A DNA stretch of 64,000 nucleotides from Pseudomonadota bacterium (lineage in GTDB: Bacteria; Pseudomonadota; Alphaproteobacteria; Rhizobiales; Beijerinckiaceae). Position numbers and translations under genes: made by a program. Where the stretch lies: assembly GCA_020161475.1 (NCBI GenBank), contig JAIUNQ010000002.1, positions 35,168 through 99,167 of the forward strand, written 5' to 3'. Position 1 is the first letter of the stretch; each line of letters begins with the position of its first letter. Under the pieces are notes generated by a model. The model was not told where the DNA came from, did no database searches, and saw nothing but the letters and a program-made list of their open reading frames with translations. This document shows, in pieces, positions 1-64,000 of the stretch.

Positions 1-1772
1 GCGGTGCCTGCAAAGTGCAAGGCGCCGCCACGCGCCCGGCTCAGCGCATCCCCCAGCGGCTTGCCGGCGGCCCGGAAGGCCATGGCTTCGATGCGGGCAC
101 CACCGCCAGACGCCAGCGTGAGCTTGAGGTGTCCGCCGTTCAGCTCACGCAGATCCACGATCCGATGCGCGGGCAGCACGATCACCGGTTCCGGGTTGCC
201 CTGCCCGAAGGGGGCCGCGCGGGCCAGCTCCTGCACGAAGGCGGGGGTGAGGCTTTCTGCCGTGAGCACCGCATCAATCGCGAGCGCGGCGGAGGCGCGC
301 GCGGCGGCGACAGGGGCGGCGAGACGGGCCTCCAGAAAATCCGCAAAACCGGGAATGGCAGCCTGCGCCAGCGTGACGCCCGCTGCCATGGCGTGGCCAC
401 CGCCCTTGGTGAGGATGCCCGCCTCCACCGCCGCGCGCACAGCCGCTCCAAGGTCCACGCCGGCAATGGAGCGCCCGGACCCGGTGACGGCCTCCCCTGC
501 CCCCGCGATGGCGAAAGCGGGCCTGCCGAAACGCTCTTTCAGACGCCCCGCGATGATACCGACAATGCCGGGGTGCCAGTGCTCGCCTGCCACCACCAGC
601 ACCGAGCGCCCCTCTTCGCTCAAGCCAGCGAGACGCAAGGCGTCCTCCTCGGCCTCGGCCAGCATGGCCTCTTCCACGGCCTGTCGCTCGCGGTTGAGGT
701 GATCGAGCTTGGCGGCAATCTCGCGGGCCTCATCGGCATCCTGCGTGAGCAGCAGGCGCGCCCCCAGCCCTGCATCGCCGATACGTCCGCCCGCGTTGAT
801 GCGCGGCCCGAGAAGATAGCCCAGATGCCATGCCTCCGGCGCGGAAGAGAGGCGTGAGACATCGCCCAGTGCCACCAACCCCGGGCGGGCGCGCTGGCCC
901 ATCACCTTGAGCCCCTGCGCGACATAGGCGCGGTTGAGGCCCGTGAGCGGCACCACATCTGCCACCGTGGCGAGCGCCACGATATCGAGCCCGCTCATCA
1001 GATCTGGCAGGCTCTTCACAGATTGATTCTGATTCAAGGCCGCGCCCGAAGCCCTTGGGCCTGAATCGCTTTTGCCCGCCTCTTCACGTAACGCGCGATT
1101 AAGCCCGGCAAGGAAAAGGAACACCACGCCCGCCGCGCAGAGGTGCCCGAGGCCGCTCAGATCATCCAGCCTGTTCGGATTCACGAGCGCGAAAACATCG
1201 GGCAGTGTTTCGGGCGCCTGATGGTGATCGAGCACGATCACCGCCATGCCGAGGCTTTTGGCCTCCGCCAGCGGGGCATGGCCGGAAGTGCCGCAATCGA
1301 CGCAGACCAGCACCCGCGCGCCGCGCTCGTGCAGGGCGCGGATAGCTTCGCTGTTGGGGCCATAGCCCTCGGTCAGGCGGTCGGGGATGTGGATGAAAGG
1401 GTCAAGCCCGAAGTACCGCAGATAGCCCGCTAGCAGCGCCGCCGAGCACGCGCCGTCCACGTCATAATCGCCGAAGATCGCGACCTGCTCCCGCGCCAGA
1501 ATCGCCTGCGCCATGCGGGCGACGGCCTTGTCCATATCGATCAGGCTGGAGGGGTCCGGCAGGGCATCACGCAGGCGCGGGCTGAGGAAGGCCTCGGCGG
1601 TCTCCAGCGTCGCCCCGCGCGCGGCGATGATGCGGGCGAGCGCATGGGAGAGGCCCAGCACCTCGGCCATGCGGGCAGCTTCGCGCGCGCCGGCAGCGTC
1701 GAGGCGCTCGGCAAAGGCTCGCCCGAGCGCAGAGCGCGTGACACCGAGATAGGCTTCCTGCGCCTCTCTCAT
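1..1772 (-). CDS. recJ: Single-stranded-DNA-specific 5'-3' exonuclease RecJ (3' end beyond the window)
   Basis: RecJ is a cytosolic DHH-family 5'-3' exonuclease acting in recombinational repair and mismatch repair. The reading frame is open from the ATG at 1772 to the window edge (590 codons), close to full RecJ length, so only the extreme C terminus can be missing. Visible motifs are DYDVDG (residues about 102-107), the DHH triad (182-184) and the DHHA1-domain GGHAMAAG (about 458-465). The start overlaps the stop of the upstream acetyltransferase as ATGA, suggesting translational coupling. Between the DHH core and the following conserved block there is an extra segment rich in Gly/Ser/Asn, encoded by an imperfect inverted repeat at 1031-1067; it stays in frame. 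Identification is secure from motifs and from the neighbouring glpX and hom. Confidence 0.93.
   Translation of the reverse strand, partial: MREAQEAYLGVTRSALGRAFAERLDAAGAREAARMAEVLGLSHALARIIAARGATLETAEAFLSPRLRDALPDPSSLIDMDKAVARMAQAILAREQVAIFGDYDVDGACSAALLAGYLRYFGLDPFIHIPDRLTEGYGPNSEAIRALHERGARVLVCVDCGTSGHAPLAEAKSLGMAVIVLDHHQAPETLPDVFALVNPNRLDDLSGLGHLCAAGVVFLFLAGLNRALREEAGKSDSGPRASGAALNQNQSVKSLPDLMSGLDIVALATVADVVPLTGLNRAYVAQGLKVMGQRARPGLVALGDVSRLSSAPEAWHLGYLLGPRINAGGRIGDAGLGARLLLTQDADEAREIAAKLDHLNRERQAVEEAMLAEAEEDALRLAGLSEEGRSVLVVAGEHWHPGIVGIIAGRLKERFGRPAFAIAGAGEAVTGSGRSIAGVDLGAAVRAAVEAGILTKGGGHAMAAGVTLAQAAIPGFADFLEARLAAPVAAARASAALAIDAVLTAESLTPAFVQELARAAPFGQGNPEPVIVLPAHRIVDLRELNGGHLKLTLASGGGARIEAMAFRAAGKPLGDALSRARGGALHFAGT
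1031..1067. repeat. Inverted repeat inside recJ
   Basis: GATTCAAGGCC at 1031-1041 is mirrored by GGCCTGAATC at 1058-1067, with one unpaired A and an inner GCCC/GGGC hairpin. It lies in frame within recJ, coding for an extra hydrophilic loop around residues 236-247. It looks like a small palindromic insertion tolerated by the protein; whether it is a repeated genomic element cannot be judged from one copy. Confidence 0.5.
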
Positions 1773-2215
1773 GGCGCACGCCGATAGACGATGAAGTCGG
1801 AGCGTTTCGCTACGCGATCATAGAGCGCCTGCGCGGTGGCGTTGGTTTCCTGCGTCAGCCAATAGACCCGCGGCGAGCCTGCCGCCTTGGCCCGCTCGCA
1901 AACCGCTTCGATGAGCGCGCGCGCCGCGCCCTGCCCCCGCGCCTGCGGTGCAACGAAGAGGTCTTCGAGATAGGTGTAATCGTTGAGCCCCCAGCTGGAG
2001 CGATGACGCAGCGTGATAGCAAAGCCGATGAGCGCTCCGTTGGCGTCAATGGCGCCAAGGCCCTCCATCGGCTCGGCGGCATCGAGCAAGCGCGCCCAGG
2101 TCGTATCCGTCACTTCGGGGGCGAGCGCGGTTTCGTAAAAATCGAGGTAGCCCTGCCAGAGCGGTTCCCAGGCGGCGTGATCCTCAAAATGAAGCGGGCG
2201 GATGGAAATGGTCAT
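1769..2215 (-). CDS. GNAT family N-acetyltransferase
   Basis: A 148-residue cytosolic protein of the GNAT fold. The acetyl-CoA-binding motif A region is seen as DLFVAPQARGQGAARALIE, with the R/Q-x-x-G-x-A pattern of the pyrophosphate loop, and the C-terminal AQALYDRVA segment matches motif B. The substrate is not predictable. I chose the ATG at 2215 (MTISIRPL) over an upstream in-frame start at 2290 because a GGGGAT ribosome-binding site precedes it and family members begin with a beta strand of this kind. The stop codon overlaps the recJ start by ATGA, so the two are probably co-translated. Confidence 0.85.
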   Translation of the reverse strand: MTISIRPLHFEDHAAWEPLWQGYLDFYETALAPEVTDTTWARLLDAAEPMEGLGAIDANGALIGFAITLRHRSSWGLNDYTYLEDLFVAPQARGQGAARALIEAVCERAKAAGSPRVYWLTQETNATAQALYDRVAKRSDFIVYRRAP

Positions 2216-2294
2216 GCCATCCCCATACCGCCCGCGCGTGTCTTTTTCACCCTGCAAAACGAGGGGGTGGGGATAACCCCGCCCCCGCACAGGA

Positions 2295-3287
2295 TCAATC
2301 GAGGTGGAACTTCGCCAGTTCGCGATGCTCGCCGGTGATGCGGCGCACCGTGCCGGTGAGCGAGCGATAGACGATGGTTTCGGTCTCGATGATGTCGCCC
2401 TTGAACTTCACGCCCTTGAGCAGCGCACCGTCGGTGACGCCGGTGGCGGCGACCACGACATCGCCCGAGGCAAGTTCGTTGAGGTCATATTTCTTGTTGG
2501 GGTCCTTGACGCCCATGGTGGCGGCGCGCGCCACCTTTTCCGGGGTGTCGAGGATCAGACGACCCTGCATCTGGCCGCCGACGCAGCGCAGCGCACCCGC
2601 CGCGAGCACGCCTTCCGGCGCGCCGCCGATGCCCAGATAAATGTCGATGCCGGTTGCGGGTTCCGCGCACTGGATAACGCCGACCACGTCACCATCGGTG
2701 ATGAGGCGGATGGAGCAGCCGATGGCGCGCAGCTTGGCGATCAGCTCCGCGTGGCGCGGGCGATCCATCACCAGCGCGGTGATCTCGTTGGGCTTGCAGC
2801 CCTTGGCTTTCGCCAGCGCGTTGATGTTCTCTTCCGGCGACTTGTCGAGATCGATGATGCCCTTGGGGTAGCCTGGGCCGATTGCGATCTTGTCCATGTA
2901 AACGTCCGGCGCGTAGAGCAGCGTGCCCGCCTGTGCCATGGCCATCACGGCGATGGAGCCCGGCATGTCCTTGGCGCACAGCGTGGTGCCTTCCAGCGGA
3001 TCGACAGCGATATCGACCTTGGGGCCCTTGGTGGTGCCGACGCGCTCGCCGATGAAGAGCATCGGGGCTTCATCGCGCTCGCCCTCACCGATCACGACCG
3101 TGCCGTCGATGGGGAGCTTGTTCAGCTCGCGGCGCATGGCATCCACAGCGGCCTGATCGGCGGCCTTCTCGTTGCCATGGCCCCGCAGCTTGGCGGAGGC
3201 CACCGCAGCGCGCTCGGTCACGCGCACGAGTTCCATGGTAAGGATGCGTTCGATGATCTTGTCTTCGGAAACGACGAGGTCGGTCAT
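2295..3287 (-). CDS. glpX: Class II fructose-1,6-bisphosphatase
   Basis: GlpX dephosphorylates fructose 1,6-bisphosphate in gluconeogenesis and, in some autotrophic relatives, also sedoheptulose 1,7-bisphosphate. The 330-residue protein shows the family signatures GEGERDEAPML (about 65-75) and DPLEGTTLCA (about 96-105), which bind metal and phosphate, and GIGGAPEGVLAAGAL in the C-terminal half. The ATG at 3287 has a purine-rich GGAAAAGAAA upstream. An in-frame start at 3344 would add an arginine-rich tail not typical of the family. It sits between recJ/GNAT and the hom region, the usual Hyphomicrobiales neighbourhood. Confidence 0.95.
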   Translation of the reverse strand: MTDLVVSEDKIIERILTMELVRVTERAAVASAKLRGHGNEKAADQAAVDAMRRELNKLPIDGTVVIGEGERDEAPMLFIGERVGTTKGPKVDIAVDPLEGTTLCAKDMPGSIAVMAMAQAGTLLYAPDVYMDKIAIGPGYPKGIIDLDKSPEENINALAKAKGCKPNEITALVMDRPRHAELIAKLRAIGCSIRLITDGDVVGVIQCAEPATGIDIYLGIGGAPEGVLAAGALRCVGGQMQGRLILDTPEKVARAATMGVKDPNKKYDLNELASGDVVVAATGVTDGALLKGVKFKGDIIETETIVYRSLTGTVRRITGEHRELAKFHLD

Positions 3288-3468
3288 TTTCTTTTCCGTT
3301 CTTGGCTCTGCCCGTGCGGGGTCGCGGCGTCTTAGCAGGCCCATTGCCCCCCGTCATCCATCAATTGGTGGCGGGACGCCCTACAACTTTCGTGCAGAAT
3401 TGCACATAAACAGGGGGTGAATGCATAGAGGGCCTCTGAAAAAATCAATACTTTCTTCACCTCGTGGC

Positions 3469-3482
3469 TTGATCTTTGTCAA
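3469..3482 (+). promoter_or_regulatory. FNR/FixK-type anaerobox
   Basis: TTGAT-CTTT-GTCAA matches the FNR/FixK consensus TTGAT-N4-ATCAA at nine of ten positions. It is the only such site in the glpX/chemoreceptor intergenic region. The centre is only 37 bp before the chosen chemoreceptor start codon, close for a class II activator site, so either the transcript is nearly leaderless, translation begins at the ATG at 3525, or the site represses. Identified by pattern only. Confidence 0.5.
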
Positions 3483-3512
3483 AGTTCTAATGTTCTCAGA
3501 AAGAGATGGGTG

Positions 3513-5198
3513 ATGCGGATTCCAATGCTGCGCCTGAGCACCAAAATACGCGCCCTTGGATTGATCGGGGCTGCCGCCATCCTTGGCCTGTTCCTGTTCT
3601 CCGTCGAGGACCAGTGGACCATGCTGCACGACGCGCGCCGCATGGAACTGCGCTCCGTGATGGATATCTCCACCTCGATTGTTCGTAATCTTGATGAGCG
3701 TGCGAAGAAGGGCGAGATCACCCTGGCTGCCGCCCAGCAGGAGGCCAAGGCCGCGCTGGCTTCCATCCGTTTTCACGGCCGCCAGCATCTTTTCGTGCTC
3801 GATGAGCAGACCAAGATGGTCATGCATCCCTCCAACAAGGACATGCTCGGCAAGAGCGTGGCCGATGTGAAGGATGTGAATGGCAAGACCTATTATCGCG
3901 AGGCCACCGAGGCCGTGCGCAAGGATGATGAGGCCTTCATCTCCTTCACCAGCACCCGTTCGGGCAGCGAGGAGCTCATTTCGCGCCTCACCATCGTGCG
4001 GAGCTATCGTCCCTGGGGCTGGGTGATCGGCTCCAGCGCCTATCTTGATGACCTGTGGGACGAATTCATCTCGGAAACCATCAAGGCGGGCTGGCAGCAC
4101 GGGTTGATCATCGTTCTCTTCGTCTTCGCCACGCTGATGCTCTCGCGTAATATCAACGGCCTCATCGAGAGCACCCGCCAGACCATCACCGTGCTGGCTC
4201 AAAACGCAGGCGATGTGCATGTGCCGCATCAGGAGCGGCAAGATGAGATCGGCGACATGGCCCGCGCGCTGGCCGTGCTGGGCGAAAATGCCGCCGCGCG
4301 CCAGCGTCTCGAAGCGGATCGCATCAACGAACACCGGGCTGCCGAGGATCGCCAGCGCCGTCTGGAAGCGCTGATCGCGGAATTCGAAGGTATGGTGCGC
4401 GGGCGCATTTCCTCGCTGGGGGAAGCCTCCAACTTCCTGCGCGACAGCGCCGCCAACATGCGCGCCACCGCCGATGCCAGCATCGAGCGCACCAACGCGG
4501 TGGCTGCGGCCACCGAGCAGGCCTCCATGACCGCGCAGACGCTGGCTGCGGCGGGACAGGAGCTATCGGCCTCCATCACCGAAGTGCATACGCTGGCAAC
4601 CCAGTGCAGCGAGGCCGCGAATCAGGCCGGAGGCGTTGTGAGCGCCGCCGATGGCGCGGTGACACGCCTTACCCATGCCGCCAACCAGATCGGGGCCTTT
4701 GTGCAGACCATCAACGCAATTGCGGGGCAGACCAACCTTCTCGCGCTCAATGCCACGATCGAGGCGGCGCGTGCGGGCGAAGCGGGCAAGGGGTTTGCGG
4801 TTGTGGCAGCCGAAGTGAAGCAGCTGGCGGCCCTGACCACCAAAGCCACGGACGAAATCGCCAGCCACATCAACGACATTCAGGCCTCCACGGCGGAAAC
4901 CAGCACCTCGATCCAATCCGTGCTGGGGACCATCGGTCGTATTTCGGAGCTGGCGCGGGCAACCTCCAGCGCTGTCGGTGAGCAGCAGTCGGCCACCGAT
5001 GAGATCGCCCGCAATGTGGAGCAGGTCGCGCAGGGCTCCCGCGAGATTTCTGAAAACATCACCGATGTGCACCGCCAGTCGAGTGGCGCGAGCAAGGTGG
5101 TCGAAACGGTCAACGATGCGGCCCATGCGGTGGCCAGCAACGCCTCGGCCATTTCCACCGACATCGAGCGCTTTCTGGGCAATGTGCGCGCGGCGTAA
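3513..5198 (+). CDS. Methyl-accepting chemotaxis protein with a periplasmic Cache domain
   Basis: A 561-residue inner-membrane chemoreceptor. TM1 is around residues 14-32. A periplasmic region of about 150 residues carries single-Cache features ([16 protein letters not shown], then [13 protein letters not shown]). TM2 is near 190-208, followed by a HAMP-like linker. The cytoplasmic coiled coil contains the CheA/CheW-contacting hairpin tip ([20 protein letters not shown]). It ends RFLGNVRAA, without the C-terminal pentapeptide that tethers CheR/CheB. sCache_2 receptors commonly sense small carboxylates, but the ligand here is unknown. The start chosen is the ATG at 3513 after GAGATGGG; a GTG directly before it is also possible. 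An FNR-like site lies just upstream, suggesting oxygen-responsive expression. A hairpin terminator follows. Confidence 0.92.
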
Positions 5199-5213
5199 GG
5201 CCAGCCCGAGAAT

Positions 5214-5246
5214 ATGAAAAAGGGCCCGCGATGCGGACCCTTTTTT
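5214..5246 (+). terminator. Rho-independent terminator after the chemoreceptor gene
   Basis: AAAAGGGCCCGC, a GAT loop, then GCGGACCCTTTTTT form a 12-bp stem with one mismatch and a run of six T, 16 bp after the stop codon. Confidence 0.8.
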
Positions 5247-5256
5247 GTTGGCCGCG

Positions 5257-5412
5257 GAAAAAGTGGGAGCCACTTTTCTTGCAAGCCCTGATTTCCTGGC
5301 GGGACGGGTTTTCTTCGAAAAACCGGTTCCCACTTTTTCGGAAAACCCTACAGGTCTTTCATTTTTCGGGCTTGCTTCACGAAAAGTGGGAGCCACTTTT
5401 CTTGCAAGCCCT
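5257..5412. repeat. Two 31-bp direct repeats and a related inverted copy
   Basis: An identical 31-bp sequence starting AAAAGTGGGAGCCACTTTT occurs at 5259-5289 and 5382-5412. Each contains a palindrome (AAAAGTGG/CCACTTTT). A diverged inverted relative beginning ACCGGTTCCCACTTTTTC lies between them at about 5321-5340. Elements built on GAAAAGTGGNNNCC are familiar in Hyphomicrobiales intergenic regions. The second copy contains the hom stop codon, so the last codons of hom run into the repeat. Confidence 0.75.
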
Positions 5413-6712
5413 ACCGTTCAATCCGAATAACCTGCGGGGCGCCGTCGAGCACGCCGTCTTCGGCGATGGCGGCAACGGCATTGCGGATGAGCAGCTCGGT
5501 GGTGGCATAGGTGATGAGGATCACCGGCACCGCGCCATTGGGTGTGCGGCGATGATCGCGCCCCTTCTGGAGGATGGATTCCAGCGAAATGCCACGTTCG
5601 GCCATGCGGGTCGCGATGATGGCCGCCGCGCCCGGCTTATCGAGCACCGAGAGGCGGATGTAGTAGCCACCCTCATGGCGCTGCATGGGGGCGCGCACGG
5701 GCTTCGCCATATCCCCCGAGGGCCGCCCGAAGGTCGCGACCAGATTGCCGCGCGCCACGTCCACGATGTCGCCCACCACGGCAGAGGCCGTGGCACCGCC
5801 GCCCGCACCGGGGCCGACCAGCGTCACCGTGCCCACCGGCTCGGCTTCGATGGCCACGGCATTGGTGACGCCCATGACATTGGCGAGCTGGCCCGAGCGC
5901 GGCACCATGGTGGGGTGTACGCGCTGCTCGATGCCCTGCTCGGTGCGCTCCGCAACGCCCAGCAGCTTGATACGGAAGCCGAGTTCCTCGGCCATTTCGA
6001 GATCCAGCGGGGTCACCCCGGTAATGCCCTCGACATAAACAGCATCGCCATCAACCTCGGTGCCGAAGGCAAGCGAGGAGAGGATCGCGAGCTTGTGCGC
6101 CGTGTCATAGCCCTCGACATCGAAGGTCGGGTCGGCTTCGGCATAGCCCAGGTCCTGCGCAGCCTTCAGGCACTGCGCGAAATCGAGCCCCTCGGCCTCC
6201 ATGCGGCTGAGAATATAATTGCAGGTGCCGTTGAGAATGCCGGAGACGCGGCGCACCTTGTTGCCCACCAGCGCCTCGCGAAGCGCCTTGATCACCGGGA
6301 TGCCGCCCGCTGCCGCCGCCTCAAACGCGATGGCAGTGTTATGGGCCTCTGCCAGCGCGGCCAACGCCGGGCCATGGGCAGCGAGCAGCGCCTTGTTGGC
6401 GGTGACCACCGGCTTGCCGAGCGCAAGCGCCGCCTCGATGAGATCCTTGGCGGTGCCGGACGCGCCGCCCATCACCTCGACCACGAGTTCCACCTCAGGA
6501 TCCTTGGCGACATCGACCGGGTTGTCGTGCCAGCGATAGCCGGAAAGATCGACCCCGCGATCCTTGCCCTTGGAACGCGCAGACACCGCGACAATCTCGA
6601 TGGGCCGCCCCGCGCGCGCGGCCAGCTCGGCACTGGCATTGTTGAGAATCTGGATGGTGGCGGCGCCCACGGTGCCAAGGCCCGCAATGCCAACTTTCAA
6701 CGCGCCCGCCAT
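5411..6712 (-). CDS. hom: Homoserine dehydrogenase
   Basis: Catalyses NADP(H)-dependent reduction of aspartate semialdehyde to homoserine, the branch point to threonine and methionine. The 433-residue protein has the Rossmann motif GLGTVG near the N terminus, the catalytic-domain signatures NGTCNYIL and KLAILSSLAFG, and a C-terminal ACT domain (about 355-433) that normally gives threonine feedback inhibition. Start at the ATG at 6712: GGAGG lies seven bases upstream, whereas a TTG at 6718 would overlap that spacing. Metabolically it feeds MetY at 26.7 kb via O-acetylhomoserine. Confidence 0.95.
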   Translation of the reverse strand: MAGALKVGIAGLGTVGAATIQILNNASAELAARAGRPIEIVAVSARSKGKDRGVDLSGYRWHDNPVDVAKDPEVELVVEVMGGASGTAKDLIEAALALGKPVVTANKALLAAHGPALAALAEAHNTAIAFEAAAAGGIPVIKALREALVGNKVRRVSGILNGTCNYILSRMEAEGLDFAQCLKAAQDLGYAEADPTFDVEGYDTAHKLAILSSLAFGTEVDGDAVYVEGITGVTPLDLEMAEELGFRIKLLGVAERTEQGIEQRVHPTMVPRSGQLANVMGVTNAVAIEAEPVGTVTLVGPGAGGGATASAVVGDIVDVARGNLVATFGRPSGDMAKPVRAPMQRHEGGYYIRLSVLDKPGAAAIIATRMAERGISLESILQKGRDHRRTPNGAVPVILITYATTELLIRNAVAAIAEDGVLDGAPQVIRIER

Positions 6713-6796
6713 GAACAACCTCCGATTCCTTAAAAGTATCCGGAGGCGGTTCTAGCGGGGCAGCGCGCGCGAGTCACCCCCGCCGACGCCGGAGGC

Positions 6797-7924
6797 TCAC
6801 GCCCCCGGCAGCACCGAGAGGTTCTTCTTCAGCTCGCTCGTCATATCGGCGAGGCGGGCTTCCACCTCGGCACGCTTGCGGCGGCCCTCGTTCTGCACGG
6901 CGAGCACGCCGTTGATGGTGTCTACAAGATCGCGATTGGTCTTTTCCAGGGTCGCGAGGTCGATAATGCCGCGCTGGCTCTGCTTCTCGATCTCGATGGC
7001 CTGGGTGCGCATCATCTCGGAGGCCTGCTTGAGCATCTCGTTGGTGGCATCCGTCACGGTCTTCTGCATTTCCAGCGCGGAGTTCTGGCGCGAAAGGCCG
7101 AGCAGCAGGATCATCTTCTGCTTCCACACCGGAATCGTGAGCTGGGTGGTGGCCTGAAGGTTCTCGATCAGGGTTTCATCACCCGCCTGCACGATACGGA
7201 TCTGGGGCAGCTGCTGAATGCCGATCTGGCGCGCCTGCTGCAAATACATGACGCGCTTTTCCAGCCGATCGAGCGCCTGCAAGGCATCCTGATAGGTCTG
7301 GGCGGCCATGAGGCCATCGGCCGTGCCCGCTTTCGCGTCGGCCTCGGCTTTCAGCTCCATCAGGCGGCCCTTGCGAAACCCTTCGCCATATTCCTTGCCC
7401 GCCGCGATATAGGTGTCGAGTTCGGCGATGGCGTCCTTGGTCTGATCGTGCAACTCGTCCAGCATCGCGATGTCGCGGCGCAAGGACTCCTTGTGCTTGT
7501 CCAGCTCGATGGTGACGCGATCCACCTGCCCCGCCACATTCTCGAACTGCTCCTTGAAGCGGCGGATGCGCGCCTCAACGGAGGTGAAGAGCTTCTGGAA
7601 CCAGTTGAGCTTGCCAATGGAGGCCGGGTCCAGCCCCTTGGCCTTGGAGAGGATGTCGGACAAGAGTTCGCCGGTGCGGCCCATGTCCTTGTTGCGTGTC
7701 TCCGCGAGAATGCGATCCGCGAAATCGGAGACGCGCGACTGCGCGGCATCGCCATAGGTGACGAGCGAGCCACGATCCTCGATGTTGAGCGTCTTGGCCG
7801 CGCGCTCCACGGCGGCGCGATCCAGCGCAATGGAGGGCAGATGCGCTTTCGCGCGCAGGGCCTCGATATCCGCGCTGGCCCCGTTCACCGCCACTGGCGC
7901 GGTTTTACCCTCGTTCTCGCTCAT
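6797..7924 (-). CDS. TelA/KlaA-family toxic anion resistance protein
   Basis: A 375-residue, largely helical cytosolic protein of the TelA family (PF05816). It has the characteristic KAKGLDPASIGKLNWFQKLF segment, a long coiled-coil core and QLPQIRIVQAGDETLIENLQ preceding TIPVWKQKMILLLGLSRQ. Family members were named for tellurite resistance but often take part in envelope stress responses; no TerD/TerC partner is nearby, so the role is open. A purine-rich site precedes the ATG at 7924. It lies 84 bp upstream of hom in the same orientation and may be co-transcribed with it. Confidence 0.85.
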   Translation of the reverse strand: MSENEGKTAPVAVNGASADIEALRAKAHLPSIALDRAAVERAAKTLNIEDRGSLVTYGDAAQSRVSDFADRILAETRNKDMGRTGELLSDILSKAKGLDPASIGKLNWFQKLFTSVEARIRRFKEQFENVAGQVDRVTIELDKHKESLRRDIAMLDELHDQTKDAIAELDTYIAAGKEYGEGFRKGRLMELKAEADAKAGTADGLMAAQTYQDALQALDRLEKRVMYLQQARQIGIQQLPQIRIVQAGDETLIENLQATTQLTIPVWKQKMILLLGLSRQNSALEMQKTVTDATNEMLKQASEMMRTQAIEIEKQSQRGIIDLATLEKTNRDLVDTINGVLAVQNEGRRKRAEVEARLADMTSELKKNLSVLPGA

Positions 7925-8012
7925 CGCATCTCTCCCAAAGCTGACGCGCGCGTAACGTAGGGATGCGATGAACGAATGTCACCGGGCCGGGACGGGTATT
8001 TTGGGGATGCAC

Positions 8013-9290
8013 CTAACCGGCGGATCGACCGGGGATGGCAGGCGCTTCTTCCACCAACCGGATCTGGCGACGACGCACAGGCTGCGGTTCCACGCGGTTG
8101 CGCCCGCCCTTCTTGGCATCATAGAGCGCGATATCCGCATGGGCGATGACGTCATGCAGGGCTGCCACGCCGCTCATGCGGCCTTCCGCCACCCCCAGCG
8201 AGGCTGTGACGGTGGAACCACCATCCGGACGGGCATGCGGAATCGCCGCCGCCACAAGCGCACGGCGGAAGCGCTCCGCCAGTTCCGTGCCGGAATCAAG
8301 GTGGCAATGGGGAACAAAAGCGATGAACTCCTCGCCCCCGAAGCGGCCCAGTACGTCGCGCTCGGGGTTCAGGCACTCCATCATCACCGTGGCCAGCGTG
8401 CGCAGGCAGCGGTCGCCCTCGGCGTGGCCATAGGTGTCGTTGTAGCTCTTGAAGTGGTCCACATCGAGCATGATGACGCAGAAGGGCGCATCGCGACGGG
8501 TTGCGGAGGCAAAGAAATTCTCCACCGCGAGATCGAACCCGCGCCGATTGGCAGCCCCCGTCAGCGGATCGATCCGCGAGAGCTGGGAGAGCTTGGCGTT
8601 GTCATGGCTCAGCTCCACCGTGCGCAATTCGGCAAAGCGGCGGCGCAACCAAGTGCGGCGATATTCGCCCTCCTGAATCGCCAGTGCCAGCAGCGTGATG
8701 TAGCTCGTCGCGCAGAGCGCCATAATGCCCATCACCGCCGCCGGCGCCCCCAACGAAGAGAACTTGAGCACCAGAACGGCATGGAGTCCTGTGGAAGCCA
8801 GCGCCACGAAAGCGGCATGGCGAAATCCCAGTTTGAGGATCGAATTGGCGAACATCACCGGGAAGAGCGCGAGGTACTGGTACTGATCGGCCGAGTAAGC
8901 CGTGGAGCCGAGAAACAGCACCTCGACCTGAAGGATATAGACCAGCGGCATCAGGGTGCCGATCCACTCGGTCGCGCGCGGCGACAAGGGCCGAGTGAGG
9001 ATGCTGGCCGCAAACAGCATCAGCGGCGTTACTACCCCCAGATGCAGCAACACCGAGAGCAGGAAAACATCCGGGATGACGACGGCATCCACCACCAGAA
9101 ACAGGTTGTAGGAAATGAGCGCCAGCAGCGCACTGCGGCGATAATGCTTGCGCCGCCAAGCCACCGTATCTTCGGCATAGGCGGCCTCCAGCGGGGCTGA
9201 GAATTGCAAGCGGGCACGCCCGCGGCGCATCTCGACATCAAGATCAGCGGCGCGGAGCGCATCGTGCAGGGGGGTCGCCATGGCCTTCAT
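8013..9290 (-). CDS. Membrane-bound diguanylate cyclase (GGDEF domain)
   Basis: The N-terminal half (about residues 50-220) has five to six hydrophobic helices, a MASE-like membrane sensor. It is followed by a short linker and a GGDEF domain with MLDVDHFKSYNDTYGHAEGD and an intact GGEEF active site, so it should make cyclic di-GMP from two GTP. No RxxD inhibitory site is evident five residues before GGEEF. No EAL domain is present. The start is uncertain: the ATG at 9326 lies inside the T-run of the preceding terminator, so I favour the ATG at 9290; 9281 is a further option. It could set the motile/sessile switch for the exopolysaccharide genes at 30-38 kb, which is inference. Confidence 0.88.
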   Translation of the reverse strand: MKAMATPLHDALRAADLDVEMRRGRARLQFSAPLEAAYAEDTVAWRRKHYRRSALLALISYNLFLVVDAVVIPDVFLLSVLLHLGVVTPLMLFAASILTRPLSPRATEWIGTLMPLVYILQVEVLFLGSTAYSADQYQYLALFPVMFANSILKLGFRHAAFVALASTGLHAVLVLKFSSLGAPAAVMGIMALCATSYITLLALAIQEGEYRRTWLRRRFAELRTVELSHDNAKLSQLSRIDPLTGAANRRGFDLAVENFFASATRRDAPFCVIMLDVDHFKSYNDTYGHAEGDRCLRTLATVMMECLNPERDVLGRFGGEEFIAFVPHCHLDSGTELAERFRRALVAAAIPHARPDGGSTVTASLGVAEGRMSGVAALHDVIAHADIALYDAKKGGRNRVEPQPVRRRQIRLVEEAPAIPGRSAG

Positions 9291-9328
9291 GACAAACACA
9301 GCTAAAGGGTGTATATTAAGAGGCATTA

Positions 9329-9356
9329 AAAAGGGGCGGTCAAAACCGCCCCTTCA
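9329..9356 (-). terminator. Rho-independent terminator of the aminotransferase gene
   Basis: Read on the minus strand, AAGGGGCGG and CCGCCCCTT form a perfect 9-bp stem with a TTTTGA loop and a trailing T-run. It separates the aminotransferase from the GGDEF gene. Confidence 0.8.
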
Positions 9357-9386
9357 TGCTTCATAAACGGCTGATGAATGTGAGAC

Positions 9387-10607
9387 TTAGCCAGCCTGAC
9401 GGATGTCGATCACATTGTGCAGGGTGCCATCCGCGCCGTCGAAGAACTTCTTGAGGTTGCGCGCGGCCTGACGGATGCGCTGCTCGTTCTCGACGATAGC
9501 AAGGCGGACGTACTCATCGCCGTGCTCGCCAAAGCCGAGGCCCGGCGCGACGGCGACATCCGCCTTTTCCACCAGCAATTTCGCGAATTCCACCGAGCCG
9601 AGCGACTTGAACTTCTCCGGGATCGGCACCCAGGCGAACATGGTGGCCTGCGGGGTGGGGATTTCCCAACCGGCCTTGCCGAAGCTTTCCAGCATGGCAT
9701 CACGGCGCTTCTTGTAGATGTCGCGCATCTCGCGGATGCAATCATCCGGCCCGTTGAGCGCGGCGGTGGCCGCCACCTGAATCGGGGTGTAGGCGCCATA
9801 ATCGAGGTAGGACTTCACACGCGCCAGCGCGCCGATGAGGCGCTCGTTGCCCACCGCGAAACCCATGCGCCAGCCGGCCATGGAGAAGGTCTTCGACATG
9901 GAGGTGAACTCCACGCAGATATCCATCGCGCCCGGCACCTGAAGCACGGAAGGCGGCGGGTTGGCGTCGTCGAAATACACCTCGGCATAGGCGAGATCGG
10001 AGAGGAGGATAATGTCGTGCTTCTTCGCGAAGGCGACGAGATCCTTGTAGAAATCCAGCTCGGCAACGAAAGCGGTCGGGTTCGAGGGATAGCACACCAC
10101 CATCGCGATCGGCTTGGGGACCGAGTGCTGGATGGCGCGCTCCAGCGCCGGGAACATGTCCGGGGTCGGCTCGGCCGGGATCGAACGGATAACACCGCCT
10201 GCCATCAGGAAGCCGAAGGCGTGGATCGGGTAGGACGGGTTCGGCACCAGCACGACATCACCCGGGCCGCAGATGGCCTGCGCCATGTTGGCGAAGCCTT
10301 CCTTGGAGCCGAGGGTGGCGACAACCTGCGTATCCGGGTTGAGCTTCACGCCGAAGCGGCGGGCATAATAATTGGCCTGCGCGCGGCGAAGACCGGCAAT
10401 GCCCTTGGAGGCGGAGTAGCGATCGGTGCGCGGCTTGCCTGCGGTTTCGACCAGCTTCTCGATCACGTGCTTGGGTGCCGGCAGATCCGGGTTCCCCATC
10501 CCCAGATCGATGATGTCTGCCCCGTTAGCTCGCGCCTGCGCCTTGATCTTGTTCACCTGTTCGAACACGTAGGGCGGCAATCGGCGGATGCGGTGGAACT
10601 CGTTCAT
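9387..10607 (-). CDS. PLP-dependent class I/II aminotransferase (LL-diaminopimelate / AlaC-like)
   Basis: A 406-residue fold-type I aminotransferase. The PLP-binding lysine is in SMSKTFSMAGWR (K239). The aspartate contacting the pyridine nitrogen is in LLSDLAYAEVYFD, and NPSNPTA precedes it. Orthologues next to hom in Hyphomicrobiales are usually annotated LL-diaminopimelate aminotransferase, yet the family also includes E. coli AlaC (glutamate-pyruvate aminotransferase), so the amino acid is not settled by sequence alone. The ATG at 10607 begins MNEFHRIRRLPPYVF, typical for the family. A strong terminator follows. Confidence 0.88.
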   Translation of the reverse strand: MNEFHRIRRLPPYVFEQVNKIKAQARANGADIIDLGMGNPDLPAPKHVIEKLVETAGKPRTDRYSASKGIAGLRRAQANYYARRFGVKLNPDTQVVATLGSKEGFANMAQAICGPGDVVLVPNPSYPIHAFGFLMAGGVIRSIPAEPTPDMFPALERAIQHSVPKPIAMVVCYPSNPTAFVAELDFYKDLVAFAKKHDIILLSDLAYAEVYFDDANPPPSVLQVPGAMDICVEFTSMSKTFSMAGWRMGFAVGNERLIGALARVKSYLDYGAYTPIQVAATAALNGPDDCIREMRDIYKKRRDAMLESFGKAGWEIPTPQATMFAWVPIPEKFKSLGSVEFAKLLVEKADVAVAPGLGFGEHGDEYVRLAIVENEQRIRQAARNLKKFFDGADGTLHNVIDIRQAG

Positions 10608-10830
10608 CTCTCTAGCTTTCGCTGACGGGGTTTAAGGATGCTCCGGCCTTGCCTGTCTTGGCGTGGCCATTGCGCTTGTCATGGCCCGGTCGGGGAACCG
10701 GGATCCGGGCTGACATTGCCGGAAACCTGCTTCTTGTTGCAGCAGGACGCACAAGTCTAGCACGAATTTCTGATTCTCGAGCATCCCCCCTTCAGGGGAG
10801 CAGCGCGAGGTGGATCGCAAAGGCCGTCGT

Positions 10831-11196
10831 TTACGGGTTGCCCGCTCCCGCAGGCCGCGGGATGGAGCCATCGTAGCCCGACTTCGGCTTGGGTCGGTTG
10901 GCAAAGGCACGGGTGCGGTCACGCTGGCTCGCCAGCTCCTTCTCCAGCTTCTGCACATCACCGGCGCTGCGCACCGGGGTCGGGCGCGAGGGCGGCGTCA
11001 CTCCCACGGGGATATAGCCGCTGGGGGCTGCCGCGCGAGACTGCACCACGAAAGCTGGCGTTTCCGGATCAGGCGCGCCGCCCTGCATGGAGCGCACCGT
11101 CTGTGTCATGCCGGTGCCATTACAGCCGCCGAGAATCGCCGCCATCAGAAAGGGAGTCGCCCTGAGCGCCCCCGTGCGACGCAGAAATACGGCCAT
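10831..11196 (-). CDS. Small lipoprotein of unknown function
   Basis: A 121-residue protein with a lipoprotein signal: positively charged start, hydrophobic stretch (ATPFLMAAI) and lipobox LGGC at about residues 21-24. The mature part is proline-rich and hydrophilic (TPPSRPTPVRS) with a short helical segment KLEKELASQRDRTRAFA. No family recognised. An ATG farther upstream (11292) would bury the signal peptide, so 11196 is preferred. It is transcribed divergently from phaC. The 223 bp between it and the aminotransferase start contain nothing I can identify. Confidence 0.7.
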   Translation of the reverse strand: MAVFLRRTGALRATPFLMAAILGGCNGTGMTQTVRSMQGGAPDPETPAFVVQSRAAAPSGYIPVGVTPPSRPTPVRSAGDVQKLEKELASQRDRTRAFANRPKPKSGYDGSIPRPAGAGNP

Positions 11197-11432
11197 GAAG
11201 AGCTGCCCCCGAAAAGTTCGATTTGTCCAATAAAGCGCTGTTGTGCGCGCTTTTGAGTTTCTTAACCGTAAAAGCCGCCGAAATTCGGGCAAGCTTTAAT
11301 GGCTTGCTCCTTCCGTCGGTGTTGCGGGCGTCACAAAAACGGGCCAGCATGGGCCAACGAGGCGGGTTTGGTCAGTGGTGGCCGCCCAGCCCAGAAACAA
11401 GGTCGGCGTGAACCGACCAGGGGAAATGCGCC

Positions 11433-13739
11433 ATGAAGGGCAAGACGAAGACATCCGCTGCCAAGGCCGAGAAGCCGGCCCCCGACAAGCAAAAGCCCGC
11501 CCCCACCCTCGCGAAGGCTGTTGTGGCCAAAGCCGAAGCCAAGAGCGACAGCAAGAGCGCGGCGGCCACCAAGGCCCCAGCGGTTAAGGTCGCGCCTGCC
11601 GCCGCCCCCGTCGCCAAGGCCCCGGCGGCGAAAGCGCCAGCCCCCAAGGCAGGAGCCGCCAAGCCTGCGGCCGGGAAAACGCCTGTGGCTAAACCTGCGG
11701 AGCCCAAAGCCGCGCCCGCCAAGACGGCAGCTTCGTCGAAGACGGCGGCAGGCAAGTCCGCCGCTCTCCCTGCCGCACCAGTTAAACCTGCGCCCGCGAA
11801 ATCTGCCGCTGCCAAACCGAGCGCGCCCAAAGCCACCTCGGCTGCCAAGCCAGCGGCGGAGAGCAAGCCCGCGCCTGCGGCCAAACCTGCGCCGGCCAAG
11901 GCAGAGAGCGTGAAGCCCGAGATCGCCAAGCCATCCCCGGATGCTGCGCCTGATGTGGCGGCGGCGGAGGCCATCGGCGCCGAGCTTGAGCATCTGGCTG
12001 AGGTGACCAGCGAGATCATCGCGGATGCCGGCAAGGCCAGCGTTGCGGTGCTCAAAGGGCTGGAAGATGCCAAGCCGCCTGTTTCCACCGAGGAAACGGC
12101 GGATCTTGCGCGGACGTTCGGCTCGATTGCGGAATATTGGCTCAAGGACCCTGCGCGCCTTGTCAAAACGCAGAAAGACATCTCTGTCGATCTGATCAAC
12201 CTCTGGACCGGCTTCATCAAGCAGGCGAGCGGTGAGCCGGTGGAACCTGCCGTGCCCATTCCGGCGCGCGATCCGCGTTTTGCCGACAAGGACTGGTCGG
12301 AAAACCCCTATTTCAACATGCTGCGCCAGGCCTATTTCATGGGAACGAAATGGGCGGATTCGCTGGTGGACAAGGCTGAGGTGGACGAGAACACCAAGCG
12401 CAAGGCGGGTTTTTATGTGCGCCAGCTCGCCAGCGCCCTCTCCCCCTCCAACTACGTGATGACCAACCCGGAATTGCTGCGTCAGACGGCGGAGGAAAAG
12501 GGCGAGAACCTGGCCCGCGGCATGAAAATGCTGGCGGAGGACATCGAGGCGGGCAACGGACAGCTCAAGATCCGCCAGTCTGACACCTCCCCGTTCAAGT
12601 TCGGCGAGAACATCGCCAACACGCCGGGCAAGGTGGTGTTCCGCAACGAGTTGATCGAACTGATCCAGTACACCCCAACGACCGAGAGCGTGTACAAGAC
12701 GCCGCTGCTGATTGTGCCGCCGTGGATCAACAAGTTCTATATCCTCGATCTCAATGCCGAGAAGAGCTTCGTGCGCTGGGCTGTGAGCGAGGGGCTGACG
12801 GTGTTCGTCATCTCGTGGATCAACCCGGACGAGCGCCACCGCGCCTATGATTTCGAAGCTTACATGAAGCGCGGCGTGTTGAGCGCGCTCGATGCCGCGC
12901 TCGAAATCACCGGCGAGAAGACGGTCGATACCATCGGCTATTGCGTCGGCGGTACCATGCTTAGCGTGACGCTGGCCTATATCGCGCAAGACCCTGTGGA
13001 GGCGAAGAAGATCCGCTCGGCGACGCTGTTCACCACGCAGGTGGACTTCACCCATGCGGGCGATCTGCTCGCCTTCGTGGATGAGGCGCAGATCCGCTCC
13101 GTCGAGGAAATGATGGCCGAAACCGGCTATCTGCCGGGATCGAAAATGGCGGGCGCCTTCAACATGCTGCGCCCCAATGACCTGATCTGGTCCTATGTCG
13201 TGAACAACTACCTCAAGGGGAAGAACCCGGCGCCGTTTGATCTTCTGTACTGGAATGCGGATTCCACCCGCATGCCGGAGGCGAACCACAGCTTTTACTT
13301 GCGCAACTGCTATCTCAACAACAACTTCAGCCAGAAGAAGATGGTGGTGGGCGGGCGCACGCTCGACCTGAGCCTCGTTAAGCAGAAAATCTACAACCTC
13401 GCCGCCAAGGAAGACCACATTGCGCCGGCCAAGTCCGTGTTTGTTGGCTCGAAATTCTTCGGCGGCGAAGTGACCTATGTGCTGGCGGGCTCCGGGCATA
13501 TCGCCGGGGTCATCAACCCCATGACCAAGCCGAAGTACCAGTATTGGACCAATGGTCCGGTAAAAGGTGAATTCGAGGATTGGGTGAAGGGCGCCACCGA
13601 ACATGCGGGCACCTGGTGGCCGCATTGGCATGCCTGGCTCACCAAGGGCGAACCCAAAGTGCCGGCGAGGCAACCGGGCAGTGAGGCGCACCCGCCGCTG
13701 GAGGATGCCCCCGGCCTTTACGTGCGCATCAAGGCCTGA
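11433..13739 (+). CDS. phaC: Class I polyhydroxyalkanoate synthase with a long Ala/Lys/Pro-rich N-terminal arm
   Basis: Polymerises (R)-3-hydroxyacyl-CoA into PHA on carbonosomes. The catalytic domain shows the lipase-box-like GYCVGG with nucleophile C504, D661 in KEDHIAP and H689 in GSGHIAG; the spacing (157 and 28) closely follows classical PhaC. The protein is 768 residues, about 180 longer than usual class I enzymes. The excess is residues 1-170, almost entirely A, K, P, S and E with many AAKPA-like repeats. Such tails resemble histone H1-like proteins and the DNA-binding tail of phasin PhaF. An AGGGGAAA ribosome-binding site precedes the ATG, and no internal start removes the tail. A terminator follows at 13761. 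Confidence 0.93.
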   Translation: MKGKTKTSAAKAEKPAPDKQKPAPTLAKAVVAKAEAKSDSKSAAATKAPAVKVAPAAAPVAKAPAAKAPAPKAGAAKPAAGKTPVAKPAEPKAAPAKTAASSKTAAGKSAALPAAPVKPAPAKSAAAKPSAPKATSAAKPAAESKPAPAAKPAPAKAESVKPEIAKPSPDAAPDVAAAEAIGAELEHLAEVTSEIIADAGKASVAVLKGLEDAKPPVSTEETADLARTFGSIAEYWLKDPARLVKTQKDISVDLINLWTGFIKQASGEPVEPAVPIPARDPRFADKDWSENPYFNMLRQAYFMGTKWADSLVDKAEVDENTKRKAGFYVRQLASALSPSNYVMTNPELLRQTAEEKGENLARGMKMLAEDIEAGNGQLKIRQSDTSPFKFGENIANTPGKVVFRNELIELIQYTPTTESVYKTPLLIVPPWINKFYILDLNAEKSFVRWAVSEGLTVFVISWINPDERHRAYDFEAYMKRGVLSALDAALEITGEKTVDTIGYCVGGTMLSVTLAYIAQDPVEAKKIRSATLFTTQVDFTHAGDLLAFVDEAQIRSVEEMMAETGYLPGSKMAGAFNMLRPNDLIWSYVVNNYLKGKNPAPFDLLYWNADSTRMPEANHSFYLRNCYLNNNFSQKKMVVGGRTLDLSLVKQKIYNLAAKEDHIAPAKSVFVGSKFFGGEVTYVLAGSGHIAGVINPMTKPKYQYWTNGPVKGEFEDWVKGATEHAGTWWPHWHAWLTKGEPKVPARQPGSEAHPPLEDAPGLYVRIKA

Positions 13740-13760
13740 GACCTTGGCAAGAAATCCATC

Positions 13761-13785
13761 AGCCCCGCTTCGGCGGGGCTTTTTG
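13761..13785 (+). terminator. Rho-independent terminator after phaC
   Basis: AGCCCCGC, a TTCG tetraloop, GCGGGGCT, then five T. A textbook terminator 22 bp after the stop codon. Confidence 0.9.
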
Positions 13786-13827
13786 TTGTGGAGATCACAC
13801 CGGCAAGCCTGCGGGAAAACGCTCAAA

Positions 13828-13854
13828 AGAAAAAGGGCCGGTTTCCCGGCCCTT
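13828..13854 (-). terminator. Rho-independent terminator after the FadL-family gene
   Basis: On the minus strand AAGGGCCGG and CCGGCCCTT form a 9-bp stem followed by a T-run, 27 bp past the porin stop codon. It stands back-to-back with the phaC terminator. Confidence 0.8.
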
Positions 13855-13880
13855 GGTCATTCTTTACGCTGTGGCGTCGA

Positions 13881-15170
13881 TCAGTACTTGCGCACCACCG
13901 GGGCCTCACGGGCCGGGCCTTCACCCCACTTGGAGGTCAGGCCCAGCGAGATCAGGTGAGCGGAGCCCTTGGCATCGGCTTCGAAGGTGCCGCCAAGCGG
14001 ACCCGGCTGCGAGATGTGGCCCTTCTTGATGTGCAGGTAGGAATAGGAGCCGTTCAGAGCGAAGCGGTCCGAGACCTTGTAGGTGAAGCCGGTCGAGAGC
14101 CAGAGGCGATCGTTATCCGGCAGGGAGACGCGGCGGATGGCGTCCGACACCGGGGTGATCTCGTAGGCGACACCAGCGCGCAGGGTGAGCGCCTGATTAT
14201 ACTTGTATTCGCCGCCCAGCGCGAACATCCAGGCGTCACGATAACCGAACGGGAGACGCTGCAGCGGCGCCATGGCCGGCAGGATCAGGTTCTTGAGCGC
14301 GGCATCGCCGATACGGCCGTAGTTCTGCCATTCCACCGAGCCGAGGATGTCGAGCTTCTCATTCACACCCTGGCGGACCGAGAGGTTGACGCGGTTCGGC
14401 AGGTTCAGCGTGCCTTCGGCGTTGTTGGCGATCAGCGGGCCGAGGATGGCCTTGCCCTTCACGGGCTGATCGACGAAGGAGCGCCAGCCGAGACCGATCT
14501 GGGTGGTCTTGGTCGGGGTCCAGGTGATACCGGCGGTCCAGCCCACGCCCACGCCATCGGCATGGTTGATGCCGGCGGTCGAGACGCCGCCCGGCGGCAG
14601 GAAGGCGAACTGGCGGGCCGAGGCGTACTGGATCTGCAGGCCAACACCAACCGACCACTCATTGTTGATCTTGTAGGCGATCGACGGGGTGGCGGTGATC
14701 ACGCGCAGCTTCGAGGTGTGGGTGAGGAAGCTGCCGCGCCACTGGGCATCCGGCTTGATCGAGTTGCCGTAGGTGGTGTTGAGCGAGATACCGACGGTGA
14801 GGCGCTCGTTCAGCGGATAGATGACGTAAGTGGCGGGCACGAAGTAATCCATGCCGACATCGCCGGAGGTGGCCGGACGCAGGCCGTTGAGCGCAGCGCT
14901 GGCGCCGGTATAGGCACCCGTCATCTTGGTGACCGGAACACCGAAGGTATAGTTGGTGTCGATGGTCATACGGGTGAAGCCGGTCATCGTGGCCGGGTTC
15001 GCGAACATCGTGGCGGCGCTTTCCGAGCCGGGCGCGGCGAAGCCAGCATAACCCATGCCGTTGAACACCGAGCTCTGCGACGTGTTGGTCAAACCACCCG
15101 CAACGGCGCTCCCCAGCGCCAGCAGCGAAACAGAAGCCGCGAGTGCCGCACGCCCCATCATCATTTTCAT
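13881..15170 (-). CDS. OmpP1/FadL-family outer membrane transport protein
   Basis: A 429-residue 14-strand outer-membrane barrel of the FadL/TodX/OmpP1 family, which takes up long-chain fatty acids and other hydrophobic compounds. It has a Sec signal peptide (MKMMMGRAALAASV... SAVAGG), the N-terminal hatch-like segment NTSQSSVFNGMGYAGFA with the alternating pattern of the family, and a C terminus typical of barrels. The ATG at 15170 has a clear GGGAG site; 48 more codons upstream are open but lack family similarity. Possible link to PHA metabolism through fatty-acid supply is inference from adjacency. Confidence 0.88.
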   Translation of the reverse strand: MKMMMGRAALAASVSLLALGSAVAGGLTNTSQSSVFNGMGYAGFAAPGSESAATMFANPATMTGFTRMTIDTNYTFGVPVTKMTGAYTGASAALNGLRPATSGDVGMDYFVPATYVIYPLNERLTVGISLNTTYGNSIKPDAQWRGSFLTHTSKLRVITATPSIAYKINNEWSVGVGLQIQYASARQFAFLPPGGVSTAGINHADGVGVGWTAGITWTPTKTTQIGLGWRSFVDQPVKGKAILGPLIANNAEGTLNLPNRVNLSVRQGVNEKLDILGSVEWQNYGRIGDAALKNLILPAMAPLQRLPFGYRDAWMFALGGEYKYNQALTLRAGVAYEITPVSDAIRRVSLPDNDRLWLSTGFTYKVSDRFALNGSYSYLHIKKGHISQPGPLGGTFEADAKGSAHLISLGLTSKWGEGPAREAPVVRKY

Positions 15171-15499
15171 ATTCTTGTCTCCCTCGACACGAATCGGCCC
15201 TTTGGGGCTCGCTTCGGATTGGGGAGAAGATGCCGGGGCCATTCGCGCCTTGCAACTCCCCCATTCGCCGGGCGCAGATGGCGTTTGAGGGCGATCGAAC
15301 GCCCGAATTGGCAAATTTTGGGGGCGAATGCGCTATATCAGCACTTGCTGCAACGCACTCGCCAGTTCACTTGTAAACAAACCCGCATCCTTGACCACTT
15401 GTGGCGAATTCAAGGCTTCAACGACAACGCCCCTTTTCGGGGCGCTGTTGCGGGATTGACACATTTTTCACCACGGAAATCGCGGGTCAGGCAGGTTGC
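15171..15499. other. Intergenic region between the FadL-family gene and argC
   Basis: 329 bp without a convincing gene; both flanking genes read leftward, so it holds the porin promoter and leader. A GC-rich hairpin (CGCCCC TTTT GGGGCG) at about 15429-15444, in the direction of argC transcription, has no good T-run and is only a weak terminator candidate. Nothing else recognised. Confidence 0.5.
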
Positions 15500-16447
15500 T
15501 CACAGGCCCAGCATCAGTTTCAGGTTCTGGACCGCCGCGCCCGAGGCTCCCTTGCCGAGGTTGTCGAGCCGCGCGACCAGCACCGCCTGCCCTTTCGCCT
15601 CATGGCCAAAGACGAACAGCTCCAGTTTGTTGGTGCCGTTGAGCGCCTGCGGTTCGATCTTGCCGCCCATACCGGCAACCTCCGCCGCATCCGCGACGCG
15701 GACGAACTCGGAACCTGCATAGCGAGCCGCCAGCGCCCCGCGCAGGTCTTCCACCGTGGTGCCGGCCTTGAGCGTGGAAAGGTGCAGCGGCACGCTGACC
15801 AGCATGCCCTGCCGGAAATTTCCGACAGAGGGGACGAAAATCGGCTGGCGGGTCAGCTTCGAATAGGCGGTCAGCTCGCCCAGATGCTTGTGCTGAAGCG
15901 CGAGGCCGTAAAGCTCGAACGGGTTCGCGGTGCCGGCTTCGTATTGCTCGATCATGCCCTTGCCGCCGCCGGAATAGCCCGAGACGGCATTGACAGTGAC
16001 GGGGAAATCCGCCGCCATGATGCCCGCATCGACCAGCGGGCGCAGCAGGGCAATGCCGCCCGTGGGGTAGCAGCCCGGATTGGCGACGCGCGCGGCCTTG
16101 GCCACCGCCTCGGCATGGCCGGGGGCGAGTTCGGGGAAGCCATAGGTCCAGCCCGGTGCGACGCGATGCGCGGTGGAGGCATCGATGAAGCGCGGGCATT
16201 TGTCGCCCAGCGTCTCGCCCAACGCCACGGCTTCCTTGGCGGCATCATCGGGCAGGCAGAGGATCACGACATCCACCTGCGACATAAGCTCCGCCTTGGC
16301 CGCCACGTCCTTGCGCTTGTCTGCCGCAATGGAGCGCACCGCAATGGCCGGCTCGTTGGCCAGCATCTCGCGGATCTGGAGGCCGGTGGTTCCGGCTTCG
16401 CCATCAATGAAAACGGTGGGCTGGGCGTTTTTGAGCGGGATGGACAT
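15500..16447 (-). CDS. argC: N-acetyl-gamma-glutamyl-phosphate reductase, type 2
   Basis: Third step of arginine synthesis: NADPH-dependent reduction of N-acetylglutamyl phosphate to the semialdehyde. At 315 residues it belongs to the short type-2 class. It shows FIDGEAGTTGLQ at the N-terminal nucleotide-binding turn, the catalytic cysteine C126 in NPGCYPTGG, and the GYSGGGKGMIEQYE signature. The ATG at 16447 has GGAG at suitable spacing. It is separated from rpsI/rplM, its usual neighbours, by two unusual exported-protein genes. Confidence 0.95.
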   Translation of the reverse strand: MSIPLKNAQPTVFIDGEAGTTGLQIREMLANEPAIAVRSIAADKRKDVAAKAELMSQVDVVILCLPDDAAKEAVALGETLGDKCPRFIDASTAHRVAPGWTYGFPELAPGHAEAVAKAARVANPGCYPTGGIALLRPLVDAGIMAADFPVTVNAVSGYSGGGKGMIEQYEAGTANPFELYGLALQHKHLGELTAYSKLTRQPIFVPSVGNFRQGMLVSVPLHLSTLKAGTTVEDLRGALAARYAGSEFVRVADAAEVAGMGGKIEPQALNGTNKLELFVFGHEAKGQAVLVARLDNLGKGASGAAVQNLKLMLGL

Positions 16448-16569
16448 GGCAGGCTCCGTGAGATGCGCGTAACGCTAGGCGCGCTAGATGGGGCAGAAAG
16501 ATGACAAACAAAAGAGGGGCGCAAAGCACCGCGCCATGACGCGCCAATAGCGCGCTCGTCACGCCAGCA

Positions 16570-16854
16570 TCATCGCGGCTTGAAGTGCACGAAGAGCGCG
16601 AACAGCACCCACGGCAGGAAAAATCCGCTACCCGAGAGCAACAGCCCGGCGAAACGCTCCCACTGGGTGGCCTCGGCTGCATTGTTCGACAGCATCGGGA
16701 TCATGTGCGTGAGGCCGAAAGTCACCAGCGGCGCGAGCACAGCCGCAACCGCCCAGACAACGCGCACGCCAATGGCACGCCCCGGCGCGAACAGGATGAG
16801 CAGCGCAGGCAACAACACGAACATGCCTGTGAGGCCGAGCAAGAAAATGCGCAT
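16570..16854 (-). CDS. Small hydrophobic membrane protein of unknown function
   Basis: A 94-residue protein with three predicted membrane helices (about 5-24, 31-52 and 70-90) and a C-terminal HFKPR tail. No family recognised. Codon usage and GC-rich third positions match neighbours, supporting a real gene. It lies 122 bp upstream of argC in the same orientation. Confidence 0.6.
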   Translation of the reverse strand: MRIFLLGLTGMFVLLPALLILFAPGRAIGVRVVWAVAAVLAPLVTFGLTHMIPMLSNNAAEATQWERFAGLLLSGSGFFLPWVLFALFVHFKPR

Positions 16855-17064
16855 GAGGGCACCCGTTTTTCAGGTTCTGCCTGTCTCATATTGTGCTGCG
16901 GCGCGCAATGGAAAGCTGGAAAGAGAAGAGATGCCCCCCCGCGTGCGAGGCGCTGGTTCGCCCAAGGAAGGACGCGCTTGCGGCGTGAGAGTGTTTGACT
17001 TCGGCGCGCCCGAGACCTTAAGAAAGTGTTCCTTTTATGCTTTAGGCATTTATCGGATCCCGTC

Positions 17065-18084
17065 ATGCGTCGCGCGACTTATCTATCTGGTTTTATTGCA
17101 GGTTTTTTTGGACTTACCAGCATCTCCACCGCGCAGGACGCGAATCCGAAAAGCCTTCCGCGCTGCGATGCATTCCGCACCGCCGTGCTGCTCGAGTTGT
17201 GCAAAAGCAGCGTCACGGTGAGCATTTCGCGCTCGTACGATCGGGAGACTTACAGCACCTCCACCGCTGATCCCTTTTTCGGGACCAGCGGCCTCTGGCG
17301 GCGGCGCATCCACAACAGCGAACGCGTCGGCGTGCAATGGACGCCGAGTGAAAATGTCCGCATCGGCATCAGTGGTTCGCTATACGCCGGAAACGGCACC
17401 AATGAGCGGAGCCAAATTAGCTCGTTCAACGCTTTTGCCGCCCGCACCGTCTATGGAACGCATCACGCCCCCGGGGTGGATGCCAAGGTGCGCCTCCTCT
17501 CCGGGACCGCGTGGGGCGGTGAGCACAGGATTTTCGCGTTGGGAAGCCTGCAGCTTGTCAGCAGCTATCGCTCGACGATCCATCGCACGACCTACTTGCC
17601 ACCGTTTTTCTCATTCGCCTTTTCCAACACGGGCAAGGCTCCACAATCTGCTCAGGGTTCTGTAGGGCTTCAATCGTCGCACAACTGGACGCTGGATCGA
17701 CTGGGGCTGGATATCATTTCCCAGAATACGTTCTCCTACTCGCGCGTTGAGCGCACCACCCGCTTTACCTATAGTTTCGACACCGGGCTGATGGTCGCGC
17801 ATGCAGCAAGCGGGGTTGCCCTTGGTCCCAAACTCAGCATCCAGCCGACGCCCGTCTCAGGAACGCGCCTTCGTCCTTATGTGATGACAGGCCTTGCGGG
17901 CTATTTTGCCCCCGCGCAACTTCTGGGCATTGCTGCCCTGCGCGGGTTCGTTCTGGACGGCTCGGCGACGTGGCTCGCGGTGCAAAAGATCGACCGCAAT
18001 TACTTTCCGCCGACATTCGATGCTCGTCCTGTCCGACACAGGCTCGAAGCGTTTGGGCGCCTCCGCTACACCGTCGAATACTGA
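17065..18084 (+). CDS. Predicted outer-membrane beta-barrel protein, unrecognised family
   Basis: A 339-residue exported protein with a signal peptide (MRRATYLSGFIAGFFGLTSISTAQD). The mature part is rich in Ser, Thr, Tyr and Arg, with alternating hydrophobic/polar segments such as VRIGISGSLYAG and RLRYTVEY. It ends on Tyr, the terminal aromatic expected of BAM substrates. Two cysteines near the mature N terminus (RCDAF... ELCKS) could form a disulfide. It resembles small transporter-like barrels in general pattern, but I cannot name a family. It is followed after 29 bp by a lipoprotein gene in the same direction, implying a two-gene operon. Codon use is somewhat less GC-biased than in argC or rplM, a hint of acquired DNA. 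Confidence 0.65.
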   Translation: MRRATYLSGFIAGFFGLTSISTAQDANPKSLPRCDAFRTAVLLELCKSSVTVSISRSYDRETYSTSTADPFFGTSGLWRRRIHNSERVGVQWTPSENVRIGISGSLYAGNGTNERSQISSFNAFAARTVYGTHHAPGVDAKVRLLSGTAWGGEHRIFALGSLQLVSSYRSTIHRTTYLPPFFSFAFSNTGKAPQSAQGSVGLQSSHNWTLDRLGLDIISQNTFSYSRVERTTRFTYSFDTGLMVAHAASGVALGPKLSIQPTPVSGTRLRPYVMTGLAGYFAPAQLLGIAALRGFVLDGSATWLAVQKIDRNYFPPTFDARPVRHRLEAFGRLRYTVEY

Positions 18085-18113
18085 ACGCCCCTTCCCATTA
18101 GCAGGAAAGTCCG

Positions 18114-18569
18114 ATGACATTGAAGAAAGTGCTGCCCGCCGCCATCCTCGGCGCGCTCGCTCTCACCGGGTGCAACACCACATCCAACGACAAGCCCATG
18201 GTGCTGCTCTCTGCCAAGTCAGAGGCTAACATGCGCACCCTTCTTGCAACGAGACTGGATGCGCATCCGCGGACGCATCGCCTTTTTCAGCCCATGGCCA
18301 TCAAGACGGCTGAAATTTCAACGCCGTTTCCCACGCCGAGGGTCATCGGCGATCAGCCGAACACCACCTATTGCGTGAAGATTGCCATGGATGCAGCCAT
18401 TCTTGATACGCTCTATGTCGTGGCCTACGTCAACCCGACGTCGGACACCGATTTTCGTGCGGACGTCCACATCGCAGGCTACGCGCCCCCGGCACTTTGC
18501 GAGGGGAAAACGATGCAGCCCTTCAGGGAGCTGATCGAACTTCGGTCGAGACGAGTCAAAGCGTCCTGA
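18114..18569 (+). CDS. Lipoprotein of unknown function paired with the barrel
   Basis: A 151-residue lipoprotein: MTLKKVLPAAILGALALTGC gives a clear lipobox (LTGC) with Cys at residue 20. An AGGAAAG ribosome-binding site lies before the ATG. The mature domain is mixed alpha/beta with two further cysteines (YCVKIAMD and ALCEGK). No family recognised. Placement directly behind the beta-barrel gene, before a shared terminator, suggests that the two act together at the outer membrane. Confidence 0.65.
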   Translation: MTLKKVLPAAILGALALTGCNTTSNDKPMVLLSAKSEANMRTLLATRLDAHPRTHRLFQPMAIKTAEISTPFPTPRVIGDQPNTTYCVKIAMDAAILDTLYVVAYVNPTSDTDFRADVHIAGYAPPALCEGKTMQPFRELIELRSRRVKAS

Positions 18570-18585
18570 GGCTAAGCCCCGCAAC

Positions 18586-18613
18586 AAAAAAGGCCCGCGA
18601 AAGCGGGCCTTTT
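18586..18613. terminator. Bidirectional terminator between the lipoprotein gene and rpsI
   Basis: AAAAGGCCCGC, a GAAA loop, GCGGGCCTTTT: a perfect 11-bp stem with A-run and T-run on either side, serving both convergent transcripts. Confidence 0.9.
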
Positions 18614-18654
18614 GCATTCTGGTCGAGAAAGCCGGGCGAACCCGGCATCCCGAA

Positions 18655-19134
18655 TTAGCGCTTCGAGAACTGGAAGGAGCGGCGGGCCTTGGCCTTGCCG
18701 TACTTCTTACGCTCGACGGTACGCGAGTCGCGGGTCAGGAAGCCGCCCTTCTTGAGCGTGGAACGCAGCTCCGGCTCGTAGAAGGTGAGCGCACGGGCGA
18801 GGCCGTGACGCACAGCACCGGCCTGGCCGGAAAGACCGCCACCCGTGCAGGTGACCATGATGTCGTACTGGTCCACGCGGCCAGCGGCGACGAGCGGCTG
18901 GTTGAGCACGAGGCGCAGCACCGGGCGGGCGAAGTACACTTCGACAGCGCGGTTGTTGACCGTGATCTTGCCGGTGCCCGGCTTGATCCAGACGCGAGCA
19001 ACGGCGTCCTTGCGCTTGCCGGTGGCATAGGCGCGGCCCTGCTTGTCGAGCTTCTGGACGTGGACGGGAGCCTCAGCCTGCGCCGAAACCTTCGCGCCGC
19101 CGAGATCCGAAAGGGAGGAGAGAACCTCAGCCAT
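18655..19134 (-). CDS. rpsI: 30S ribosomal protein S9 (uS9)
   Basis: 159 residues. The conserved uS9 core begins at [17 protein letters not shown], with [19 protein letters not shown], and ends with the typical basic tail [17 protein letters not shown], whose C terminus reaches the P-site tRNA. The N-terminal 30-residue extension is common in alphaproteobacteria. The start lies two bases after the rplM stop, so the two are co-translated. Confidence 0.98.
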
Positions 19135-19136
19135 GA

Positions 19137-19622
19137 TTACCCGAGCCTCGTGTTCTTGGAGTTGAGAGCGGCGACATCGAGAACCTGCGGCTGCTGGGCC
19201 TCATGCGGGTGCTCGGCACCCTTATAGACGCGGAGATTGCCGAGGATCTGGCGGCCGAGCGGGCCACGCGGCAGCATGCGCTCCACGGCCTTCTCGATCA
19301 CACGCTCCGGGAAGCGACCTTCAAGGATGAACTTCGCAGAACGTTCCTTGATGCCACCGATGTAACCGGTGTGGTGGTAGTAGTTCTTCTGGTTCAGCTT
19401 GCGACCGGTGAACACCACCTTCTCCGCGTTGATGACGACGATGTTGTCGCCGGTGTCAACGTGGGGGGTGAAGGTCGGGCGATGCTTGCCGCGCAGGCGC
19501 ATCGCGATGACCGAGGCAAGGCGACCGACAACGAGACCGGTGGCGTCGATGAGGACCCACTTCTTCTCGACATCGGCCGGCTTCGCCACGAACGAGCGCG
19601 TGGCAGAGGTGTAGGCCTTCAT
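19137..19622 (-). CDS. rplM: 50S ribosomal protein L13 (uL13)
   Basis: 161 residues. It carries [18 protein letters not shown], the [12 protein letters not shown] segment, and [15 protein letters not shown] followed by [12 protein letters not shown]. It is the first gene of the rplM-rpsI operon with a GAGGAT site before the ATG at 19622. A sigma-70 promoter lies 65-93 bp upstream. Confidence 0.98.
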
Positions 19623-19686
19623 GATCCATCCTCAAAGGAATGAGCGAAAAAGAGAAGCGGCGCCTTGCGGCACCGCGACTGGGTGG

Positions 19687-19715
19687 GGGATACGCGAAGC
19701 TGACTTCTACGTCAA
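19687..19715 (-). promoter_or_regulatory. Sigma-70-type promoter of rplM-rpsI
   Basis: On the minus strand TTGACG (19710-19715) and TATCCC (19687-19692) are separated by 17 bp, close to the housekeeping consensus. They lie in an AT-rich region upstream of rplM. Confidence 0.55.
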
Positions 19716-19791
19716 CAGGAATATTCGGCATCAAAATTCGAATATCGCATAAAATTCATCAGTTTATAAAATGTGGTATTATTTTACCACC

Positions 19792-20232
19792 TCAACGCGG
19801 CGGAACCGAATAGGTGCCGGCGACATGCGCCACCGGCGCGGCCTGCCCTTCCGAGAAAATGGTCACCTCCCCCACGCACAGCCGCTTGCCGGCCTTGAGC
19901 AGGCGCGTCTCCGCCAGAAGATCGGCTTTTTCGGGCTTGGAGAGGAAATTGATCGACAGGTTAGTGGTGACCGCCAGTTCCACACGCCCCACCACCGAGA
20001 GCACAGCAACATAGAGCGCGAAATCCGCCAGCTCCATCATCGAGGGGCCGGACAGGGTGCCTCCGGGCCGCAGATAGCGCTTGTCATATTTCAGCCGCAC
20101 GGTGCAGGTGCCCGGCCCGACAGCCTCGATCACCTTGGTGCGCCCGCCCAGATTGATCTCGGGGAAGACCTCATCGATGAAGGCTTCCATCTCGTCGCGG
20201 TTCAGCATGGGTTGCGCGGGGCGCAGCGGCAT
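19792..20232 (-). CDS. PaaI-family hotdog-fold thioesterase
   Basis: A 146-residue single hotdog domain of the 4HBT/PaaI type. It has RPGGTLSGPSMMELADFALYVAV, where the residues around SGPSMMELAD occupy the position of the catalytic helix, and TTNLSINFLSKP, the usual central strand. Such enzymes hydrolyse acyl-CoA or aryl-CoA thioesters in the cytosol. GGAGGAG precedes the ATG at 20232. It diverges from the enoyl-CoA hydratase gene with 90 bp between start codons, so the pair may share control. Confidence 0.85.
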   Translation of the reverse strand: MPLRPAQPMLNRDEMEAFIDEVFPEINLGGRTKVIEAVGPGTCTVRLKYDKRYLRPGGTLSGPSMMELADFALYVAVLSVVGRVELAVTTNLSINFLSKPEKADLLAETRLLKAGKRLCVGEVTIFSEGQAAPVAHVAGTYSVPPR

Positions 20233-20322
20233 TCGTCTTCTCCTCCCGGACGTCTTGTGATGGCTTGCCCGGCGGGGCGGCGCGGGTATCCTTGCGCAAA
20301 ATGAGAGGGGCGGAACGAGCTG

Positions 20323-21123
20323 ATGTCAAACGCTATGCCGGACACTTCAGACGCAACACTGATCCGCATTCAGGATCATGGCCCGGTGCGCGTGCTCACG
20401 CTGGCCAACCCGGCGCGGCGCAATGCGCTTTCGCGCGCCATGATCGCGCAGGTTCAGGCCGCCCTGGAGGCTGTCCGGGTGGATAGCGCCGTGCGGGTGC
20501 TGGTGGTGAATGCCGAAGGGCCGGCCTTCTCTGCGGGGCACGACCTGAAGGAAATCAATGCCGCGCGTGGCGAGGCAGATGGCGGCAAGGCTTTTTTCGC
20601 GGCACTGATGGCGGAATGCGCCGCCATGATGATGATGCTGCGCGCCCTGCCCCAGCCGGTGATTGCGGCGGTGGAAACGGTGGCCACCGCGGCAGGCTGC
20701 CAGTTTGTAGCCTCCTGTGATCTCGCAGTGGCGGGGGAGCAAGCCCGTTTTGCGACGCCGGGGGTCAATATCGGGCTGTTCTGCTCCACCCCGATGGTCG
20801 CGCTCTCGCGCAATGTGTCGAACAAGCACGCCATGGAAATGCTGCTGACGGGCGAGATGATCGATGCGCCGTCGGCGCATCGCTTCGGGCTGGTCAACCG
20901 CGTGGTGCCGGAGGGGCAGGCGCTCTACAACGCGCTGGAGCTGGCCGCACTCATTGCTTCCAAGCCGCCCGTCACGCTGAAGATCGGCAAGGAGGCGTTC
21001 TACCGGCAGAAGGAAATGACGCTGGAAGACGCCTATGGCTATGCGGCCGAGGTGATGGTGGAAAACCTGCTGCATCGTGAGGCTGTCGAGGGCATCGGGG
21101 CTTTCGTCAAACCCAAGGGGTGA
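20323..21123 (+). CDS. Enoyl-CoA hydratase/isomerase family protein
   Basis: A 266-residue crotonase-superfamily enzyme. The oxyanion-hole segments are VLVVNAEGPAFSAGHDLKEI and VETVATAAGCQFVASCDLAVA. In the second, the glutamate that typically activates water is replaced: AAGCQFVASCDLA carries Gln where hydratases often have Glu. The family also includes isomerases and decarboxylases, so the exact reaction is open. The FSAGHDLKE form is often labelled ECHDC3-like. The ATG at 20323 follows GGAACGAG. A terminator follows. Confidence 0.87.
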   Translation: MSNAMPDTSDATLIRIQDHGPVRVLTLANPARRNALSRAMIAQVQAALEAVRVDSAVRVLVVNAEGPAFSAGHDLKEINAARGEADGGKAFFAALMAECAAMMMMLRALPQPVIAAVETVATAAGCQFVASCDLAVAGEQARFATPGVNIGLFCSTPMVALSRNVSNKHAMEMLLTGEMIDAPSAHRFGLVNRVVPEGQALYNALELAALIASKPPVTLKIGKEAFYRQKEMTLEDAYGYAAEVMVENLLHREAVEGIGAFVKPKG

Positions 21124-21144
21124 CGGACACTCCAGTCTGACATG

Positions 21145-21171
21145 AAAAAGGAGCCTGAACGGCGCCTTTTT
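21145..21171. terminator. Terminator between the enoyl-CoA hydratase and chemoreceptor genes
   Basis: AAAAAGGAGCC, loop TGAAC, GGCGCCTTTTT with one mismatch; A-run and T-run allow use by both convergent genes. Confidence 0.75.
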
Positions 21172-21184
21172 GTGTCGTCCGCGC

Positions 21185-22864
21185 TCACGCGGCGCGGATC
21201 GCCTGCAAGAAGCGGTCAACCTCGTGCTTGATGCGGCCTGCCTCCTCCGACAGGCGCGCAGCGGATTGCAGCACCTGCACCGAGGCGGCACCGGTTTCCT
21301 CGGCCCCGCGCGCGACGCCGGTGATGTTTTCGGTCACGGACTGGGTGCCCATGGCTGCCGCGCGCACGTGCTCGGCGATTTCACCGCTTGAGGCGCGCTG
21401 CGCTTCCACGGCTGAGGAGACTTCCAGCGCAATGGCGCGCATGTCCTCGATGGTGCTGCCGATGGCTGCCACGGCAGACATGGACTCCCCCGTCACCGAC
21501 TGCACGCGCGAGACGTTGTTGGCGATTTCAGCCGTGGCGCTGGTGGTCTGGGCGGCAAGTTGCTTCACCTCTTGGGCGACCACCGCGAAGCCCTTGCCGG
21601 CTTCGCCCGCGCGGGCGGCTTCGATGGTGGCATTGAGCGCCAGAAGGTTGGTCTGCCCGGCGATCTGGTTGATGAGGTCCACCACCTGCCCGATGGTGGC
21701 CACGGACTGTTCGAGATCCGTGAACTTGCTCGCCATGGCACGGGAGAGGCCATAAGCATTTTCCGCCACAGCCGTTGCGCGGCCCATGCCGTGGGAAATG
21801 TCGCCGATGGCCTGAACGATCTGCCCGCCGACATCCGAGAGCATATCGATATTGGCATGCATCTGGCCGGAGGTGTCGGACACAATATCCGCCTGACGTG
21901 AGGTTTCCTCCGCGCCGGCCGAGAGCTGGCTGGCGGCCGTGTGCAGCTCGTGGGAGGTACCGGTCAGGGCGGCGACGCGGCTCTCCGCGGCCGCTTCAAA
22001 GCTGCGGATGGCCTCTTCGAGGCGGCGCGCGCGCTCCACTTTCAGAGCGGCCTCGCGGCTGTCCTCGGCCTGACGCTCATGCTCCTGCGCAAGGCGATAG
22101 CGGAAGGCTTCGATGGTTTTTGCAATGGCACCGACCTCATCTTCCTTGGCGCGGTGGCGCACATCGGTGCCGAAGCGCCCCTCGGATACCGCCGCGAGAT
22201 CCTCGGTGATGTCGGCGAAGGGCCGCGAAATGCGACGCGCGCTCCACACCCAGATGCCGCAGGCGATCAGGATGATCATGCCCAGAAAGGCCGCCGTGAA
22301 GAGGCGCGTATTGTTGCGCAGGACCGTGTTGCGGACATCCATTTCCTCCAGGCGCTGCTTGTAGCGCTTGGCGAGGGTTTCGAGCGCGGCGTTCAGCGCG
22401 CGGCGCGTATTGCGGTTGGCGTCGTTGTCACCCATGGCGCGGGCCGCGGCAAAGCCGCCGCTGCGGGCTGCCGCCACCAGATCGGTGCGCAACTTGATGA
22501 AAGCCTCGATCTGCGTCTGGGCCGCGCGGAAATCCGCCTCTTCGCCAGTTTCGGTCAGACCGCGCCATTCATTGGTCGCGGCGCGCAAGGAATCGAGGTG
22601 GAGCAGCAGCCCCTTGCCGAACTGTTCCACGCGCTCCGGCGTCTCGGCGATGTAAAGCCCGCGGGACTCCATCACGACGGCATAGACAATGCCGTTGACG
22701 CGCTCGACGATGCCCTGTTTTCGCAAGGTCGAGGTCGTTATCGTGTTCACGTCGGTCAACACGCGGTCCGACCAGACCAGAGAAGCTGCGAAACCGAGCA
22801 CCAGCATGGCGATCGCGCCCAGCGCGAACTGAAGCTGAGAAAAGAGACGATTACGGAACTGCAT
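21185..22864 (-). CDS. Methyl-accepting chemotaxis protein, four-helix-bundle sensor type
   Basis: A 559-residue chemoreceptor. TM1 is at about 11-30, followed by a helical periplasmic domain of about 155 residues ([36 protein letters not shown]) resembling 4HB_MCP sensors. TM2 is near 187-207, followed by HAMP and a full signalling coiled coil with [20 protein letters not shown]. It ends RFLQAIRAA with no CheR-binding pentapeptide. The ATG at 22864 follows GGGGGG; an upstream extension to 22957 is rejected because it would precede the TM1 segment with an unrelated stretch. It lies 108 bp downstream of another chemoreceptor gene in the same orientation. Confidence 0.9.
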
Positions 22865-22972
22865 GGTCACCCCCCGCCAATGAGGATGAGGAGAGACTGA
22901 TAAACTTTTGGTTGCTGATTGATGGCCCTGAGCAGAAAATTGCGCAGTTGTGCACATTTTCTGCCCATACCT

Positions 22973-24505
22973 TCACGCAGCCCGGATCTCGGAGAGGAAA
23001 CGCTCCACCTCTTCCCGGATGCCGCCCGCCTCGCCCGAGAGTTTTTGCGCCGCAGAAAGAACCTGAATCGAGGCAGAACCGGTATCCTGCGCGGCATTAG
23101 CCACACCGGCGATGTTCTCGCTCACACTCTCCGCACGCCTGGCCGCACTGCGCACGTTTTCGGCAATCTGCTCTGTGGCCACCCGCTGCTGGGTCACGGC
23201 AGCGGAAACTTCCATGGCAATGGACCGCATTTCCTCCACGGAAACACAAATACTGGTTGCAGAGTCGATCGACTCCCGCGTCACCGCCCGGATGCGGTTT
23301 ACGTTGTCGCCGATATCCGCTGTCGCACGGCTTGTCTGGGCGGCCAGCGCTTTCACCTCCTGCGCCACGACCGCAAAGCCCTTGCCCGCCTCCCCCGCGC
23401 GCGCGGCTTCAATCGTCGCGTTCAGGGCCAGAAGGTTGGTCTGCCCGGCAATGGCGTTGATCAGCTCCACCACATGGCCGATGCTGGCCACGACCTCTTC
23501 CAGATTCCGGAATTTTCCCGCCATGGCGATCGAGAGATCATGGGCGTGGCCGGAAACGCCATTGGCGCGCTCCATGCCCTGAGCAATCTCGCCGATGGCG
23601 GACACAAGCTGGTTGCCCGCTTCCACCAGCACATCGGTGTTGCGGTGCATCTCGTCCGAGTCCTGCGCCACCACATCGGCCTGTCGTGCTGTTTCCTCGG
23701 CACCGGCAGACAGGGTGGAGGCCGCCATGTGCAGCCCCTGCGAGGTTCCGCTCAAGGCTTCCACACGGCTGGCGGCAGCGGCTTCGAAACGCGCGATGGC
23801 CGCCTCCATGCGGGCATGGTTTTCGGATTTGGCGGCGTGTTCGGCGGCCAGCGCCTGTTCGCTCGCATTCCGCTGGATCAGCATGAGGCGAAAGCTCTCG
23901 ATGGCGCGCGAAATGACGCCGACTTCATCGACGCGCTGCTGATAGGCCACGGGAAAGGCCGTATCGCCGCCATTGAGCCGTCTCAGCGCCTCGGAAATCG
24001 CATTGAAGGGACGCGACATGTAATGCGCGGTCCAGGCCCAGCCGCCCAGCGTCATCAGGGCGATCATCCCCAGAACACCGTTGGCGAGCAGCACGGTGAG
24101 CAAGCGGCGCTCATCGGCGCGCAGCTTCAGGTCCAGCAAGGCTTCGGCATAAAGCGTTGCCAGCGAGTTGAGCGCAGGGGAAATCGCCGCGGGCTCGGTG
24201 GCGATGGCGCGTTCGAGCGCTGCAAAAGCCGGGCGGTCGCGCTCGGTGATGTGGGCGCGCCACGGATCAAGGGTTCCGGCAAGGGCGGCGCTGCTGCGTT
24301 GACCGCCTTCGACAAGACCGCTGGCACGCTCCAGCATCATCTGCCGCGCGATGAGCGACGCGCGGGCGCGCTCCATCTCCCCCGCCAGACGCTGCTCGCG
24401 CCAGGAGACACCCACCAGCACGAGGCTGAGCAGCCCCAGTGTGGCCAGAAAGATCTGCAATCTCAGGAACAAGCGTTCCCACAACCAGCGCGCCATGCCG
24501 AGCAT
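22973..24505 (-). CDS. Methyl-accepting chemotaxis protein, helical sensor type
   Basis: A 510-residue chemoreceptor. TM1 is at about 15-33. A compact helical periplasmic domain of about 115 residues follows, shorter than that of the downstream receptor. TM2 is at about 145-165 ([22 protein letters not shown]), then HAMP ([12 protein letters not shown]) and a signalling domain with the canonical tip. It ends RFLSEIRAA like the two other receptors in the window, without a CheR pentapeptide. AAAGGAA precedes the ATG at 24505. A near-consensus anaerobox lies 67-80 bp upstream, a suitable distance for FNR/FixK activation. Confidence 0.9.
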
Positions 24506-24571
24506 GAGAATTCCTTTCCCTTCCCCACTTCAACTTCAGGGTGCAGGCGTAAATATCTGGTTGAGCGATCC

Positions 24572-24585
24572 CTGATATAAATCAA
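24572..24585 (-). promoter_or_regulatory. FNR/FixK-type anaerobox upstream of a chemoreceptor gene
   Basis: CTGAT-ATAA-ATCAA matches TTGAT-N4-ATCAA at nine of ten positions. The centre is about 73 bp before the chemoreceptor start, compatible with a class II site at -41.5 and a 30-nt leader. It lies in the divergent region shared with the CoA-binding protein gene, so either could be the target. Pattern evidence only. Confidence 0.55.
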
Positions 24586-24691
24586 ATCGCGCGGAATTCG
24601 TGTGGCTTGCCAAGGCGCGGCCGCAATTTCCCTTGGCGGGCGGTTTGGCTTGCGCAAGAGTGCGCTCCCCGAAACGACGAAACACTACTTC

Positions 24692-25225
24692 ATGGCCGCC
24701 CTCACCTACCCCGACGAGCTGATCCGCACGGTGATGCGCACCTCCAAACGCATTGCCATGGTGGGCGCCTCGGACAACCCCTCGCGCCCCAGCTACATCG
24801 TGTTCAAGTATCTGAAAGAACGCGGATACGAGGTGTTTCCGGTCAATCCTGGGCGCGTCGGTGCTCAGCTGTTGGGGGTGCCTTTCTATGGCAGCCTGAT
24901 GGATGTGCCCGCACCCATCGATATGGTGGACATTTTCCGCGGGGCGGAGGCCGCGCCGGGCATCGTGGCGGAAGCCCTCGCGCTGCCGGAGCGACCCAAG
25001 GTGATCTGGATGCAGCTGAGCGTGATCTCCGAGGAGGCCCGCGCGCTTGCCGAGGCCGAGGGGCTGACGGTCATCATGGATCGCTGCCCCAAGATCGAAT
25101 ACGGGCGCCTCTCCGGCGAGATTTCCTGGGGCGGCATCGCCTCCGGGCAGATCAGCGCCAAGCGCCCGCGCCTTGCGGGCAGCGGCTTCCAGAAGCTCAA
25201 GTTGGACCGCTCAGGCGATCAGTGA
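24692..25225 (+). CDS. CoA-binding domain protein (YccU-like)
   Basis: A 177-residue single-domain protein with the Rossmann-like CoA_binding_2 fold: RIAMVGASDNPSRPSYIVFKYLKERGYEVFPVNP at the nucleotide-binding turn, and a C-terminal segment MDRCPKIEYGRL typical of YccU/YbbA-type proteins. No ligase or catalytic domain is attached; it may bind CoA or a related nucleotide. The ATG at 24692 lacks a strong ribosome-binding site; an earlier start at 24602 is open but adds non-conserved residues. Its 3' end overlaps the convergent tetR by 15 bp. Confidence 0.85.
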   Translation: MAALTYPDELIRTVMRTSKRIAMVGASDNPSRPSYIVFKYLKERGYEVFPVNPGRVGAQLLGVPFYGSLMDVPAPIDMVDIFRGAEAAPGIVAEALALPERPKVIWMQLSVISEEARALAEAEGLTVIMDRCPKIEYGRLSGEISWGGIASGQISAKRPRLAGSGFQKLKLDRSGDQ

Positions 25226-25798
25226 CGGCAGCAGACCGTCCATCGTCCGGTAATAGGCTTCATCTTCGCCGTGCATCCGGCTGAGGAGCAAGGCACCGAC
25301 CATGGCGGAAAGCAGTGCCTCTGCTTTTCGGCGGTTCTCCGCACGCTCGCGTGACGGATGCAGGGCCGCGAGCGCCTCGGTCAGCGCCGCAAGAAAAGCC
25401 TCGGAGAAGCGATGCATTGCGGCAATCACCTCTTCGGGCAGCCCCGAGAGGGAGGCCGCGAAGACGCCACCAAAGCAAAACGTTCCCCCGCTCTGCTTGA
25501 GCTTGCCGAAGTTGCGGACAATGTTCTCGATCCGCGCGCGTGCGTCCTTTTCCTCAACCCCCAACGCGTCGATTTGCCCGGCGAGACAGCCGGAGGCGGA
25601 GTCCAGCGCGGCCGCCGTCAACGCTGCCTTGCTGGGGAAATGATAAAAGACGGCAGCGGTCTGGACGCCTGCGGCGCTGGCCACATCCTTGATCGACACG
25701 CCTTCGTAGCCGCGCGCCGACATCATCTGCTCGGCAATCTCCAACAGACGTGAGCGGGTGTCGTGCGCTGGAGCTCGGGTGCTTTTGACAGGCTTCAT
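25211..25798 (-). CDS. TetR-family transcriptional regulator
   Basis: A 195-residue repressor. The N-terminal helix-turn-helix (about 12-58) reads RSRLLEIAEQMMSARGYEGVSIKDVASAAGV then FYHFPSKAAL, the TetR signature. The ligand domain is a typical all-helical C-terminal region with a CF pair (GTFCFGGVF). The start is taken at the ATG at 25798; one at 25834 is possible. It diverges from a peroxidase-like gene, with two perfect palindromes between them that are the likely operators, giving autoregulation and control of the neighbour. Confidence 0.9.
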   Translation of the reverse strand: MKPVKSTRAPAHDTRSRLLEIAEQMMSARGYEGVSIKDVASAAGVQTAAVFYHFPSKAALTAAALDSASGCLAGQIDALGVEEKDARARIENIVRNFGKLKQSGGTFCFGGVFAASLSGLPEEVIAAMHRFSEAFLAALTEALAALHPSRERAENRRKAEALLSAMVGALLLSRMHGEDEAYYRTMDGLLPSLIA

Positions 25799-25879
25799 GG
25801 TGTCGTCTTCGTCCCATCCATTCCCGGCGATCACTGGTTTGTGAACGCCACGGATCGCCTGAACCCAGATTGCCTCTTT

Positions 25880-25893
25880 ACTGATCGATCAGT
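25880..25893. promoter_or_regulatory. TetR operator, proximal to tetR
   Basis: The perfect 14-bp palindrome ACTGATCGATCAGT, also present 37 bp to the right, lies in the divergent tetR/peroxidase region. The core closely resembles operators of many TetR-family repressors of the short-chain or xenobiotic-responsive kind. Confidence 0.75.
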
Positions 25894-25914
25894 CAAGAGA
25901 TATGCCTGACATAC

Positions 25915-25932
25915 TTACTGATCGATCAGTAA
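25915..25932. promoter_or_regulatory. TetR operator, proximal to the AhpD-like gene
   Basis: An 18-bp perfect palindrome (TTACTGATCGATCAGTAA) containing the same 14-bp core as the site at 25880. It ends 20 bp before the peroxidase start codon, just upstream of its ribosome-binding site, so repressor binding would block expression. Confidence 0.8.
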
Positions 25933-25952
25933 GAACAACAACGGAGATCGAC

Positions 25953-26492
25953 ATGCCCCGTATTGCCCCCGCTGCTCATCCCGCCCCCGAAGCTCAGGCG
26001 CTCCTCGATGGTGTGAAGGCGAAGATCGGCATGGTGCCGAACCTTTACGCCACCCTCGCCCATGCGCCGGTCGCATTGGAATCGTTCCTGCAGAGCGGCG
26101 ACACGCTCGGCCGTGGTCGTCTGAGCGCCAAGGAGCGTGAGTTGGTCGCGCTGGCCGCAGCGGAACTGAACAGCTGCGCCTATTGCCTCTCCGCCCATAC
26201 CGCCATCGCAAAGGGCGCCGGGCTTTCCGCCGAAGCCATCGCCCAGGCCCGGCTCGGGCAACCCAGCGAGGCGCGGGCCGCGGCCATCGTCAACCTGACC
26301 CGCGCCATCGTGCGCGAGCAGGGCAAGCTATCGCAGGCGGATCTGGCTGCCGCCTTCGCCGGCGGCCTGACGGAAGGGGACCTCGTTGAGGTTCTGGCTG
26401 TTACCGTCCGCAACATTTTCACCAACTACGCCAACCACATCTTCGATACCATGATCGACTTTCCGGCGGTGACCCCCGGCAAGGCGGCCTGA
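25953..26492 (+). CDS. Carboxymuconolactone decarboxylase / AhpD-like peroxidase-family protein
   Basis: A 179-residue AhpD-fold protein with the redox motif C75-A-Y-C78 followed by H82 (NSCAYCLSAH), the thiol pair and histidine used by alkylhydroperoxidase-type members. The N-terminal KIGMVPNLYATLAHAPVALESF is typical of the peroxidase-related subfamily. ACGGAGATC precedes the ATG at 25953; an upstream ATG at 25902 lies between the operators and is unlikely. It is probably derepressed by the divergent TetR when an electrophile or peroxide is sensed, which is inference. Confidence 0.88.
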   Translation: MPRIAPAAHPAPEAQALLDGVKAKIGMVPNLYATLAHAPVALESFLQSGDTLGRGRLSAKERELVALAAAELNSCAYCLSAHTAIAKGAGLSAEAIAQARLGQPSEARAAAIVNLTRAIVREQGKLSQADLAAAFAGGLTEGDLVEVLAVTVRNIFTNYANHIFDTMIDFPAVTPGKAA

Positions 26493-26605
26493 CGCCCGCC
26501 GACCGCTACGGGCCGGGACGGCATTGGCCTTGTCCCGGCCTTCTCCTCGCGCAGCGAACAGGCTAACGTGATGGGACTGTCGTTCTTATTATCGGATTTT
26601 CCGTA

Positions 26606-26634
26606 TTGACGAACGATTTTCCGTTATGTAGAAC
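26606..26634 (+). promoter_or_regulatory. Putative promoter with direct repeats upstream of metY
   Basis: TTGACG (26606-26611) and TAGAAC (26629-26634) are 17 bp apart. The element CGATTTTCCGT or its one-base variant CGGATTTTCCGT occurs twice, at about 26592-26603 and 26614-26624, overlapping the promoter, and could be an operator pair. The remaining leader is too short for a SAM riboswitch. Confidence 0.4.
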
Positions 26635-26660
26635 GATAGAAGCGAACGAGGAGACGACCC

Positions 26661-27959
26661 ATGAGCACGACCCCGACCGGCGACAAGAAACCCGGCTTTG
26701 ACACCCTTGCCGTCCACGCCGGCGCCACCCCGGACCCTACCACCGGCGCGCGCATTACCCCCATCTACCAGACCGCCTCGTTCGTCTTCGATGACGTGGA
26801 TCACGCCGCCTCGCTGTTCGGCTTGCAGGCTTTCGGCAATATCTACACCCGCATCACCAACCCGACGCAGGCCGTGCTCGAAGAGCGCGTCGCCACGCTG
26901 GAAGGCGGCACGGCCGCGCTCGCGGTGGCCTCGGGCCATGCCGCCGAGCATCTCGTATTTCACACCCTGCTGGAGCCGGGCGATGAGTTCATTGCCGCCA
27001 AGAAGCTCTATGGCGGCTCGATCAACCAGTTCAACCATGCCTACAAGAAGTTCGGCTGGAACGTGGTCTGGGCCGATGGCGATGATCCCGCCAGCTTCGA
27101 GAAGGCCGTGACGCCCAAGACCAAGGCGATTTTCGTGGAATCGCTCGCCAATCCGGGCGGTGTCGTCACCGATATTGCGGCGATTGCGGCGGTGGCGAAG
27201 AAGGCGGGCGTGCCGCTGATCGTCGATAACACGCTGGCGACCCCCTACCTCATCCGCCCGATCGAGCATGGCGCGGATATCGTGGTGCATTCGCTCACCA
27301 AGTTCCTTGGCGGCCACGGCAATTCCATCGGCGGCATCATCGTCGATGGCGGCACCTTCGACTGGAAGAAAGCGGGCGCGAAGTATCCGTCGCTCACCGC
27401 GCCGCGCCCCGAATATGCCGGCATGGTGCTGGGCGAAACCTTCGGCAATTTCGCCTTTGCCATCGCCTGCCGCGTGCTCGGCCTGCGCGACCTTGGCCCG
27501 GCGATCTCGCCGTTCAATGCCTTCCAGATCCTCACCGGCATCGAAACGCTGGCCCTGCGCATGCAGCGTCACTCGGACAATGCGCTGGCGGTGGCCAAGT
27601 ATCTCAAGAGCCACCCCGCCGTTGCCTGGGTGTCCTACCCCGGCCTTGAGGGTGACAAGTACCATGCGCTCGCCAAGAAATATGCCCCCAAGGGCGCGGG
27701 CGCGGTGTTCACCTTCGGCCTCAAGGGCGGCAACGCAGCCGGCATCGCGCTGGTGGCCAAGCTGAAGCTGTTCTCGCATCTCGCCAACGTGGGTGATACG
27801 CGCTCGCTGGTGATCCACCCGGCCTCGACCACCCATCGCCAGCTGACCGACGAGCAGAAGACGCTCGCGGGCGCCGGGCCGGATGTGGTGCGCCTCTCCG
27901 TCGGCATCGAGGATGTGGCGGATCTGATCAGCGACCTCGAGCAAGCTCTCGGCGCTTGA
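26661..27959 (+). CDS. metY: O-acetylhomoserine sulfhydrylase (aminocarboxypropyltransferase)
   Basis: A PLP enzyme of the Cys/Met metabolism family that makes homocysteine (or methionine with methanethiol) from O-acetylhomoserine. At 432 residues it has MetY rather than MetZ length. The PLP lysine is K214 in [12 protein letters not shown]. Other family signatures are [22 protein letters not shown] and the C-terminal [28 protein letters not shown] precedes the ATG. It completes a methionine branch with hom at 5.4-6.7 kb. Confidence 0.94.
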
Positions 27960-27999
27960 TTTTGATTGTCCCGCCGAAGGCTACGCCCGGCGGGACTTT

Positions 28000-28172
28000 C
28001 CCTCGCAACGGGCGCAAACGCCCTGCTCGGCGTCGCGTTGCTCCTAGCCTACGCTGCGCTTCGGCTCGATATTAACGTGGCCCCGAGGCTTCGCCTGGGC
28101 CACGGCCCCCTCGCAACGGGCGCAAACGCCCTGCTCGGCGTCGCGTTGCTCCTAGCCTACGCTGCGCTTCGG
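28000..28172. repeat. Tandem 65-bp direct repeat downstream of metY
   Basis: A 65-bp sequence, starting CCCTCGCAACGGGCGCAAAC and ending TGCGCTTCGG, occurs identically at 28000-28064 and 28108-28172, separated by a GC-rich hairpin segment (CCCCGAGGCTTCGCCTGGGC). A diverged relative sharing the block CTCGGCGTCGCGTTGCTCCT lies at 50777-50860. It fills the 327-bp gap between metY and ctaA together with the palindrome below; no gene is visible here. Confidence 0.85.
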
Positions 28173-28191
28173 CAGGGTGCCTTATCTGAAA

Positions 28192-28276
28192 CGTCATGGC
28201 CGGGTTTAGCCCGGCCATCCACGACTTCAGGCCTGTTGAGAAGTCGTGGATACCCGCCCCAAGGGCGGGCATGACG
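28192..28276. repeat. Large palindromic REP-like element (copy 1)
   Basis: The ends CGTCATG/CATGACG are mirrored. A central stem ATCCACGACTT/AAGTCGTGGAT (28217-28227 with 28241-28251) is flanked by two small hairpins, giving a cloverleaf-like fold. Closely similar elements are widespread in Hyphomicrobiales intergenic regions. A second copy is at 50879-50963. Confidence 0.85.
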
Positions 28277-28286
28277 ACCTTCCCTC

Positions 28287-29372
28287 TCACCCCCGCGCTG
28301 CGTGAAGCGTCGCATAGGCCAGCACGGCCAGCGCCATGGCCTGATGCGCAAGGCCGGCCCAGAGCGGCACCACCAGCAGCAGCGTCACCACCCCCAACAC
28401 CGCCTGCGCGCCCACCAGCGCGAAGAGGTGCCATGCGCGCCGTGCCAGCGCGGTGCCGCGCGCCGCCCATGCGTGCCAGAACACCAGCGCCAGTACGATG
28501 TAAGCGCCGAGGCGGTGATTGAACTGCACCAAGGTCGGGTTATCGACGAAGTTCTCCCAAAAGTTCGGCATAACGAACAGCTTGGAGGCCGCTGGCACCA
28601 GCGCGCCATCCATCAGCGGCCAGGTGTTATACGTCAGGCCCGCCTTGGAACCCGCGACCAGCCCGCCGAGCGCAATCTGCACCAGCAGCGCCACCACCAG
28701 CCAGCGGGCAGCACGGACAAGCCCGGCCTCACCGCTTCCCGCCGCACCCCGGAAGCGAACGGCCGCGACGATCAACCCGATCAGGAAAAAGCATGCGAAG
28801 GTGAGGTGCAGCGTCAGTTTCACCGGCGCCACCGCGATCATGCCCGGCTTGAGGCCGGAGGCGACCATGATCCAACCGATGGCCCCTTGAAGCCCCAGCA
28901 GCAAGCCCAGAGAGAACACTGCCGCCGCCGTCCAGCCGCGCAGCGCTTTGGTGAGCCAGAACCAGAGGAAGCCGAACAGCATCACCATGCCGATGAGGCG
29001 GCCCCATTGGCGATGCCCCCATTCCCACCAGTAGATGAACTGGAATTCGCCGAGCGACATGCCCTCGTTGAGCAGCTTGTATTGGGGGCTGGCCTTGTAG
29101 AGCGCGAATTCACGCGCCCAATGCTCGGCGTTGAGCGGCGGAATGGCACCACGGACAGGGTTCCACTCCGTGATCGAAAGGCCCGAACCTGTGAGGCGCG
29201 TTGCGCCCCCCACCACCACCATGATGAAGACCATGCCGACCATGATCCACAACCAGCGGCGCACCGCCGCCGCGCGGGCGGGATCAAGGCCGGGAACAGG
29301 ATTAGTTGCGAGCACGGCGGCATCCTTCACTTGCTTTGTCGGCACGATGGTCCGATATGCCGTTCCAGTCAT
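28287..29372 (-). CDS. ctaA: Heme A synthase (COX15/CtaA, type 2)
   Basis: Oxidises heme O to heme A for aa3-type cytochrome oxidase, in the inner membrane. The 361-residue protein has eight predicted helices. The histidines expected for the two heme sites are in WWEWGHRQWGR, LTLHLTFACFF, VQFNHRLGAY and LAHQAMALAV. VVVGGATRLTGSGLSITEW is the COX15 N-terminal signature. The start is the ATG at 29372; no good ribosome-binding site is visible, and a TTG nine bases upstream is possible. It diverges from the DUF2842 gene with only 32 bp between start codons. Confidence 0.93.
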   Translation of the reverse strand: MTGTAYRTIVPTKQVKDAAVLATNPVPGLDPARAAAVRRWLWIMVGMVFIMVVVGGATRLTGSGLSITEWNPVRGAIPPLNAEHWAREFALYKASPQYKLLNEGMSLGEFQFIYWWEWGHRQWGRLIGMVMLFGFLWFWLTKALRGWTAAAVFSLGLLLGLQGAIGWIMVASGLKPGMIAVAPVKLTLHLTFACFFLIGLIVAAVRFRGAAGSGEAGLVRAARWLVVALLVQIALGGLVAGSKAGLTYNTWPLMDGALVPAASKLFVMPNFWENFVDNPTLVQFNHRLGAYIVLALVFWHAWAARGTALARRAWHLFALVGAQAVLGVVTLLLVVPLWAGLAHQAMALAVLAYATLHAARG

Positions 29373-29404
29373 TTTCGGCAAGAGGCAGGCGGGAAGCTCG
29401 CACC

Positions 29405-29611
29405 ATGAATCCGCGCGTCAAGAAACTCATCGGCACCATCGTGATGCTGGTTTTTGTGGTGCTTTACGTGGTTGTGGTGAGTGCCATCGCCCCTGCGGTG
29501 CTGAAAGGCGCCAGCAAGCTCGTGGAAATGGGCTTTTACGTCGTGGCCGGCGTTGCCTGGGCTTTTCCCCTGATGCCGCTGATCAAGTGGATGGAAAAGA
29601 AGCCGGAATAA
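29405..29611 (+). CDS. DUF2842 family small membrane protein
   Basis: A 68-residue protein, MNPRVKKLIGTIVMLVF..., with two predicted membrane helices and a conserved C-terminal WAFPLMPLIKWMEKKP. The pattern fits DUF2842, an alphaproteobacterial family often found next to ctaA. Function is unknown. Convergent with the deacetylase gene, six bases apart. Confidence 0.8.
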   Translation: MNPRVKKLIGTIVMLVFVVLYVVVVSAIAPAVLKGASKLVEMGFYVVAGVAWAFPLMPLIKWMEKKPE

Positions 29612-29617
29612 GCGCGC

Positions 29618-30643
29618 TCAGCGCAGCATGAAGGGGACGCCCGAGATCAGGGCCCGCAGGTAAGACGGGTTCTGGAACAGCCCGTTGACCGAAATGCGCG
29701 GCAGCAGCTGCATGTCCAGCCCCTCGCGCAGCACACCGGGCCGCGTGGTGAGCGCGGTGACATAGCCCAGACGACGGGCGATTTCCGCTTCACGCGCCCC
29801 TGCTGCCGTCTGATCGCCCACGGGGTAACAGAAGTGCTTCGGCGTGATGCCAAGGTGGGCGGCGATGGTGTCGCGGCTCACGCGCATTTCGCGTTCGGCA
29901 TCCTCAATCGGCAGCAGGCCAATGCGCGGATGGGTCATGGAATGCGCGCCAAGGGTCAGCAGCGGCTCCGTGACGAGCGCTTCCAACTCCGACCATTCGA
30001 GGCAAAGATCATTCAGACGCCGCGTCGGCTCGATCTGATAGCGGTATTGCAGCCCGCCGATCACCTGCCGGAACGCAGGCTCATCGAGCGCGCGCAGCCG
30101 CCAGTAAAGCGTGCGCAGCGCCGCCTGCTTCTCGGCCGTTGAGCGCAGCGAGGCCGAAACCGGCAGCCCGTGCGGCATGGCGATTTCCAGCATATCGCCC
30201 GCGCGCTGCACCACATCTTCGAGGTCCAGCCACCAGAGCGGGGCAGCGCGATCAGCAAAACCGGTGCAGATGAAGGCGGCGAAGGGGGCATCATGCGCTT
30301 TGAGCACCGGCAGCGCGTGATCGCGCAGATCCTTGTAGCCGTCATCGAAGGTGAGCACGACGAAGGGGCGCTCGCCCTTTGCTGCCATGCGTTCGGGCAG
30401 GGCATCGAGCGCGATGATATCGTAGCCGCAGCGCTTCACCTCGTCCAAAGCCACATCGAGAAACTCTGGCGTGATGTAAAGACCGGCATTTTCCGGCAGC
30501 AGCGGCGCGGGATCATGGGTAACGCGGTGGAAGGTGAGGATGCAGCCGAGGCCACGCGTCCGAGGGCCCAGCATCCTGTCCAGTCCCGTTGCCGCAATCG
30601 CCTGAAGGGCGACGCGAATGGCGCCATAGCGCAGACCGCTCAT
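29618..30643 (-). CDS. Polysaccharide deacetylase (NodB homology domain)
   Basis: A 341-residue carbohydrate esterase family 4 protein. Motif 1 is TFDDGY (98-103), supplying the catalytic base and metal-binding Asp. Motif 2 is H234-x3-H238 in AHSMTHPRIG. The segment FCYPVGD corresponds to motif 3. No signal peptide is obvious, so action on a lipid-linked or cytoplasmic-face intermediate, or export by another route, is possible. It lies at the edge of the exopolysaccharide cluster and probably removes N-acetyl groups from its polymer. Confidence 0.87.
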   Translation of the reverse strand: MSGLRYGAIRVALQAIAATGLDRMLGPRTRGLGCILTFHRVTHDPAPLLPENAGLYITPEFLDVALDEVKRCGYDIIALDALPERMAAKGERPFVVLTFDDGYKDLRDHALPVLKAHDAPFAAFICTGFADRAAPLWWLDLEDVVQRAGDMLEIAMPHGLPVSASLRSTAEKQAALRTLYWRLRALDEPAFRQVIGGLQYRYQIEPTRRLNDLCLEWSELEALVTEPLLTLGAHSMTHPRIGLLPIEDAEREMRVSRDTIAAHLGITPKHFCYPVGDQTAAGAREAEIARRLGYVTALTTRPGVLREGLDMQLLPRISVNGLFQNPSYLRALISGVPFMLR

Positions 30644-30752
30644 CCCGTTTTCTCCCGCTCTGGTTGCTCCTAGCAGGGAAAGCCTAACAATCCGAGAGGC
30701 TGAGTTTCGCCGCGTTATCGGAATTTTGGGGGGCGGCTGCTAGAAGGGCCGC

Positions 30753-31823
30753 ATGAGCGCCCTCGCCACAGCCCGGATTACTCTTTTCTCGCACGCCGAT
30801 GCGCTGGCGGCACTGGCACGCGGGCTGGATGCTTCACCGTTCCAAAGCGCGGGCTGGGTTGAAGGTTGGATGGCCGCGCACGGCACCTTGGCCAACCTGC
30901 GCGTGGTGGAGGTGGCGGTTGAGGGCGGAAGCTGGCTGTTGCCACTGGAGATCACGCAGAGCGCGGGCGCAAAATTGGGGCGCAAGATCGGCGGGGGGCA
31001 CGCCAGCTTTCTGACCGCCGCACGCCTTGGCCAACCACGCCCGCTCAAGCGGGAGGATTTGATGCGCGCGGCGCGCGCCGCAGGGGTGGACGCCCTTATT
31101 CTGACGGATTGCCCGCCCACCTGGGGCGGCGTCACGTGCCTTGCGCCGGGCTTTCCCGCCGCCCCTGATATTGCGCGCGGCACAGCGTTATCACCGGGCG
31201 TGCTGGCCTCGCTCTATGCCGGGGAGCCAGGCAAGAAGCTACGCGCCAAGGCCCGTAAACTGGCGGCCCTTGGTACGCTTGAGGCGCGCTTTTCGCAGCG
31301 AGACCAGGCGAACTCTGTCCTCACCGCGTTGCTCAACTGGAAAGCGGAACAGTTTCGCGCCATGGGCATCAGCGACCCCTTTGATTCCCCGCAGATAGGC
31401 CGTTTTCTGCGCAACGGCATCGACACGGGCGGGCCCCTGCGGCTTTTTGCACTGTTTCTCGATCAACGCCCGATTGCGGGCATGGTGCTGGCGCAAGCGG
31501 GGGGCCATGCCTCGGGCATGATGACGGCTTATGCGCCGGAGGAGGCCATCGCCCGCTGCGGCCCCGGCGATGTTCTCGTCATGCGCCTTCTTGAAGCGCT
31601 GGCCGCCGAGGGCGTAACAGGGTTCGATCTCGGCGTGGGCGATGCACGCTACAAGCGTCTGCACGCGCCTGAAGCGATTGCACTGGTGGATGTGTTGGTC
31701 CCGGCCAGCCTGAAAGGCGCGGCCGTGGTCCTCGCCTATCGCCTGGCGCGGGCCGCCAAAGGGCGGATCAAGCGCAACAGCGGGTTATTTGACGCCATCA
31801 AAGCCCTTCGCGCGCGGTTTTAA
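30753..31823 (+). CDS. FemAB/GNAT-like acyltransferase of the exopolysaccharide cluster
   Basis: A 356-residue protein with the Acetyltransf_6 (BcsL/FemAB-like) double-GNAT layout: N-terminal FQSAGWVEGWMAAHG, then FSQRDQANSVLTALLNWKAEQFRAMG, and C-terminal FALFLDQRPIAGMVLAQAGGHASGMMTAY followed by FDLGVGDARYKR. The last of these is the strongest family signature. Homologues sit in cellulose and capsule gene clusters, where they are thought to decorate sugars or envelope molecules; the acyl donor is unknown. It diverges from the deacetylase gene. Confidence 0.8.
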   Translation: MSALATARITLFSHADALAALARGLDASPFQSAGWVEGWMAAHGTLANLRVVEVAVEGGSWLLPLEITQSAGAKLGRKIGGGHASFLTAARLGQPRPLKREDLMRAARAAGVDALILTDCPPTWGGVTCLAPGFPAAPDIARGTALSPGVLASLYAGEPGKKLRAKARKLAALGTLEARFSQRDQANSVLTALLNWKAEQFRAMGISDPFDSPQIGRFLRNGIDTGGPLRLFALFLDQRPIAGMVLAQAGGHASGMMTAYAPEEAIARCGPGDVLVMRLLEALAAEGVTGFDLGVGDARYKRLHAPEAIALVDVLVPASLKGAAVVLAYRLARAAKGRIKRNSGLFDAIKALRARF

Positions 31824-31844
31824 TCACGCGAGAAGGCCCGGTCC

Positions 31845-34160
31845 TCAAGCGCGCGAGAAGGCCGCGAGGGCGTGCTGGTCATTGGCGGCGCGCGGCGTTT
31901 CGACCTCGCCCTCGTTGACCACGAACACCGGCGCGTCGCGCAGGGCTTCGAGCTTTTCCACCGTGCGGGTGAGGAAAGCATCGTCCTCAGCCCGGCGGCT
32001 GATCAGCACCACGGCATCGGCATGGTGGGCGAAGAGTTCGCCCGAGCCGCCGATGGTGCCGCCGTCCACGATCACATCGGAATAGGAGCGGCGCAGCGCC
32101 TCGATGAGGCCGGAGACCTGATCGCGCATGGCGGAGGCCGCCAGACGCTGGAAGGCCGGCCCGCCCGAGGGAATGATGTGCAGCTGCGTGCGCGAATCGC
32201 GGTGGATGATGTCCCCCAGCGCCGCCGTATGATCGAGATAGGCGTTGAGACCGGCCGCCCCAGGCGCCAGCGAGCGCGCAAAGATGTTGCCGCCCATGCG
32301 ATCTCCGCCCTGCCCCACCAGATCGAGCACCACCGCCGCACTATCGCGCGCAAGGCGACGCGCGCAGCGCAGCGTGATCAGCGAGAGGCGCGGCTCGCTC
32401 TCCAGCGCATAGACCATGATGACGCGCCCATGGCCGCGCATATCCATCATCGCCAGTTCACGGGCGAGTTCCTCCGCCGGACCATAGCTCGGCTCGGCGG
32501 GGATGAAGGTTTCCTCCGGCGCTGTCGCCGGCGCGCTTTGCGCCGGCTGGACCACGACGGGCTGAACCCTTTTGCCAAGGCCGAAGGGCAAGCTGAGGCC
32601 GCCCTTGCGCGGGGCAGGCTCCGCCACCGGCGCGGGGGCGATTCCCGCCGGCTCGGGCGCATAGGCCATGGCTTCCACGGGCTGGGCGGGTACCGGCGCA
32701 TAGGCCGGGGGCACGGCGCCGTAGCCGTAGGGGTCCACCTGCCCTGCCGCCAGCGGGGCCGGTGAAGCCGCCGCGCGCGCCATCAGCGCATTGGTCGCGA
32801 TCAAGGTCGAGGTCAGGGCAAGCGTGCCGAGCGTGGCGAGGAGCACGATGGGCAGCTTCTTCGGGAAGGTCGGCTCGATCGCCGGGAAGGCGCGCGAGAT
32901 GATGCGGGCATCGGCGGGATGCGCATTCTCGCCTGCGCGGGCGGCGGCATCGAGATATTTCAGGCGATAGGAATTGAGCTGCTCGCGCAGGGTGTTGGCA
33001 TCGCGCTCCAGCGATTTCAGCTGCACCTCATCCTCGTTGGAAAGGGCGGCGGTCTTCTTCTGGCTGTCGATTTCCGCCTGCATGGAGGCAACGCGCGCGC
33101 CAGAAACGCGGGCGTCATTCTCCAGCGCGCGGGCGGCGCGTTCCGCAGCGGCGCGGATCTGGCCTTCGAGATCCCCCAGCTGGGCGGCCAGCTCACGCAT
33201 GCGCGGGTGGCCCGGCAGCAGCGTGCGCTCTTCCAGCGCCATCTGCGCCTTGAGCGCGGCGCGCTGCTCCAAGAGGCGGCGCACCAACTCGTTGTTGTTG
33301 ATTTCGGAGGTCTCGAAAATGCGCCCCAGACGCACGGCCTCGCGAATGAGGCGGGCGCGGGCCTGAAGATCGGCCTGCTGGGTGCGGGCATTGGTGAGTT
33401 GGGTATTCAGCTCGGTGAGCTGCTGGGTGGTGATGGTGCCGCCGCCCGTGCCCATAAACAGCCCCTTGGCGGAGCGGAAGGCCTCCACCTTGGCTTCCGC
33501 CGCCTGCACCTTCTTGACCAGCGGATCAATCGCGCGATCCAGCCACTCGGAGGAGGAGCGCGAGGTATCGGATTTCGCCCCCTCTTCGCGCAGGAGATAT
33601 TCCGTCGCAATCTTGTTGGCGACATCGGCGGCGAGCTTGGCATCCTCGGACTGGAATTCGATCGAGATGACGCGGCTCTTGCCCTGCGGATAGACCATCA
33701 GGCGCGTCAGATAGGTCGCAATCGCGCGATCCTCGCCGCTCATGGTTTCCTTGGGGCCAAGGCCGATCAGCCCCATCACCTTGCCCATCATGCCCGGGCC
33801 GCGCAGCAGCGTGTTGAACTCCGGATTGTTGGCGAGCCCCATATCGCGCACGACCTTGAGCGCGAGATCACGCGACATGACGTTCTGAACCTGGCTGGCC
33901 ACGGCTTCGGCGTCGATATTCGGGTCCTGCGCGCGGGTATCGCGGTCGGCGCGGGAGTAGGCTGTTTCGCGGTTTTCCAGCAGCACACGCGCCTCGCCCG
34001 TGAAGCGCGGACGCGCCAGCGTGACGAAAATGAGCGAGCCGACGAAGGCCAGCAGCGTGGGGAGGATGATCCAGGCCTTGCGACGCCAGAGCGCCGCACC
34101 AACCCCGAGCACGGATTCATGCCCGCGTTCCGCCAATTCCGCGTCCTGGTTCCGGCCCAT
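31845..34160 (-). CDS. GumC/Wzc-family polysaccharide chain-length protein with a degenerate kinase domain
   Basis: A 771-residue inner-membrane polysaccharide co-polymerase. It has an N-terminal Wzz domain with TM1 (WIILPTLLAFVGSLIFVTLA), a long periplasmic coiled coil including the GNVR-type region (ALSNEDEVQLKSLERDANTLREQLNSYRLKYLDAAARAGE), TM2 near residue 450, a proline-rich linker and a BY-kinase-like ATPase domain. In that domain the Walker A position (about residues 578-592) reads VYALESEPRLSLITLR: the GxxxxGK(S/T) residues are gone. No C-terminal tyrosine cluster is present. It is thus probably a non-phosphorylating chain-length regulator. The ATG at 34160 follows GGAG; it diverges from the export lipoprotein gene. 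Confidence 0.88.
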   Translation of the reverse strand: MGRNQDAELAERGHESVLGVGAALWRRKAWIILPTLLAFVGSLIFVTLARPRFTGEARVLLENRETAYSRADRDTRAQDPNIDAEAVASQVQNVMSRDLALKVVRDMGLANNPEFNTLLRGPGMMGKVMGLIGLGPKETMSGEDRAIATYLTRLMVYPQGKSRVISIEFQSEDAKLAADVANKIATEYLLREEGAKSDTSRSSSEWLDRAIDPLVKKVQAAEAKVEAFRSAKGLFMGTGGGTITTQQLTELNTQLTNARTQQADLQARARLIREAVRLGRIFETSEINNNELVRRLLEQRAALKAQMALEERTLLPGHPRMRELAAQLGDLEGQIRAAAERAARALENDARVSGARVASMQAEIDSQKKTAALSNEDEVQLKSLERDANTLREQLNSYRLKYLDAAARAGENAHPADARIISRAFPAIEPTFPKKLPIVLLATLGTLALTSTLIATNALMARAAASPAPLAAGQVDPYGYGAVPPAYAPVPAQPVEAMAYAPEPAGIAPAPVAEPAPRKGGLSLPFGLGKRVQPVVVQPAQSAPATAPEETFIPAEPSYGPAEELARELAMMDMRGHGRVIMVYALESEPRLSLITLRCARRLARDSAAVVLDLVGQGGDRMGGNIFARSLAPGAAGLNAYLDHTAALGDIIHRDSRTQLHIIPSGGPAFQRLAASAMRDQVSGLIEALRRSYSDVIVDGGTIGGSGELFAHHADAVVLISRRAEDDAFLTRTVEKLEALRDAPVFVVNEGEVETPRAANDQHALAAFSRA

Positions 34161-34269
34161 GGTTCGTCCAACTCCTGTCAGGGGATGGCCCGCGCGCCGG
34201 CCCAGCCCCTCCAATCCTTCCCAAGGAATGAGCGAACATGGTTTCTTTCGAGTTAAAATTCTCGGGCGG

Positions 34270-34285
34270 TTGAATAATCATTAAC
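34270..34285 (+). promoter_or_regulatory. CtrA-like site between the gumC-like and gumB-like genes
   Basis: TTGA-ATAATCA-TTAAC resembles the CtrA full site TTAA-N7-TTAAC with one mismatch. It sits in the divergent promoter region of the exopolysaccharide genes, 58 bp before the export-lipoprotein start. Short AT-rich motifs occur by chance, so this is tentative. Confidence 0.3.
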
Positions 34286-34342
34286 CATAAGGGGGCATGG
34301 TGGCGGAGTTATCGTCGCACCACCCTGCATTTCGAGTCCCCC

Positions 34343-34909
34343 ATGCGCCTTGCCCGTTTCGCCCTTGCTCTCGCCGTCGCAGCGATGCTTGCCGGGTGCG
34401 CGGCTGTCACCCCGCGCCTGACCCCGGAATATCTCGCGGTGGACCCCAACGAGCCCTACACGCTGGCCGGGGGGGACCGCCTCCGAATCATCGTCTTCGG
34501 ACAGGACAGCCTTTCCAACAGCTATGCAGTCGATGGGGCGGGCCGCATTTCCATGCCGCTGATCGGCACGGTGGAAGCGCAGGGCCGCTCGACGCAGGTT
34601 CTGGCCCGCGCAATCGAGGAAAAGCTGCGCGGCGGCTATCTGCGCGAGCCCAAGGTTTCTGTCGAGGTGGAGCAGTATCGCCCCTTCTTCGTGCTGGGTG
34701 AGGTGAATGCTTCCGGCCAGTTCCCCTTCGTCAACAACATGACCGTGCAGAACGCCGTGGCGATTGCCGGTGGCTTTGCCCCGCGCGCCAACCGCCACTA
34801 TGCGGAGATTACCCGCATCGTGAACGGTCAGGTCATCACGGCATCTGTGCCCTTGACGATGCCTGTGAAACCGGGCGACACCGTGGTTGTGAAGGAACGT
34901 TACTTCTAA
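34343..34909 (+). CDS. GumB/Wza-type polysaccharide export lipoprotein
   Basis: 188 residues. A lipoprotein signal (ALAVAAMLAGC, Cys at residue 19) is followed by a Poly_export domain (YTLAGGDRLRIIVFGQDSLSNSYAVDGAGRISMPLIG) and one SLBB domain (FFVLGEVNASGQFPFVNNMTVQNAVAIAGG). Its short length matches GumB-like rather than full Wza proteins. It works with the GumC-like protein to carry the polymer through the periplasm and outer membrane. It is the first gene of a rightward operon with two sugar-enzyme genes. Confidence 0.92.
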   Translation: MRLARFALALAVAAMLAGCAAVTPRLTPEYLAVDPNEPYTLAGGDRLRIIVFGQDSLSNSYAVDGAGRISMPLIGTVEAQGRSTQVLARAIEEKLRGGYLREPKVSVEVEQYRPFFVLGEVNASGQFPFVNNMTVQNAVAIAGGFAPRANRHYAEITRIVNGQVITASVPLTMPVKPGDTVVVKERYF

Positions 34910-34936
34910 CGTTTCGGTTGTGCCGGAAGAATTGCC

Positions 34937-36085
34937 GTGAACGCTCCTGCCCGCCGCCCCTTGCGGATACTGTTCGTGTTCCGCGCGCCTGTGGGCGGAT
35001 TGTTTCGCAATGTCTATGATGTCGTGAAGGAACTGGCCCAGCGCGGCCATCAGATCGGCATTTTCTGTGACAGCATGACCGGCGGACCACGCGGCGAGCA
35101 ATTGCTGGCGGAGCTGAAGCCCATGCTGGCGCTGGGCCTGCATCGCACGCCGATGCGCCGCCCCCCGCATCCGGCAGATGTCGTCCCGCTCTACAAAACC
35201 GCGCGTCTCATCCGCGAACTCAAGCCTGACATCGTGCAGGGCGAAGGCGCCAAGGGCGGGCTTTATGCGCGCTTCGAAGGCTTCTTTGCTCCCAAAAGCG
35301 GGCCCATCCGCTGCTACACTCCGCATGGCGGCTCGCTCAACTACAAGCCCGGCTCGCTTTCGCATCGTGTGTTCATGGGCATTGAATGGCTCCTGGAACG
35401 CGGCACGGACCTCTTTCTGTTCGAGAGCGTCTTCGTGCGCGACCGCTTCGCGGAATTCGTCTGCCACACCAACAAGACTCGCGTGGTGGCGCTGAACGGC
35501 CTGCACCCTGAGGAATACCAGCCCTACGCCTGCCGCGAGGATGCCACCGATTTCTTCTATGTCGGCGAATTCCGCGAGGCGAAGGGGCTCGACACCCTGA
35601 TGGAAGCCATGGCGCTGCTGGGCCGCAGCGGCCTGCGCCCCTCCCTCACCATGATCGGCGGTGGGCCTGATGAAGGCATGATCCGGCGCCTTGCCAACGG
35701 CTACGGGCTGGACGGACAGGTGACCTGGCTGGGGGTGCGCCCCGCACGCGAAGCTTTGACGATGGGGCGCATCATGGTGCTGCCCTCGCGTTTTGAATCC
35801 CTCCCCTATGTCATCCTCGAAGCCGTGGGGGGATGCGTGCCGCTGATTTCCACCGATGTCGGCGGCATTCGCGAGATTCTGCCGCAAGAGAGCCTGATCC
35901 CGGCCAATGATCCGCAGGCGCTGGCCGATGCCATGCGCAAGACGCTGGCGCGTGACTACGAGGACGTGAAACGCGAGGCCGCCGAGCGCTCCGAAGCCAT
36001 CCGCCAGCGGTTCACGGTGGAGCAGATGGTCAACACCATCGAGGATGCCTATTACGCCGCGCTGGGCGCGAGGGGCCGGGTTTAA
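34937..36085 (+). CDS. Family 4 glycosyltransferase (exopolysaccharide)
   Basis: A 382-residue GT-B enzyme. The N-terminal domain begins ILFVFRAPVGGLFRNVYDVVKEL, with the glycine-rich loop of GT4 proteins. The C-terminal domain has FYVGEFREAKGLDTLMEAM and the E-x7-E motif in PSRFESLPYVILEAVGGCVP. The start is GTG at 34937 with GGAAG at proper spacing, 27 bp after the export-lipoprotein gene. Sugar donor unknown. Confidence 0.9.
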   Translation: MNAPARRPLRILFVFRAPVGGLFRNVYDVVKELAQRGHQIGIFCDSMTGGPRGEQLLAELKPMLALGLHRTPMRRPPHPADVVPLYKTARLIRELKPDIVQGEGAKGGLYARFEGFFAPKSGPIRCYTPHGGSLNYKPGSLSHRVFMGIEWLLERGTDLFLFESVFVRDRFAEFVCHTNKTRVVALNGLHPEEYQPYACREDATDFFYVGEFREAKGLDTLMEAMALLGRSGLRPSLTMIGGGPDEGMIRRLANGYGLDGQVTWLGVRPAREALTMGRIMVLPSRFESLPYVILEAVGGCVPLISTDVGGIREILPQESLIPANDPQALADAMRKTLARDYEDVKREAAERSEAIRQRFTVEQMVNTIEDAYYAALGARGRV

Positions 36086-36265
36086 CCGCTTCTTGACTCT
36101 GTTGACGCATTCTTGCGCCGTCGCACATCCTGCGGCGCAGGTCGGGCGGCAAGGCCGGTGATCGCCCCCTTCAAGGCCTGCTGTATGAAGCGTTGACCGG
36201 CCTTTGGCGTTTGTGGCGTGTTGCGTAACCCTGATCAGCCTGCTCGCGTGCCGCGCCCTTCATGG

Positions 36266-37561
36266 ATGCGCCATTCGCCCTTCCCCACCCCGCTGCTGAT
36301 GCCTCCTGCGCATGGGCAGGAGGGGCTGTTGCTCTGCCTGCTGTTCCTGATGGTGGCCTCGGCATCGCTGGTCATCGTGGACATCATCTATGCCTCGCTG
36401 ATGGTGGTGCTGACCTCGCTCTCGCTGCTGCTGGGCATTCGCATCGACCGGGGCAACATGCCCTTCATCATCATGCTGCTGGTGTACAACCTCGGCGCGC
36501 TGATGGCGCTTCAGCCCCATCTGAATGATGAAATCGCGCGTGAATTCGTGGTCGGCACGGCCTTCGTGGCCATTTCCTCCACGTTCTACATGCTGATCCT
36601 CAACGAGAACGCCATCGCCCGCTTCGAGGCGATCCGCTGGGGGGCTGTGACTGGCGCCATCATCGCGTCGCTGGCGGGTATTGCGGGCTACCTCGGCTAC
36701 AATGATTCCGCGCTGCTCCATGGCTCACGCGTGGCGGGCACCTTCAAGGATCCGAACGTGTTCGGCTCCGCCACCGCCGCAGCCGCCGTGCTGCTGGCGG
36801 GCAATATTCTCACCAGCCCGCGCCTGCGCCTCATCAAGACCGGTATCCTGCTCATCATCATGCTGGGCGTGTTCCTGTCCTTCTCGCGCGGCTCCTGGGG
36901 CAACCTTGTGCTCGGGTTGATGGTGCTGTTCGGCCTGACGCTGATCACCTCGAACGATGCCGCCATGCGCTCGCGCGTGCTGATCGCGGGGCTGGTGGGC
37001 GTGGTGGTGGCGGGCCTCATGCTGGCCGTGGTGCTGACAAATGAGGAAACCGCCGCCCTGTTCGCGGATCGCTTCGTGCTTCAGAAGGATTACGACGCTG
37101 GCCCTTCAGGCCGCTTCGCCAACCAGATGCGCGCGATCCCTGATCTTCTCGGGCGTCCGCTGGGCCATGGCCCGAACCGCTTCTCGCTGTTCTACCCCGA
37201 AAACCCGCACAACACCTATCTGATGGGCTTTTCCACCTACGGCTGGCTGGGTGGCATCACCTTCCTCTGTTTCATCATCACAACCATTTACGTGACGATG
37301 CGGGCAGTGTTCACGCGCTCTCCCTTCCAGAGCTACGCCGTGCAGGCCGCCGCGATGCTGCTGCCGCATCTGATCCAGAATTTCCAGATCGATACGGACC
37401 GCTGGCGTCACCTGTTCATGATCTACGGCCTGTGCTGGGGTGTGGCCGTGGTGACGCAGCGCTATAGGGGCGAATATCTCGCCTATGCGCATAACGCCTA
37501 TCGCGCGGCAGCGAACCGCTGGGCCGGCACGCCGGGGCGGGATCAGAGCAGCCCGGCGTAA
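36266..37561 (+). CDS. O-antigen ligase / Wzy-like polymerase family membrane protein
   Basis: A 431-residue inner-membrane protein with about ten to eleven helices and a long periplasmic loop in its C-terminal half. That loop holds GPSGRFANQMRAIPDLLGRPLGHGPNRFS and NPHNTYLMGFSTYGWLGG, the Wzy_C signature (PHN near the loop end). Such proteins polymerise repeat units or ligate them to lipid A core; in this cluster, polymerisation is more likely. The start is uncertain: a GTG at 36218 and ATGs at 36266 and 36299 are all possible and none has a clear ribosome-binding site. The 3' end overlaps the convergent glycosyltransferase by 19 bp. Confidence 0.85.
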   Translation: MRHSPFPTPLLMPPAHGQEGLLLCLLFLMVASASLVIVDIIYASLMVVLTSLSLLLGIRIDRGNMPFIIMLLVYNLGALMALQPHLNDEIAREFVVGTAFVAISSTFYMLILNENAIARFEAIRWGAVTGAIIASLAGIAGYLGYNDSALLHGSRVAGTFKDPNVFGSATAAAAVLLAGNILTSPRLRLIKTGILLIIMLGVFLSFSRGSWGNLVLGLMVLFGLTLITSNDAAMRSRVLIAGLVGVVVAGLMLAVVLTNEETAALFADRFVLQKDYDAGPSGRFANQMRAIPDLLGRPLGHGPNRFSLFYPENPHNTYLMGFSTYGWLGGITFLCFIITTIYVTMRAVFTRSPFQSYAVQAAAMLLPHLIQNFQIDTDRWRHLFMIYGLCWGVAVVTQRYRGEYLAYAHNAYRAAANRWAGTPGRDQSSPA

Positions 37562-38751
37562 ACCTCCTCCAGCCGCGCGCAGTGGCGCGCGATGGTGAAG
37601 GGGTTGGCCCAGTAGCGCGCATAGGCGGCATTCGACAGCCGGGTGACGAGCGCATCATCCTCCATGGCTTTGAGGGCGCGGGCGAGATCATCGGGATCGG
37701 CCTGTTTGAACCAGAGGCCGGTTTCACCGTTGACGATGCTTTCACGCCCCGCCGTGCCGTCACCCGAGATCACGGGGGTGCCGAGCGCGAGGCTTTCCAG
37801 CACGGTCAACGGCTGCCCCTCATACCAGAGGGAGGAGAACACCAACGCGCGCGCCTCGCGCAGGCGTTTGCGCACGCCCGCGCCGTCGTGCCAGCCGAGC
37901 AGCTTCGCCTCGGGGTATCGCTGGCGGATGGTGTCGCTGGCCGGGCCATCGCCCACAAAAACGGGAACCTGCCCAGCGCGGCGTGCAGCCTCACAATAGA
38001 GCAGACCACCCTTTTCCTCCGAGATGCGCCCCAGAAAGATGATTTCGCCCGCCGTGGGATCGGGCTTCGGGCCGAGATCATCCACCTCGATGGGGTTGGG
38101 CACCTCATGCAGGCGCGTTGTCGGCGGCAGATGCTTCTCGATGATCGCGCGCTGGAACGGGTGGAAATAGGCCACATCGCGCATCGCGCCCGGCAGATCG
38201 TGCCAGTATTTCGCCGCCATGGTGCGCGTGGTGCGCCACATCTTGTAGGTGAAGGAGCGGCTGTCGCAATGCGTGGTGAGGCAGGCCATGGAGAGCGGCT
38301 TGAGGCCGCAATGGTGATGCTGGCGGTAGTTGTAGAAGCCGCCGTTGGGGCACATCAGGAAATACTCGTGCATGGTGTAGAGCACGGGCAGGCCTGAGGC
38401 CGCGATCGGCAGCGCGATGGACGAGGAGAGCGCCTTGGCCCAGCCGTGAACATGCACGACAGTCTGCCCGCGCGGCTGGCGGGCCAGCAACGCGGCCAAG
38501 GCTTTTGCCGCTTCAGCATTGTGGATGCCGCGCAGGGCGGCGGTGATTTTCGCCGGGTCTTTCACCAGCTCGTGCTGATGGAGGCAATGGACCTCGATTC
38601 CGGCCTCGGTCAGCTCCTTCGCGACGGGCGCGACAGCCGAAAAAACAATCGGCTCATGCCCCAGTGCTTTGAGGCCCAGCGCAGAATCAAAACAGACCTT
38701 GGCCTGACCGCCATTCACATGGGCAGTATCGACAACCAGAACGACGCGCAT
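37543..38751 (-). CDS. Family 4 glycosyltransferase
   Basis: A 402-residue GT-B protein. VLVVDTAHVNGGQAKVCFDSALGLKALGHEP is the N-terminal glycine-loop region, and the acceptor domain includes HVHGWAKALSSSI. The donor-domain motifs are IIFLGRISEEKGG and the E-x7-E motif in SSLWYEGQPLTVLESLALGTPVI. A cysteine-rich segment (MCPNGGFYNYRQHHHCGLKPLSMACLTTHC) in the middle is seen in a subset of GT4 enzymes and may bind metal. It probably belongs to the exopolysaccharide cluster though transcribed oppositely. Confidence 0.9.
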   Translation of the reverse strand: MRVVLVVDTAHVNGGQAKVCFDSALGLKALGHEPIVFSAVAPVAKELTEAGIEVHCLHQHELVKDPAKITAALRGIHNAEAAKALAALLARQPRGQTVVHVHGWAKALSSSIALPIAASGLPVLYTMHEYFLMCPNGGFYNYRQHHHCGLKPLSMACLTTHCDSRSFTYKMWRTTRTMAAKYWHDLPGAMRDVAYFHPFQRAIIEKHLPPTTRLHEVPNPIEVDDLGPKPDPTAGEIIFLGRISEEKGGLLYCEAARRAGQVPVFVGDGPASDTIRQRYPEAKLLGWHDGAGVRKRLREARALVFSSLWYEGQPLTVLESLALGTPVISGDGTAGRESIVNGETGLWFKQADPDDLARALKAMEDDALVTRLSNAAYARYWANPFTIARHCARLEEVYAGLL

Positions 38752-38864
38752 GAAAACCCCGGAAAAGTCCCGTCAAACACCGGGCGGAACCCTATCACCC
38801 GCATCCCAGCAAGAGCTTAACCGGGGCGATGCACAAAAGGCGCGCTTGGAACATGGAAAACAGT

Positions 38865-38893
38865 TTGCATCGCGCCGAGCCTGTGCCTATAAC
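38865..38893 (+). promoter_or_regulatory. Sigma-70-type promoter of tRNA-Pro
   Basis: TTGCAT (38865-38870) and TATAAC (38888-38893) with exactly 17 bp between them, 12 bp before the mature tRNA 5' end. A strong match in sequence and position. Confidence 0.75.
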
Positions 38894-38905
38894 GCCGCCT
38901 CGCGT

Positions 38906-38982
38906 CGGAGTGTAGCGCAGCCTGGTAGCGCACTTGTCTGGGGGACAAGGGGTCGTCGGTTCGAATCCGGCCACTCCGACCA
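38906..38982 (+). tRNA. tRNA-Pro (anticodon GGG), CCA encoded
   Basis: 77 nt with a full cloverleaf: acceptor stem CGGAGTG/CACTCCG, D-loop AGCCTGGTAGC, anticodon stem CTTGT/ACAAG with loop CTGGGGG (anticodon GGG at 38940-38942), T-arm with GGTTCGAATCC, discriminator A and CCA. A promoter lies immediately upstream and a duplicate of the 3' end lies downstream. Confidence 0.96.
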
Positions 38983-39100
38983 TTTTTCAATCGCATCGTT
39001 TCGAACCGACGATTGCTTTTGCAATCGCGCGGCTGGCCTTTGGGCCAAGCGCGATTGCTAGGGCTTTCCGGTTCGAATCCGGCCACTCCGACCATTTTTC
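38957..39100. repeat. 32-bp direct repeat of the tRNA-Pro 3' end (att-like)
   Basis: The last 26 nt of the tRNA plus 6 nt beyond (38957-38988) are repeated perfectly at 39069-39100. The second copy has no tRNA 5' half, so it is a fragment, not a gene. The 80 bp between them include an inverted repeat CAATCGCGC/GCGCGATTG (about 39022-39059) and GATTGC/GCAATC. The arrangement is what integration at a tRNA 3' end leaves behind. Confidence 0.85.
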
Positions 39101-39147
39101 CAAAAGCGCTGTCCTGAACGTGTGGCTGCCCGCCCCGTCAGATCATG

Positions 39148-39522
39148 TCACGGTTGCGCTTTGTCATAAGCGGCGCGGTTTTCCTGAACTTGCGGAAAAT
39201 GGGCTTCTGCCCAGAGAACCAGCGGCCGCAAAAAACCCACCACCTCTACGCCTGTCTTGGTCAGCGCATAGCTCACGACAATCGGCGGCCCGGACATGAC
39301 CGTACGCGTCACATAGCCGTCGCGCTCCAGCGTGCGCAGGTTCTCGGTCAGGACACGCTGCGTAATATCACCAATAATTTTCTTCATCCCCGAAAATCTT
39401 TGTGGGCCACCTTCAAGAGAAAGAAGAATTAGAGAAGACCACTTTCCGGTAACACTGGAAAGAACATTTCGCGCAGAGCACAATCCACTTTCTTCATCCG
39501 TCTGCACGGTTATGTTGAGCAT
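39148..39522 (-). CDS. HxlR-family winged-helix regulator
   Basis: 124 residues. The HxlR signature is evident: VLSSVTGKWSSLILLSLEGGPQRFSGMKKIIGDITQRVLTENLRTLERDGYVTR followed by VSYALTKTGVEV. These are MarR-like DNA-binding proteins that often respond to oxidative or electrophile stress. AAGGAT precedes the ATG at 39522. The first half of the gene is clearly more AT-rich than the second, with a change near 39365. It diverges from the exported NTF2-like gene and is a good candidate for its regulator. The region lies just beyond the tRNA-Pro 3' duplicate. Confidence 0.88.
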   Translation of the reverse strand: MLNITVQTDEESGLCSARNVLSSVTGKWSSLILLSLEGGPQRFSGMKKIIGDITQRVLTENLRTLERDGYVTRTVMSGPPIVVSYALTKTGVEVVGFLRPLVLWAEAHFPQVQENRAAYDKAQP

Positions 39523-39610
39523 ACTTGGTATCCTTTTAGTGCCTAATTGACGAACAAACAGTTCATGCCTAACTCTCTCAACCAAGGCAAACTCTATTAT
39601 CCGGCTGAAA

Positions 39611-40792
39611 ATGACAAAATTGAAAACTCTGTCTATTTTAATCGCCTTGGTTGCGTTCTCAGTAAAAGGAGCAACATCAGTGAATGCGAATGAAGCGAAA
39701 AAGACTGTCGTGAAAGAAGCTGTAGCAGCGATCTTCACAAAGTACGATGCTACTTCGGTTGAAAAACTTCTCAAGGAGGACTACATCCAGCACAATACAG
39801 CCGTCCCCACAGGGCGCGCGCCTATTGTCGGGTTTCTGCCGGCCCTGAAGTCGAGCGGCATCGGTGTTACGACCCATCGCCTGATCGCGGAGGGCAATTT
39901 TGTGGTTGCCCATAACACCTACACCAAGGCCGATCTGTTCGGTGCGCCGACCATTGTTGCTTTCGATGTATTCCGCGTCGAGAATGGCAAGGTCGCCGAG
40001 CATTGGGACAACATCACGCCGGTGGCCAAGCCCAACCCCTCCGGACGCACACAGGTCGATGGCCCGACCGAGATCAGCGATCTCGACAAGACGGCCGACA
40101 ACAAGGCTCTGGTCGCGAACTTCGTCGAGAACGTCCTCATCGGCGGCAAATTCGACCGCCTCGCCCAGTTCATCAACCCGCAACGCTATCACCAGCATAA
40201 CAGCCAGATCGCGGATGGGCTGGACGGACTCGGCGCTGCCGTTGCCGCCATGGCCAAGCAGGGCATCACCATGAAGTACGATACGCTTCATCTGGTGGTG
40301 GCCGAGGGGAACTTCGTGTTCACGATGTCGGAAGGGCGTTTCGCCGGCAAGCCAACGGCCTTCTTCGATCTGTTCCGCGTTCAGGATGGCCTCATTGTCG
40401 AGCACTGGGACGTGATGTCCGATATTCCGGACACGATGGCCCATTCCAACGGCAAGTTCGGCGGGGCTGCACGCCATGTCGGCGGCCCGGCTTCCGTGAT
40501 CGGGAAAAGCTACAAGGCTGACTTCGGCAGCATGAAGTTCCGCCTGGACTTTACCTCGACGCAGGAACTGGTCTGGTCGGAAATCACGCCGAGCGGCTTG
40601 GGGCCGCGCCACAAGGAGAAGATCACTATGGTGGAAGTGCGCCCCGGGGTTTTCATGGTCTACTGGACCGAGGCTTCCGGCATGCGCGTCACGCATGTTG
40701 AGGACTTTGCCCGTGGGGTGGTGCACACCAACATCGCCGGACCGGACGGCAGCTTCTACAACCTGACCGGGACGCTGCACCTGATCCCCTGA
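39611..40792 (+). CDS. Exported protein: two SnoaL/NTF2-like domains plus a MoaF-like C-terminal domain
   Basis: A 393-residue protein with a signal peptide (MTKLKTLSILIALVAFSVKGATSVNA). Domain 1 (about 32-135) and domain 2 (about 165-275) are both SnoaL-like: YIQHNTAVPTGR... FDVFRVENGKVAEHWDNI and YHQHNSQIADG... FDLFRVQDGLIVEHWDVM. Each conserves the HN and EHWD motifs. The C-terminal domain (about 300-393) resembles MoaF-type lipocalin-like proteins: FRLDFTSTQELVWSE... VFMVYWTEASGMRVTHVEDF. SnoaL-like domains bind small hydrophobic molecules and some are isomerases or hydratases; an enzyme role here is not established. The first 180 bp are AT-rich, then GC content rises sharply. The HxlR gene is divergent. 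Confidence 0.8.
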   Translation: MTKLKTLSILIALVAFSVKGATSVNANEAKKTVVKEAVAAIFTKYDATSVEKLLKEDYIQHNTAVPTGRAPIVGFLPALKSSGIGVTTHRLIAEGNFVVAHNTYTKADLFGAPTIVAFDVFRVENGKVAEHWDNITPVAKPNPSGRTQVDGPTEISDLDKTADNKALVANFVENVLIGGKFDRLAQFINPQRYHQHNSQIADGLDGLGAAVAAMAKQGITMKYDTLHLVVAEGNFVFTMSEGRFAGKPTAFFDLFRVQDGLIVEHWDVMSDIPDTMAHSNGKFGGAARHVGGPASVIGKSYKADFGSMKFRLDFTSTQELVWSEITPSGLGPRHKEKITMVEVRPGVFMVYWTEASGMRVTHVEDFARGVVHTNIAGPDGSFYNLTGTLHLIP

Positions 40793-40844
40793 TCTGAAGA
40801 CCAGCCTCCGGCATCCCTCGAGGTGCCGGAGCGCTTTGGCCGCT

Positions 40845-41039
40845 TTACGCGAGCCACCACGCCAGCGCCGCGCCGACCACCAACCCCAATCCCGCGACAA
40901 GGAAGCGTCCCTGACGCTCCTCATTGGCCACCATCGAGCGGATCGAAGGATTGTAACGCGAGATGCGCGTGTAATAGGCAAAGCAGCCGAAGGCTGCGAG
41001 AGCCAGGGTCATCGCGAGGGTGATCAACAAGGGCTTCAT
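40845..41039 (-). CDS. Small two-helix membrane protein of unknown function
   Basis: A 64-residue protein with hydrophobic helices at about 4-22 and 46-63 and a polar central loop (TRISRYNPSIRSMVANEERQG). AAGGTGA precedes the ATG at 41039. No family recognised, but the ribosome-binding site and helix pattern support translation. A hairpin CTCCGGCA/TGCCGGAG at about 40804-40829 lies beyond its 3' end, between it and the NTF2-like gene. Confidence 0.6.
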   Translation of the reverse strand: MKPLLITLAMTLALAAFGCFAYYTRISRYNPSIRSMVANEERQGRFLVAGLGLVVGAALAWWLA

Positions 41040-41277
41040 GGGTTCACCTTCTGCCGGGGACGCAGCGCTCCATGCGCGCGTTCGGGGTGGCGCGCCTTGT
41101 GCCGCATCAAATTACACGACGAAAGTTGAAGGGCGCAGCGCCGACCTCCGATCACAGACTTCGCTGCGCTGCCGCAAAACGGGCGTGCAGCCCAAATTTT
41201 AGGCAGATGCCAGACCGTCCGCGCACCGAAAAATCCGCATACATCTGTTTTTTATAGTTTTTTCAAAACGCCCCAAA

Positions 41278-41296
41278 CCGGCACGGTTCCTGCTTT
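41278..41296 (+). promoter_or_regulatory. Sigma-54 (RpoN)-type promoter of nirB-nirD-nasA
   Basis: CCGGCACGGTTCCTGCTTT closely fits TGGCACG-N4-TTGCW: the invariant GG (41280-41281) and GC (41292-41293) are exactly 10 bp apart. This is the expected control for nitrogen assimilation genes. It predicts a transcript start near 41305. Confidence 0.6.
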
Positions 41297-41308
41297 ACCG
41301 AAGTGATC

Positions 41309-41360
41309 GCGCTGCGACGTGGCAGTGCCCTTTTTCCGGATCTCCGCATGGACGCAGCGC
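41309..41360 (+). promoter_or_regulatory. Putative attenuator in the nirB leader
   Basis: GCGCTGC (41309-41315) can pair with GCAGTGC (41322-41328) around the hexaloop GACGTG, followed by CCTTTTT: a terminator-like hairpin. The same left arm, GCGCTGCG (41309-41316), can instead pair perfectly with CGCAGCGC (41353-41360), which would disrupt the first hairpin. Hexaloop leaders are the targets of ANTAR-domain antiterminators such as NasT, but the loop does not match that consensus fully. Confidence 0.45.
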
Positions 41361-41407
41361 AGCGCGGCGAGAGACGGCATCACCTTCCATTTATGACAGG
41401 ATTGGTC

Positions 41408-43876
41408 ATGGGCAAGCAAAAGCTCGTCATCATTGGCAATGGCATGGCGCCGGGACGCGCGCTGGAGAAGCTGTTCGAAGCGGCACCGGGGGAAAACGGC
41501 GGCACTTCCGCCTTCGATGTCACGGTGTTCAACGCCGAGCCGCGCGTCAATTACGACCGCATCATGCTCTCCCCGGTGCTCGCGGGTGAGAAGACCTTCG
41601 ACGATATCGTGATCCACGGCGACGGCTGGTACATCAAGAACAACGTGACGCTCTACAAGGGCCACAAGATCACCGAGATCGACCGCACAAAAAAAACCGT
41701 GACCTCTGATACCGGCGTCACGGAAGGCTACGACAAGCTGATCATCGCCACCGGCTCCTCGCCCTTCATCATCCCCGTGCCGGGGCATGACATGGCCGGG
41801 GTGGTGAGCTACCGCGACCTCGATGACGTGCATGCCATGATGCTGGCGGCAAAGAAGGGTGGCCGCGCGGTTGTCATCGGCGGCGGCCTGCTGGGGTTGG
41901 AAGCAGCGGCGGGCCTTCAGATGCAGGGCATGGAAGTCACCGTGCTCCACATCATGCCGCACCTGATGGAGCGCCAGCTCGATCCGGCGGCGGGCTACCT
42001 GCTCCAGCGCTCGCTGGAGGCGCGCGGCATCCGCGTGCATTGCAAGGCCAACACCAAGGCGATCGAAGGTGAGGGGCGCGTTTCCGGCGTGCGCCTCGAT
42101 GACGACACGCTCTACCCCGCCGATATCGTGGTGATGGCGGTGGGCATTCGCCCCAATGCGGGCCTCGGCAAGCTCGCCGGGCTGGAGGTGAACCGCGGCA
42201 TCGTGGTGACGCCGGATATGAAGACCTCTGATGCGGACATTTACGCGCTGGGCGAATGCGCGGAGGCCTCGGGACAGGTGTTCGGTCTTGTGGCGCCGCT
42301 TTACGAACAGGCCGGAGTTGTGGCGAAAAACCTGCTGGGCGGCTCCGCTGAGTTCCACCCCAGCGCCACCGCCACCAAGTTGAAGGTGACGGGCTGCGAT
42401 CTCTATTCCGCGGGCGACTTCGGCGAAGCCAAGGACCGCGAGGAGATCGTGCTGCGCGACCCGACGCGCGGGGTCTATCGCCGCCTCGTGCTCAAGGACA
42501 ACGCGATCCTCGGCGCGGTGATGTATGGCGATGTGTCGGACGGGCCGTGGTTCTTCGACATGATCAAGCGCGGCACCGATATCTCCGAGATGCGCGAGAC
42601 GCTGATCTTCGGCCAGGGCTATCAGGGGGGCGCCTCTGCGGACCCTATGGCCGCCGTTGCAGCCTTGCCGGATGATGCGGAAATCTGCGGCTGCAACGGC
42701 GTTTGCAAGGGCACCATCTCGAAAAAGATTACCGAACTGGGGCTGACCAGCCTCGATGACGTGCGTGCGCATACCAAGGCGTCTGCCTCCTGTGGCTCCT
42801 GCACGGGCCTTGTCGAGCAGGTGATCAAGCTGACCCTCGGCGATGCCTATCAGGCCAATGCCATCCAGCCTATGTGCACCTGCACCGACCTTGGGCATGA
42901 CGATGTGCGCCGCCTGATCAAGGCGAAATCGCTCAAATCCATCCCCGCCGTAATGCAGGAACTCGGATGGAAAACCTCCTGCGGCTGCGCGAAGTGCCGC
43001 CCGGCACTCAACTATTACCTGATCGCGGATTGGCCGGGAGAATACGAGGATGACGGCAAGAGCCGCTTCATCAACGAGCGCGTGCACGCCAACATCCAGA
43101 AAGACGGCACCTATTCCGTGGTGCCGCGCATGTGGGGCGGCATGACCTCCCCCGCCGAGTTGCGCGCGATTGCCGATGTGGCCGAGAAGTTCAACATTCC
43201 GGCGGTGAAATGCACCGGTGGCCAGCGCATCGACCTGCTCGGGGTCAAAAAGGAAGACCTCCCCGCCGTCTGGGCGGATCTGAATGCGGCGGGCATGGTG
43301 TCGGGCGCGGCTTACGCCAAGGGGCTGCGCACGGTGAAGACCTGCGTGGGCACCGATTGGTGCCGCTTCGGCACGCAGGATTCCACGGGTCTGGGCATCA
43401 AGCTGGAGAAGTTCCTGTGGGGCTCCTGGACACCCGCCAAACTCAAGCTGGCCGTCTCGGGTTGCCCGCGCAACTGCGCGGAGGCCACCTGCAAGGACAT
43501 CGGCGTGATCTGCGTGGATTCGGGCTACGACATCCATTTCGCAGGCGCTGCGGGCCTTGATATCCACGGCACGATCCTGCTGGGCCATGCGGATAGCGAA
43601 GAAGAAGCCATCGAGATCATCGGCGCGCTGACCCAAGCCTACCGCGAGCAGGGCCGCTACCTTGAGCGCATCTACAAGTGGCAGCGCCGTGTGGGCACGG
43701 AGACGATCCGCGCCGCCGTGATCGAGGATCGCGCCAACCGGAAAGCGCTGTTTGATCGCTTCGTCTTTAGCCAGAAGTTTGCGCAGATCGACCCCTGGGC
43801 CGAGCGCGTTGCGGGCAAGGATGCGCATGAGTTCGCACCGATGGCAGAGCTTGCCCCCATGCAGGCTGCGGAATAA
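41408..43876 (+). CDS. nirB: Assimilatory nitrite reductase [NAD(P)H], large subunit
   Basis: Reduces nitrite to ammonium in the cytosol with NirD. The 822-residue protein has an N-terminal FAD/NAD(P)-binding region (GNGMAPGRA; VVIGGGLLGLEAAAGL). Next are two BFD-like Fe-S segments (ICGCNGVCKG... SCGSC and CTCTD... SCGCAKC). The sulfite/nitrite-reductase domain has siroheme/4Fe-4S cysteines in CVGTDWC and SGCPRNCAEATC. The ATG at 41408 follows AGGA; an ATG 15 bases earlier is possible. An A8 tract at about 41689-41696 lies inside the coding region. First gene of nirB-nirD-nasA. Confidence 0.96.
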   Translation: MGKQKLVIIGNGMAPGRALEKLFEAAPGENGGTSAFDVTVFNAEPRVNYDRIMLSPVLAGEKTFDDIVIHGDGWYIKNNVTLYKGHKITEIDRTKKTVTSDTGVTEGYDKLIIATGSSPFIIPVPGHDMAGVVSYRDLDDVHAMMLAAKKGGRAVVIGGGLLGLEAAAGLQMQGMEVTVLHIMPHLMERQLDPAAGYLLQRSLEARGIRVHCKANTKAIEGEGRVSGVRLDDDTLYPADIVVMAVGIRPNAGLGKLAGLEVNRGIVVTPDMKTSDADIYALGECAEASGQVFGLVAPLYEQAGVVAKNLLGGSAEFHPSATATKLKVTGCDLYSAGDFGEAKDREEIVLRDPTRGVYRRLVLKDNAILGAVMYGDVSDGPWFFDMIKRGTDISEMRETLIFGQGYQGGASADPMAAVAALPDDAEICGCNGVCKGTISKKITELGLTSLDDVRAHTKASASCGSCTGLVEQVIKLTLGDAYQANAIQPMCTCTDLGHDDVRRLIKAKSLKSIPAVMQELGWKTSCGCAKCRPALNYYLIADWPGEYEDDGKSRFINERVHANIQKDGTYSVVPRMWGGMTSPAELRAIADVAEKFNIPAVKCTGGQRIDLLGVKKEDLPAVWADLNAAGMVSGAAYAKGLRTVKTCVGTDWCRFGTQDSTGLGIKLEKFLWGSWTPAKLKLAVSGCPRNCAEATCKDIGVICVDSGYDIHFAGAAGLDIHGTILLGHADSEEEAIEIIGALTQAYREQGRYLERIYKWQRRVGTETIRAAVIEDRANRKALFDRFVFSQKFAQIDPWAERVAGKDAHEFAPMAELAPMQAAE

Positions 43877-43881
43877 CCGGG

Positions 43882-44235
43882 ATGATGACAATGAATGCCA
43901 TGACTAAAGAATGGATCGAGGTCGGCGCTGTTGACGATGTGCCGGTGCGCGGCGCGCGCCGGGTGCATACGCAGGCCGGAGAAATCGCCGTGTTCAAATG
44001 CGCGGATGGCAGCCTGTTCGCCCTGCGCAACCGCTGCCCGCACAAGGGCGGCCCGCTCTCGGAGGGGATCGTGCATGGGCATGGGGTCACCTGCCCGCTC
44101 CACAACTGGGTGATTGATCTCTCGACAGGCGAAGCCACGGGCGCGGACAAGGGCTGCACGCCCCAAATTCCGCTCAAAGTGGAGGACGGCCGGATTTTCC
44201 TTGATGGCGCGGCCATCGCCAAGCTGGCGGCGTGA
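43882..44235 (+). CDS. nirD: Nitrite reductase small subunit, Rieske-like
   Basis: 117 residues with an intact Rieske [2Fe-2S] motif: C52-P-H54 in NRCPHKGGPL and C71-P-L-H74 in VTCPLHNW. Some NirD proteins lose these ligands; this one keeps them. It follows nirB after five bases. Several in-frame ATGs (43882, 43885, 43891) are possible starts. Confidence 0.95.
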   Translation: MMTMNAMTKEWIEVGAVDDVPVRGARRVHTQAGEIAVFKCADGSLFALRNRCPHKGGPLSEGIVHGHGVTCPLHNWVIDLSTGEATGADKGCTPQIPLKVEDGRIFLDGAAIAKLAA

Positions 44236-44242
44236 GGCGCTG

Positions 44243-46996
44243 ATGCAAGAGCCGGTCATCACCCGCACCACCTGCCCCTATTGCGGCGTCGGCTGCGGGG
44301 TGCTGGCCACGCGCGCTCCTGACGGTACGGTGAGTGTCGCGGGCGATCCGGAGCATCCCGCCAATTTCGGGCGGCTCTGCTCCAAGGGGTCGGCGCTGGC
44401 GGAAACGCTTGGCCTCGATGACCGGTTGCTCCACCCCGAGATCAAGGGGAAGCGCGCAGGCTGGGACGAAGCGCTTGATCTGGTCGCCGAAACCTTCGCC
44501 ACCACCATCGCCAAGCACGGGCCGGACTCGGTGGCCCTCTATGTTTCCGGCCAAATCCTGACCGAGGACTATTACCTCGCCAACAAGCTGATGAAGGGCT
44601 ACGTCGGCTCGGCGAATATCGATACCAATTCAAGGCTTTGCATGGCCTCGGCCGTGGCGGCGCACCGCCGCGCTTTTGGCACCGACACCGTGCCCGCCAC
44701 CTATGCCGATCTGGAAGAAGCGGATCTGATCGTCTTTGTCGGCTCCAACTTCGCATGGTGCCACCCCGTGCTCTTCCAGCGCGTGCTGGCCGCGCGCGAG
44801 AAAAAGGGTACGCGGCTTATCGTCGTCGATCCGCGCCGCACTGCCACCGCTGAAAGCGCCGATCTGCACCTTTCCCTGGAGCCGGACAGCGATGTGCCGC
44901 TCTTCCTCGGGTTGCTTAAATCTCTTGAGGCGGCAGGCTGCCGTGATGCGGCTTACACGAGCGCGCATGTGAACGGGGCGGAGGACGCGCTATCCGCAGC
45001 TGCGCCCTTTTCGATTGCGCGCGTGGCCGAGGCTACTGGCCTCTCGCAAGCGGATCTCGCCGCATTCTATGCCGAATTTGCTGCGACAGAGAAGGTTGTC
45101 ACCATCTTCTCGATGGGGGTGAACCAGTCGGATTCCGGCACCGACAAAGCCAATGCGATCATCAACTGCCATCTGCTCACCGGGCGTATCGGCAAGCCGG
45201 GCGCTTCGCCCTTCTCGATCACCGGCCAGCCCAATGCCATGGGCGGGCGCGAGGTCGGCGGCCTTGCCAACATGCTCGCCGCCCACATGAACCTTGAGGA
45301 TGCGGCGGCGCGGGCGCGCGTGCAGCGCTTCTGGGCCAGCCCTGCGATGGCCGACAAGCCGGGGCTCAAAGCCGTCGAGATGTTCGAGGCGGTGCGCGCG
45401 GGGCGCATCAAGGCGATCTGGATCATGTCCACCAACCCGGTGGACAGCCTGCCGCAGGCCGACAGGGTGCGCGAGGCGCTGGAGCTTTGCCCCTTTGTCG
45501 TCGTGTCAGACGCGATCCGCCACACTGACACCACCGCTTACGCCCATGTGCTGCTGCCGGCCACCGCCTGGGGCGAAAAGGACGGCACGGTGACCAATTC
45601 CGAGCGCCGCATCTCGCGCCAGCGCGCCTTTTTGCCCCAACCGGGCGAGGCCAAGCCGGATTGGTGGCAGATTGCTGAAGTGGCCAAGCGCATGGGGTTC
45701 TCCGGCTTCGATTACCCCTCCCCCGCCGCGATCTTCCGCGAGCACGCGGCGCTTTCGGCGTTTGAGAACAGCGGCGCGCGCGATTTCGACATTGGGGCTT
45801 ATGAGACCATCTCGGAGGTGGAATTCGAAGCGCTGGTGCCCGTCATGTGGCCCCAGCCCGCCGGGGCGGAGGCGCAGGAGACACGCTTCTTCGCGCAGGG
45901 ACGGTACTATCACGGCGACGGGAAGGCCCGCATGGTGCCGGTCGTGCCCCGGCCCACAAGCAAGGCGCGCTCGGAACGCTATCCGCTGTGGCTCAACACC
46001 GGGCGCATTCGCGACCAGTGGCACACCATGACCCGCACGGGCAAAGCGCCGCGTTTGCTCGGCCATTATGGCGAGCCGTTCTGCGAGCTGCACCCCGAGG
46101 ATGCCGCCGCCCAAGGCATTGAGGCCGCCGGCCTGATGCGGGTTGAAAGCGCCCATGGCGCGGCGATTGTGCGGGCTTTGCTGAGCGAAAAGGCGCGCAA
46201 GGGGTCGGTGTTTCTGCCACTTCACTGGACCGATCAATTCGCGGCCAAAGCGCGGGCGGATGCTTTGGTGAATGCTGCCGTGGATCCGATTTCAGGCGAG
46301 CCGGGCTACAAGCGCACGCCTTGCGCCATCGCCCCCGCTGCCATGGCCTGGCATGGGTTTGCGGTGAGCGCGCGCAAACCGCAGGCCGTGGCCAGCGAGT
46401 ACTGGGCGCTCTCACCCGCCGCAGAGGGATGGCGCGTGGAACTGGCGGGTAGCACCGCGCCGGAGGACTGGCAAACCTATGCCGCAACCCTGTTCGGCTT
46501 GGGCGGGGATGCCGAATGGCTGGCTTACCAAGACCGTGAGGCGGGCCTTGTGCGTCTCGCCGCGTTCGAGGGCGAAAAGCTGATGGGCGCGCTGTTTGTT
46601 TCGCCCCAACCCGTGGCGCTGGCGCGCGGCTTTGTGACCGAAGCGCTGGCCGAGAGGCATAGCGGGATGGCACGTTATCGGGTGCTCGCCGGGCAAGGCG
46701 GCGCCGGTAGCCCCGACCATGGCGCCATCATCTGTGCGTGTTTTCAGGTCGGCGTGAAGCAGATCATCGCGGCGATTGAGGCCGGAGCGGCCTCGGTGGA
46801 GGCCATTGGCGCGGCGCTGAAGGCCGGCACCAACTGCGGCTCCTGCAAGAGCGACATTCGCACGCTGCTGGCTAAAACCCCGCCCTCAAGCGGGGAGCGC
46901 CCGGACCGCTGCACCCACGCAGATAACGACCATGATGGTGGGCAGCGCCCATTTGATCTGACGCCTGGCCTCGCGCGCGAGGCTGTGGAAGCGTGA
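44243..46996 (+). CDS. nasA: Assimilatory nitrate reductase, molybdopterin catalytic subunit
   Basis: Reduces nitrate to nitrite in the cytosol. The 917-residue protein has the N-terminal 4Fe-4S motif CPYCGVGCGV with a fourth Cys in RLCSKG. The molybdopterin-dinucleotide domains follow (TNSRLCMASAV; GKPGASPFSITGQPNAMGGREVGG). A C-terminal BFD-like [2Fe-2S] domain (IICACFQVG... NCGSCKSDI, about 830-875) marks the Nas type with on-board electron transfer. The ATG at 44243 lies seven bases after nirD. The last 40 residues after the BFD domain are low-complexity, and the final 111 bp are antisense to the 3' end of the channel gene. No nitrate transporter is in the window. Confidence 0.95.
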   Translation: MQEPVITRTTCPYCGVGCGVLATRAPDGTVSVAGDPEHPANFGRLCSKGSALAETLGLDDRLLHPEIKGKRAGWDEALDLVAETFATTIAKHGPDSVALYVSGQILTEDYYLANKLMKGYVGSANIDTNSRLCMASAVAAHRRAFGTDTVPATYADLEEADLIVFVGSNFAWCHPVLFQRVLAAREKKGTRLIVVDPRRTATAESADLHLSLEPDSDVPLFLGLLKSLEAAGCRDAAYTSAHVNGAEDALSAAAPFSIARVAEATGLSQADLAAFYAEFAATEKVVTIFSMGVNQSDSGTDKANAIINCHLLTGRIGKPGASPFSITGQPNAMGGREVGGLANMLAAHMNLEDAAARARVQRFWASPAMADKPGLKAVEMFEAVRAGRIKAIWIMSTNPVDSLPQADRVREALELCPFVVVSDAIRHTDTTAYAHVLLPATAWGEKDGTVTNSERRISRQRAFLPQPGEAKPDWWQIAEVAKRMGFSGFDYPSPAAIFREHAALSAFENSGARDFDIGAYETISEVEFEALVPVMWPQPAGAEAQETRFFAQGRYYHGDGKARMVPVVPRPTSKARSERYPLWLNTGRIRDQWHTMTRTGKAPRLLGHYGEPFCELHPEDAAAQGIEAAGLMRVESAHGAAIVRALLSEKARKGSVFLPLHWTDQFAAKARADALVNAAVDPISGEPGYKRTPCAIAPAAMAWHGFAVSARKPQAVASEYWALSPAAEGWRVELAGSTAPEDWQTYAATLFGLGGDAEWLAYQDREAGLVRLAAFEGEKLMGALFVSPQPVALARGFVTEALAERHSGMARYRVLAGQGGAGSPDHGAIICACFQVGVKQIIAAIEAGAASVEAIGAALKAGTNCGSCKSDIRTLLAKTPPSSGERPDRCTHADNDHDGGQRPFDLTPGLAREAVEA

Positions 46997-47941
46997 GGCC
47001 GGATTGGCGATGGGCGAAGCCAACATGATCTCCAGCATCAGCACCACCACGAGATAGAGGTAGCCGAGCGAGATCATCTGCGCGACCGGCGTATTGAGCG
47101 AGATCGAGCCGGGGAAGCTCGATTCAAAGGTGAAGCTGATCGCCGCCAGCGCGAGCAGCGAGGAGAAGATCAGGCTGCCCTTGGATTCCTCCTTGAGCCC
47201 CGGCGACCAGAGCACGAAGATCGACACCGCCAGCACCGCCAGAATGGGCACGAAGATGCGCAGCACATAGCGCTCGGAATGGCGGGCAAGCGTCAGCGTG
47301 GCGTTGAGGCGTGAGTACGAGCGCGCGTTCCAGCCCATGCCCTCCTCACTGGTGAAGCGCAGCCCTGCGGAGGCCCAATCCACCACCGACAGCACCGGCT
47401 CCACGCCCGAATTGCGGCGGTCCGCCTCGGTGCTCACCAGAAGCGCCTCCTGCTTGGCATAGCGCGGCAGCGAGAGCACCAGCGCCAGCTCCTGCTTGTC
47501 GAAGGGGAAGGCATCCATGTTCATGCGGAAGCGGAAGTTGCTCTCGAAGCGCTCGATCAGCACGGCCTCGCCATTCGAATGCACGGAAAGCGCCACGGAT
47601 CGGCTGTCCGCATCATCCACCTGATTGTCGATCACGAGGCCGGGACGCCAGTTGGCCTTGAGGAACTCATCCGCATCCTCGCCCACGCGGTCGATGCGGT
47701 TGAGCCCCTGCTGGAGCGGGTCGAACGCCAGACGCGGATCGCGCCAGCGCTGGGTGAGTTCAAGATGCAGGCGGGCCTGTCCGGCCACCTCCTCCACCTT
47801 GAGGACATTGAGCACCTTGAGGCCCACGCGCACCTTGACCGGCCATTCCACACCGGTGGGCAGCATATCCTTGTCAGCGGCCGCGACCGGGGTGATCCCG
47901 GCGATCAGGACGGCCAGAAGGGCGAAGAGCCAGCGCGTCAT
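46886..47941 (-). CDS. Pentameric ligand-gated ion channel (bacterial Pro-loop/Cys-loop receptor)
   Basis: A 351-residue membrane receptor with a signal peptide (1-21), a beta-sandwich ligand-binding domain and four helices. Family hallmarks: WRDPRL (66-71), the Cys-loop equivalent FPFDKQ (145-150) without flanking cysteines as in other bacterial members, and a proline in M1 (P232; helix 225-245). M2 is about 255-273, starting after LKEESKG and ending before FESSFPG; M3 is about 283-307; M4 is about 330-349. Acidic residues at the inner end of M2 hint at cation selectivity, as in GLIC. The start overlaps the stop of the upstream Cache gene (ATGA), so the two are translationally coupled. The 3' end overlaps nasA convergently by 111 bp. 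Ligand unknown. Confidence 0.88.
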   Translation of the reverse strand: MTRWLFALLAVLIAGITPVAAADKDMLPTGVEWPVKVRVGLKVLNVLKVEEVAGQARLHLELTQRWRDPRLAFDPLQQGLNRIDRVGEDADEFLKANWRPGLVIDNQVDDADSRSVALSVHSNGEAVLIERFESNFRFRMNMDAFPFDKQELALVLSLPRYAKQEALLVSTEADRRNSGVEPVLSVVDWASAGLRFTSEEGMGWNARSYSRLNATLTLARHSERYVLRIFVPILAVLAVSIFVLWSPGLKEESKGSLIFSSLLALAAISFTFESSFPGSISLNTPVAQMISLGYLYLVVVLMLEIMLASPIANPASRFHSLAREARRQIKWALPTIMVVICVGAAVRALPA

Positions 47942-48933
47942 GCGGCGCTCCGGCGGGTGCAGGCAAAGCAGAATAGCACAGCGAACACTGCATAAGCCAG
48001 AATAGCCCCCACGAGCGCGGCCACCCAAAGCTCGGTGGAGATGCGATGCGCCTCACGCCCCGAATAAGGTTTGAGGGCGACGGTGGCCCCCACCTGCTTG
48101 CCGGAGAAATCCACCAGCGGAGTCACGATCATGCTGTAGGAGCGCCCTACGATCGCAACGCTGGACACCTGCACATCCTTGGTGATGCGCAAAGCGCCGC
48201 TCTTGAGCAGGGCGTTGCCGAGATCATCATCGGTGGAGAGCGCGAGGGTCATGCCGCTGATCGTGGGCAGCTTCGGGTCGAGCGCGACACCAGCGAGCGA
48301 GGGGACGATCACCACCGCAATATCCGCGTTGGTGGTCGATTTCACGCCTTCGATGATCGGCTTCATATCCAGCCCGACTTCCATGGTGCCGAGCGCCTTA
48401 TCACCCCGCTCCACCGAGGCGATGCCGCGAATGCCAATGCCCGCGATGCCGATCTCGACGCCCGACTGCGCGCGACGGAGCTTGTTGGCCGCCACCACCA
48501 TGGGGCGGAAGCCGGAGATATCATCCCCGCTCAGATCCGGGCGATGCATGCGCAGCAGGTAGCGGATATCCGGGCTGTGATAGCCGTAGATCTGCACCCC
48601 CGCCTGCTTGGCGAGATAATCATAGGCCTCCTGCGAGAGCGCCTGAAGTTTGGCCTTGTCCAGCGCTTCGAGCGGGGCGGCGATATCGGGACGGCGCGCG
48701 GTGCTCTCGGCCAGCGAGAGCGCGAATTTACCCGCCTGATCGAAGGCCGCCGTGATCGAAGCCCCGACAAGGCGCATCTGCGCCTGCCGGTCCCGCTCGA
48801 TGAAATCTTCCTGAGCGCCGGTTTGCAGCGCAAGCATGGTGTAAAGCGTGGCCGCTATGACAAGCGCAACGGGGGCAGCCAGCAGGAAGCCAAGCCCGGA
48901 GATGCGGGCAGTGCCGGTTTTCACGTCAGACAT
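47938..48933 (-). CDS. Membrane-anchored Cache-type sensor lacking an output domain
   Basis: A 331-residue protein with TM1 at about 12-33, a periplasmic region of about 265 residues and TM2 at about 303-325, then only a few cytosolic residues (ACTRRSAA). The periplasmic part resembles the double-Cache sensors of chemoreceptors: a long N-terminal helix (IERDRQAQMRLVGASITAAFDQAGKFALSLAES), then VQIYGYHSPDIRYLLRMHRPDLSGDDISGFRPMV and GIASVERGDKALGTMEVGLDMKPII. There is no HAMP, kinase, cyclase or MCP signalling domain. Its stop codon overlaps the start of the channel gene by four bases. It probably senses a small molecule for, or delivers it to, the channel; that is inference from gene structure. 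Confidence 0.8.
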   Translation of the reverse strand: MSDVKTGTARISGLGFLLAAPVALVIAATLYTMLALQTGAQEDFIERDRQAQMRLVGASITAAFDQAGKFALSLAESTARRPDIAAPLEALDKAKLQALSQEAYDYLAKQAGVQIYGYHSPDIRYLLRMHRPDLSGDDISGFRPMVVAANKLRRAQSGVEIGIAGIGIRGIASVERGDKALGTMEVGLDMKPIIEGVKSTTNADIAVVIVPSLAGVALDPKLPTISGMTLALSTDDDLGNALLKSGALRITKDVQVSSVAIVGRSYSMIVTPLVDFSGKQVGATVALKPYSGREAHRISTELWVAALVGAILAYAVFAVLFCFACTRRSAA

Positions 48934-49118
48934 GAGTGTTTTCTAAATTTTTCAGCGTGTTGCGGGAAGCGCAGAGCTTGCAACCAACTGTTGCGGAGAG
49001 CGCGCATGCGGGTCAAGACGAAAATCTGCGCTTGCGGCAACAACCTCGCATTGTTGTGATCACGCCGCACCATTGACCCCGCACAGCCCCGTGCCATGCT
49101 GCTCAAGGGAGGCGTTTC

Positions 49119-49901
49119 ATGGCTCGGTTGATCCTGTGGCTGCTGGCTTTTCTCTCGCTCAACGCGCTGGTCCGGGTTGCGCCGGCATCGGCCGAGGCCT
49201 GCCAACGGCCCACTGCCAGCCTGCCGTTGTTGCACCTTGCCCAGCTCAAATCGGATGAGGTCGCCATTCGCTTCGTGGGCCACGCAACATTCACGATCCA
49301 GAGCCCGCAGGGCGTGGTGGCCGCCACGGACTACAATGACTATGTGCGCCCGCGTGATGTCCCGACCATCGCGACGATGAACCATGCGCATTCCACACAT
49401 TACAGTCTGCGCCCCGACCCCGGCATCCGCCATGTCCTGCGCGGCTGGACAGAAGGCGCGGTACCGCCAACGCATGACGTTCAGGAGGGCGACATGCGGG
49501 TGCGCAATGTGCCCACCAACATCCGCGACAACGGGTTCACCGCATATTCCGGAAATTCCATCTTCATCTTCGAGGTCGCGGGCCTGTGCATCGCGCATCT
49601 GGGGCATCTGCACCACACGCTGACGCCGGAGCATCTGGCCGCCATCGGACAAGTGGATGTGCTGATGGCCCCGGTCGATGGTTCCTACACGCTTGATCTC
49701 GACGGGATGATGGAGGTGATCGGGCAGTTGCAGCCGCGCGTGATCCTCCCGATGCATTGGTTCGGCCCCTCCACGCTGGAGCGCTTCCTCGCCCGCATGG
49801 AGACGCGCTACCCGGTGATGCGATTACCGGAGCCAATGATCACGCTTTCGCGTGCAAAATTGCCAAGTTGGCCGGCGATAATGGTGCTTTCTGCGCCCTA
49901 G
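49119..49901 (+). CDS. Periplasmic metallo-beta-lactamase-fold hydrolase (UlaG-like)
   Basis: A 260-residue protein with a signal peptide (MARLILWLLAFLSLNALVRVAPASA). The MBL-fold motifs are RFVGHATFTI, then H89-A-H91-S-T-H94 (the HxHxxH-type metal site without the usual Asp), AHLGHLHH and LPMHWFG. The pattern is nearest to the UlaG-like/COG2220 branch. Substrate unknown. GGAGG precedes the ATG. It is divergent from the Cache/channel operon with 185 bp between starts. Confidence 0.82.
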   Translation: MARLILWLLAFLSLNALVRVAPASAEACQRPTASLPLLHLAQLKSDEVAIRFVGHATFTIQSPQGVVAATDYNDYVRPRDVPTIATMNHAHSTHYSLRPDPGIRHVLRGWTEGAVPPTHDVQEGDMRVRNVPTNIRDNGFTAYSGNSIFIFEVAGLCIAHLGHLHHTLTPEHLAAIGQVDVLMAPVDGSYTLDLDGMMEVIGQLQPRVILPMHWFGPSTLERFLARMETRYPVMRLPEPMITLSRAKLPSWPAIMVLSAP

Positions 49902-49933
49902 TATTTGCATATTCGCAAATTACATCCGGGGGC

Positions 49934-50737
49934 ATGACACAGCTTGCGCTTCATGCCCTTCCGCCCTCCCCCAAGATGCCCGTGCTCTTTATCGGCCATG
50001 GCTCGCCCATGCATGCCATTGAGCAGAGCGGCTTCACCCGCGCCTGGCAGGCCAAAGGTGCCGCGCTGCCGCATCCCAGCGCGATCCTTGTGGTTTCCGC
50101 GCATTGGATGACCCGCGGCACGACGCTGGTCCACATTGGCCGCAAGCCGCGCACCATCCATGATTTCGGCGGCTTTCCGGCCGAGCTTTACGCGGCCCAG
50201 TATCCTGCCCCCGGCGCACCCGAGGCGGCAGCGGCGACGCTGGAGTTGCTGCGCGAGCACCATGCCGAGCCCGATGCCGAATGGGGGTTGGACCATGGCG
50301 CGTGGTGCGTGCTGCTGCACATGTTCCCCAAGGCGGATGTGCCGGTTTATCAGCTCTCGCTCGATCTCTCGCGGCCGCTAACCGAGCACATGAAGCTCGC
50401 CAGCGAACTCAAAGCGCTGCGGGAACGCGGCGTCCTGATCGTGGCCTCGGGGAATATCGTGCATAACCTGCCGGCCATGCGCTGGGGGGCGGAAGCTTTT
50501 GACTTCACCCGCGAATTTGATGGGCTGGTGACGCAGACGATCGAGGCCAGAGACTTCGCCAAGCTGGCGGAACTCAACCCGCGCGATCCGCTGATGCGCA
50601 TGGCGCACCCCACGCTCGATCACTATCTGCCGCTGCTCTACACGCTGGGCGCAGCAGATGAGCGCGATACGCCGAGCTTCTTCGCCGAGGGGTTTGACCT
50701 CGGCTCGATCTCGATGCGCAGCGTGATGTTGAGGTAG
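49934..50737 (+). CDS. ygiD: 4,5-DOPA-extradiol-dioxygenase family protein (YgiD-like)
   Basis: A 267-residue LigB-superfamily ring-cleaving dioxygenase. Iron-ligand histidines are expected in LFIGHGSPMHA, HLGVVSAHW-like VVSAHWMTRG, and HPTLDHYLPLLY. The central GLDHGAWCVL is the most characteristic DODA/YgiD signature. In vivo substrates of bacterial members are unclear. GGGGGC precedes the ATG at 49934; 59 upstream codons are open but overlap the previous gene. It is followed by a repeat-rich region. Confidence 0.88.
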   Translation: MTQLALHALPPSPKMPVLFIGHGSPMHAIEQSGFTRAWQAKGAALPHPSAILVVSAHWMTRGTTLVHIGRKPRTIHDFGGFPAELYAAQYPAPGAPEAAAATLELLREHHAEPDAEWGLDHGAWCVLLHMFPKADVPVYQLSLDLSRPLTEHMKLASELKALRERGVLIVASGNIVHNLPAMRWGAEAFDFTREFDGLVTQTIEARDFAKLAELNPRDPLMRMAHPTLDHYLPLLYTLGAADERDTPSFFAEGFDLGSISMRSVMLR

Positions 50738-50740
50738 GTT

Positions 50741-50860
50741 TTTTGGTTCGCCCGAGGCTCCGCCGGGCGAACAAGACCCTCGCAAGCGGCCCTTTCGAAA
50801 AAGGGCCGAGCTCGGCGTCGCGTTGCTCCTAGCCTCCGCCTGGCGTCGGCAGGGTGCCTC
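50741..50860. repeat. Repeat block related to the one downstream of metY
   Basis: A hairpin GCCCGAGGCTCCGCCGGGC (about 50749-50767) is followed at 50777-50860 by a diverged copy of the 65-bp repeat (shared CCCTCGCAA, CTCGGCGTCGCGTTGCTCCT and GGCAGGGTGCCT). An extra hairpin CGGCCCTTT/AAAGGGCCG is inserted. The order of modules equals that at 28081-28182. No gene is visible from 50738 to 51013. Confidence 0.8.
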
Positions 50861-50878
50861 GCGAGAAACCCTGCTAGC

Positions 50879-50963
50879 CGTTCATGCCCGCCCTTGGGGC
50901 GGGTATCCACGACTTTACAACGAGACCAAGTCGTGGATGCTCGGGACAAGCCCGAGCATGACG
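50879..50963. repeat. Large palindromic REP-like element (copy 2)
   Basis: Same architecture as the element at 28192: central stem ATCCACGACTT (50905-50915) with AAGTCGTGGAT (50928-50938), two flanking hairpins (CCCGCCC/GGGCGGG and GCTCGGG/CCCGAGC) and ends mirrored as TCATG/CATGA. The small hairpins differ in sequence but keep pairing, indicating selection or copying for structure. Confidence 0.85.
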
Positions 50964-51013
50964 GGTTAGAGACGCTAGAACTGCGCTCGCGCCTCCGGGA
51001 TCACAGGTTCATA

Positions 51014-51985
51014 TCACTTCCCGAAGTTGCCCAGCAGCATATCCGGCGAAGCCATGTTGTGGCGCGAGGGCGTGTGACGGCCCAGCCAGAAATCCGTCGC
51101 CTGACCGCCCTTGTAATCCAGTACGTTCAGCTCCAGCCAACGGGGGCTGGCCGGATCGCGCGCCGCAATGCGGGCGGCATCGTTGTTGATCTCGGTGATG
51201 TACATCGAGCGCAGGGCCGCAAAGGGTTTGTCTTTGGGCAGATCGCCCGAAAGCTTGATGTCCAGCACCTGATGATCGCGGTCGAGCGCCGCCATCTTGA
51301 GTTCGCCCTGCCCGCCATCGCGGAAGGGGAAGGTGAAGGTGAGCGTTTCCGGCGCGATGCGGATTTCCTTGAGCGCCACGATGGGCCGGCCCTCATCGAC
51401 CACAGGGCCGACCATGAAGGAAGAACCGTAGGAGGCGACGCTCATGTGCGCGGGGGCCAGCGGGCGGGCACGCCAGTAGCCATCCTGAGGATAAACCACG
51501 AGCATTTCCTCGACGCGCTGATCCACGCGCTTATAGACCTGCACAAGATGCAGCCCCTCGAAGGTCTTCTCGCCCACCTTCACCGGCACGCTCGCAGGGC
51601 GCCAGAAGCTGGCATAGACCTGCCCCACGATGGACAGTTCAGGCGTCTCGTAAAGCGTGATCTGGCGCGGCTTGCCCGCGTTGAACACAGGGTCTTTCGA
51701 CATGTCGCATTCGGCGAAATCGGGCAGGGCCAGATCCTCGCGCAGCATGCCGATATAGGCCGGATGCACCGCCTGAATGCGGAAGGAGCGCACCTCGGGG
51801 TTCGTGAAGCGGATGTCGATATTGTCACGCTCGGCGCAGACTTCCGGCAGGGTCTTGTTTTCGACCTTAACCGGAAGGGAAGGCGCGCGGGCGTTGTGCG
51901 CGCCCATCGTCGTCTGGCCCTTGTTGAGCTGGGCAGCGGCGGGCACGGCGAGGAGCAGCGCGAAGGCAACAGCGAGCTTGCGCAT
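51014..51985 (-). CDS. Secreted protein of unknown function coupled to opgH
   Basis: A 323-residue protein with a signal peptide (MRKLAVAFALLLAVPAAAQ) and a beta-rich mature part. Features include VHPAYIGMLREDLALPDFAECDMSKDPVF and WLELNVLDYKGGQATDFWLGRH. It has two cysteines and no known catalytic motif. No family recognised. Its start codon overlaps the opgH stop (TGATG), so translation is coupled. It occupies the place where a periplasmic glucan protein such as OpgG might be expected but is too short and lacks OpgG features as far as I can tell. Confidence 0.7.
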   Translation of the reverse strand: MRKLAVAFALLLAVPAAAQLNKGQTTMGAHNARAPSLPVKVENKTLPEVCAERDNIDIRFTNPEVRSFRIQAVHPAYIGMLREDLALPDFAECDMSKDPVFNAGKPRQITLYETPELSIVGQVYASFWRPASVPVKVGEKTFEGLHLVQVYKRVDQRVEEMLVVYPQDGYWRARPLAPAHMSVASYGSSFMVGPVVDEGRPIVALKEIRIAPETLTFTFPFRDGGQGELKMAALDRDHQVLDIKLSGDLPKDKPFAALRSMYITEINNDAARIAARDPASPRWLELNVLDYKGGQATDFWLGRHTPSRHNMASPDMLLGNFGK

Positions 51986-53796
51986 CAGTGAGCCCCTTCC
52001 ACAGCTTCACCCGCCTGCGCCTTGGCGACGATATCGGGCGTATTCAGTTCTTCGGGCACGGCGAAATGATGGCCCTTTTTCATCCACGCGCCGAGCGCCG
52101 GGTTGGCGGAATAGACGCAGAAGGGAATGGCCAGCACGAAGCCGATGGTGATGGGCAGCGCCCAGAGCGCGAAGCACCAAGAGGTGGCCGCCATGGTGCC
52201 GATGAGGACGATGCCATAGACCGTCTGCGGCCAGAGGTTGGAGGTGGCGACATCCCACGGAATGCCATGGGCATCACGCTCCTGCCCGCCCCAGGTCACC
52301 GACTTGCCGAACACGAGGCCGGCGATGAACACCGTGGTGCGGAAAGCGTCCGAAGCACCCAGCACCCAGCCGTGGAAGATGTCGATGACGCCCTGCACCA
52401 GCACGCGGAGCGCGCCGCCGAAGCGTTTTGCGCGTCCCGGTTGGATGAGGATGTCCAGCAGCCCGACCATCTTCGGTGTCTGGTTGATGACGAGGTAGGT
52501 CAGATAGAGGCAGAGCGCGGAGCGGGTGTCGAAACCGGCCAGCGCCTCGCCGTCAAACGGCTTGATCGCGGCCAGCGGCATCAGCAGCGTCCAGCCCGGA
52601 ATGGCGGCAAACATCAGGATCGCCCAGATGAGCTGGAAGCGCGAGACCGGATAAATGCCCTGCAGGGACAGCAGCTTGAAATATTGCAGGTTGCCCTGGC
52701 ACCAGCGGGTGTTGCGGCGCAGGAACTCCAGCAGCGTCGGCGGGAATTCCTCCCACGAGCCGGTTTCCTCCGGCACGATGCGCACTTCATAGCCCGCCTT
52801 GCGCATCAGGGTCGCTTCGACCTGATCATGGCTGAGGATATGCCCGCCGAAGGGCGGCTTGCCGGAAAGCACCGGCAGGTGGCAATCGTCGCGGAAGGGC
52901 TTGGTGCGCGCCAGCGCATTATGGCCCCAGAACTGGCCGCATTCGCCGGTCCACCAATTCTGGCCTGCGATGTAGCAACGCATGCCGGTGCGCATGCCGA
53001 ACTGGAAGACACGCGCAAAAGCCGAGGAGGACGGCAGGCCGATGACCATGGTCTGCAGGATGCCGATTTTCGGGTTTTCCTGCATGATGCGCACGTATTT
53101 GAGGATGGTGGGGCCATCCATCAGGCTGTCGGCATCCAGCGGCAGGAAGAGATCGTAGTCATCGCCCCAGCGCTCGAGAAAATCGCGCACGTTGCCGGCC
53201 TTGAAGCCGGTGTTATCGGTGCGGCGGCGATAGAGGATGGTCGCGCCCGTGGTATCGGCCGCCTTCCACGCCTCAACGCCCGCCTCTTCCTGCGCGGCGA
53301 CATCATCCTTGTTGGTGTCCGACAGCAGGAACCACGCGAATTTCTCGCCTTGGCCCGTCGCATCCACCTGCGCCTTGATCAGCTTCATGCGCAGCAGCGC
53401 GCGGGAAGGATCCTCGTTGCGCAGGGTCATGAAGATCGCGGTTTTGAGGGAAAGCGCGGCATCCGGCTCCTTCAGCGCCGCGAAGGGCGCGACCTGCTCG
53501 ACCGCATTCTTCGAGCCGTGGAACAGGAACAGGCCGATGAGCGAGTTCCAGAAGCCGAACACGGTCCAAGGCAGCACGCCGAGAAAGCAGACGAACAGAG
53601 CGATATCCACCCAGCTCCAGCCGCTTGACCCCAGCAGCTTCCATGCCCAGCCCAGCAGGAACAGCGCCAGCGCAACGTTGAGCCCGGCGAACAGAATGCG
53701 CCGCAGCGTCAATGCCTCGGCACTCTGCGTACCCGAGGGGGTCAGGGTGACACCGGGAAGCGGGGACGGGGTGGGGGAAGAAGCGTCCGAGGACAT
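51985..53796 (-). CDS. opgH: Glucan glucosyltransferase OpgH/MdoH
   Basis: Inner-membrane GT2 enzyme that polymerises glucose from UDP-glucose into osmoregulated periplasmic glucans. The 603-residue protein has N-terminal helices (about 35-75), a cytosolic catalytic domain with PLDADSLMDG (DxD), HILSHDQVEATLMRKAGYEV (TED-like region) and RRNTRWCQGN (R/QxxRW), then several C-terminal helices. It is shorter at the N terminus than the E. coli protein. The ATG at 53796 has AAAGG upstream; a TTG at 53823 is less likely. It is coupled to a secreted protein of unknown function rather than opgG. Confidence 0.9.
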   Translation of the reverse strand: MSSDASSPTPSPLPGVTLTPSGTQSAEALTLRRILFAGLNVALALFLLGWAWKLLGSSGWSWVDIALFVCFLGVLPWTVFGFWNSLIGLFLFHGSKNAVEQVAPFAALKEPDAALSLKTAIFMTLRNEDPSRALLRMKLIKAQVDATGQGEKFAWFLLSDTNKDDVAAQEEAGVEAWKAADTTGATILYRRRTDNTGFKAGNVRDFLERWGDDYDLFLPLDADSLMDGPTILKYVRIMQENPKIGILQTMVIGLPSSSAFARVFQFGMRTGMRCYIAGQNWWTGECGQFWGHNALARTKPFRDDCHLPVLSGKPPFGGHILSHDQVEATLMRKAGYEVRIVPEETGSWEEFPPTLLEFLRRNTRWCQGNLQYFKLLSLQGIYPVSRFQLIWAILMFAAIPGWTLLMPLAAIKPFDGEALAGFDTRSALCLYLTYLVINQTPKMVGLLDILIQPGRAKRFGGALRVLVQGVIDIFHGWVLGASDAFRTTVFIAGLVFGKSVTWGGQERDAHGIPWDVATSNLWPQTVYGIVLIGTMAATSWCFALWALPITIGFVLAIPFCVYSANPALGAWMKKGHHFAVPEELNTPDIVAKAQAGEAVEGAH

Positions 53797-54026
53797 GGGC
53801 GCAAGACCTTTTGCAAAAGACAATACGGGGCGCTGGGCCGACTCTGGCCCCTTTTCGCTCGCACCCTATGCCCAAGTGCAGATGAACAAAAGCAGACAGC
53901 GCGGAATTCATTTTCGTTCATTGCCGCTTCATGCTGCACTGCGTTAAAGTCGTTGTCCGGCTACAGACGCGTAAGGCGCGCAGCCATCGCAACAGGGGGG
54001 AGCCATGGACCGGAAGGAACCGCGCG

Positions 54027-55148
54027 ATGCCGTCTCAGCTTGCCCTTCGTGCCTATGCGCCCGCTCGCGTGCTCCCGGTCGATCTGCCCATGCGTGATGT
54101 TGCCTTTCTGATCCCCGGTGATCTTGAATTGCCCACAGGCGGTTATGCCTATGACCGTTCGGTGCTGCGCCTGTTGCCGTCCTTCGGCCTGCGCCCGATT
54201 CAGGTGGCCCTGCCCGGCTCCTTCCCCAACCCCTCGGCGGAAGACCTTGAGGATTGCGCGGCCATCGTGCGCTCACTGCCCAAGGATTGCCTGCTGCTGA
54301 TTGACGGGCTCGCCTATGGCGCAATGCCCGAAGCGCTGATCCGTGGGTTCGAGCGTCCTGTTGTCGCGCTGTGCCATCATCCGCTGGCACTGGAGAACGG
54401 CATTTCCGCCACCCGCGCCGAAGCGCTTTATGCCAGCGAGCGCAACGCGCTAGCGCTGGCGCGCCATGTCATCGTCACCTCGCCGATGACCGCCCGCATT
54501 CTGAGCGGTGATTTCGACGTGCCGGAGGGCAAGATCACGGTGGCCCAACCCGGTGCCACCCGCAAGGGCCGCGCCGCCGGTTCCGGCAGCCCGCGCCTTG
54601 AGGTGCTGGCCGTCGGCTCCATCGTGCCGCGCAAGGGCTATCATGTGCTCATCGAGGCGCTGACCAAACTCAAGGCGAAGAACTGGCGCCTTTCCATCGT
54701 CGGCGCTGTGCGGGCGCCCGATTGCGCGGCCGCGCTCGATGCGCAGATCGCTGCGGCGGGCCTTGGCGAAAAAGTGCGTCTGCTGGGCGCGGTGAACGAG
54801 AAGGCGCTCGATTCGCTCTATGAGCATGCCGATCTCTTCGTGATGTCCTCACTCTTCGAGGGCTATGGCATGGTGCTGGCCGAGGCGATGGCGCGGGGCC
54901 TGCCGATTGTCACCACCACCGGAGGGGCTGCGAGCGAAACCGTGCCAACCGGTGCGGGCCTCAAGGTGCCGCCGGGGGATGCGGATGCGCTGGCCGAAGC
55001 GCTGGCCGAAGCGCTGGCCGACCCGGCCCTGCGCCGTAGCCTTGCGGATGCGGCCTTTGCCGCCGGTGAGAACCTGAAGAGCTGGGATGATACCGCCAGC
55101 ATCATCGCGCAGACGCTGCGCGATGTCGATGCGGCGGAAACAGCATGA
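54027..55148 (+). CDS. Family 4 glycosyltransferase
   Basis: A 373-residue GT-B protein. The C-terminal domain carries LAVGSIVPRKGYHVLIEAL and the E-x7-E motif in SSLFEGYGMVLAEAMARGLPIV. The N-terminal domain begins VAFLIPGDLELPTGGYAYDRSVL with the glycine-rich loop. The sequence ALAEALAEALAD near residues 321-332 is encoded by three copies of a 12-bp unit (GCGCTGGCCGAA). AAGGAA precedes the ATG at 54027. Acceptor unknown. Confidence 0.88.
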   Translation: MPSQLALRAYAPARVLPVDLPMRDVAFLIPGDLELPTGGYAYDRSVLRLLPSFGLRPIQVALPGSFPNPSAEDLEDCAAIVRSLPKDCLLLIDGLAYGAMPEALIRGFERPVVALCHHPLALENGISATRAEALYASERNALALARHVIVTSPMTARILSGDFDVPEGKITVAQPGATRKGRAAGSGSPRLEVLAVGSIVPRKGYHVLIEALTKLKAKNWRLSIVGAVRAPDCAAALDAQIAAAGLGEKVRLLGAVNEKALDSLYEHADLFVMSSLFEGYGMVLAEAMARGLPIVTTTGGAASETVPTGAGLKVPPGDADALAEALAEALADPALRRSLADAAFAAGENLKSWDDTASIIAQTLRDVDAAETA

Positions 55149-55268
55149 ACCTGACCGGTTTGCGCCGCAATTCATCCATCTGCCGTTCATTTGCGCTATG
55201 GGAAAAGCGCTCCTGAGCAGGTGCCCGCCCTCTTGTATCGGCGGCATTCTGCAGGGAGTTTTCCGGCC

Positions 55269-56423
55269 ATGAACAAGGTCGTTCCGGTGAGCCAGGTCCG
55301 TTCTGTCAACAAGGTCAGTTCGATTCTTGCCCTGTTTGATGCACCCGAGGCGCGCGATGTTGAACGCGCGCTGGCGGAATTCCGGGCCGGGCGCCCGGTC
55401 GTTCTTCTGTCCGATGATCGGGCGCTGCTTGTGCTTCATGTCGAAGCGCTGGGGCAGCGTATTGTCGAGGGGCTGGCGTCCTTCGCGCCGGGGCAGGCCC
55501 GCCTTGTGCTGCCCGCCGCGCGCCTGCGCCGAATGGGCCTCAAGGGCCGTCAGCAGGCGGGTGTTCTCGCCTTCCCCACCCCCGACGCCGCCCGCGTGCA
55601 GGCGCTCGCCTTCGGCACGCGCCTCAAGGTGGATGCACCTGTTGCCCCCGCCAGCGCGCTGGACGAAGCCGCGCTTGAGCTGGCGCGCCTCGCGCTGCTG
55701 GCCCCGGCAATCTACGCGCTGCCGCTCGACACCTCACTTCTGACGCCCGATCTCATCCAGATCGAGGCGGAGGCCGTTGCCGCTTACCGCGCCCAACGCG
55801 CGGTGAAGCTCGAATTGACGGCACGCGCACCGGTGCCGCTGGAGTTTGCCCGCGAATGCGAGTTTGTGGTGTTCCGTGGTGGTGAGGGCCTCAAGGATCA
55901 GGTGGCCGTGATTGTCGGCAAGCCGGACCCCGCCAAGCCTGTGGCGATCCGCCTCCACTCCGCCTGCCTGACAGGCGATCTCTTCGGTGCTCTGCACAGC
56001 GATGCGGGCGATCAGCTTCGCGCCAGCGTCAAGGCCATGGCCGAGGGCGATGGCGGTGTGCTGCTGTATCTGGATCAGGAGGGGCGCGGCAACGGCATTG
56101 CCAACAGCCTGCGCGCCTATCGCCTTCAGGGACAGGGCTGGGACACCTATGACTCCGACGAGGTTCTCGGCTTCGGGCAGGACCAGCGGCGCTTCGATTT
56201 CGCCGCCGAGATGCTGCGCCAGCTGGGCTACACCCATGTGCGCGTGATGACCGGCAACCCGCTCAAGCTCAAGGCGCTGGAAGCGGCCGGGCTGGAGGTG
56301 AGCCGCGAGGCTGTCGCCGAGGCACACGCCGTGACCGACAAGCCGGGTGAGCGCGCGGGCCAGAAGACAGGGCATGTCATTGAGCTGGACGCCATGGTCG
56401 CCCATGCGCCCCCGCGCGATTAA
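55269..56423 (+). CDS. GTP cyclohydrolase II homologue missing two zinc cysteines
   Basis: A 385-residue protein whose C-terminal half (about 190-370) is RibA-like: HSACLTGDLFGALHSDAGDQ, YLDQEGRGNGIANSLRAYRLQGQGWDTYDSDE, LGFGQDQRRFDFAAEMLRQLG and MTGNPLKLKAL. In active GTP cyclohydrolase II the zinc is held by C-x10-C-x-C. Here C233 is kept, but the other two positions are S244 and A246. The residues of the catalytic EGRG and DxR segments remain. The N-terminal half (FRAGRPVVLLSDDRALLVLHVEALGQRI...) is an extra domain of alphaproteobacterial long forms. It may be a riboflavin-pathway paralogue with altered chemistry or a non-catalytic form. Start: ATG at 55269. Confidence 0.82.
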   Translation: MNKVVPVSQVRSVNKVSSILALFDAPEARDVERALAEFRAGRPVVLLSDDRALLVLHVEALGQRIVEGLASFAPGQARLVLPAARLRRMGLKGRQQAGVLAFPTPDAARVQALAFGTRLKVDAPVAPASALDEAALELARLALLAPAIYALPLDTSLLTPDLIQIEAEAVAAYRAQRAVKLELTARAPVPLEFARECEFVVFRGGEGLKDQVAVIVGKPDPAKPVAIRLHSACLTGDLFGALHSDAGDQLRASVKAMAEGDGGVLLYLDQEGRGNGIANSLRAYRLQGQGWDTYDSDEVLGFGQDQRRFDFAAEMLRQLGYTHVRVMTGNPLKLKALEAAGLEVSREAVAEAHAVTDKPGERAGQKTGHVIELDAMVAHAPPRD

Positions 56424-56523
56424 GTGTTGGCATCTCTTTCATTTTTTCCGGCTTTACTTTTTCGCGACATGATCACAAATGCGTGATCTGCGCTGCCCCG
56501 GCGCGTGAAGAGGCCCAAAAGCG

Positions 56524-58878
56524 ATGCTTCCCCCGACCGTCCCTGCCCCGGTCGCGCCCGGCTCCAACCTGCCGGCGAAGCAGGATCGCATCTGGCTGCT
56601 CACGGTACTGGTCTATCTCGTGCTGGCACTTCTGCTGTGCCTGCCGTGGATTTCCGGCAGGGTTACGATTCCTTGGGATGCCAAGGCGCATTTTCAGGCG
56701 CAGGTGCAGTTTCTGGCGCAATCCATCCATGAGGGGCAGAGCCCCTTCTGGGCACCCTACGTCTTTGCCGGGCATCCGCAGATCGCGGATCCGCAGTCGC
56801 TGATCTTCTCGCCGCCTTATCTCGCGCTGGCGCTCTGGACGGCCAATCCCACCTTTGCGCAGCTCGATGGGGTTGCCTTTGCCACCCTGATCTTCGGCGG
56901 CCTCGGCGTGTTCGGCTTCGGGCGGGACCGCCACTGGCACCCCGCCGCCGCCATAGTCGCGGCGCTGTGCTTTGCCTTCGGCGGCAGCGCGGCCTGGCGT
57001 ATCCAGCACATCGATCAGGTTACCAGCATCGCGTTTTTCCCCTGGGCGCTGTGGATGCTGGAGCGCGGTTTGCGGCTGCATTCGGCGCGCTATGGCGCTC
57101 TGGCGGGCTTTTTTGCCGCGCTCGTCTGCGCGGGGCCGGATCAGGTGGTGTTTCTCTCGCTGGTCTGCCTCGCCGGTTTCACACTGGCGCATTGGTTGAC
57201 CGGGCCGGGCCGCCTGAAACGCATGCGCCTGAGCGTGCGCCCGCTGGTGGCGGGGGCCATCGTCGGGGCAACCCTCGTGCTGCCGCAGCTTTTGATGGTG
57301 CTCAGCTTCGCGGAAGGGTCAAACCGCGCGCATATCACGCTGGAGGGCGCGGAATGGGGGTCGCTGCACCCAAGCCGCCTGATCACGCTGTTCCTCTCGA
57401 ATATCTACGGCACCATCGGCCCGATGCAGGACTTCTGGGGTGCACCGAGCATCAACTGGCCGGGCGCAGTGACCTCGAACATCGCCCGCAATATGGGCAA
57501 CCTCTATTTCGGCGCCATTCCGGCGCTGGCGCTGGTCGGTTGGCTGCTCTCCAGTGATGCCCGCCACCGCCGCCGCGCTGTGCTCGGTGTGCTCTATCTG
57601 GTGATGCTGGGCTATGCGCTGGGCCGGTTCACGCCCGTGTTTTCGCTGTTCTATGCCTACCTGCCGGGCACCGACCTGTTCCGTCGTCCGGCGGATGCAC
57701 TGTTTCTCGTTTCGGCACTGGGCGCCTTGCTCGCCGGGTTCGGCGTGGACCTCTGGCTGGATCGCACGCGCCGGGTGTCGCAAACGCTACTCTACGGGCT
57801 GGCGCTGGTGGTGATCCTTGCGTTCCTCATGGGGATGGGGCTGGCAATCTGGGCGGGTCGGCTTCGGCAGGCCCTGCCGGAGGTGGGCCTGAGCGCGCTG
57901 GTGCTCGCCGGGGCCGTGCTGGCGCTAATTGCGGCCCGGCGCTATGCCTCGCGCGCGCCGGTGATGGCCGTGCTGATCCTTGGCGGGGCGATTACAGCGG
58001 ATCTCGCATGGTCGATCCGCCCAAATGACTCCACCGGTCTGCCGCCGGAGAATTACCGCGAGCTGAGCGCGGATGGCGGCAACGAAACCATGGAATGGCT
58101 GAAAGCGAATGTGGTGCGCGAGGGCAACCGGCGCGATCGCATCGAACTGGCCGGCCTCGGGTTCGACTGGCCCAATGCCTCGCTGGTGCACAAGCTGGAG
58201 AATACACTTGGCTATAACCCGCTGCGCATCGGCTTTTACAGCCAGGCCACGGGCGCAGAAGACCATGTTCCCTTCCCCGAGGCGCGCAAGTTCACCCCGC
58301 TGATGCCGGGTTATCGCTCGCCCTTCTCGCGCCTGCTGGGGCTGCGCTACATCGCTTCCCCCGTGCCGCTCGATCAGATTGACCCCGATCTGAACATGAA
58401 CCCGCTCAAGCTGGTGAAGAAAACCCGCGACGGTTTCATCTACGAAAATCCGGACACCTATCCGCGTGTCATGGTGGTCGGCTCGGCCTGGACGATGGAT
58501 CAGACCCAATTGATCCGCACCGGCAACTGGCCCTCCACCAAGCTCGACGAAATTGCGTTTGTCGAGCCCAACGCGATTCCGCTGCCCCAAGGGCTTCCCG
58601 GCGGCTCCGCCAAGATCATCCGTTACGAGAACACCGAGGTGGAGGTGGAGGTCAACGCCACGGAGGGCGGGTTGCTGTTGCTGTGCGACACGTGGCACCC
58701 GTGGTGGTTCGCCACCGTGGACGGCCTGAACGCCCGCGTTTTGCGCGCCAACGGCATCTTCCGCGCTGTTGTGCTGCCGCGCGGCGCGAACCGGGTGGTG
58801 TTCAAATTCGAACCCCTGCGCGGCTTGTTCCGCCGCACGCTGGTGCATGGCGCCACGCCTGTTTTCGATACGCCCTGA
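56524..58878 (+). CDS. YfhO-like multi-pass membrane protein
   Basis: 784 residues with about a dozen predicted helices over residues 20-500 and a C-terminal periplasmic domain. The pattern WISGRVTIPWDAKAHFQAQVQFLAQSIHEGQSPFWAPYVFAGHP, with the acidic residue in the first periplasmic loop, resembles the YfhO/GT-C group, whose members transfer sugars from lipid carriers. The C-terminal CDTWHPWWFATVDG segment also occurs in YfhO proteins. GAGG lies 13 bp upstream of the ATG. It probably modifies an envelope polymer, perhaps with the preceding glycosyltransferase. Confidence 0.8.
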   Translation: MLPPTVPAPVAPGSNLPAKQDRIWLLTVLVYLVLALLLCLPWISGRVTIPWDAKAHFQAQVQFLAQSIHEGQSPFWAPYVFAGHPQIADPQSLIFSPPYLALALWTANPTFAQLDGVAFATLIFGGLGVFGFGRDRHWHPAAAIVAALCFAFGGSAAWRIQHIDQVTSIAFFPWALWMLERGLRLHSARYGALAGFFAALVCAGPDQVVFLSLVCLAGFTLAHWLTGPGRLKRMRLSVRPLVAGAIVGATLVLPQLLMVLSFAEGSNRAHITLEGAEWGSLHPSRLITLFLSNIYGTIGPMQDFWGAPSINWPGAVTSNIARNMGNLYFGAIPALALVGWLLSSDARHRRRAVLGVLYLVMLGYALGRFTPVFSLFYAYLPGTDLFRRPADALFLVSALGALLAGFGVDLWLDRTRRVSQTLLYGLALVVILAFLMGMGLAIWAGRLRQALPEVGLSALVLAGAVLALIAARRYASRAPVMAVLILGGAITADLAWSIRPNDSTGLPPENYRELSADGGNETMEWLKANVVREGNRRDRIELAGLGFDWPNASLVHKLENTLGYNPLRIGFYSQATGAEDHVPFPEARKFTPLMPGYRSPFSRLLGLRYIASPVPLDQIDPDLNMNPLKLVKKTRDGFIYENPDTYPRVMVVGSAWTMDQTQLIRTGNWPSTKLDEIAFVEPNAIPLPQGLPGGSAKIIRYENTEVEVEVNATEGGLLLLCDTWHPWWFATVDGLNARVLRANGIFRAVVLPRGANRVVFKFEPLRGLFRRTLVHGATPVFDTP

Positions 58879-58896
58879 ACCTCAGGTTGCGCCCGA

Positions 58897-59763
58897 TCAG
58901 GCGGCATGCCCCGCACGGGTTGCCAGCAGACGATCCAGCACGACGCGGGCCCCCGACAGCTCCTCAAGCGCCTGCACGAGCAGCGTGCGTGCCTGCCCCG
59001 GGGGAGCCACAAGCGGTGCCGGATAAGCCGATGTGCCATACGACACACTGGAGGGCGGAACGTGCGGTGCCTGCACGGCTTCTGGCTGCACCTCGGCGCG
59101 CTGCAAGCCCCCCCGGAACATCGAGACCTGCGGCGGCGCGACCGAAGGCTGCGGAGCGGCAGATGGCTGGGGCTGGGCCTCCACCAGAGCCGCAATCGCT
59201 GGCGCTGCCGGCGCAACCTCGACCGCGCGCTCCAGCATGAGGACGGCTGCGGGCTCCTCCACCAAGGGCGGCATTGCAAGACCGGGAAGCCCGAAGAGCG
59301 GCGCGGCGACAGCCGGTGCCGGCGCCGGGGGCGGCACAAAAACGGGCGGGGCGGCATAAACCGGCTCGGGCGCGGGCGGCGCCATGAGCGGCGCGGACAT
59401 CACGGGCGGCGGAGGCGGTGCGTAGGCAGGGGGCGGCGCCACCGGCGTCGGCAGGGATGGCGCGATGAGAGGAGCTTCCTCGACATCCTCGACCGGGCGG
59501 GCCCAGGCCATGACGGCGCGCGCGCCTTGCTCCTTCAGGATGCGCTGCACACCCTTGATGGTGTAACCTTCCTTGTAGAGCAGATGGCGAATGCCCTTGA
59601 GAAGCTCGACATCATCGGGGCGATAATAGCGACGACCGCCGCCCCGCTTGAGCGGCTTGATCTGCGGAAAGCGGGTTTCCCAAAAGCGAAGGACATGCTG
59701 CGGGAGATCGAGATCTTCCCCGACTTCGCTGATTGTGCGGTAGGCGTCCGGCGCCTTGTCCAT
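58897..59763 (-). CDS. MerR-family regulator with a proline-rich tail
   Basis: A 288-residue protein. Residues 8-80 form a MerR winged helix ([51 protein letters not shown]). They are followed by about 170 residues rich in Pro and Ala and a short conserved C-terminal helix ([21 protein letters not shown]). There are no metal-binding cysteines. This protein next to ihfA is conserved in many Hyphomicrobiales; the target genes are unknown. Confidence 0.88.
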
Positions 59764-59820
59764 CTTCGAGCCTCGTCCGGCGCGTCGGTTTAAGAATCAC
59801 ACGCGCCGGTCACGATGGAA

Positions 59821-60132
59821 TCAGTCCTCGTCGGCTTCTTCAAGGCCGTTGATGCGGGCCTTCATCACATTGGACGGCTTGAACACGAGCACGCGGCGCG
59901 GCGTGATCGGCACTTCCACACCCGTCTTCGGGTTGCGGCCGACGCGCTCACCTTTCTGGCGAACGACGAAAGAGCCGAAAGAAGAAAGCTTTACGGTTTC
60001 GCCACGCACCAGCGTCTCGCTGATTTCGCGCAGCACCGCCTCGACGAGCTCCGAGGACTCCGCCCGGCTCAATCCGAGTTTCTGGTACACCGCTTCACAT
60101 AAGTCCGCACGCGTAACCGTCTGGCCAGCCAT
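59821..60132 (-). CDS. ihfA: Integration host factor subunit alpha
   Basis: A 103-residue HU/IHF-family DNA-bending protein. It has [29 protein letters not shown] and the beta-arm region [23 protein letters not shown], with the conserved arm-tip proline. The position downstream of plsX-fabH is the classical alphaproteobacterial arrangement. Confidence 0.95.
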
Positions 60133-60225
60133 TTTATTGATCCCTATCCAGCCTGTCGTCTATTGTACGAAATACCTACCGCTTTTACCTCTGCGGTAAC
60201 GACCTGAACTCGCCCGGTCAAGTCT

Positions 60226-61197
60226 TCACAGACGAAACAGTGCCGAACCCCATGTAAAACCGCCGCCCATCGCCTCAATCAGCACCACTTGACCCCTTTT
60301 TAGGCGACCATCCCGCCAAGCCGTATCCAGCGCCAGAGGGATGGATGCAGCGGAGGTGTTGCCGTGATCCTGAACCGTCAACACCACCTTATCGAGCGAA
60401 ATGCCGAGTTTTTCAGCACTCGCCGTGATAATGCGGCGATTGGCCTGATGCGGAACGAACCAGTCAATTGTGGAAGAATTATAGCCAGTTGCTGCGTAAG
60501 CGTCCGTAATAACATCAGTAATCATGCCAACAGCATGCTTGAAGACTTCTTTGCCTTCCATGCGCAGATGCCCGGCCGTACCGGTCGTCGAGGGCCCCCC
60601 ATCGACATAGAGCTTCTCGCGGTGGCGGCCATCCGAACGCAGATGCGTGGTGAGAATGCCGACATCCTCATTGGTGCCCGCAGCCTCGAAAGCCTCCAGA
60701 ACCACGGCACCGGCCCCGTCCCCGAACAGGACGCAAGTGGTGCGGTCTTCCCAGTCGAGAATGCGCGAGAAGGTTTCCGCGCCGATCACCAGGGCCCGCT
60801 TGTGCGAACCGGAGGCCAGAAACTTGTCCGCCGTGGTGAGGGCGAAAACGAAGCCCGAGCAGACGGCAGCCACATCGAAGGCGACACCCTTGGTGATGCC
60901 CAGCGCTGCCTGCACCTGCGTTGCGGTGGCCGGGAAGGTGTAGTCCGGCGTCGCCGTGGCCAACACAATCAGGTCGATGTCCTCGGCCTTGACACCGGCA
61001 TCCGCCAGCGCGCGCTCGGCCGCTTTGGTGGCCAGCATGGAGGTGGTTTCACCCTCCGCGGCGACATGGCGCGCCATGATGCCGGTGCGCTGCGTAATCC
61101 ACTCATCGGAGGTGTCCACGCGCTTGGCGAGTTCCTCGTTGGTGACGCGGTTTGCCGGCAGATAGCTGCCAAACCCCAGAATTCGCGAACGCCGCAT
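60226..61197 (-). CDS. fabH: 3-oxoacyl-[acyl-carrier-protein] synthase III
   Basis: Starts fatty-acid synthesis by condensing acetyl-CoA with malonyl-ACP. The 323-residue protein has catalytic C113 in [11 protein letters not shown], histidine in PHQANRRII and asparagine in [11 protein letters not shown]. The ATG overlaps the plsX stop as TGATG, so translation is coupled. An earlier in-frame start within plsX (61287) is unlikely. Confidence 0.97.
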
Positions 61198-62318
61198 CAC
61201 GAGCCTTCCGTCATTTCGCCTGCGCCACCGGCAGGCTGGTTGTCCATGGCCTCGACCATGCGCGTGGAAGCGCCGGGGAGAACCCATTCACCGCGATCGG
61301 CCAAAGCCTTGGTGATCTTGGCGAGCAATTCGTATTTCACCATGTCGTAGGCGACCTCAATGGCGCTGGCATAGCCCATGGCGTCAGTGCCGCCGTGGCT
61401 TTTGACGACAATACCGTCAAGGCCAAGGAAGACTGCACCGTTCACCGCGCGCGGGTCCATCTTGGCTTTCAGCGCCGCAAAAGCGCCACGCGCGAAGAGA
61501 TAGCCGATCTTGGCCCAGAAGGAGCGCCCGATGGCTGCCTTGAGATAATCCGCGATCTGCTTGGCGGTGCCCTCGGCGGTCTTGAGCATGATATTGCCCG
61601 CAAACCCCTCGATCACCACAACATCCGTGGTGCCGCGGCCGATGTCATCTCCCTCGATGAAGCCATGATAGCTCAGGTTGGGCAGGTTGGCCTCGCGCAG
61701 GATGCGCGCCGCCTCCTTCACCTGTTCAACGCCTTTGACCTCCTCGACACCGACATTGAGCAGGCCCACGCTGGGGCGCTCGATATCAAAGACGATGCGG
61801 GCCATAGCGGAGCCCATGATGGCCATATCGACGAGATTTTCAGCCTCGGCGCCAATCGAGGCGCCGACATCGAGCACAATGGACTCGCCCCGAGCCGTCG
61901 GCCAGAGGCAGGCCAGCGCCGGGCGATCGATCCCCTGCATCATGCGCAGGCAGAACCGGGACATGGCCATGAGCGCGCCCGTGTTGCCGGCGGAGACCGC
62001 GGCATGGGCCTCGTCCTTCTTCACCGCATCGATCGATTGCCACATCGAGGATTTGAAGCGTCCGCGGCGTAGCGCCTGGCTCGGCTTCTCCTCCATGGTG
62101 ATCGACACATCGGTGTGGCGCACCTCGGCCTTGGCCTTGAGCGCGGGAAAACGAGCCAGTTCAGCCTCGATGGCGGTGGAATCGCCATAGAGCAGGAACT
62201 GGATGTCCGGGTGCCGCTCCAGCGCGAGCGCCGCGCCGGGGATTACCACGGAGGGGCCGTGATCACCGCCCATCGCGTCAAGCGACAGTCGCACCTGACC
62301 AGTCGTGGGTGTGCTCAT
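61197..62318 (-). CDS. plsX: Phosphate acyltransferase PlsX
   Basis: Converts acyl-ACP to acyl-phosphate for phospholipid synthesis. 373 residues with the N-terminal signature [32 protein letters not shown] and the C-terminal [16 protein letters not shown]. Start at the ATG at 62318; 31 further codons upstream are open but lack similarity. It is separated from the DUF177 gene by a hairpin terminator and coupled to fabH. Confidence 0.96.
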
Positions 62319-62414
62319 CCGAGGTTCGCCTCCGGCGCAAGGATCAGGTTGCGCCGGAATTTCGCCGACGCCAAAGGGGGTTCGAATAGAATTTCGCTCC
62401 GCAGCGCGCAAGCC

Positions 62415-62440
62415 TAAAAAAAGCGCAAGCGTAAGCGCTT
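62415..62440 (-). terminator. Terminator between the DUF177 gene and plsX
   Basis: On the minus strand AAGCGC, loop TTACGCTT, GCGCTT, then a T-run of seven. It ends the CBP3-DUF177 transcript before plsX. Confidence 0.65.
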
Positions 62441-62464
62441 CCTGATTTTCAGGCGTTCGAGCGC

Positions 62465-62992
62465 TTACATTTTGTCCTTCAACGCGGCCAGCGCCGCAAA
62501 GGGGGAGCGCTTTTCCTCCGGCGGATCTCCCGCGCCGGAGAACACCGCGCCGGGCTTGCGCGGATAGGGATCGAGCGAAAGCGCGAGAAACTCGACCGTG
62601 AGCTGGCCGAAATCAATCTCGCCCTCCTCGATCAGGTCCGGACCTTCAAAATCCTCGTCGCCGTTTTCCGCCGCGCGCTTGGCCATGCGCTCGGCCAGCG
62701 CCTGCGGGGCGAGACGCAGCGACACCGGCGTGTCGATGACCTGCTCGAAAGGTTCAAGCGAGACCACGCACACCGGGCGCACCGTGGCCTTGAGATCGGC
62801 GTTGACGCTCACCAAGCCGTTTTGCGCGTGATTGACCTTGGCATCCAGAACAAGCTTTTCGACGCCATCAAGATCCAGCGCCGACGCGATACGGGCGCGG
62901 GCCTCGGCATCGGGTTCAAGACGCAGGCGCGTTTCGCCGTGCAGCGTCGCAACCGGAACCTTGTGGCTATAGGGGAGATCCGCGGTGCTCAT
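62465..62992 (-). CDS. DUF177 (YceD) family protein
   Basis: A 175-residue acidic protein with the conserved core [20 protein letters not shown], in which the Cys and Pro positions match YceD, then a C-terminal region [32 protein letters not shown]. In bacteria with the rpmF gene the family lies next to it and has been linked to 23S rRNA; here rpmF is not adjacent. It starts two bases after the CBP3 stop. Confidence 0.9.
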
Positions 62993-62994
62993 GC

Positions 62995-63522
62995 TTACCT
63001 CACGGGTTCAAACTGGCCGGCCTTGAGCGCGGCAAAAGAGCATTGCGCCAACCCGGCGCGAAACGCCGAGATGCGATCCAGCATCCCGCCCGGCACTGAT
63101 TCCGCCGGAATCTGGCTGCTGTAAAGATTGCGCGAGAGCGCATCGCGCAGGGCCGCCTCGCCGGAGGCCAGCGCGTCGCGATAGGCGTTGACGCGACCGT
63201 AAAAACTCTTGGCGAGCTTTTTCACTTTCTTGCCCACAGCAATATCGGAGACGCCGGAGCGGCGCAGCGCATCATCAAGATGCGTGAAAATGGCATCCAC
63301 CAGCTCCTGTGCCGCGGGCTGGGCCTCGCCGCCGAGGCTTGTCAGGCGCTCCAGCACAAGGGTCGAGACCAGCGCCAGATGCTCGAAGCGCCCCTCGAAG
63401 GTATCGGGCACGCCCCAATCGCGAAACGGCGCCACCGCACGCGCCTCGGCAATGAGGGCGGTGAACAGCGCCGAGACATCTTCCTTCGGCTTGCGGCTGA
63501 ACAGATTGGCGAACATTCCCAC
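62995..63522 (-). CDS. Ubiquinol-cytochrome c chaperone (CBP3) family protein
   Basis: A 175-residue protein of the CBP3/UQCC1 type: APFRDWGVPDTFEGRFEHLALVSTLVLERL, then AQELVDAIFTHLDDALRRSGVSDIAVGKKVKKLAKSFYGRVNAYRDAL, the family core. Mitochondrial homologues assist cytochrome b assembly in complex III. It forms an operon with DUF177 and diverges from bamE. Confidence 0.9.
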   Translation of the reverse strand: MGMFANLFSRKPKEDVSALFTALIAEARAVAPFRDWGVPDTFEGRFEHLALVSTLVLERLTSLGGEAQPAAQELVDAIFTHLDDALRRSGVSDIAVGKKVKKLAKSFYGRVNAYRDALASGEAALRDALSRNLYSSQIPAESVPGGMLDRISAFRAGLAQCSFAALKAGQFEPVR

Positions 63523-63681
63523 TCCGCTGGACGCGCTTCATCAAATTGCCACAGGAGGCGATTGTGTTTCGCGCGCAATTTGGGCATCCATACCTGCGAT
63601 CGACGGCGACGCAAGCCCCCGGGCTTCCCGCCGCCTTCCACAATACGCGCGCTAGCTCTGGAGCAACCTTCCGTGACCCGC

Positions 63682-64000
63682 ATGACAACCACGAAACGTC
63701 TGGCCGGCCTGGCCCTCGCCCTCAGCCTGCTTGGAGCCTGCGCCGACCAGAGCCCCGGCACGCGCGGCTGGGTGCTGGACGACAAGGCGCTCGACCAGAT
63801 CAAGCCGGGCTCCTCCGCCGAGCAGGTGGTGCTGGTGCTGGGCACCCCCTCCACCACTTCGACCGTGGGCGGGAAGACCTATTATTACATCTCGCAGAAG
63901 GTGAACCAGCAGTTCTCCTTCCTGCCGGAGAAGATTACCGACCAGCGCGTGGTGGCGGTGTATCTCGATAAGAACAACAAGGTGGCGCGTGTTGCCAATT
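63682..64000 (+). CDS. bamE: Outer membrane assembly factor BamE, partial (runs off the right edge)
   Basis: The visible 106 codons encode a lipoprotein signal (LALALSLLGAC) and the BamE/SmpA core: LDQIKPGSSAEQVVLVLGTPSTTSTVGGKTYYYISQK, then DQRVVAVYLDKNNKV. BamE is an accessory lipoprotein of the BAM complex. Divergence from CBP3-DUF177-plsX is the standard arrangement in the order. An in-frame GTG nine bases upstream is an alternative start. Confidence 0.93.
   Translation, partial: MTTTKRLAGLALALSLLGACADQSPGTRGWVLDDKALDQIKPGSSAEQVVLVLGTPSTTSTVGGKTYYYISQKVNQQFSFLPEKITDQRVVAVYLDKNNKVARVAN

Follow-up and report, generated by a model that had tools for sequence, protein, structure and literature searches.

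To our knowledge, the signals that open the bacterial relatives of neurotransmitter receptors and the roles of these channels in their native cells are largely unknown. In Rhodopseudomonas, the gene for a pentameric ligand-gated ion channel (pLGIC; ART-LGIC) and a stand-alone Cache gene form a predicted operon, and functional cooperation between the two products was proposed (Tasneem et al. 2004, PMC549065). Among the matches listed in our literature search, which operated at title and abstract level with most subscription journals outside its reach, this paper alone joins pLGICs with stand-alone Cache genes; the text of PMC4795631 contains neither 'cache' nor 'operon'. The idea of cooperation is thus already in print (Tasneem et al. 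2004, PMC549065). The accessible parts of that paper name one bacterium and do not address the Cache subfamily, its origin, its ligand residues or how widely the operon occurs. What we add is that the linkage is broad and exclusive, that the Cache protein likely stems from a chemoreceptor, and a prediction of the ligand class.

The window, i.e. the whole stretch of 64,000 nucleotides that was analysed, similarly harbours a predicted operon that combines a pLGIC gene with a Cache gene. The Cache (sensor) gene lies 5' of the channel gene, and the two have four bases, ATGA, in common. The sequence-only reading had placed both ORFs and their overlap in 46886..48933, and these coordinates hold:

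46886..47941, minus strand: channel ORF (P0001), 351 aa, stop included; ATG at 47941, stop at 46886-46888
47938..48933, minus strand: output-less dCache_3 sensor ORF (P0002), 331 aa, stop included; dCache_3 match at 2.4e-13, AF2 pLDDT 90.3
47938..47941, minus strand: ATGA overlap in the sequence, sensor stop and channel start
47948..47951, minus strand: GGAG in the sequence, 6 bases 5' of the channel ATG, a putative Shine-Dalgarno-like element

A promoter scan returned 0 sites where 0.2 would be expected. The operon stands tail to tail with nitrite and nitrate reductase-like genes. Nitrate was considered as the signal and dropped because no gene cluster besides the pair recurs in more than five of 24 loci, a count that rests on crude gene calling in GC-rich DNA (the pair genes themselves were called in just 19 and 18 of the 24).

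The channel belongs to the Cys-loop/Pro-loop receptor family, as the first reading had proposed. Pfam detects Neur_chan_LBD at residues 25-221 (1.4e-18, 67.6 bits for a cut-off of 26), and the best 60 of 259 matches in a PDB sequence search are all GLIC entries (top E-value 1.9e-18). The AF2 model (pLDDT 88.9) has GLIC as its top Foldseek match (TMt 0.89). The protein contains the motifs W66-R-D-P-R-L71 (WRDPRL) and F145-P-F-D-K-Q150 (FPFDKQ), and four helices follow its beta-sandwich. P146 and P232, the latter in M1, are invariant across an 80-row channel alignment. It is a pLGIC subunit with a predicted GLIC-like fold:

47279..47866, minus strand: extracellular (periplasmic) beta-sandwich, residues 26-221, with the Pro-loop AFPFD at 144-148 (AF2 strands 35-220; Pfam LBD 25-221)
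47207..47275, minus strand: helix M1, residues 223-245, with P232 (AF2 helix; 80-row alignment)
47117..47191, minus strand: pore helix M2, residues 251-275 (AF2 helix; 34-row comparison)
47006..47089, minus strand: helix M3, residues 285-312 (AF2)
46898..46987, minus strand: helix M4, residues 319-348 (AF2)

In the prime numbering that we assume for M2, E252 (-2') lies at the cytoplasmic mouth, and L263 and E273 occupy positions 9' and 19'. The pore histidine of GLIC, which we take to be at 11', corresponds to L265 of the channel in an alignment with an H11'F mutant entry. The likeness to GLIC comprises the fold, the Pro-loop, the M1 proline and the four helices; the two proteins nevertheless share only ~21% identity, and we know of no Cache partner for GLIC. 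Because the channel retains its own periplasmic ligand domain, it may have a separate agonist, and simple proton gating as in GLIC is among the possibilities considered. The R. palustris channels P0138, P0151, P0160 and P0161 show 57-59% identity to the window channel, which therefore very likely belongs, judging from sequence, to the same family as the ART-LGIC channels of that genus.

The partner protein had been taken for a two-helix, double-Cache membrane protein devoid of a cytosolic signalling domain. Both parts of this description proved correct, and the Cache domain is specifically of the dCache_3 type (2.4e-13, 50.7 bits for a cut-off of 25.7), no other Pfam family scoring above its own cut-off. 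In the AF2 model (pLDDT 90.3), a long helix (13-79) is followed by a pair of PAS-like modules and by a final helix (293-330) that stops one residue short of the C terminus; the sensor therefore has no cytosolic output domain, and the HAMP and output domains of dCache_3 chemoreceptors and kinases are absent. A PDB sequence search with the sensor gave nothing significant (best E-values 0.94, 0.17 and 0.057). The alignments used for the models comprised 63 of 78 matches plus 12 locus proteins for the sensor, and 70 of 122 matches plus 9 for the channel. The sensor is organized as follows:

48823..48897, minus strand: TM1, about residues 13-37 (AF2 helix 13-79; hydrophobicity)
48352..48753, minus strand: membrane-distal Cache module, residues 61-194, with R128, D138, R143, E160 and R169
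48061..48351, minus strand: membrane-proximal Cache module, residues 195-291, with T234 (AF2)
47968..48042, minus strand: TM2, about residues 298-322, with the C terminus 9 residues on (AF2; conservation)

The pairing of the two genes goes beyond chance. The sensor gene is directly 5' of the channel gene in 23/23 related loci of named genomes, and in a sample of 397 genomes from the order it adjoins each of the 11 close matches to the channel; adjacency in related genomes, proposed at the outset as a check, is thus established. The sensor gene comes first and a start-stop overlap is present in 32 of the 34 collected pairs, the same four-base overlap as in the window being possible in 29, and the suggested translational coupling holds. 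The paired channels form one branch, separate from 18 unpaired channels; these are 18 of 31 loci without a sensor, the other 13 (L006, L085-L087, L093-L101) having been omitted as partial, weak or fused. Paired genes served to build the search profiles, and no more than five candidates were scored per genome, so the linkage counts are valid for this branch and exceptions may be missed. Accidental gene order or hitch-hiking is a barely credible reason for the adjacency, as the other neighbours change but the sensor accompanies even channels of just 26% identity, and chance adjacency was rejected on the genome comparison. Fused versions, the other genomic check envisaged, were not found: a joined query gave two matches among 7996 scored candidates, neither with a Cache domain. 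Searched against plasmids, the channel had no match.

Sensor and channel distances correlate closely (mirror-tree, Pearson 0.96), a value that we do not count as evidence of contact because tight linkage alone predicts it. Within the sensor, TM2 is unusually conserved in the window's branch, more so than TM1, a pattern that suggests, at the level of sequence, a partner within the membrane. Among sensors at 55-65% identity, TM1 shows no excess conservation (0.37 vs 0.39); among those below 45% identity, TM2 scores close to the shuffled level (0.27-0.30 vs 0.24) and is no better conserved than in chemoreceptor-type sensors, all these figures coming from non-independent sequence pairs. On the channel side, M4 was rejected as a docking helix: its conservation in paired channels does not exceed that in unpaired ones, and thus no docking helix is evident.

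We compared the paired sensors with unpaired ones (20 fetched of 46; L078, incomplete, was also dropped from the transmembrane analysis). T234 is present in all 34 channel-linked sensors and in none of the 20 unlinked ones, two of which are gapped at this position. Nine residues of the ligand module are identical in the paired sensors (34/34) and in the unpaired, chemoreceptor-type ones (20/20). The two deepest of the paired sensors carry F in place of R169. The outer module has the same fold, as modelled, as the ligand module of the citrate sensor CitA, whose citrate-binding residues R66, H69, R107 and K109 were compared with the sensor through a sub-threshold match. In this match R169 aligns with a CitA arginine that we take to be R107, and the register of R124/R128 relative to CitA R66/H69 is ambiguous. 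We predict that the sensor's ligand, bound in the periplasm, is a small molecule, likely a carboxylate. The carboxylate sensors CitA, DcuS and DctB differ from it in being histidine kinases, and their sequence similarity to it is below significance.

Our preferred reading, which we hold with about even confidence, is that the operon encodes a two-protein ligand-gated channel, in which the dCache_3 membrane sensor binds a small molecule and opens or tunes the channel by direct contact. The ligand, likely a carboxylate, would act from the periplasm, and the contact would probably lie partly within the membrane, carried by TM2 and the membrane-proximal module. In the simplest arrangement, a sensor dimer would dock beside one or more channel subunits. 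The channel would pass cations, and the ion flux might serve motility or membrane potential.

The order and overlap of the genes in 32/34 pairs would suit co-translational assembly. The Cache protein would then be a structural subunit, or a partner that the channel needs for assembly, folding or delivery, with the ligand module of secondary importance as in some animal auxiliary subunits. Cache-bearing alpha2-delta subunits of animal CaV channels have a role in channel trafficking, and the greater conservation of TM2 in the window's branch agrees with such a function. However, a pure chaperone would need none of the nine ligand-module residues, which are as strictly kept as in unpaired sensors, and we judge this explanation unlikely. 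Quite unlikely, in our estimate, is that one signal acts with no contact, the Cache protein concentrating or presenting the ligand to the channel's own ligand domain as the actual receptor (Tasneem et al. 2004). This was put forward for PBP and Cache partners, whether fused or operonic (PMC549065), the channel does retain a ligand-binding domain, and the extracellular domain of GLIC binds mono- and dicarboxylates (PMC7336382); yet a two-helix, membrane-anchored sensor is ill-suited as a soluble carrier, and the conservation of TM2 points into the membrane.

The unpaired relatives suggest where the sensor comes from. Forty-four of the 46 are of chemoreceptor size, and two that were scanned are true chemoreceptors. 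The cytosolic tail shortens in a graded manner among paired sensors: deep members retain a stub at the HAMP position of chemoreceptors, and sensors of the window's branch have no cytosolic part. Five stubbed sensors gave no HAMP match at E ≤ 1. Because of the retained stub the sensor looks like a truncated chemoreceptor, and it likely derives from one stripped of its cytosolic part. With dCache_3 chemoreceptors it shares the sensor domain, two membrane helices and the nine invariant residues; it differs in having no HAMP or MCP signalling domain, and paired sensors are marked by T234 and a conserved TM2. As a cousin of chemoreceptor sensors, in a host with 26 MCPsignal matches, the Cache protein might still signal through chemoreceptors or kinases by forming mixed dimers, the channel being merely co-regulated. 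Its cytosolic part has nevertheless been lost in the window's branch, this genome offers no other dCache_3 match as a dimer partner, and the only solitary short sensors in the 397-genome sample are two open frames, 225 and 288 aa long; we give this explanation little weight. Returning to the two-protein channel, we tentatively propose, with somewhat less than even confidence, that a chemotaxis receptor, of which just the sensor and two membrane helices were left, was re-wired to a channel, so that ligand binding came to reside in a distinct, translationally coupled membrane protein, and that the resulting carboxylate-responsive split channel was kept across Hyphomicrobiales and at least one other class.

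The sensor-channel pair offers a testable answer to the question of what such bacterial channels do. The conserved partner gene identifies the protein for co-expression, the many paired orthologues supply test material, and the CitA-like module indicates the first ligands to try. If the complex is real, it would show how a channel can take over a sensor that served a kinase pathway.

DeCLIC is likewise a pLGIC with additional periplasmic domains (PMC9897478, PMC12664993), and we found Peripla_BP_6-channel fusions at L006, L094, L098, L099 and L101. In DeCLIC and the PBP-fused pLGICs, the extra domain is fused N-terminally, whereas the sensor is a membrane protein in its own right and belongs to a different family. 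The animal alpha2-delta proteins differ from the sensor in channel family, Cache type and membrane attachment. They resemble it as Cache-bearing partners of ion channels, namely voltage-gated calcium channels (PMC549065, PMC4822843). This resemblance, an analogy, is likely convergent; a genuine sensor-channel complex would be a bacterial counterpart of the Cache-bearing auxiliary subunits of animal channels.

The channel profile retrieved 23 loci in named genomes (Bosea, Chelatococcus, Phreatobacter, Pseudolabrys, Rhodoplanes, Bradyrhizobium and others), including L008 (genome G015) from the window's own genus, and a match to the dCache_3 sensor lies directly upstream of the channel in all of them. 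In a 397-genome sample of the order, searched with profiles built from paired genes and with at most five candidates scored per genome, 22 channel matches were found in 20 genomes. The sensor adjoins 11 of the 11 close matches (E <= 2.7e-36) and is present in the examined flanks of none of the 11 remote ones (E 4.1e-20 to 8.4e-13). The adjacency noticed in the sequence-only reading is real in related genomes, where sensor and channel genes form a conserved unit.

The coupling of the genes was compared in 34 pairs from 33 genomes. A 4-base overlap is possible at the channel start in 29 pairs, six of which also allow a 1-base overlap, and three others allow a 1-base overlap alone. The genes of L029 are separated by a 3-base gap, and in L032 an ATGA is present but out of frame with the channel as read. 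The overlap is retained in L038, although its channel is just 26% identical. Apart from the pair, each neighbouring gene cluster occurs in at most five of 24 loci. In the window, the 3' end of the channel gene (46886-46996) overlaps a convergent open reading frame by 111 bases:

46886-48933, reverse strand, sensor gene followed by the overlapping channel gene
44114-46996, convergent to the channel gene, molybdopterin oxidoreductase (nitrate reductase-like) open reading frame

In trees that have long branches and midpoint roots only, a single branch separates the paired channels from 18 unpaired bacterial pentameric ligand-gated channels (pLGICs; support 100/99), and another separates the paired sensors from 20 unpaired relatives (100/100). 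Genome G100 carries two divergent pairs (L035 and L049), whose channels fall in different branches. Since only one of 16 other genomes of the window's genus has the channel, the distribution of the pair is patchy and suggests mobility or frequent loss. Sampling of the class (385 genomes) and the phylum (398) yielded a single further pair, L089, from outside the class; a sensor-profile scan of 35 loci, some ending at contig edges, found the sensor in four and not in 31. Spread of the channel family beyond the alphaproteobacteria is suggested by P0177, a 52% identical relative of the channel that is named Ideonella livida, a genus outside that class.

Of the 397 genomes, 47 gave a total of 57 matches to the sensor profile (E <= 1e-20): 11 beside channels and 46 elsewhere. 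Forty-four of the latter are in open frames of 611-808 residues, the size of chemoreceptors, and two in frames of 225 and 288 residues. Two unlinked relatives scanned with Pfam are dCache_3-HAMP-MCPsignal proteins, and 17 of 20 fetched contain a chemoreceptor hairpin motif. About 50-65 residues remain past the second membrane helix (TM2) in the deep-branch paired sensors (L005, L035, L036, L037, L038 and L049), and this tail is gone in the window's branch. The stubs of L049 and L089 have weak HAMP matches, under the Pfam cut-off; those of the other five deep sensors have none at E <= 1. On the simplest reading, the sensor would derive from a chemoreceptor whose output part was lost in stages, a direction that we infer from unrooted comparisons.

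At 45-55% sensor identity, TM2 is 55% identical among paired sensors (136 comparisons) versus 28% among chemoreceptor-type ones (29), and TM1 35% versus 27%. At 55-65%, the values are 62% (127 comparisons) versus 45% (11) for TM2 and 37% versus 39% for TM1; below 45%, the membrane segments of the two groups do not differ. T234, in the proximal Cache module, is present in 34 of 34 paired sensors and in none of 20 unpaired ones, two of which are gapped at the site. TM2 conservation and the restriction of T234 to paired sensors suggest that the sensor has a partner both at the membrane and within it, for which the channel is the obvious candidate. A sensor homodimer would also explain the conservation of TM2, and M4 of the channel shows no matching excess. 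As for the channel itself, 31 of the 34 paired channels have, by hand count, an acidic residue at -1' or -2' of the pore mouth (E252 in the window), a feature of cation channels; the channel is therefore predicted to pass cations.

The window genome contains 26 matches to MCPsignal as well as matches to flagellin, and MCPsignal proteins occur in all 12 pair-bearing genomes checked (only one in G200), circumstantial observations in keeping with a pair acting beside chemotaxis. One chemoreceptor MCPsignal domain is encoded within the window at 4593-5096, forward strand (G000:C273:39760-40263).

Unpaired pLGIC genes from a single genus of the order immediately follow a pyridoxal-dependent decarboxylase gene (L043:54-2511, forward strand; L046:1276-3737, reverse strand; Pyridoxal_deC 3e-52 in both, two of four such loci scanned). 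Such decarboxylases make amines. As the bacterial channel ELIC is described as opened by primary amines (PMC3119659), enzyme and channel may be a ligand-maker and receptor pair.

Tasneem, Iyer, Jakobsson and Aravind (Genome Biol 2004, PMC549065) reported a pLGIC and a stand-alone Cache gene in a predicted operon of one bacterium, Rhodopseudomonas, and already proposed that they cooperate; the idea has thus been known since 2004. Channels named R. palustris (P0138, P0151, P0160 and P0161) are 57-59% identical to that of the window, so that operon very likely belongs to the same family. No later take-up was found among titles and opening lines of abstracts in the open-licence literature. The mechanism of the sequence-only reading, in which the sensor would bind a small molecule and would gate the channel or form an extra subunit of it, was sketched there and is the best explanation. 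The present comparison adds how widely and exclusively sensor and channel are linked, a probable origin of the sensor from chemoreceptors through forms with intermediate tails, ligand-module residues common to paired and unpaired sensors, the conservation signal in TM2 and a candidate ligand class. Elsewhere, about 370 residues without a Pfam match at E <= 0.1 precede the channel part of L085. In each of L006, L094, L098, L099 and L101, a Peripla_BP_6 domain and a pLGIC-like part share an open frame of >700 residues, a type of fusion that Tasneem et al. had described.
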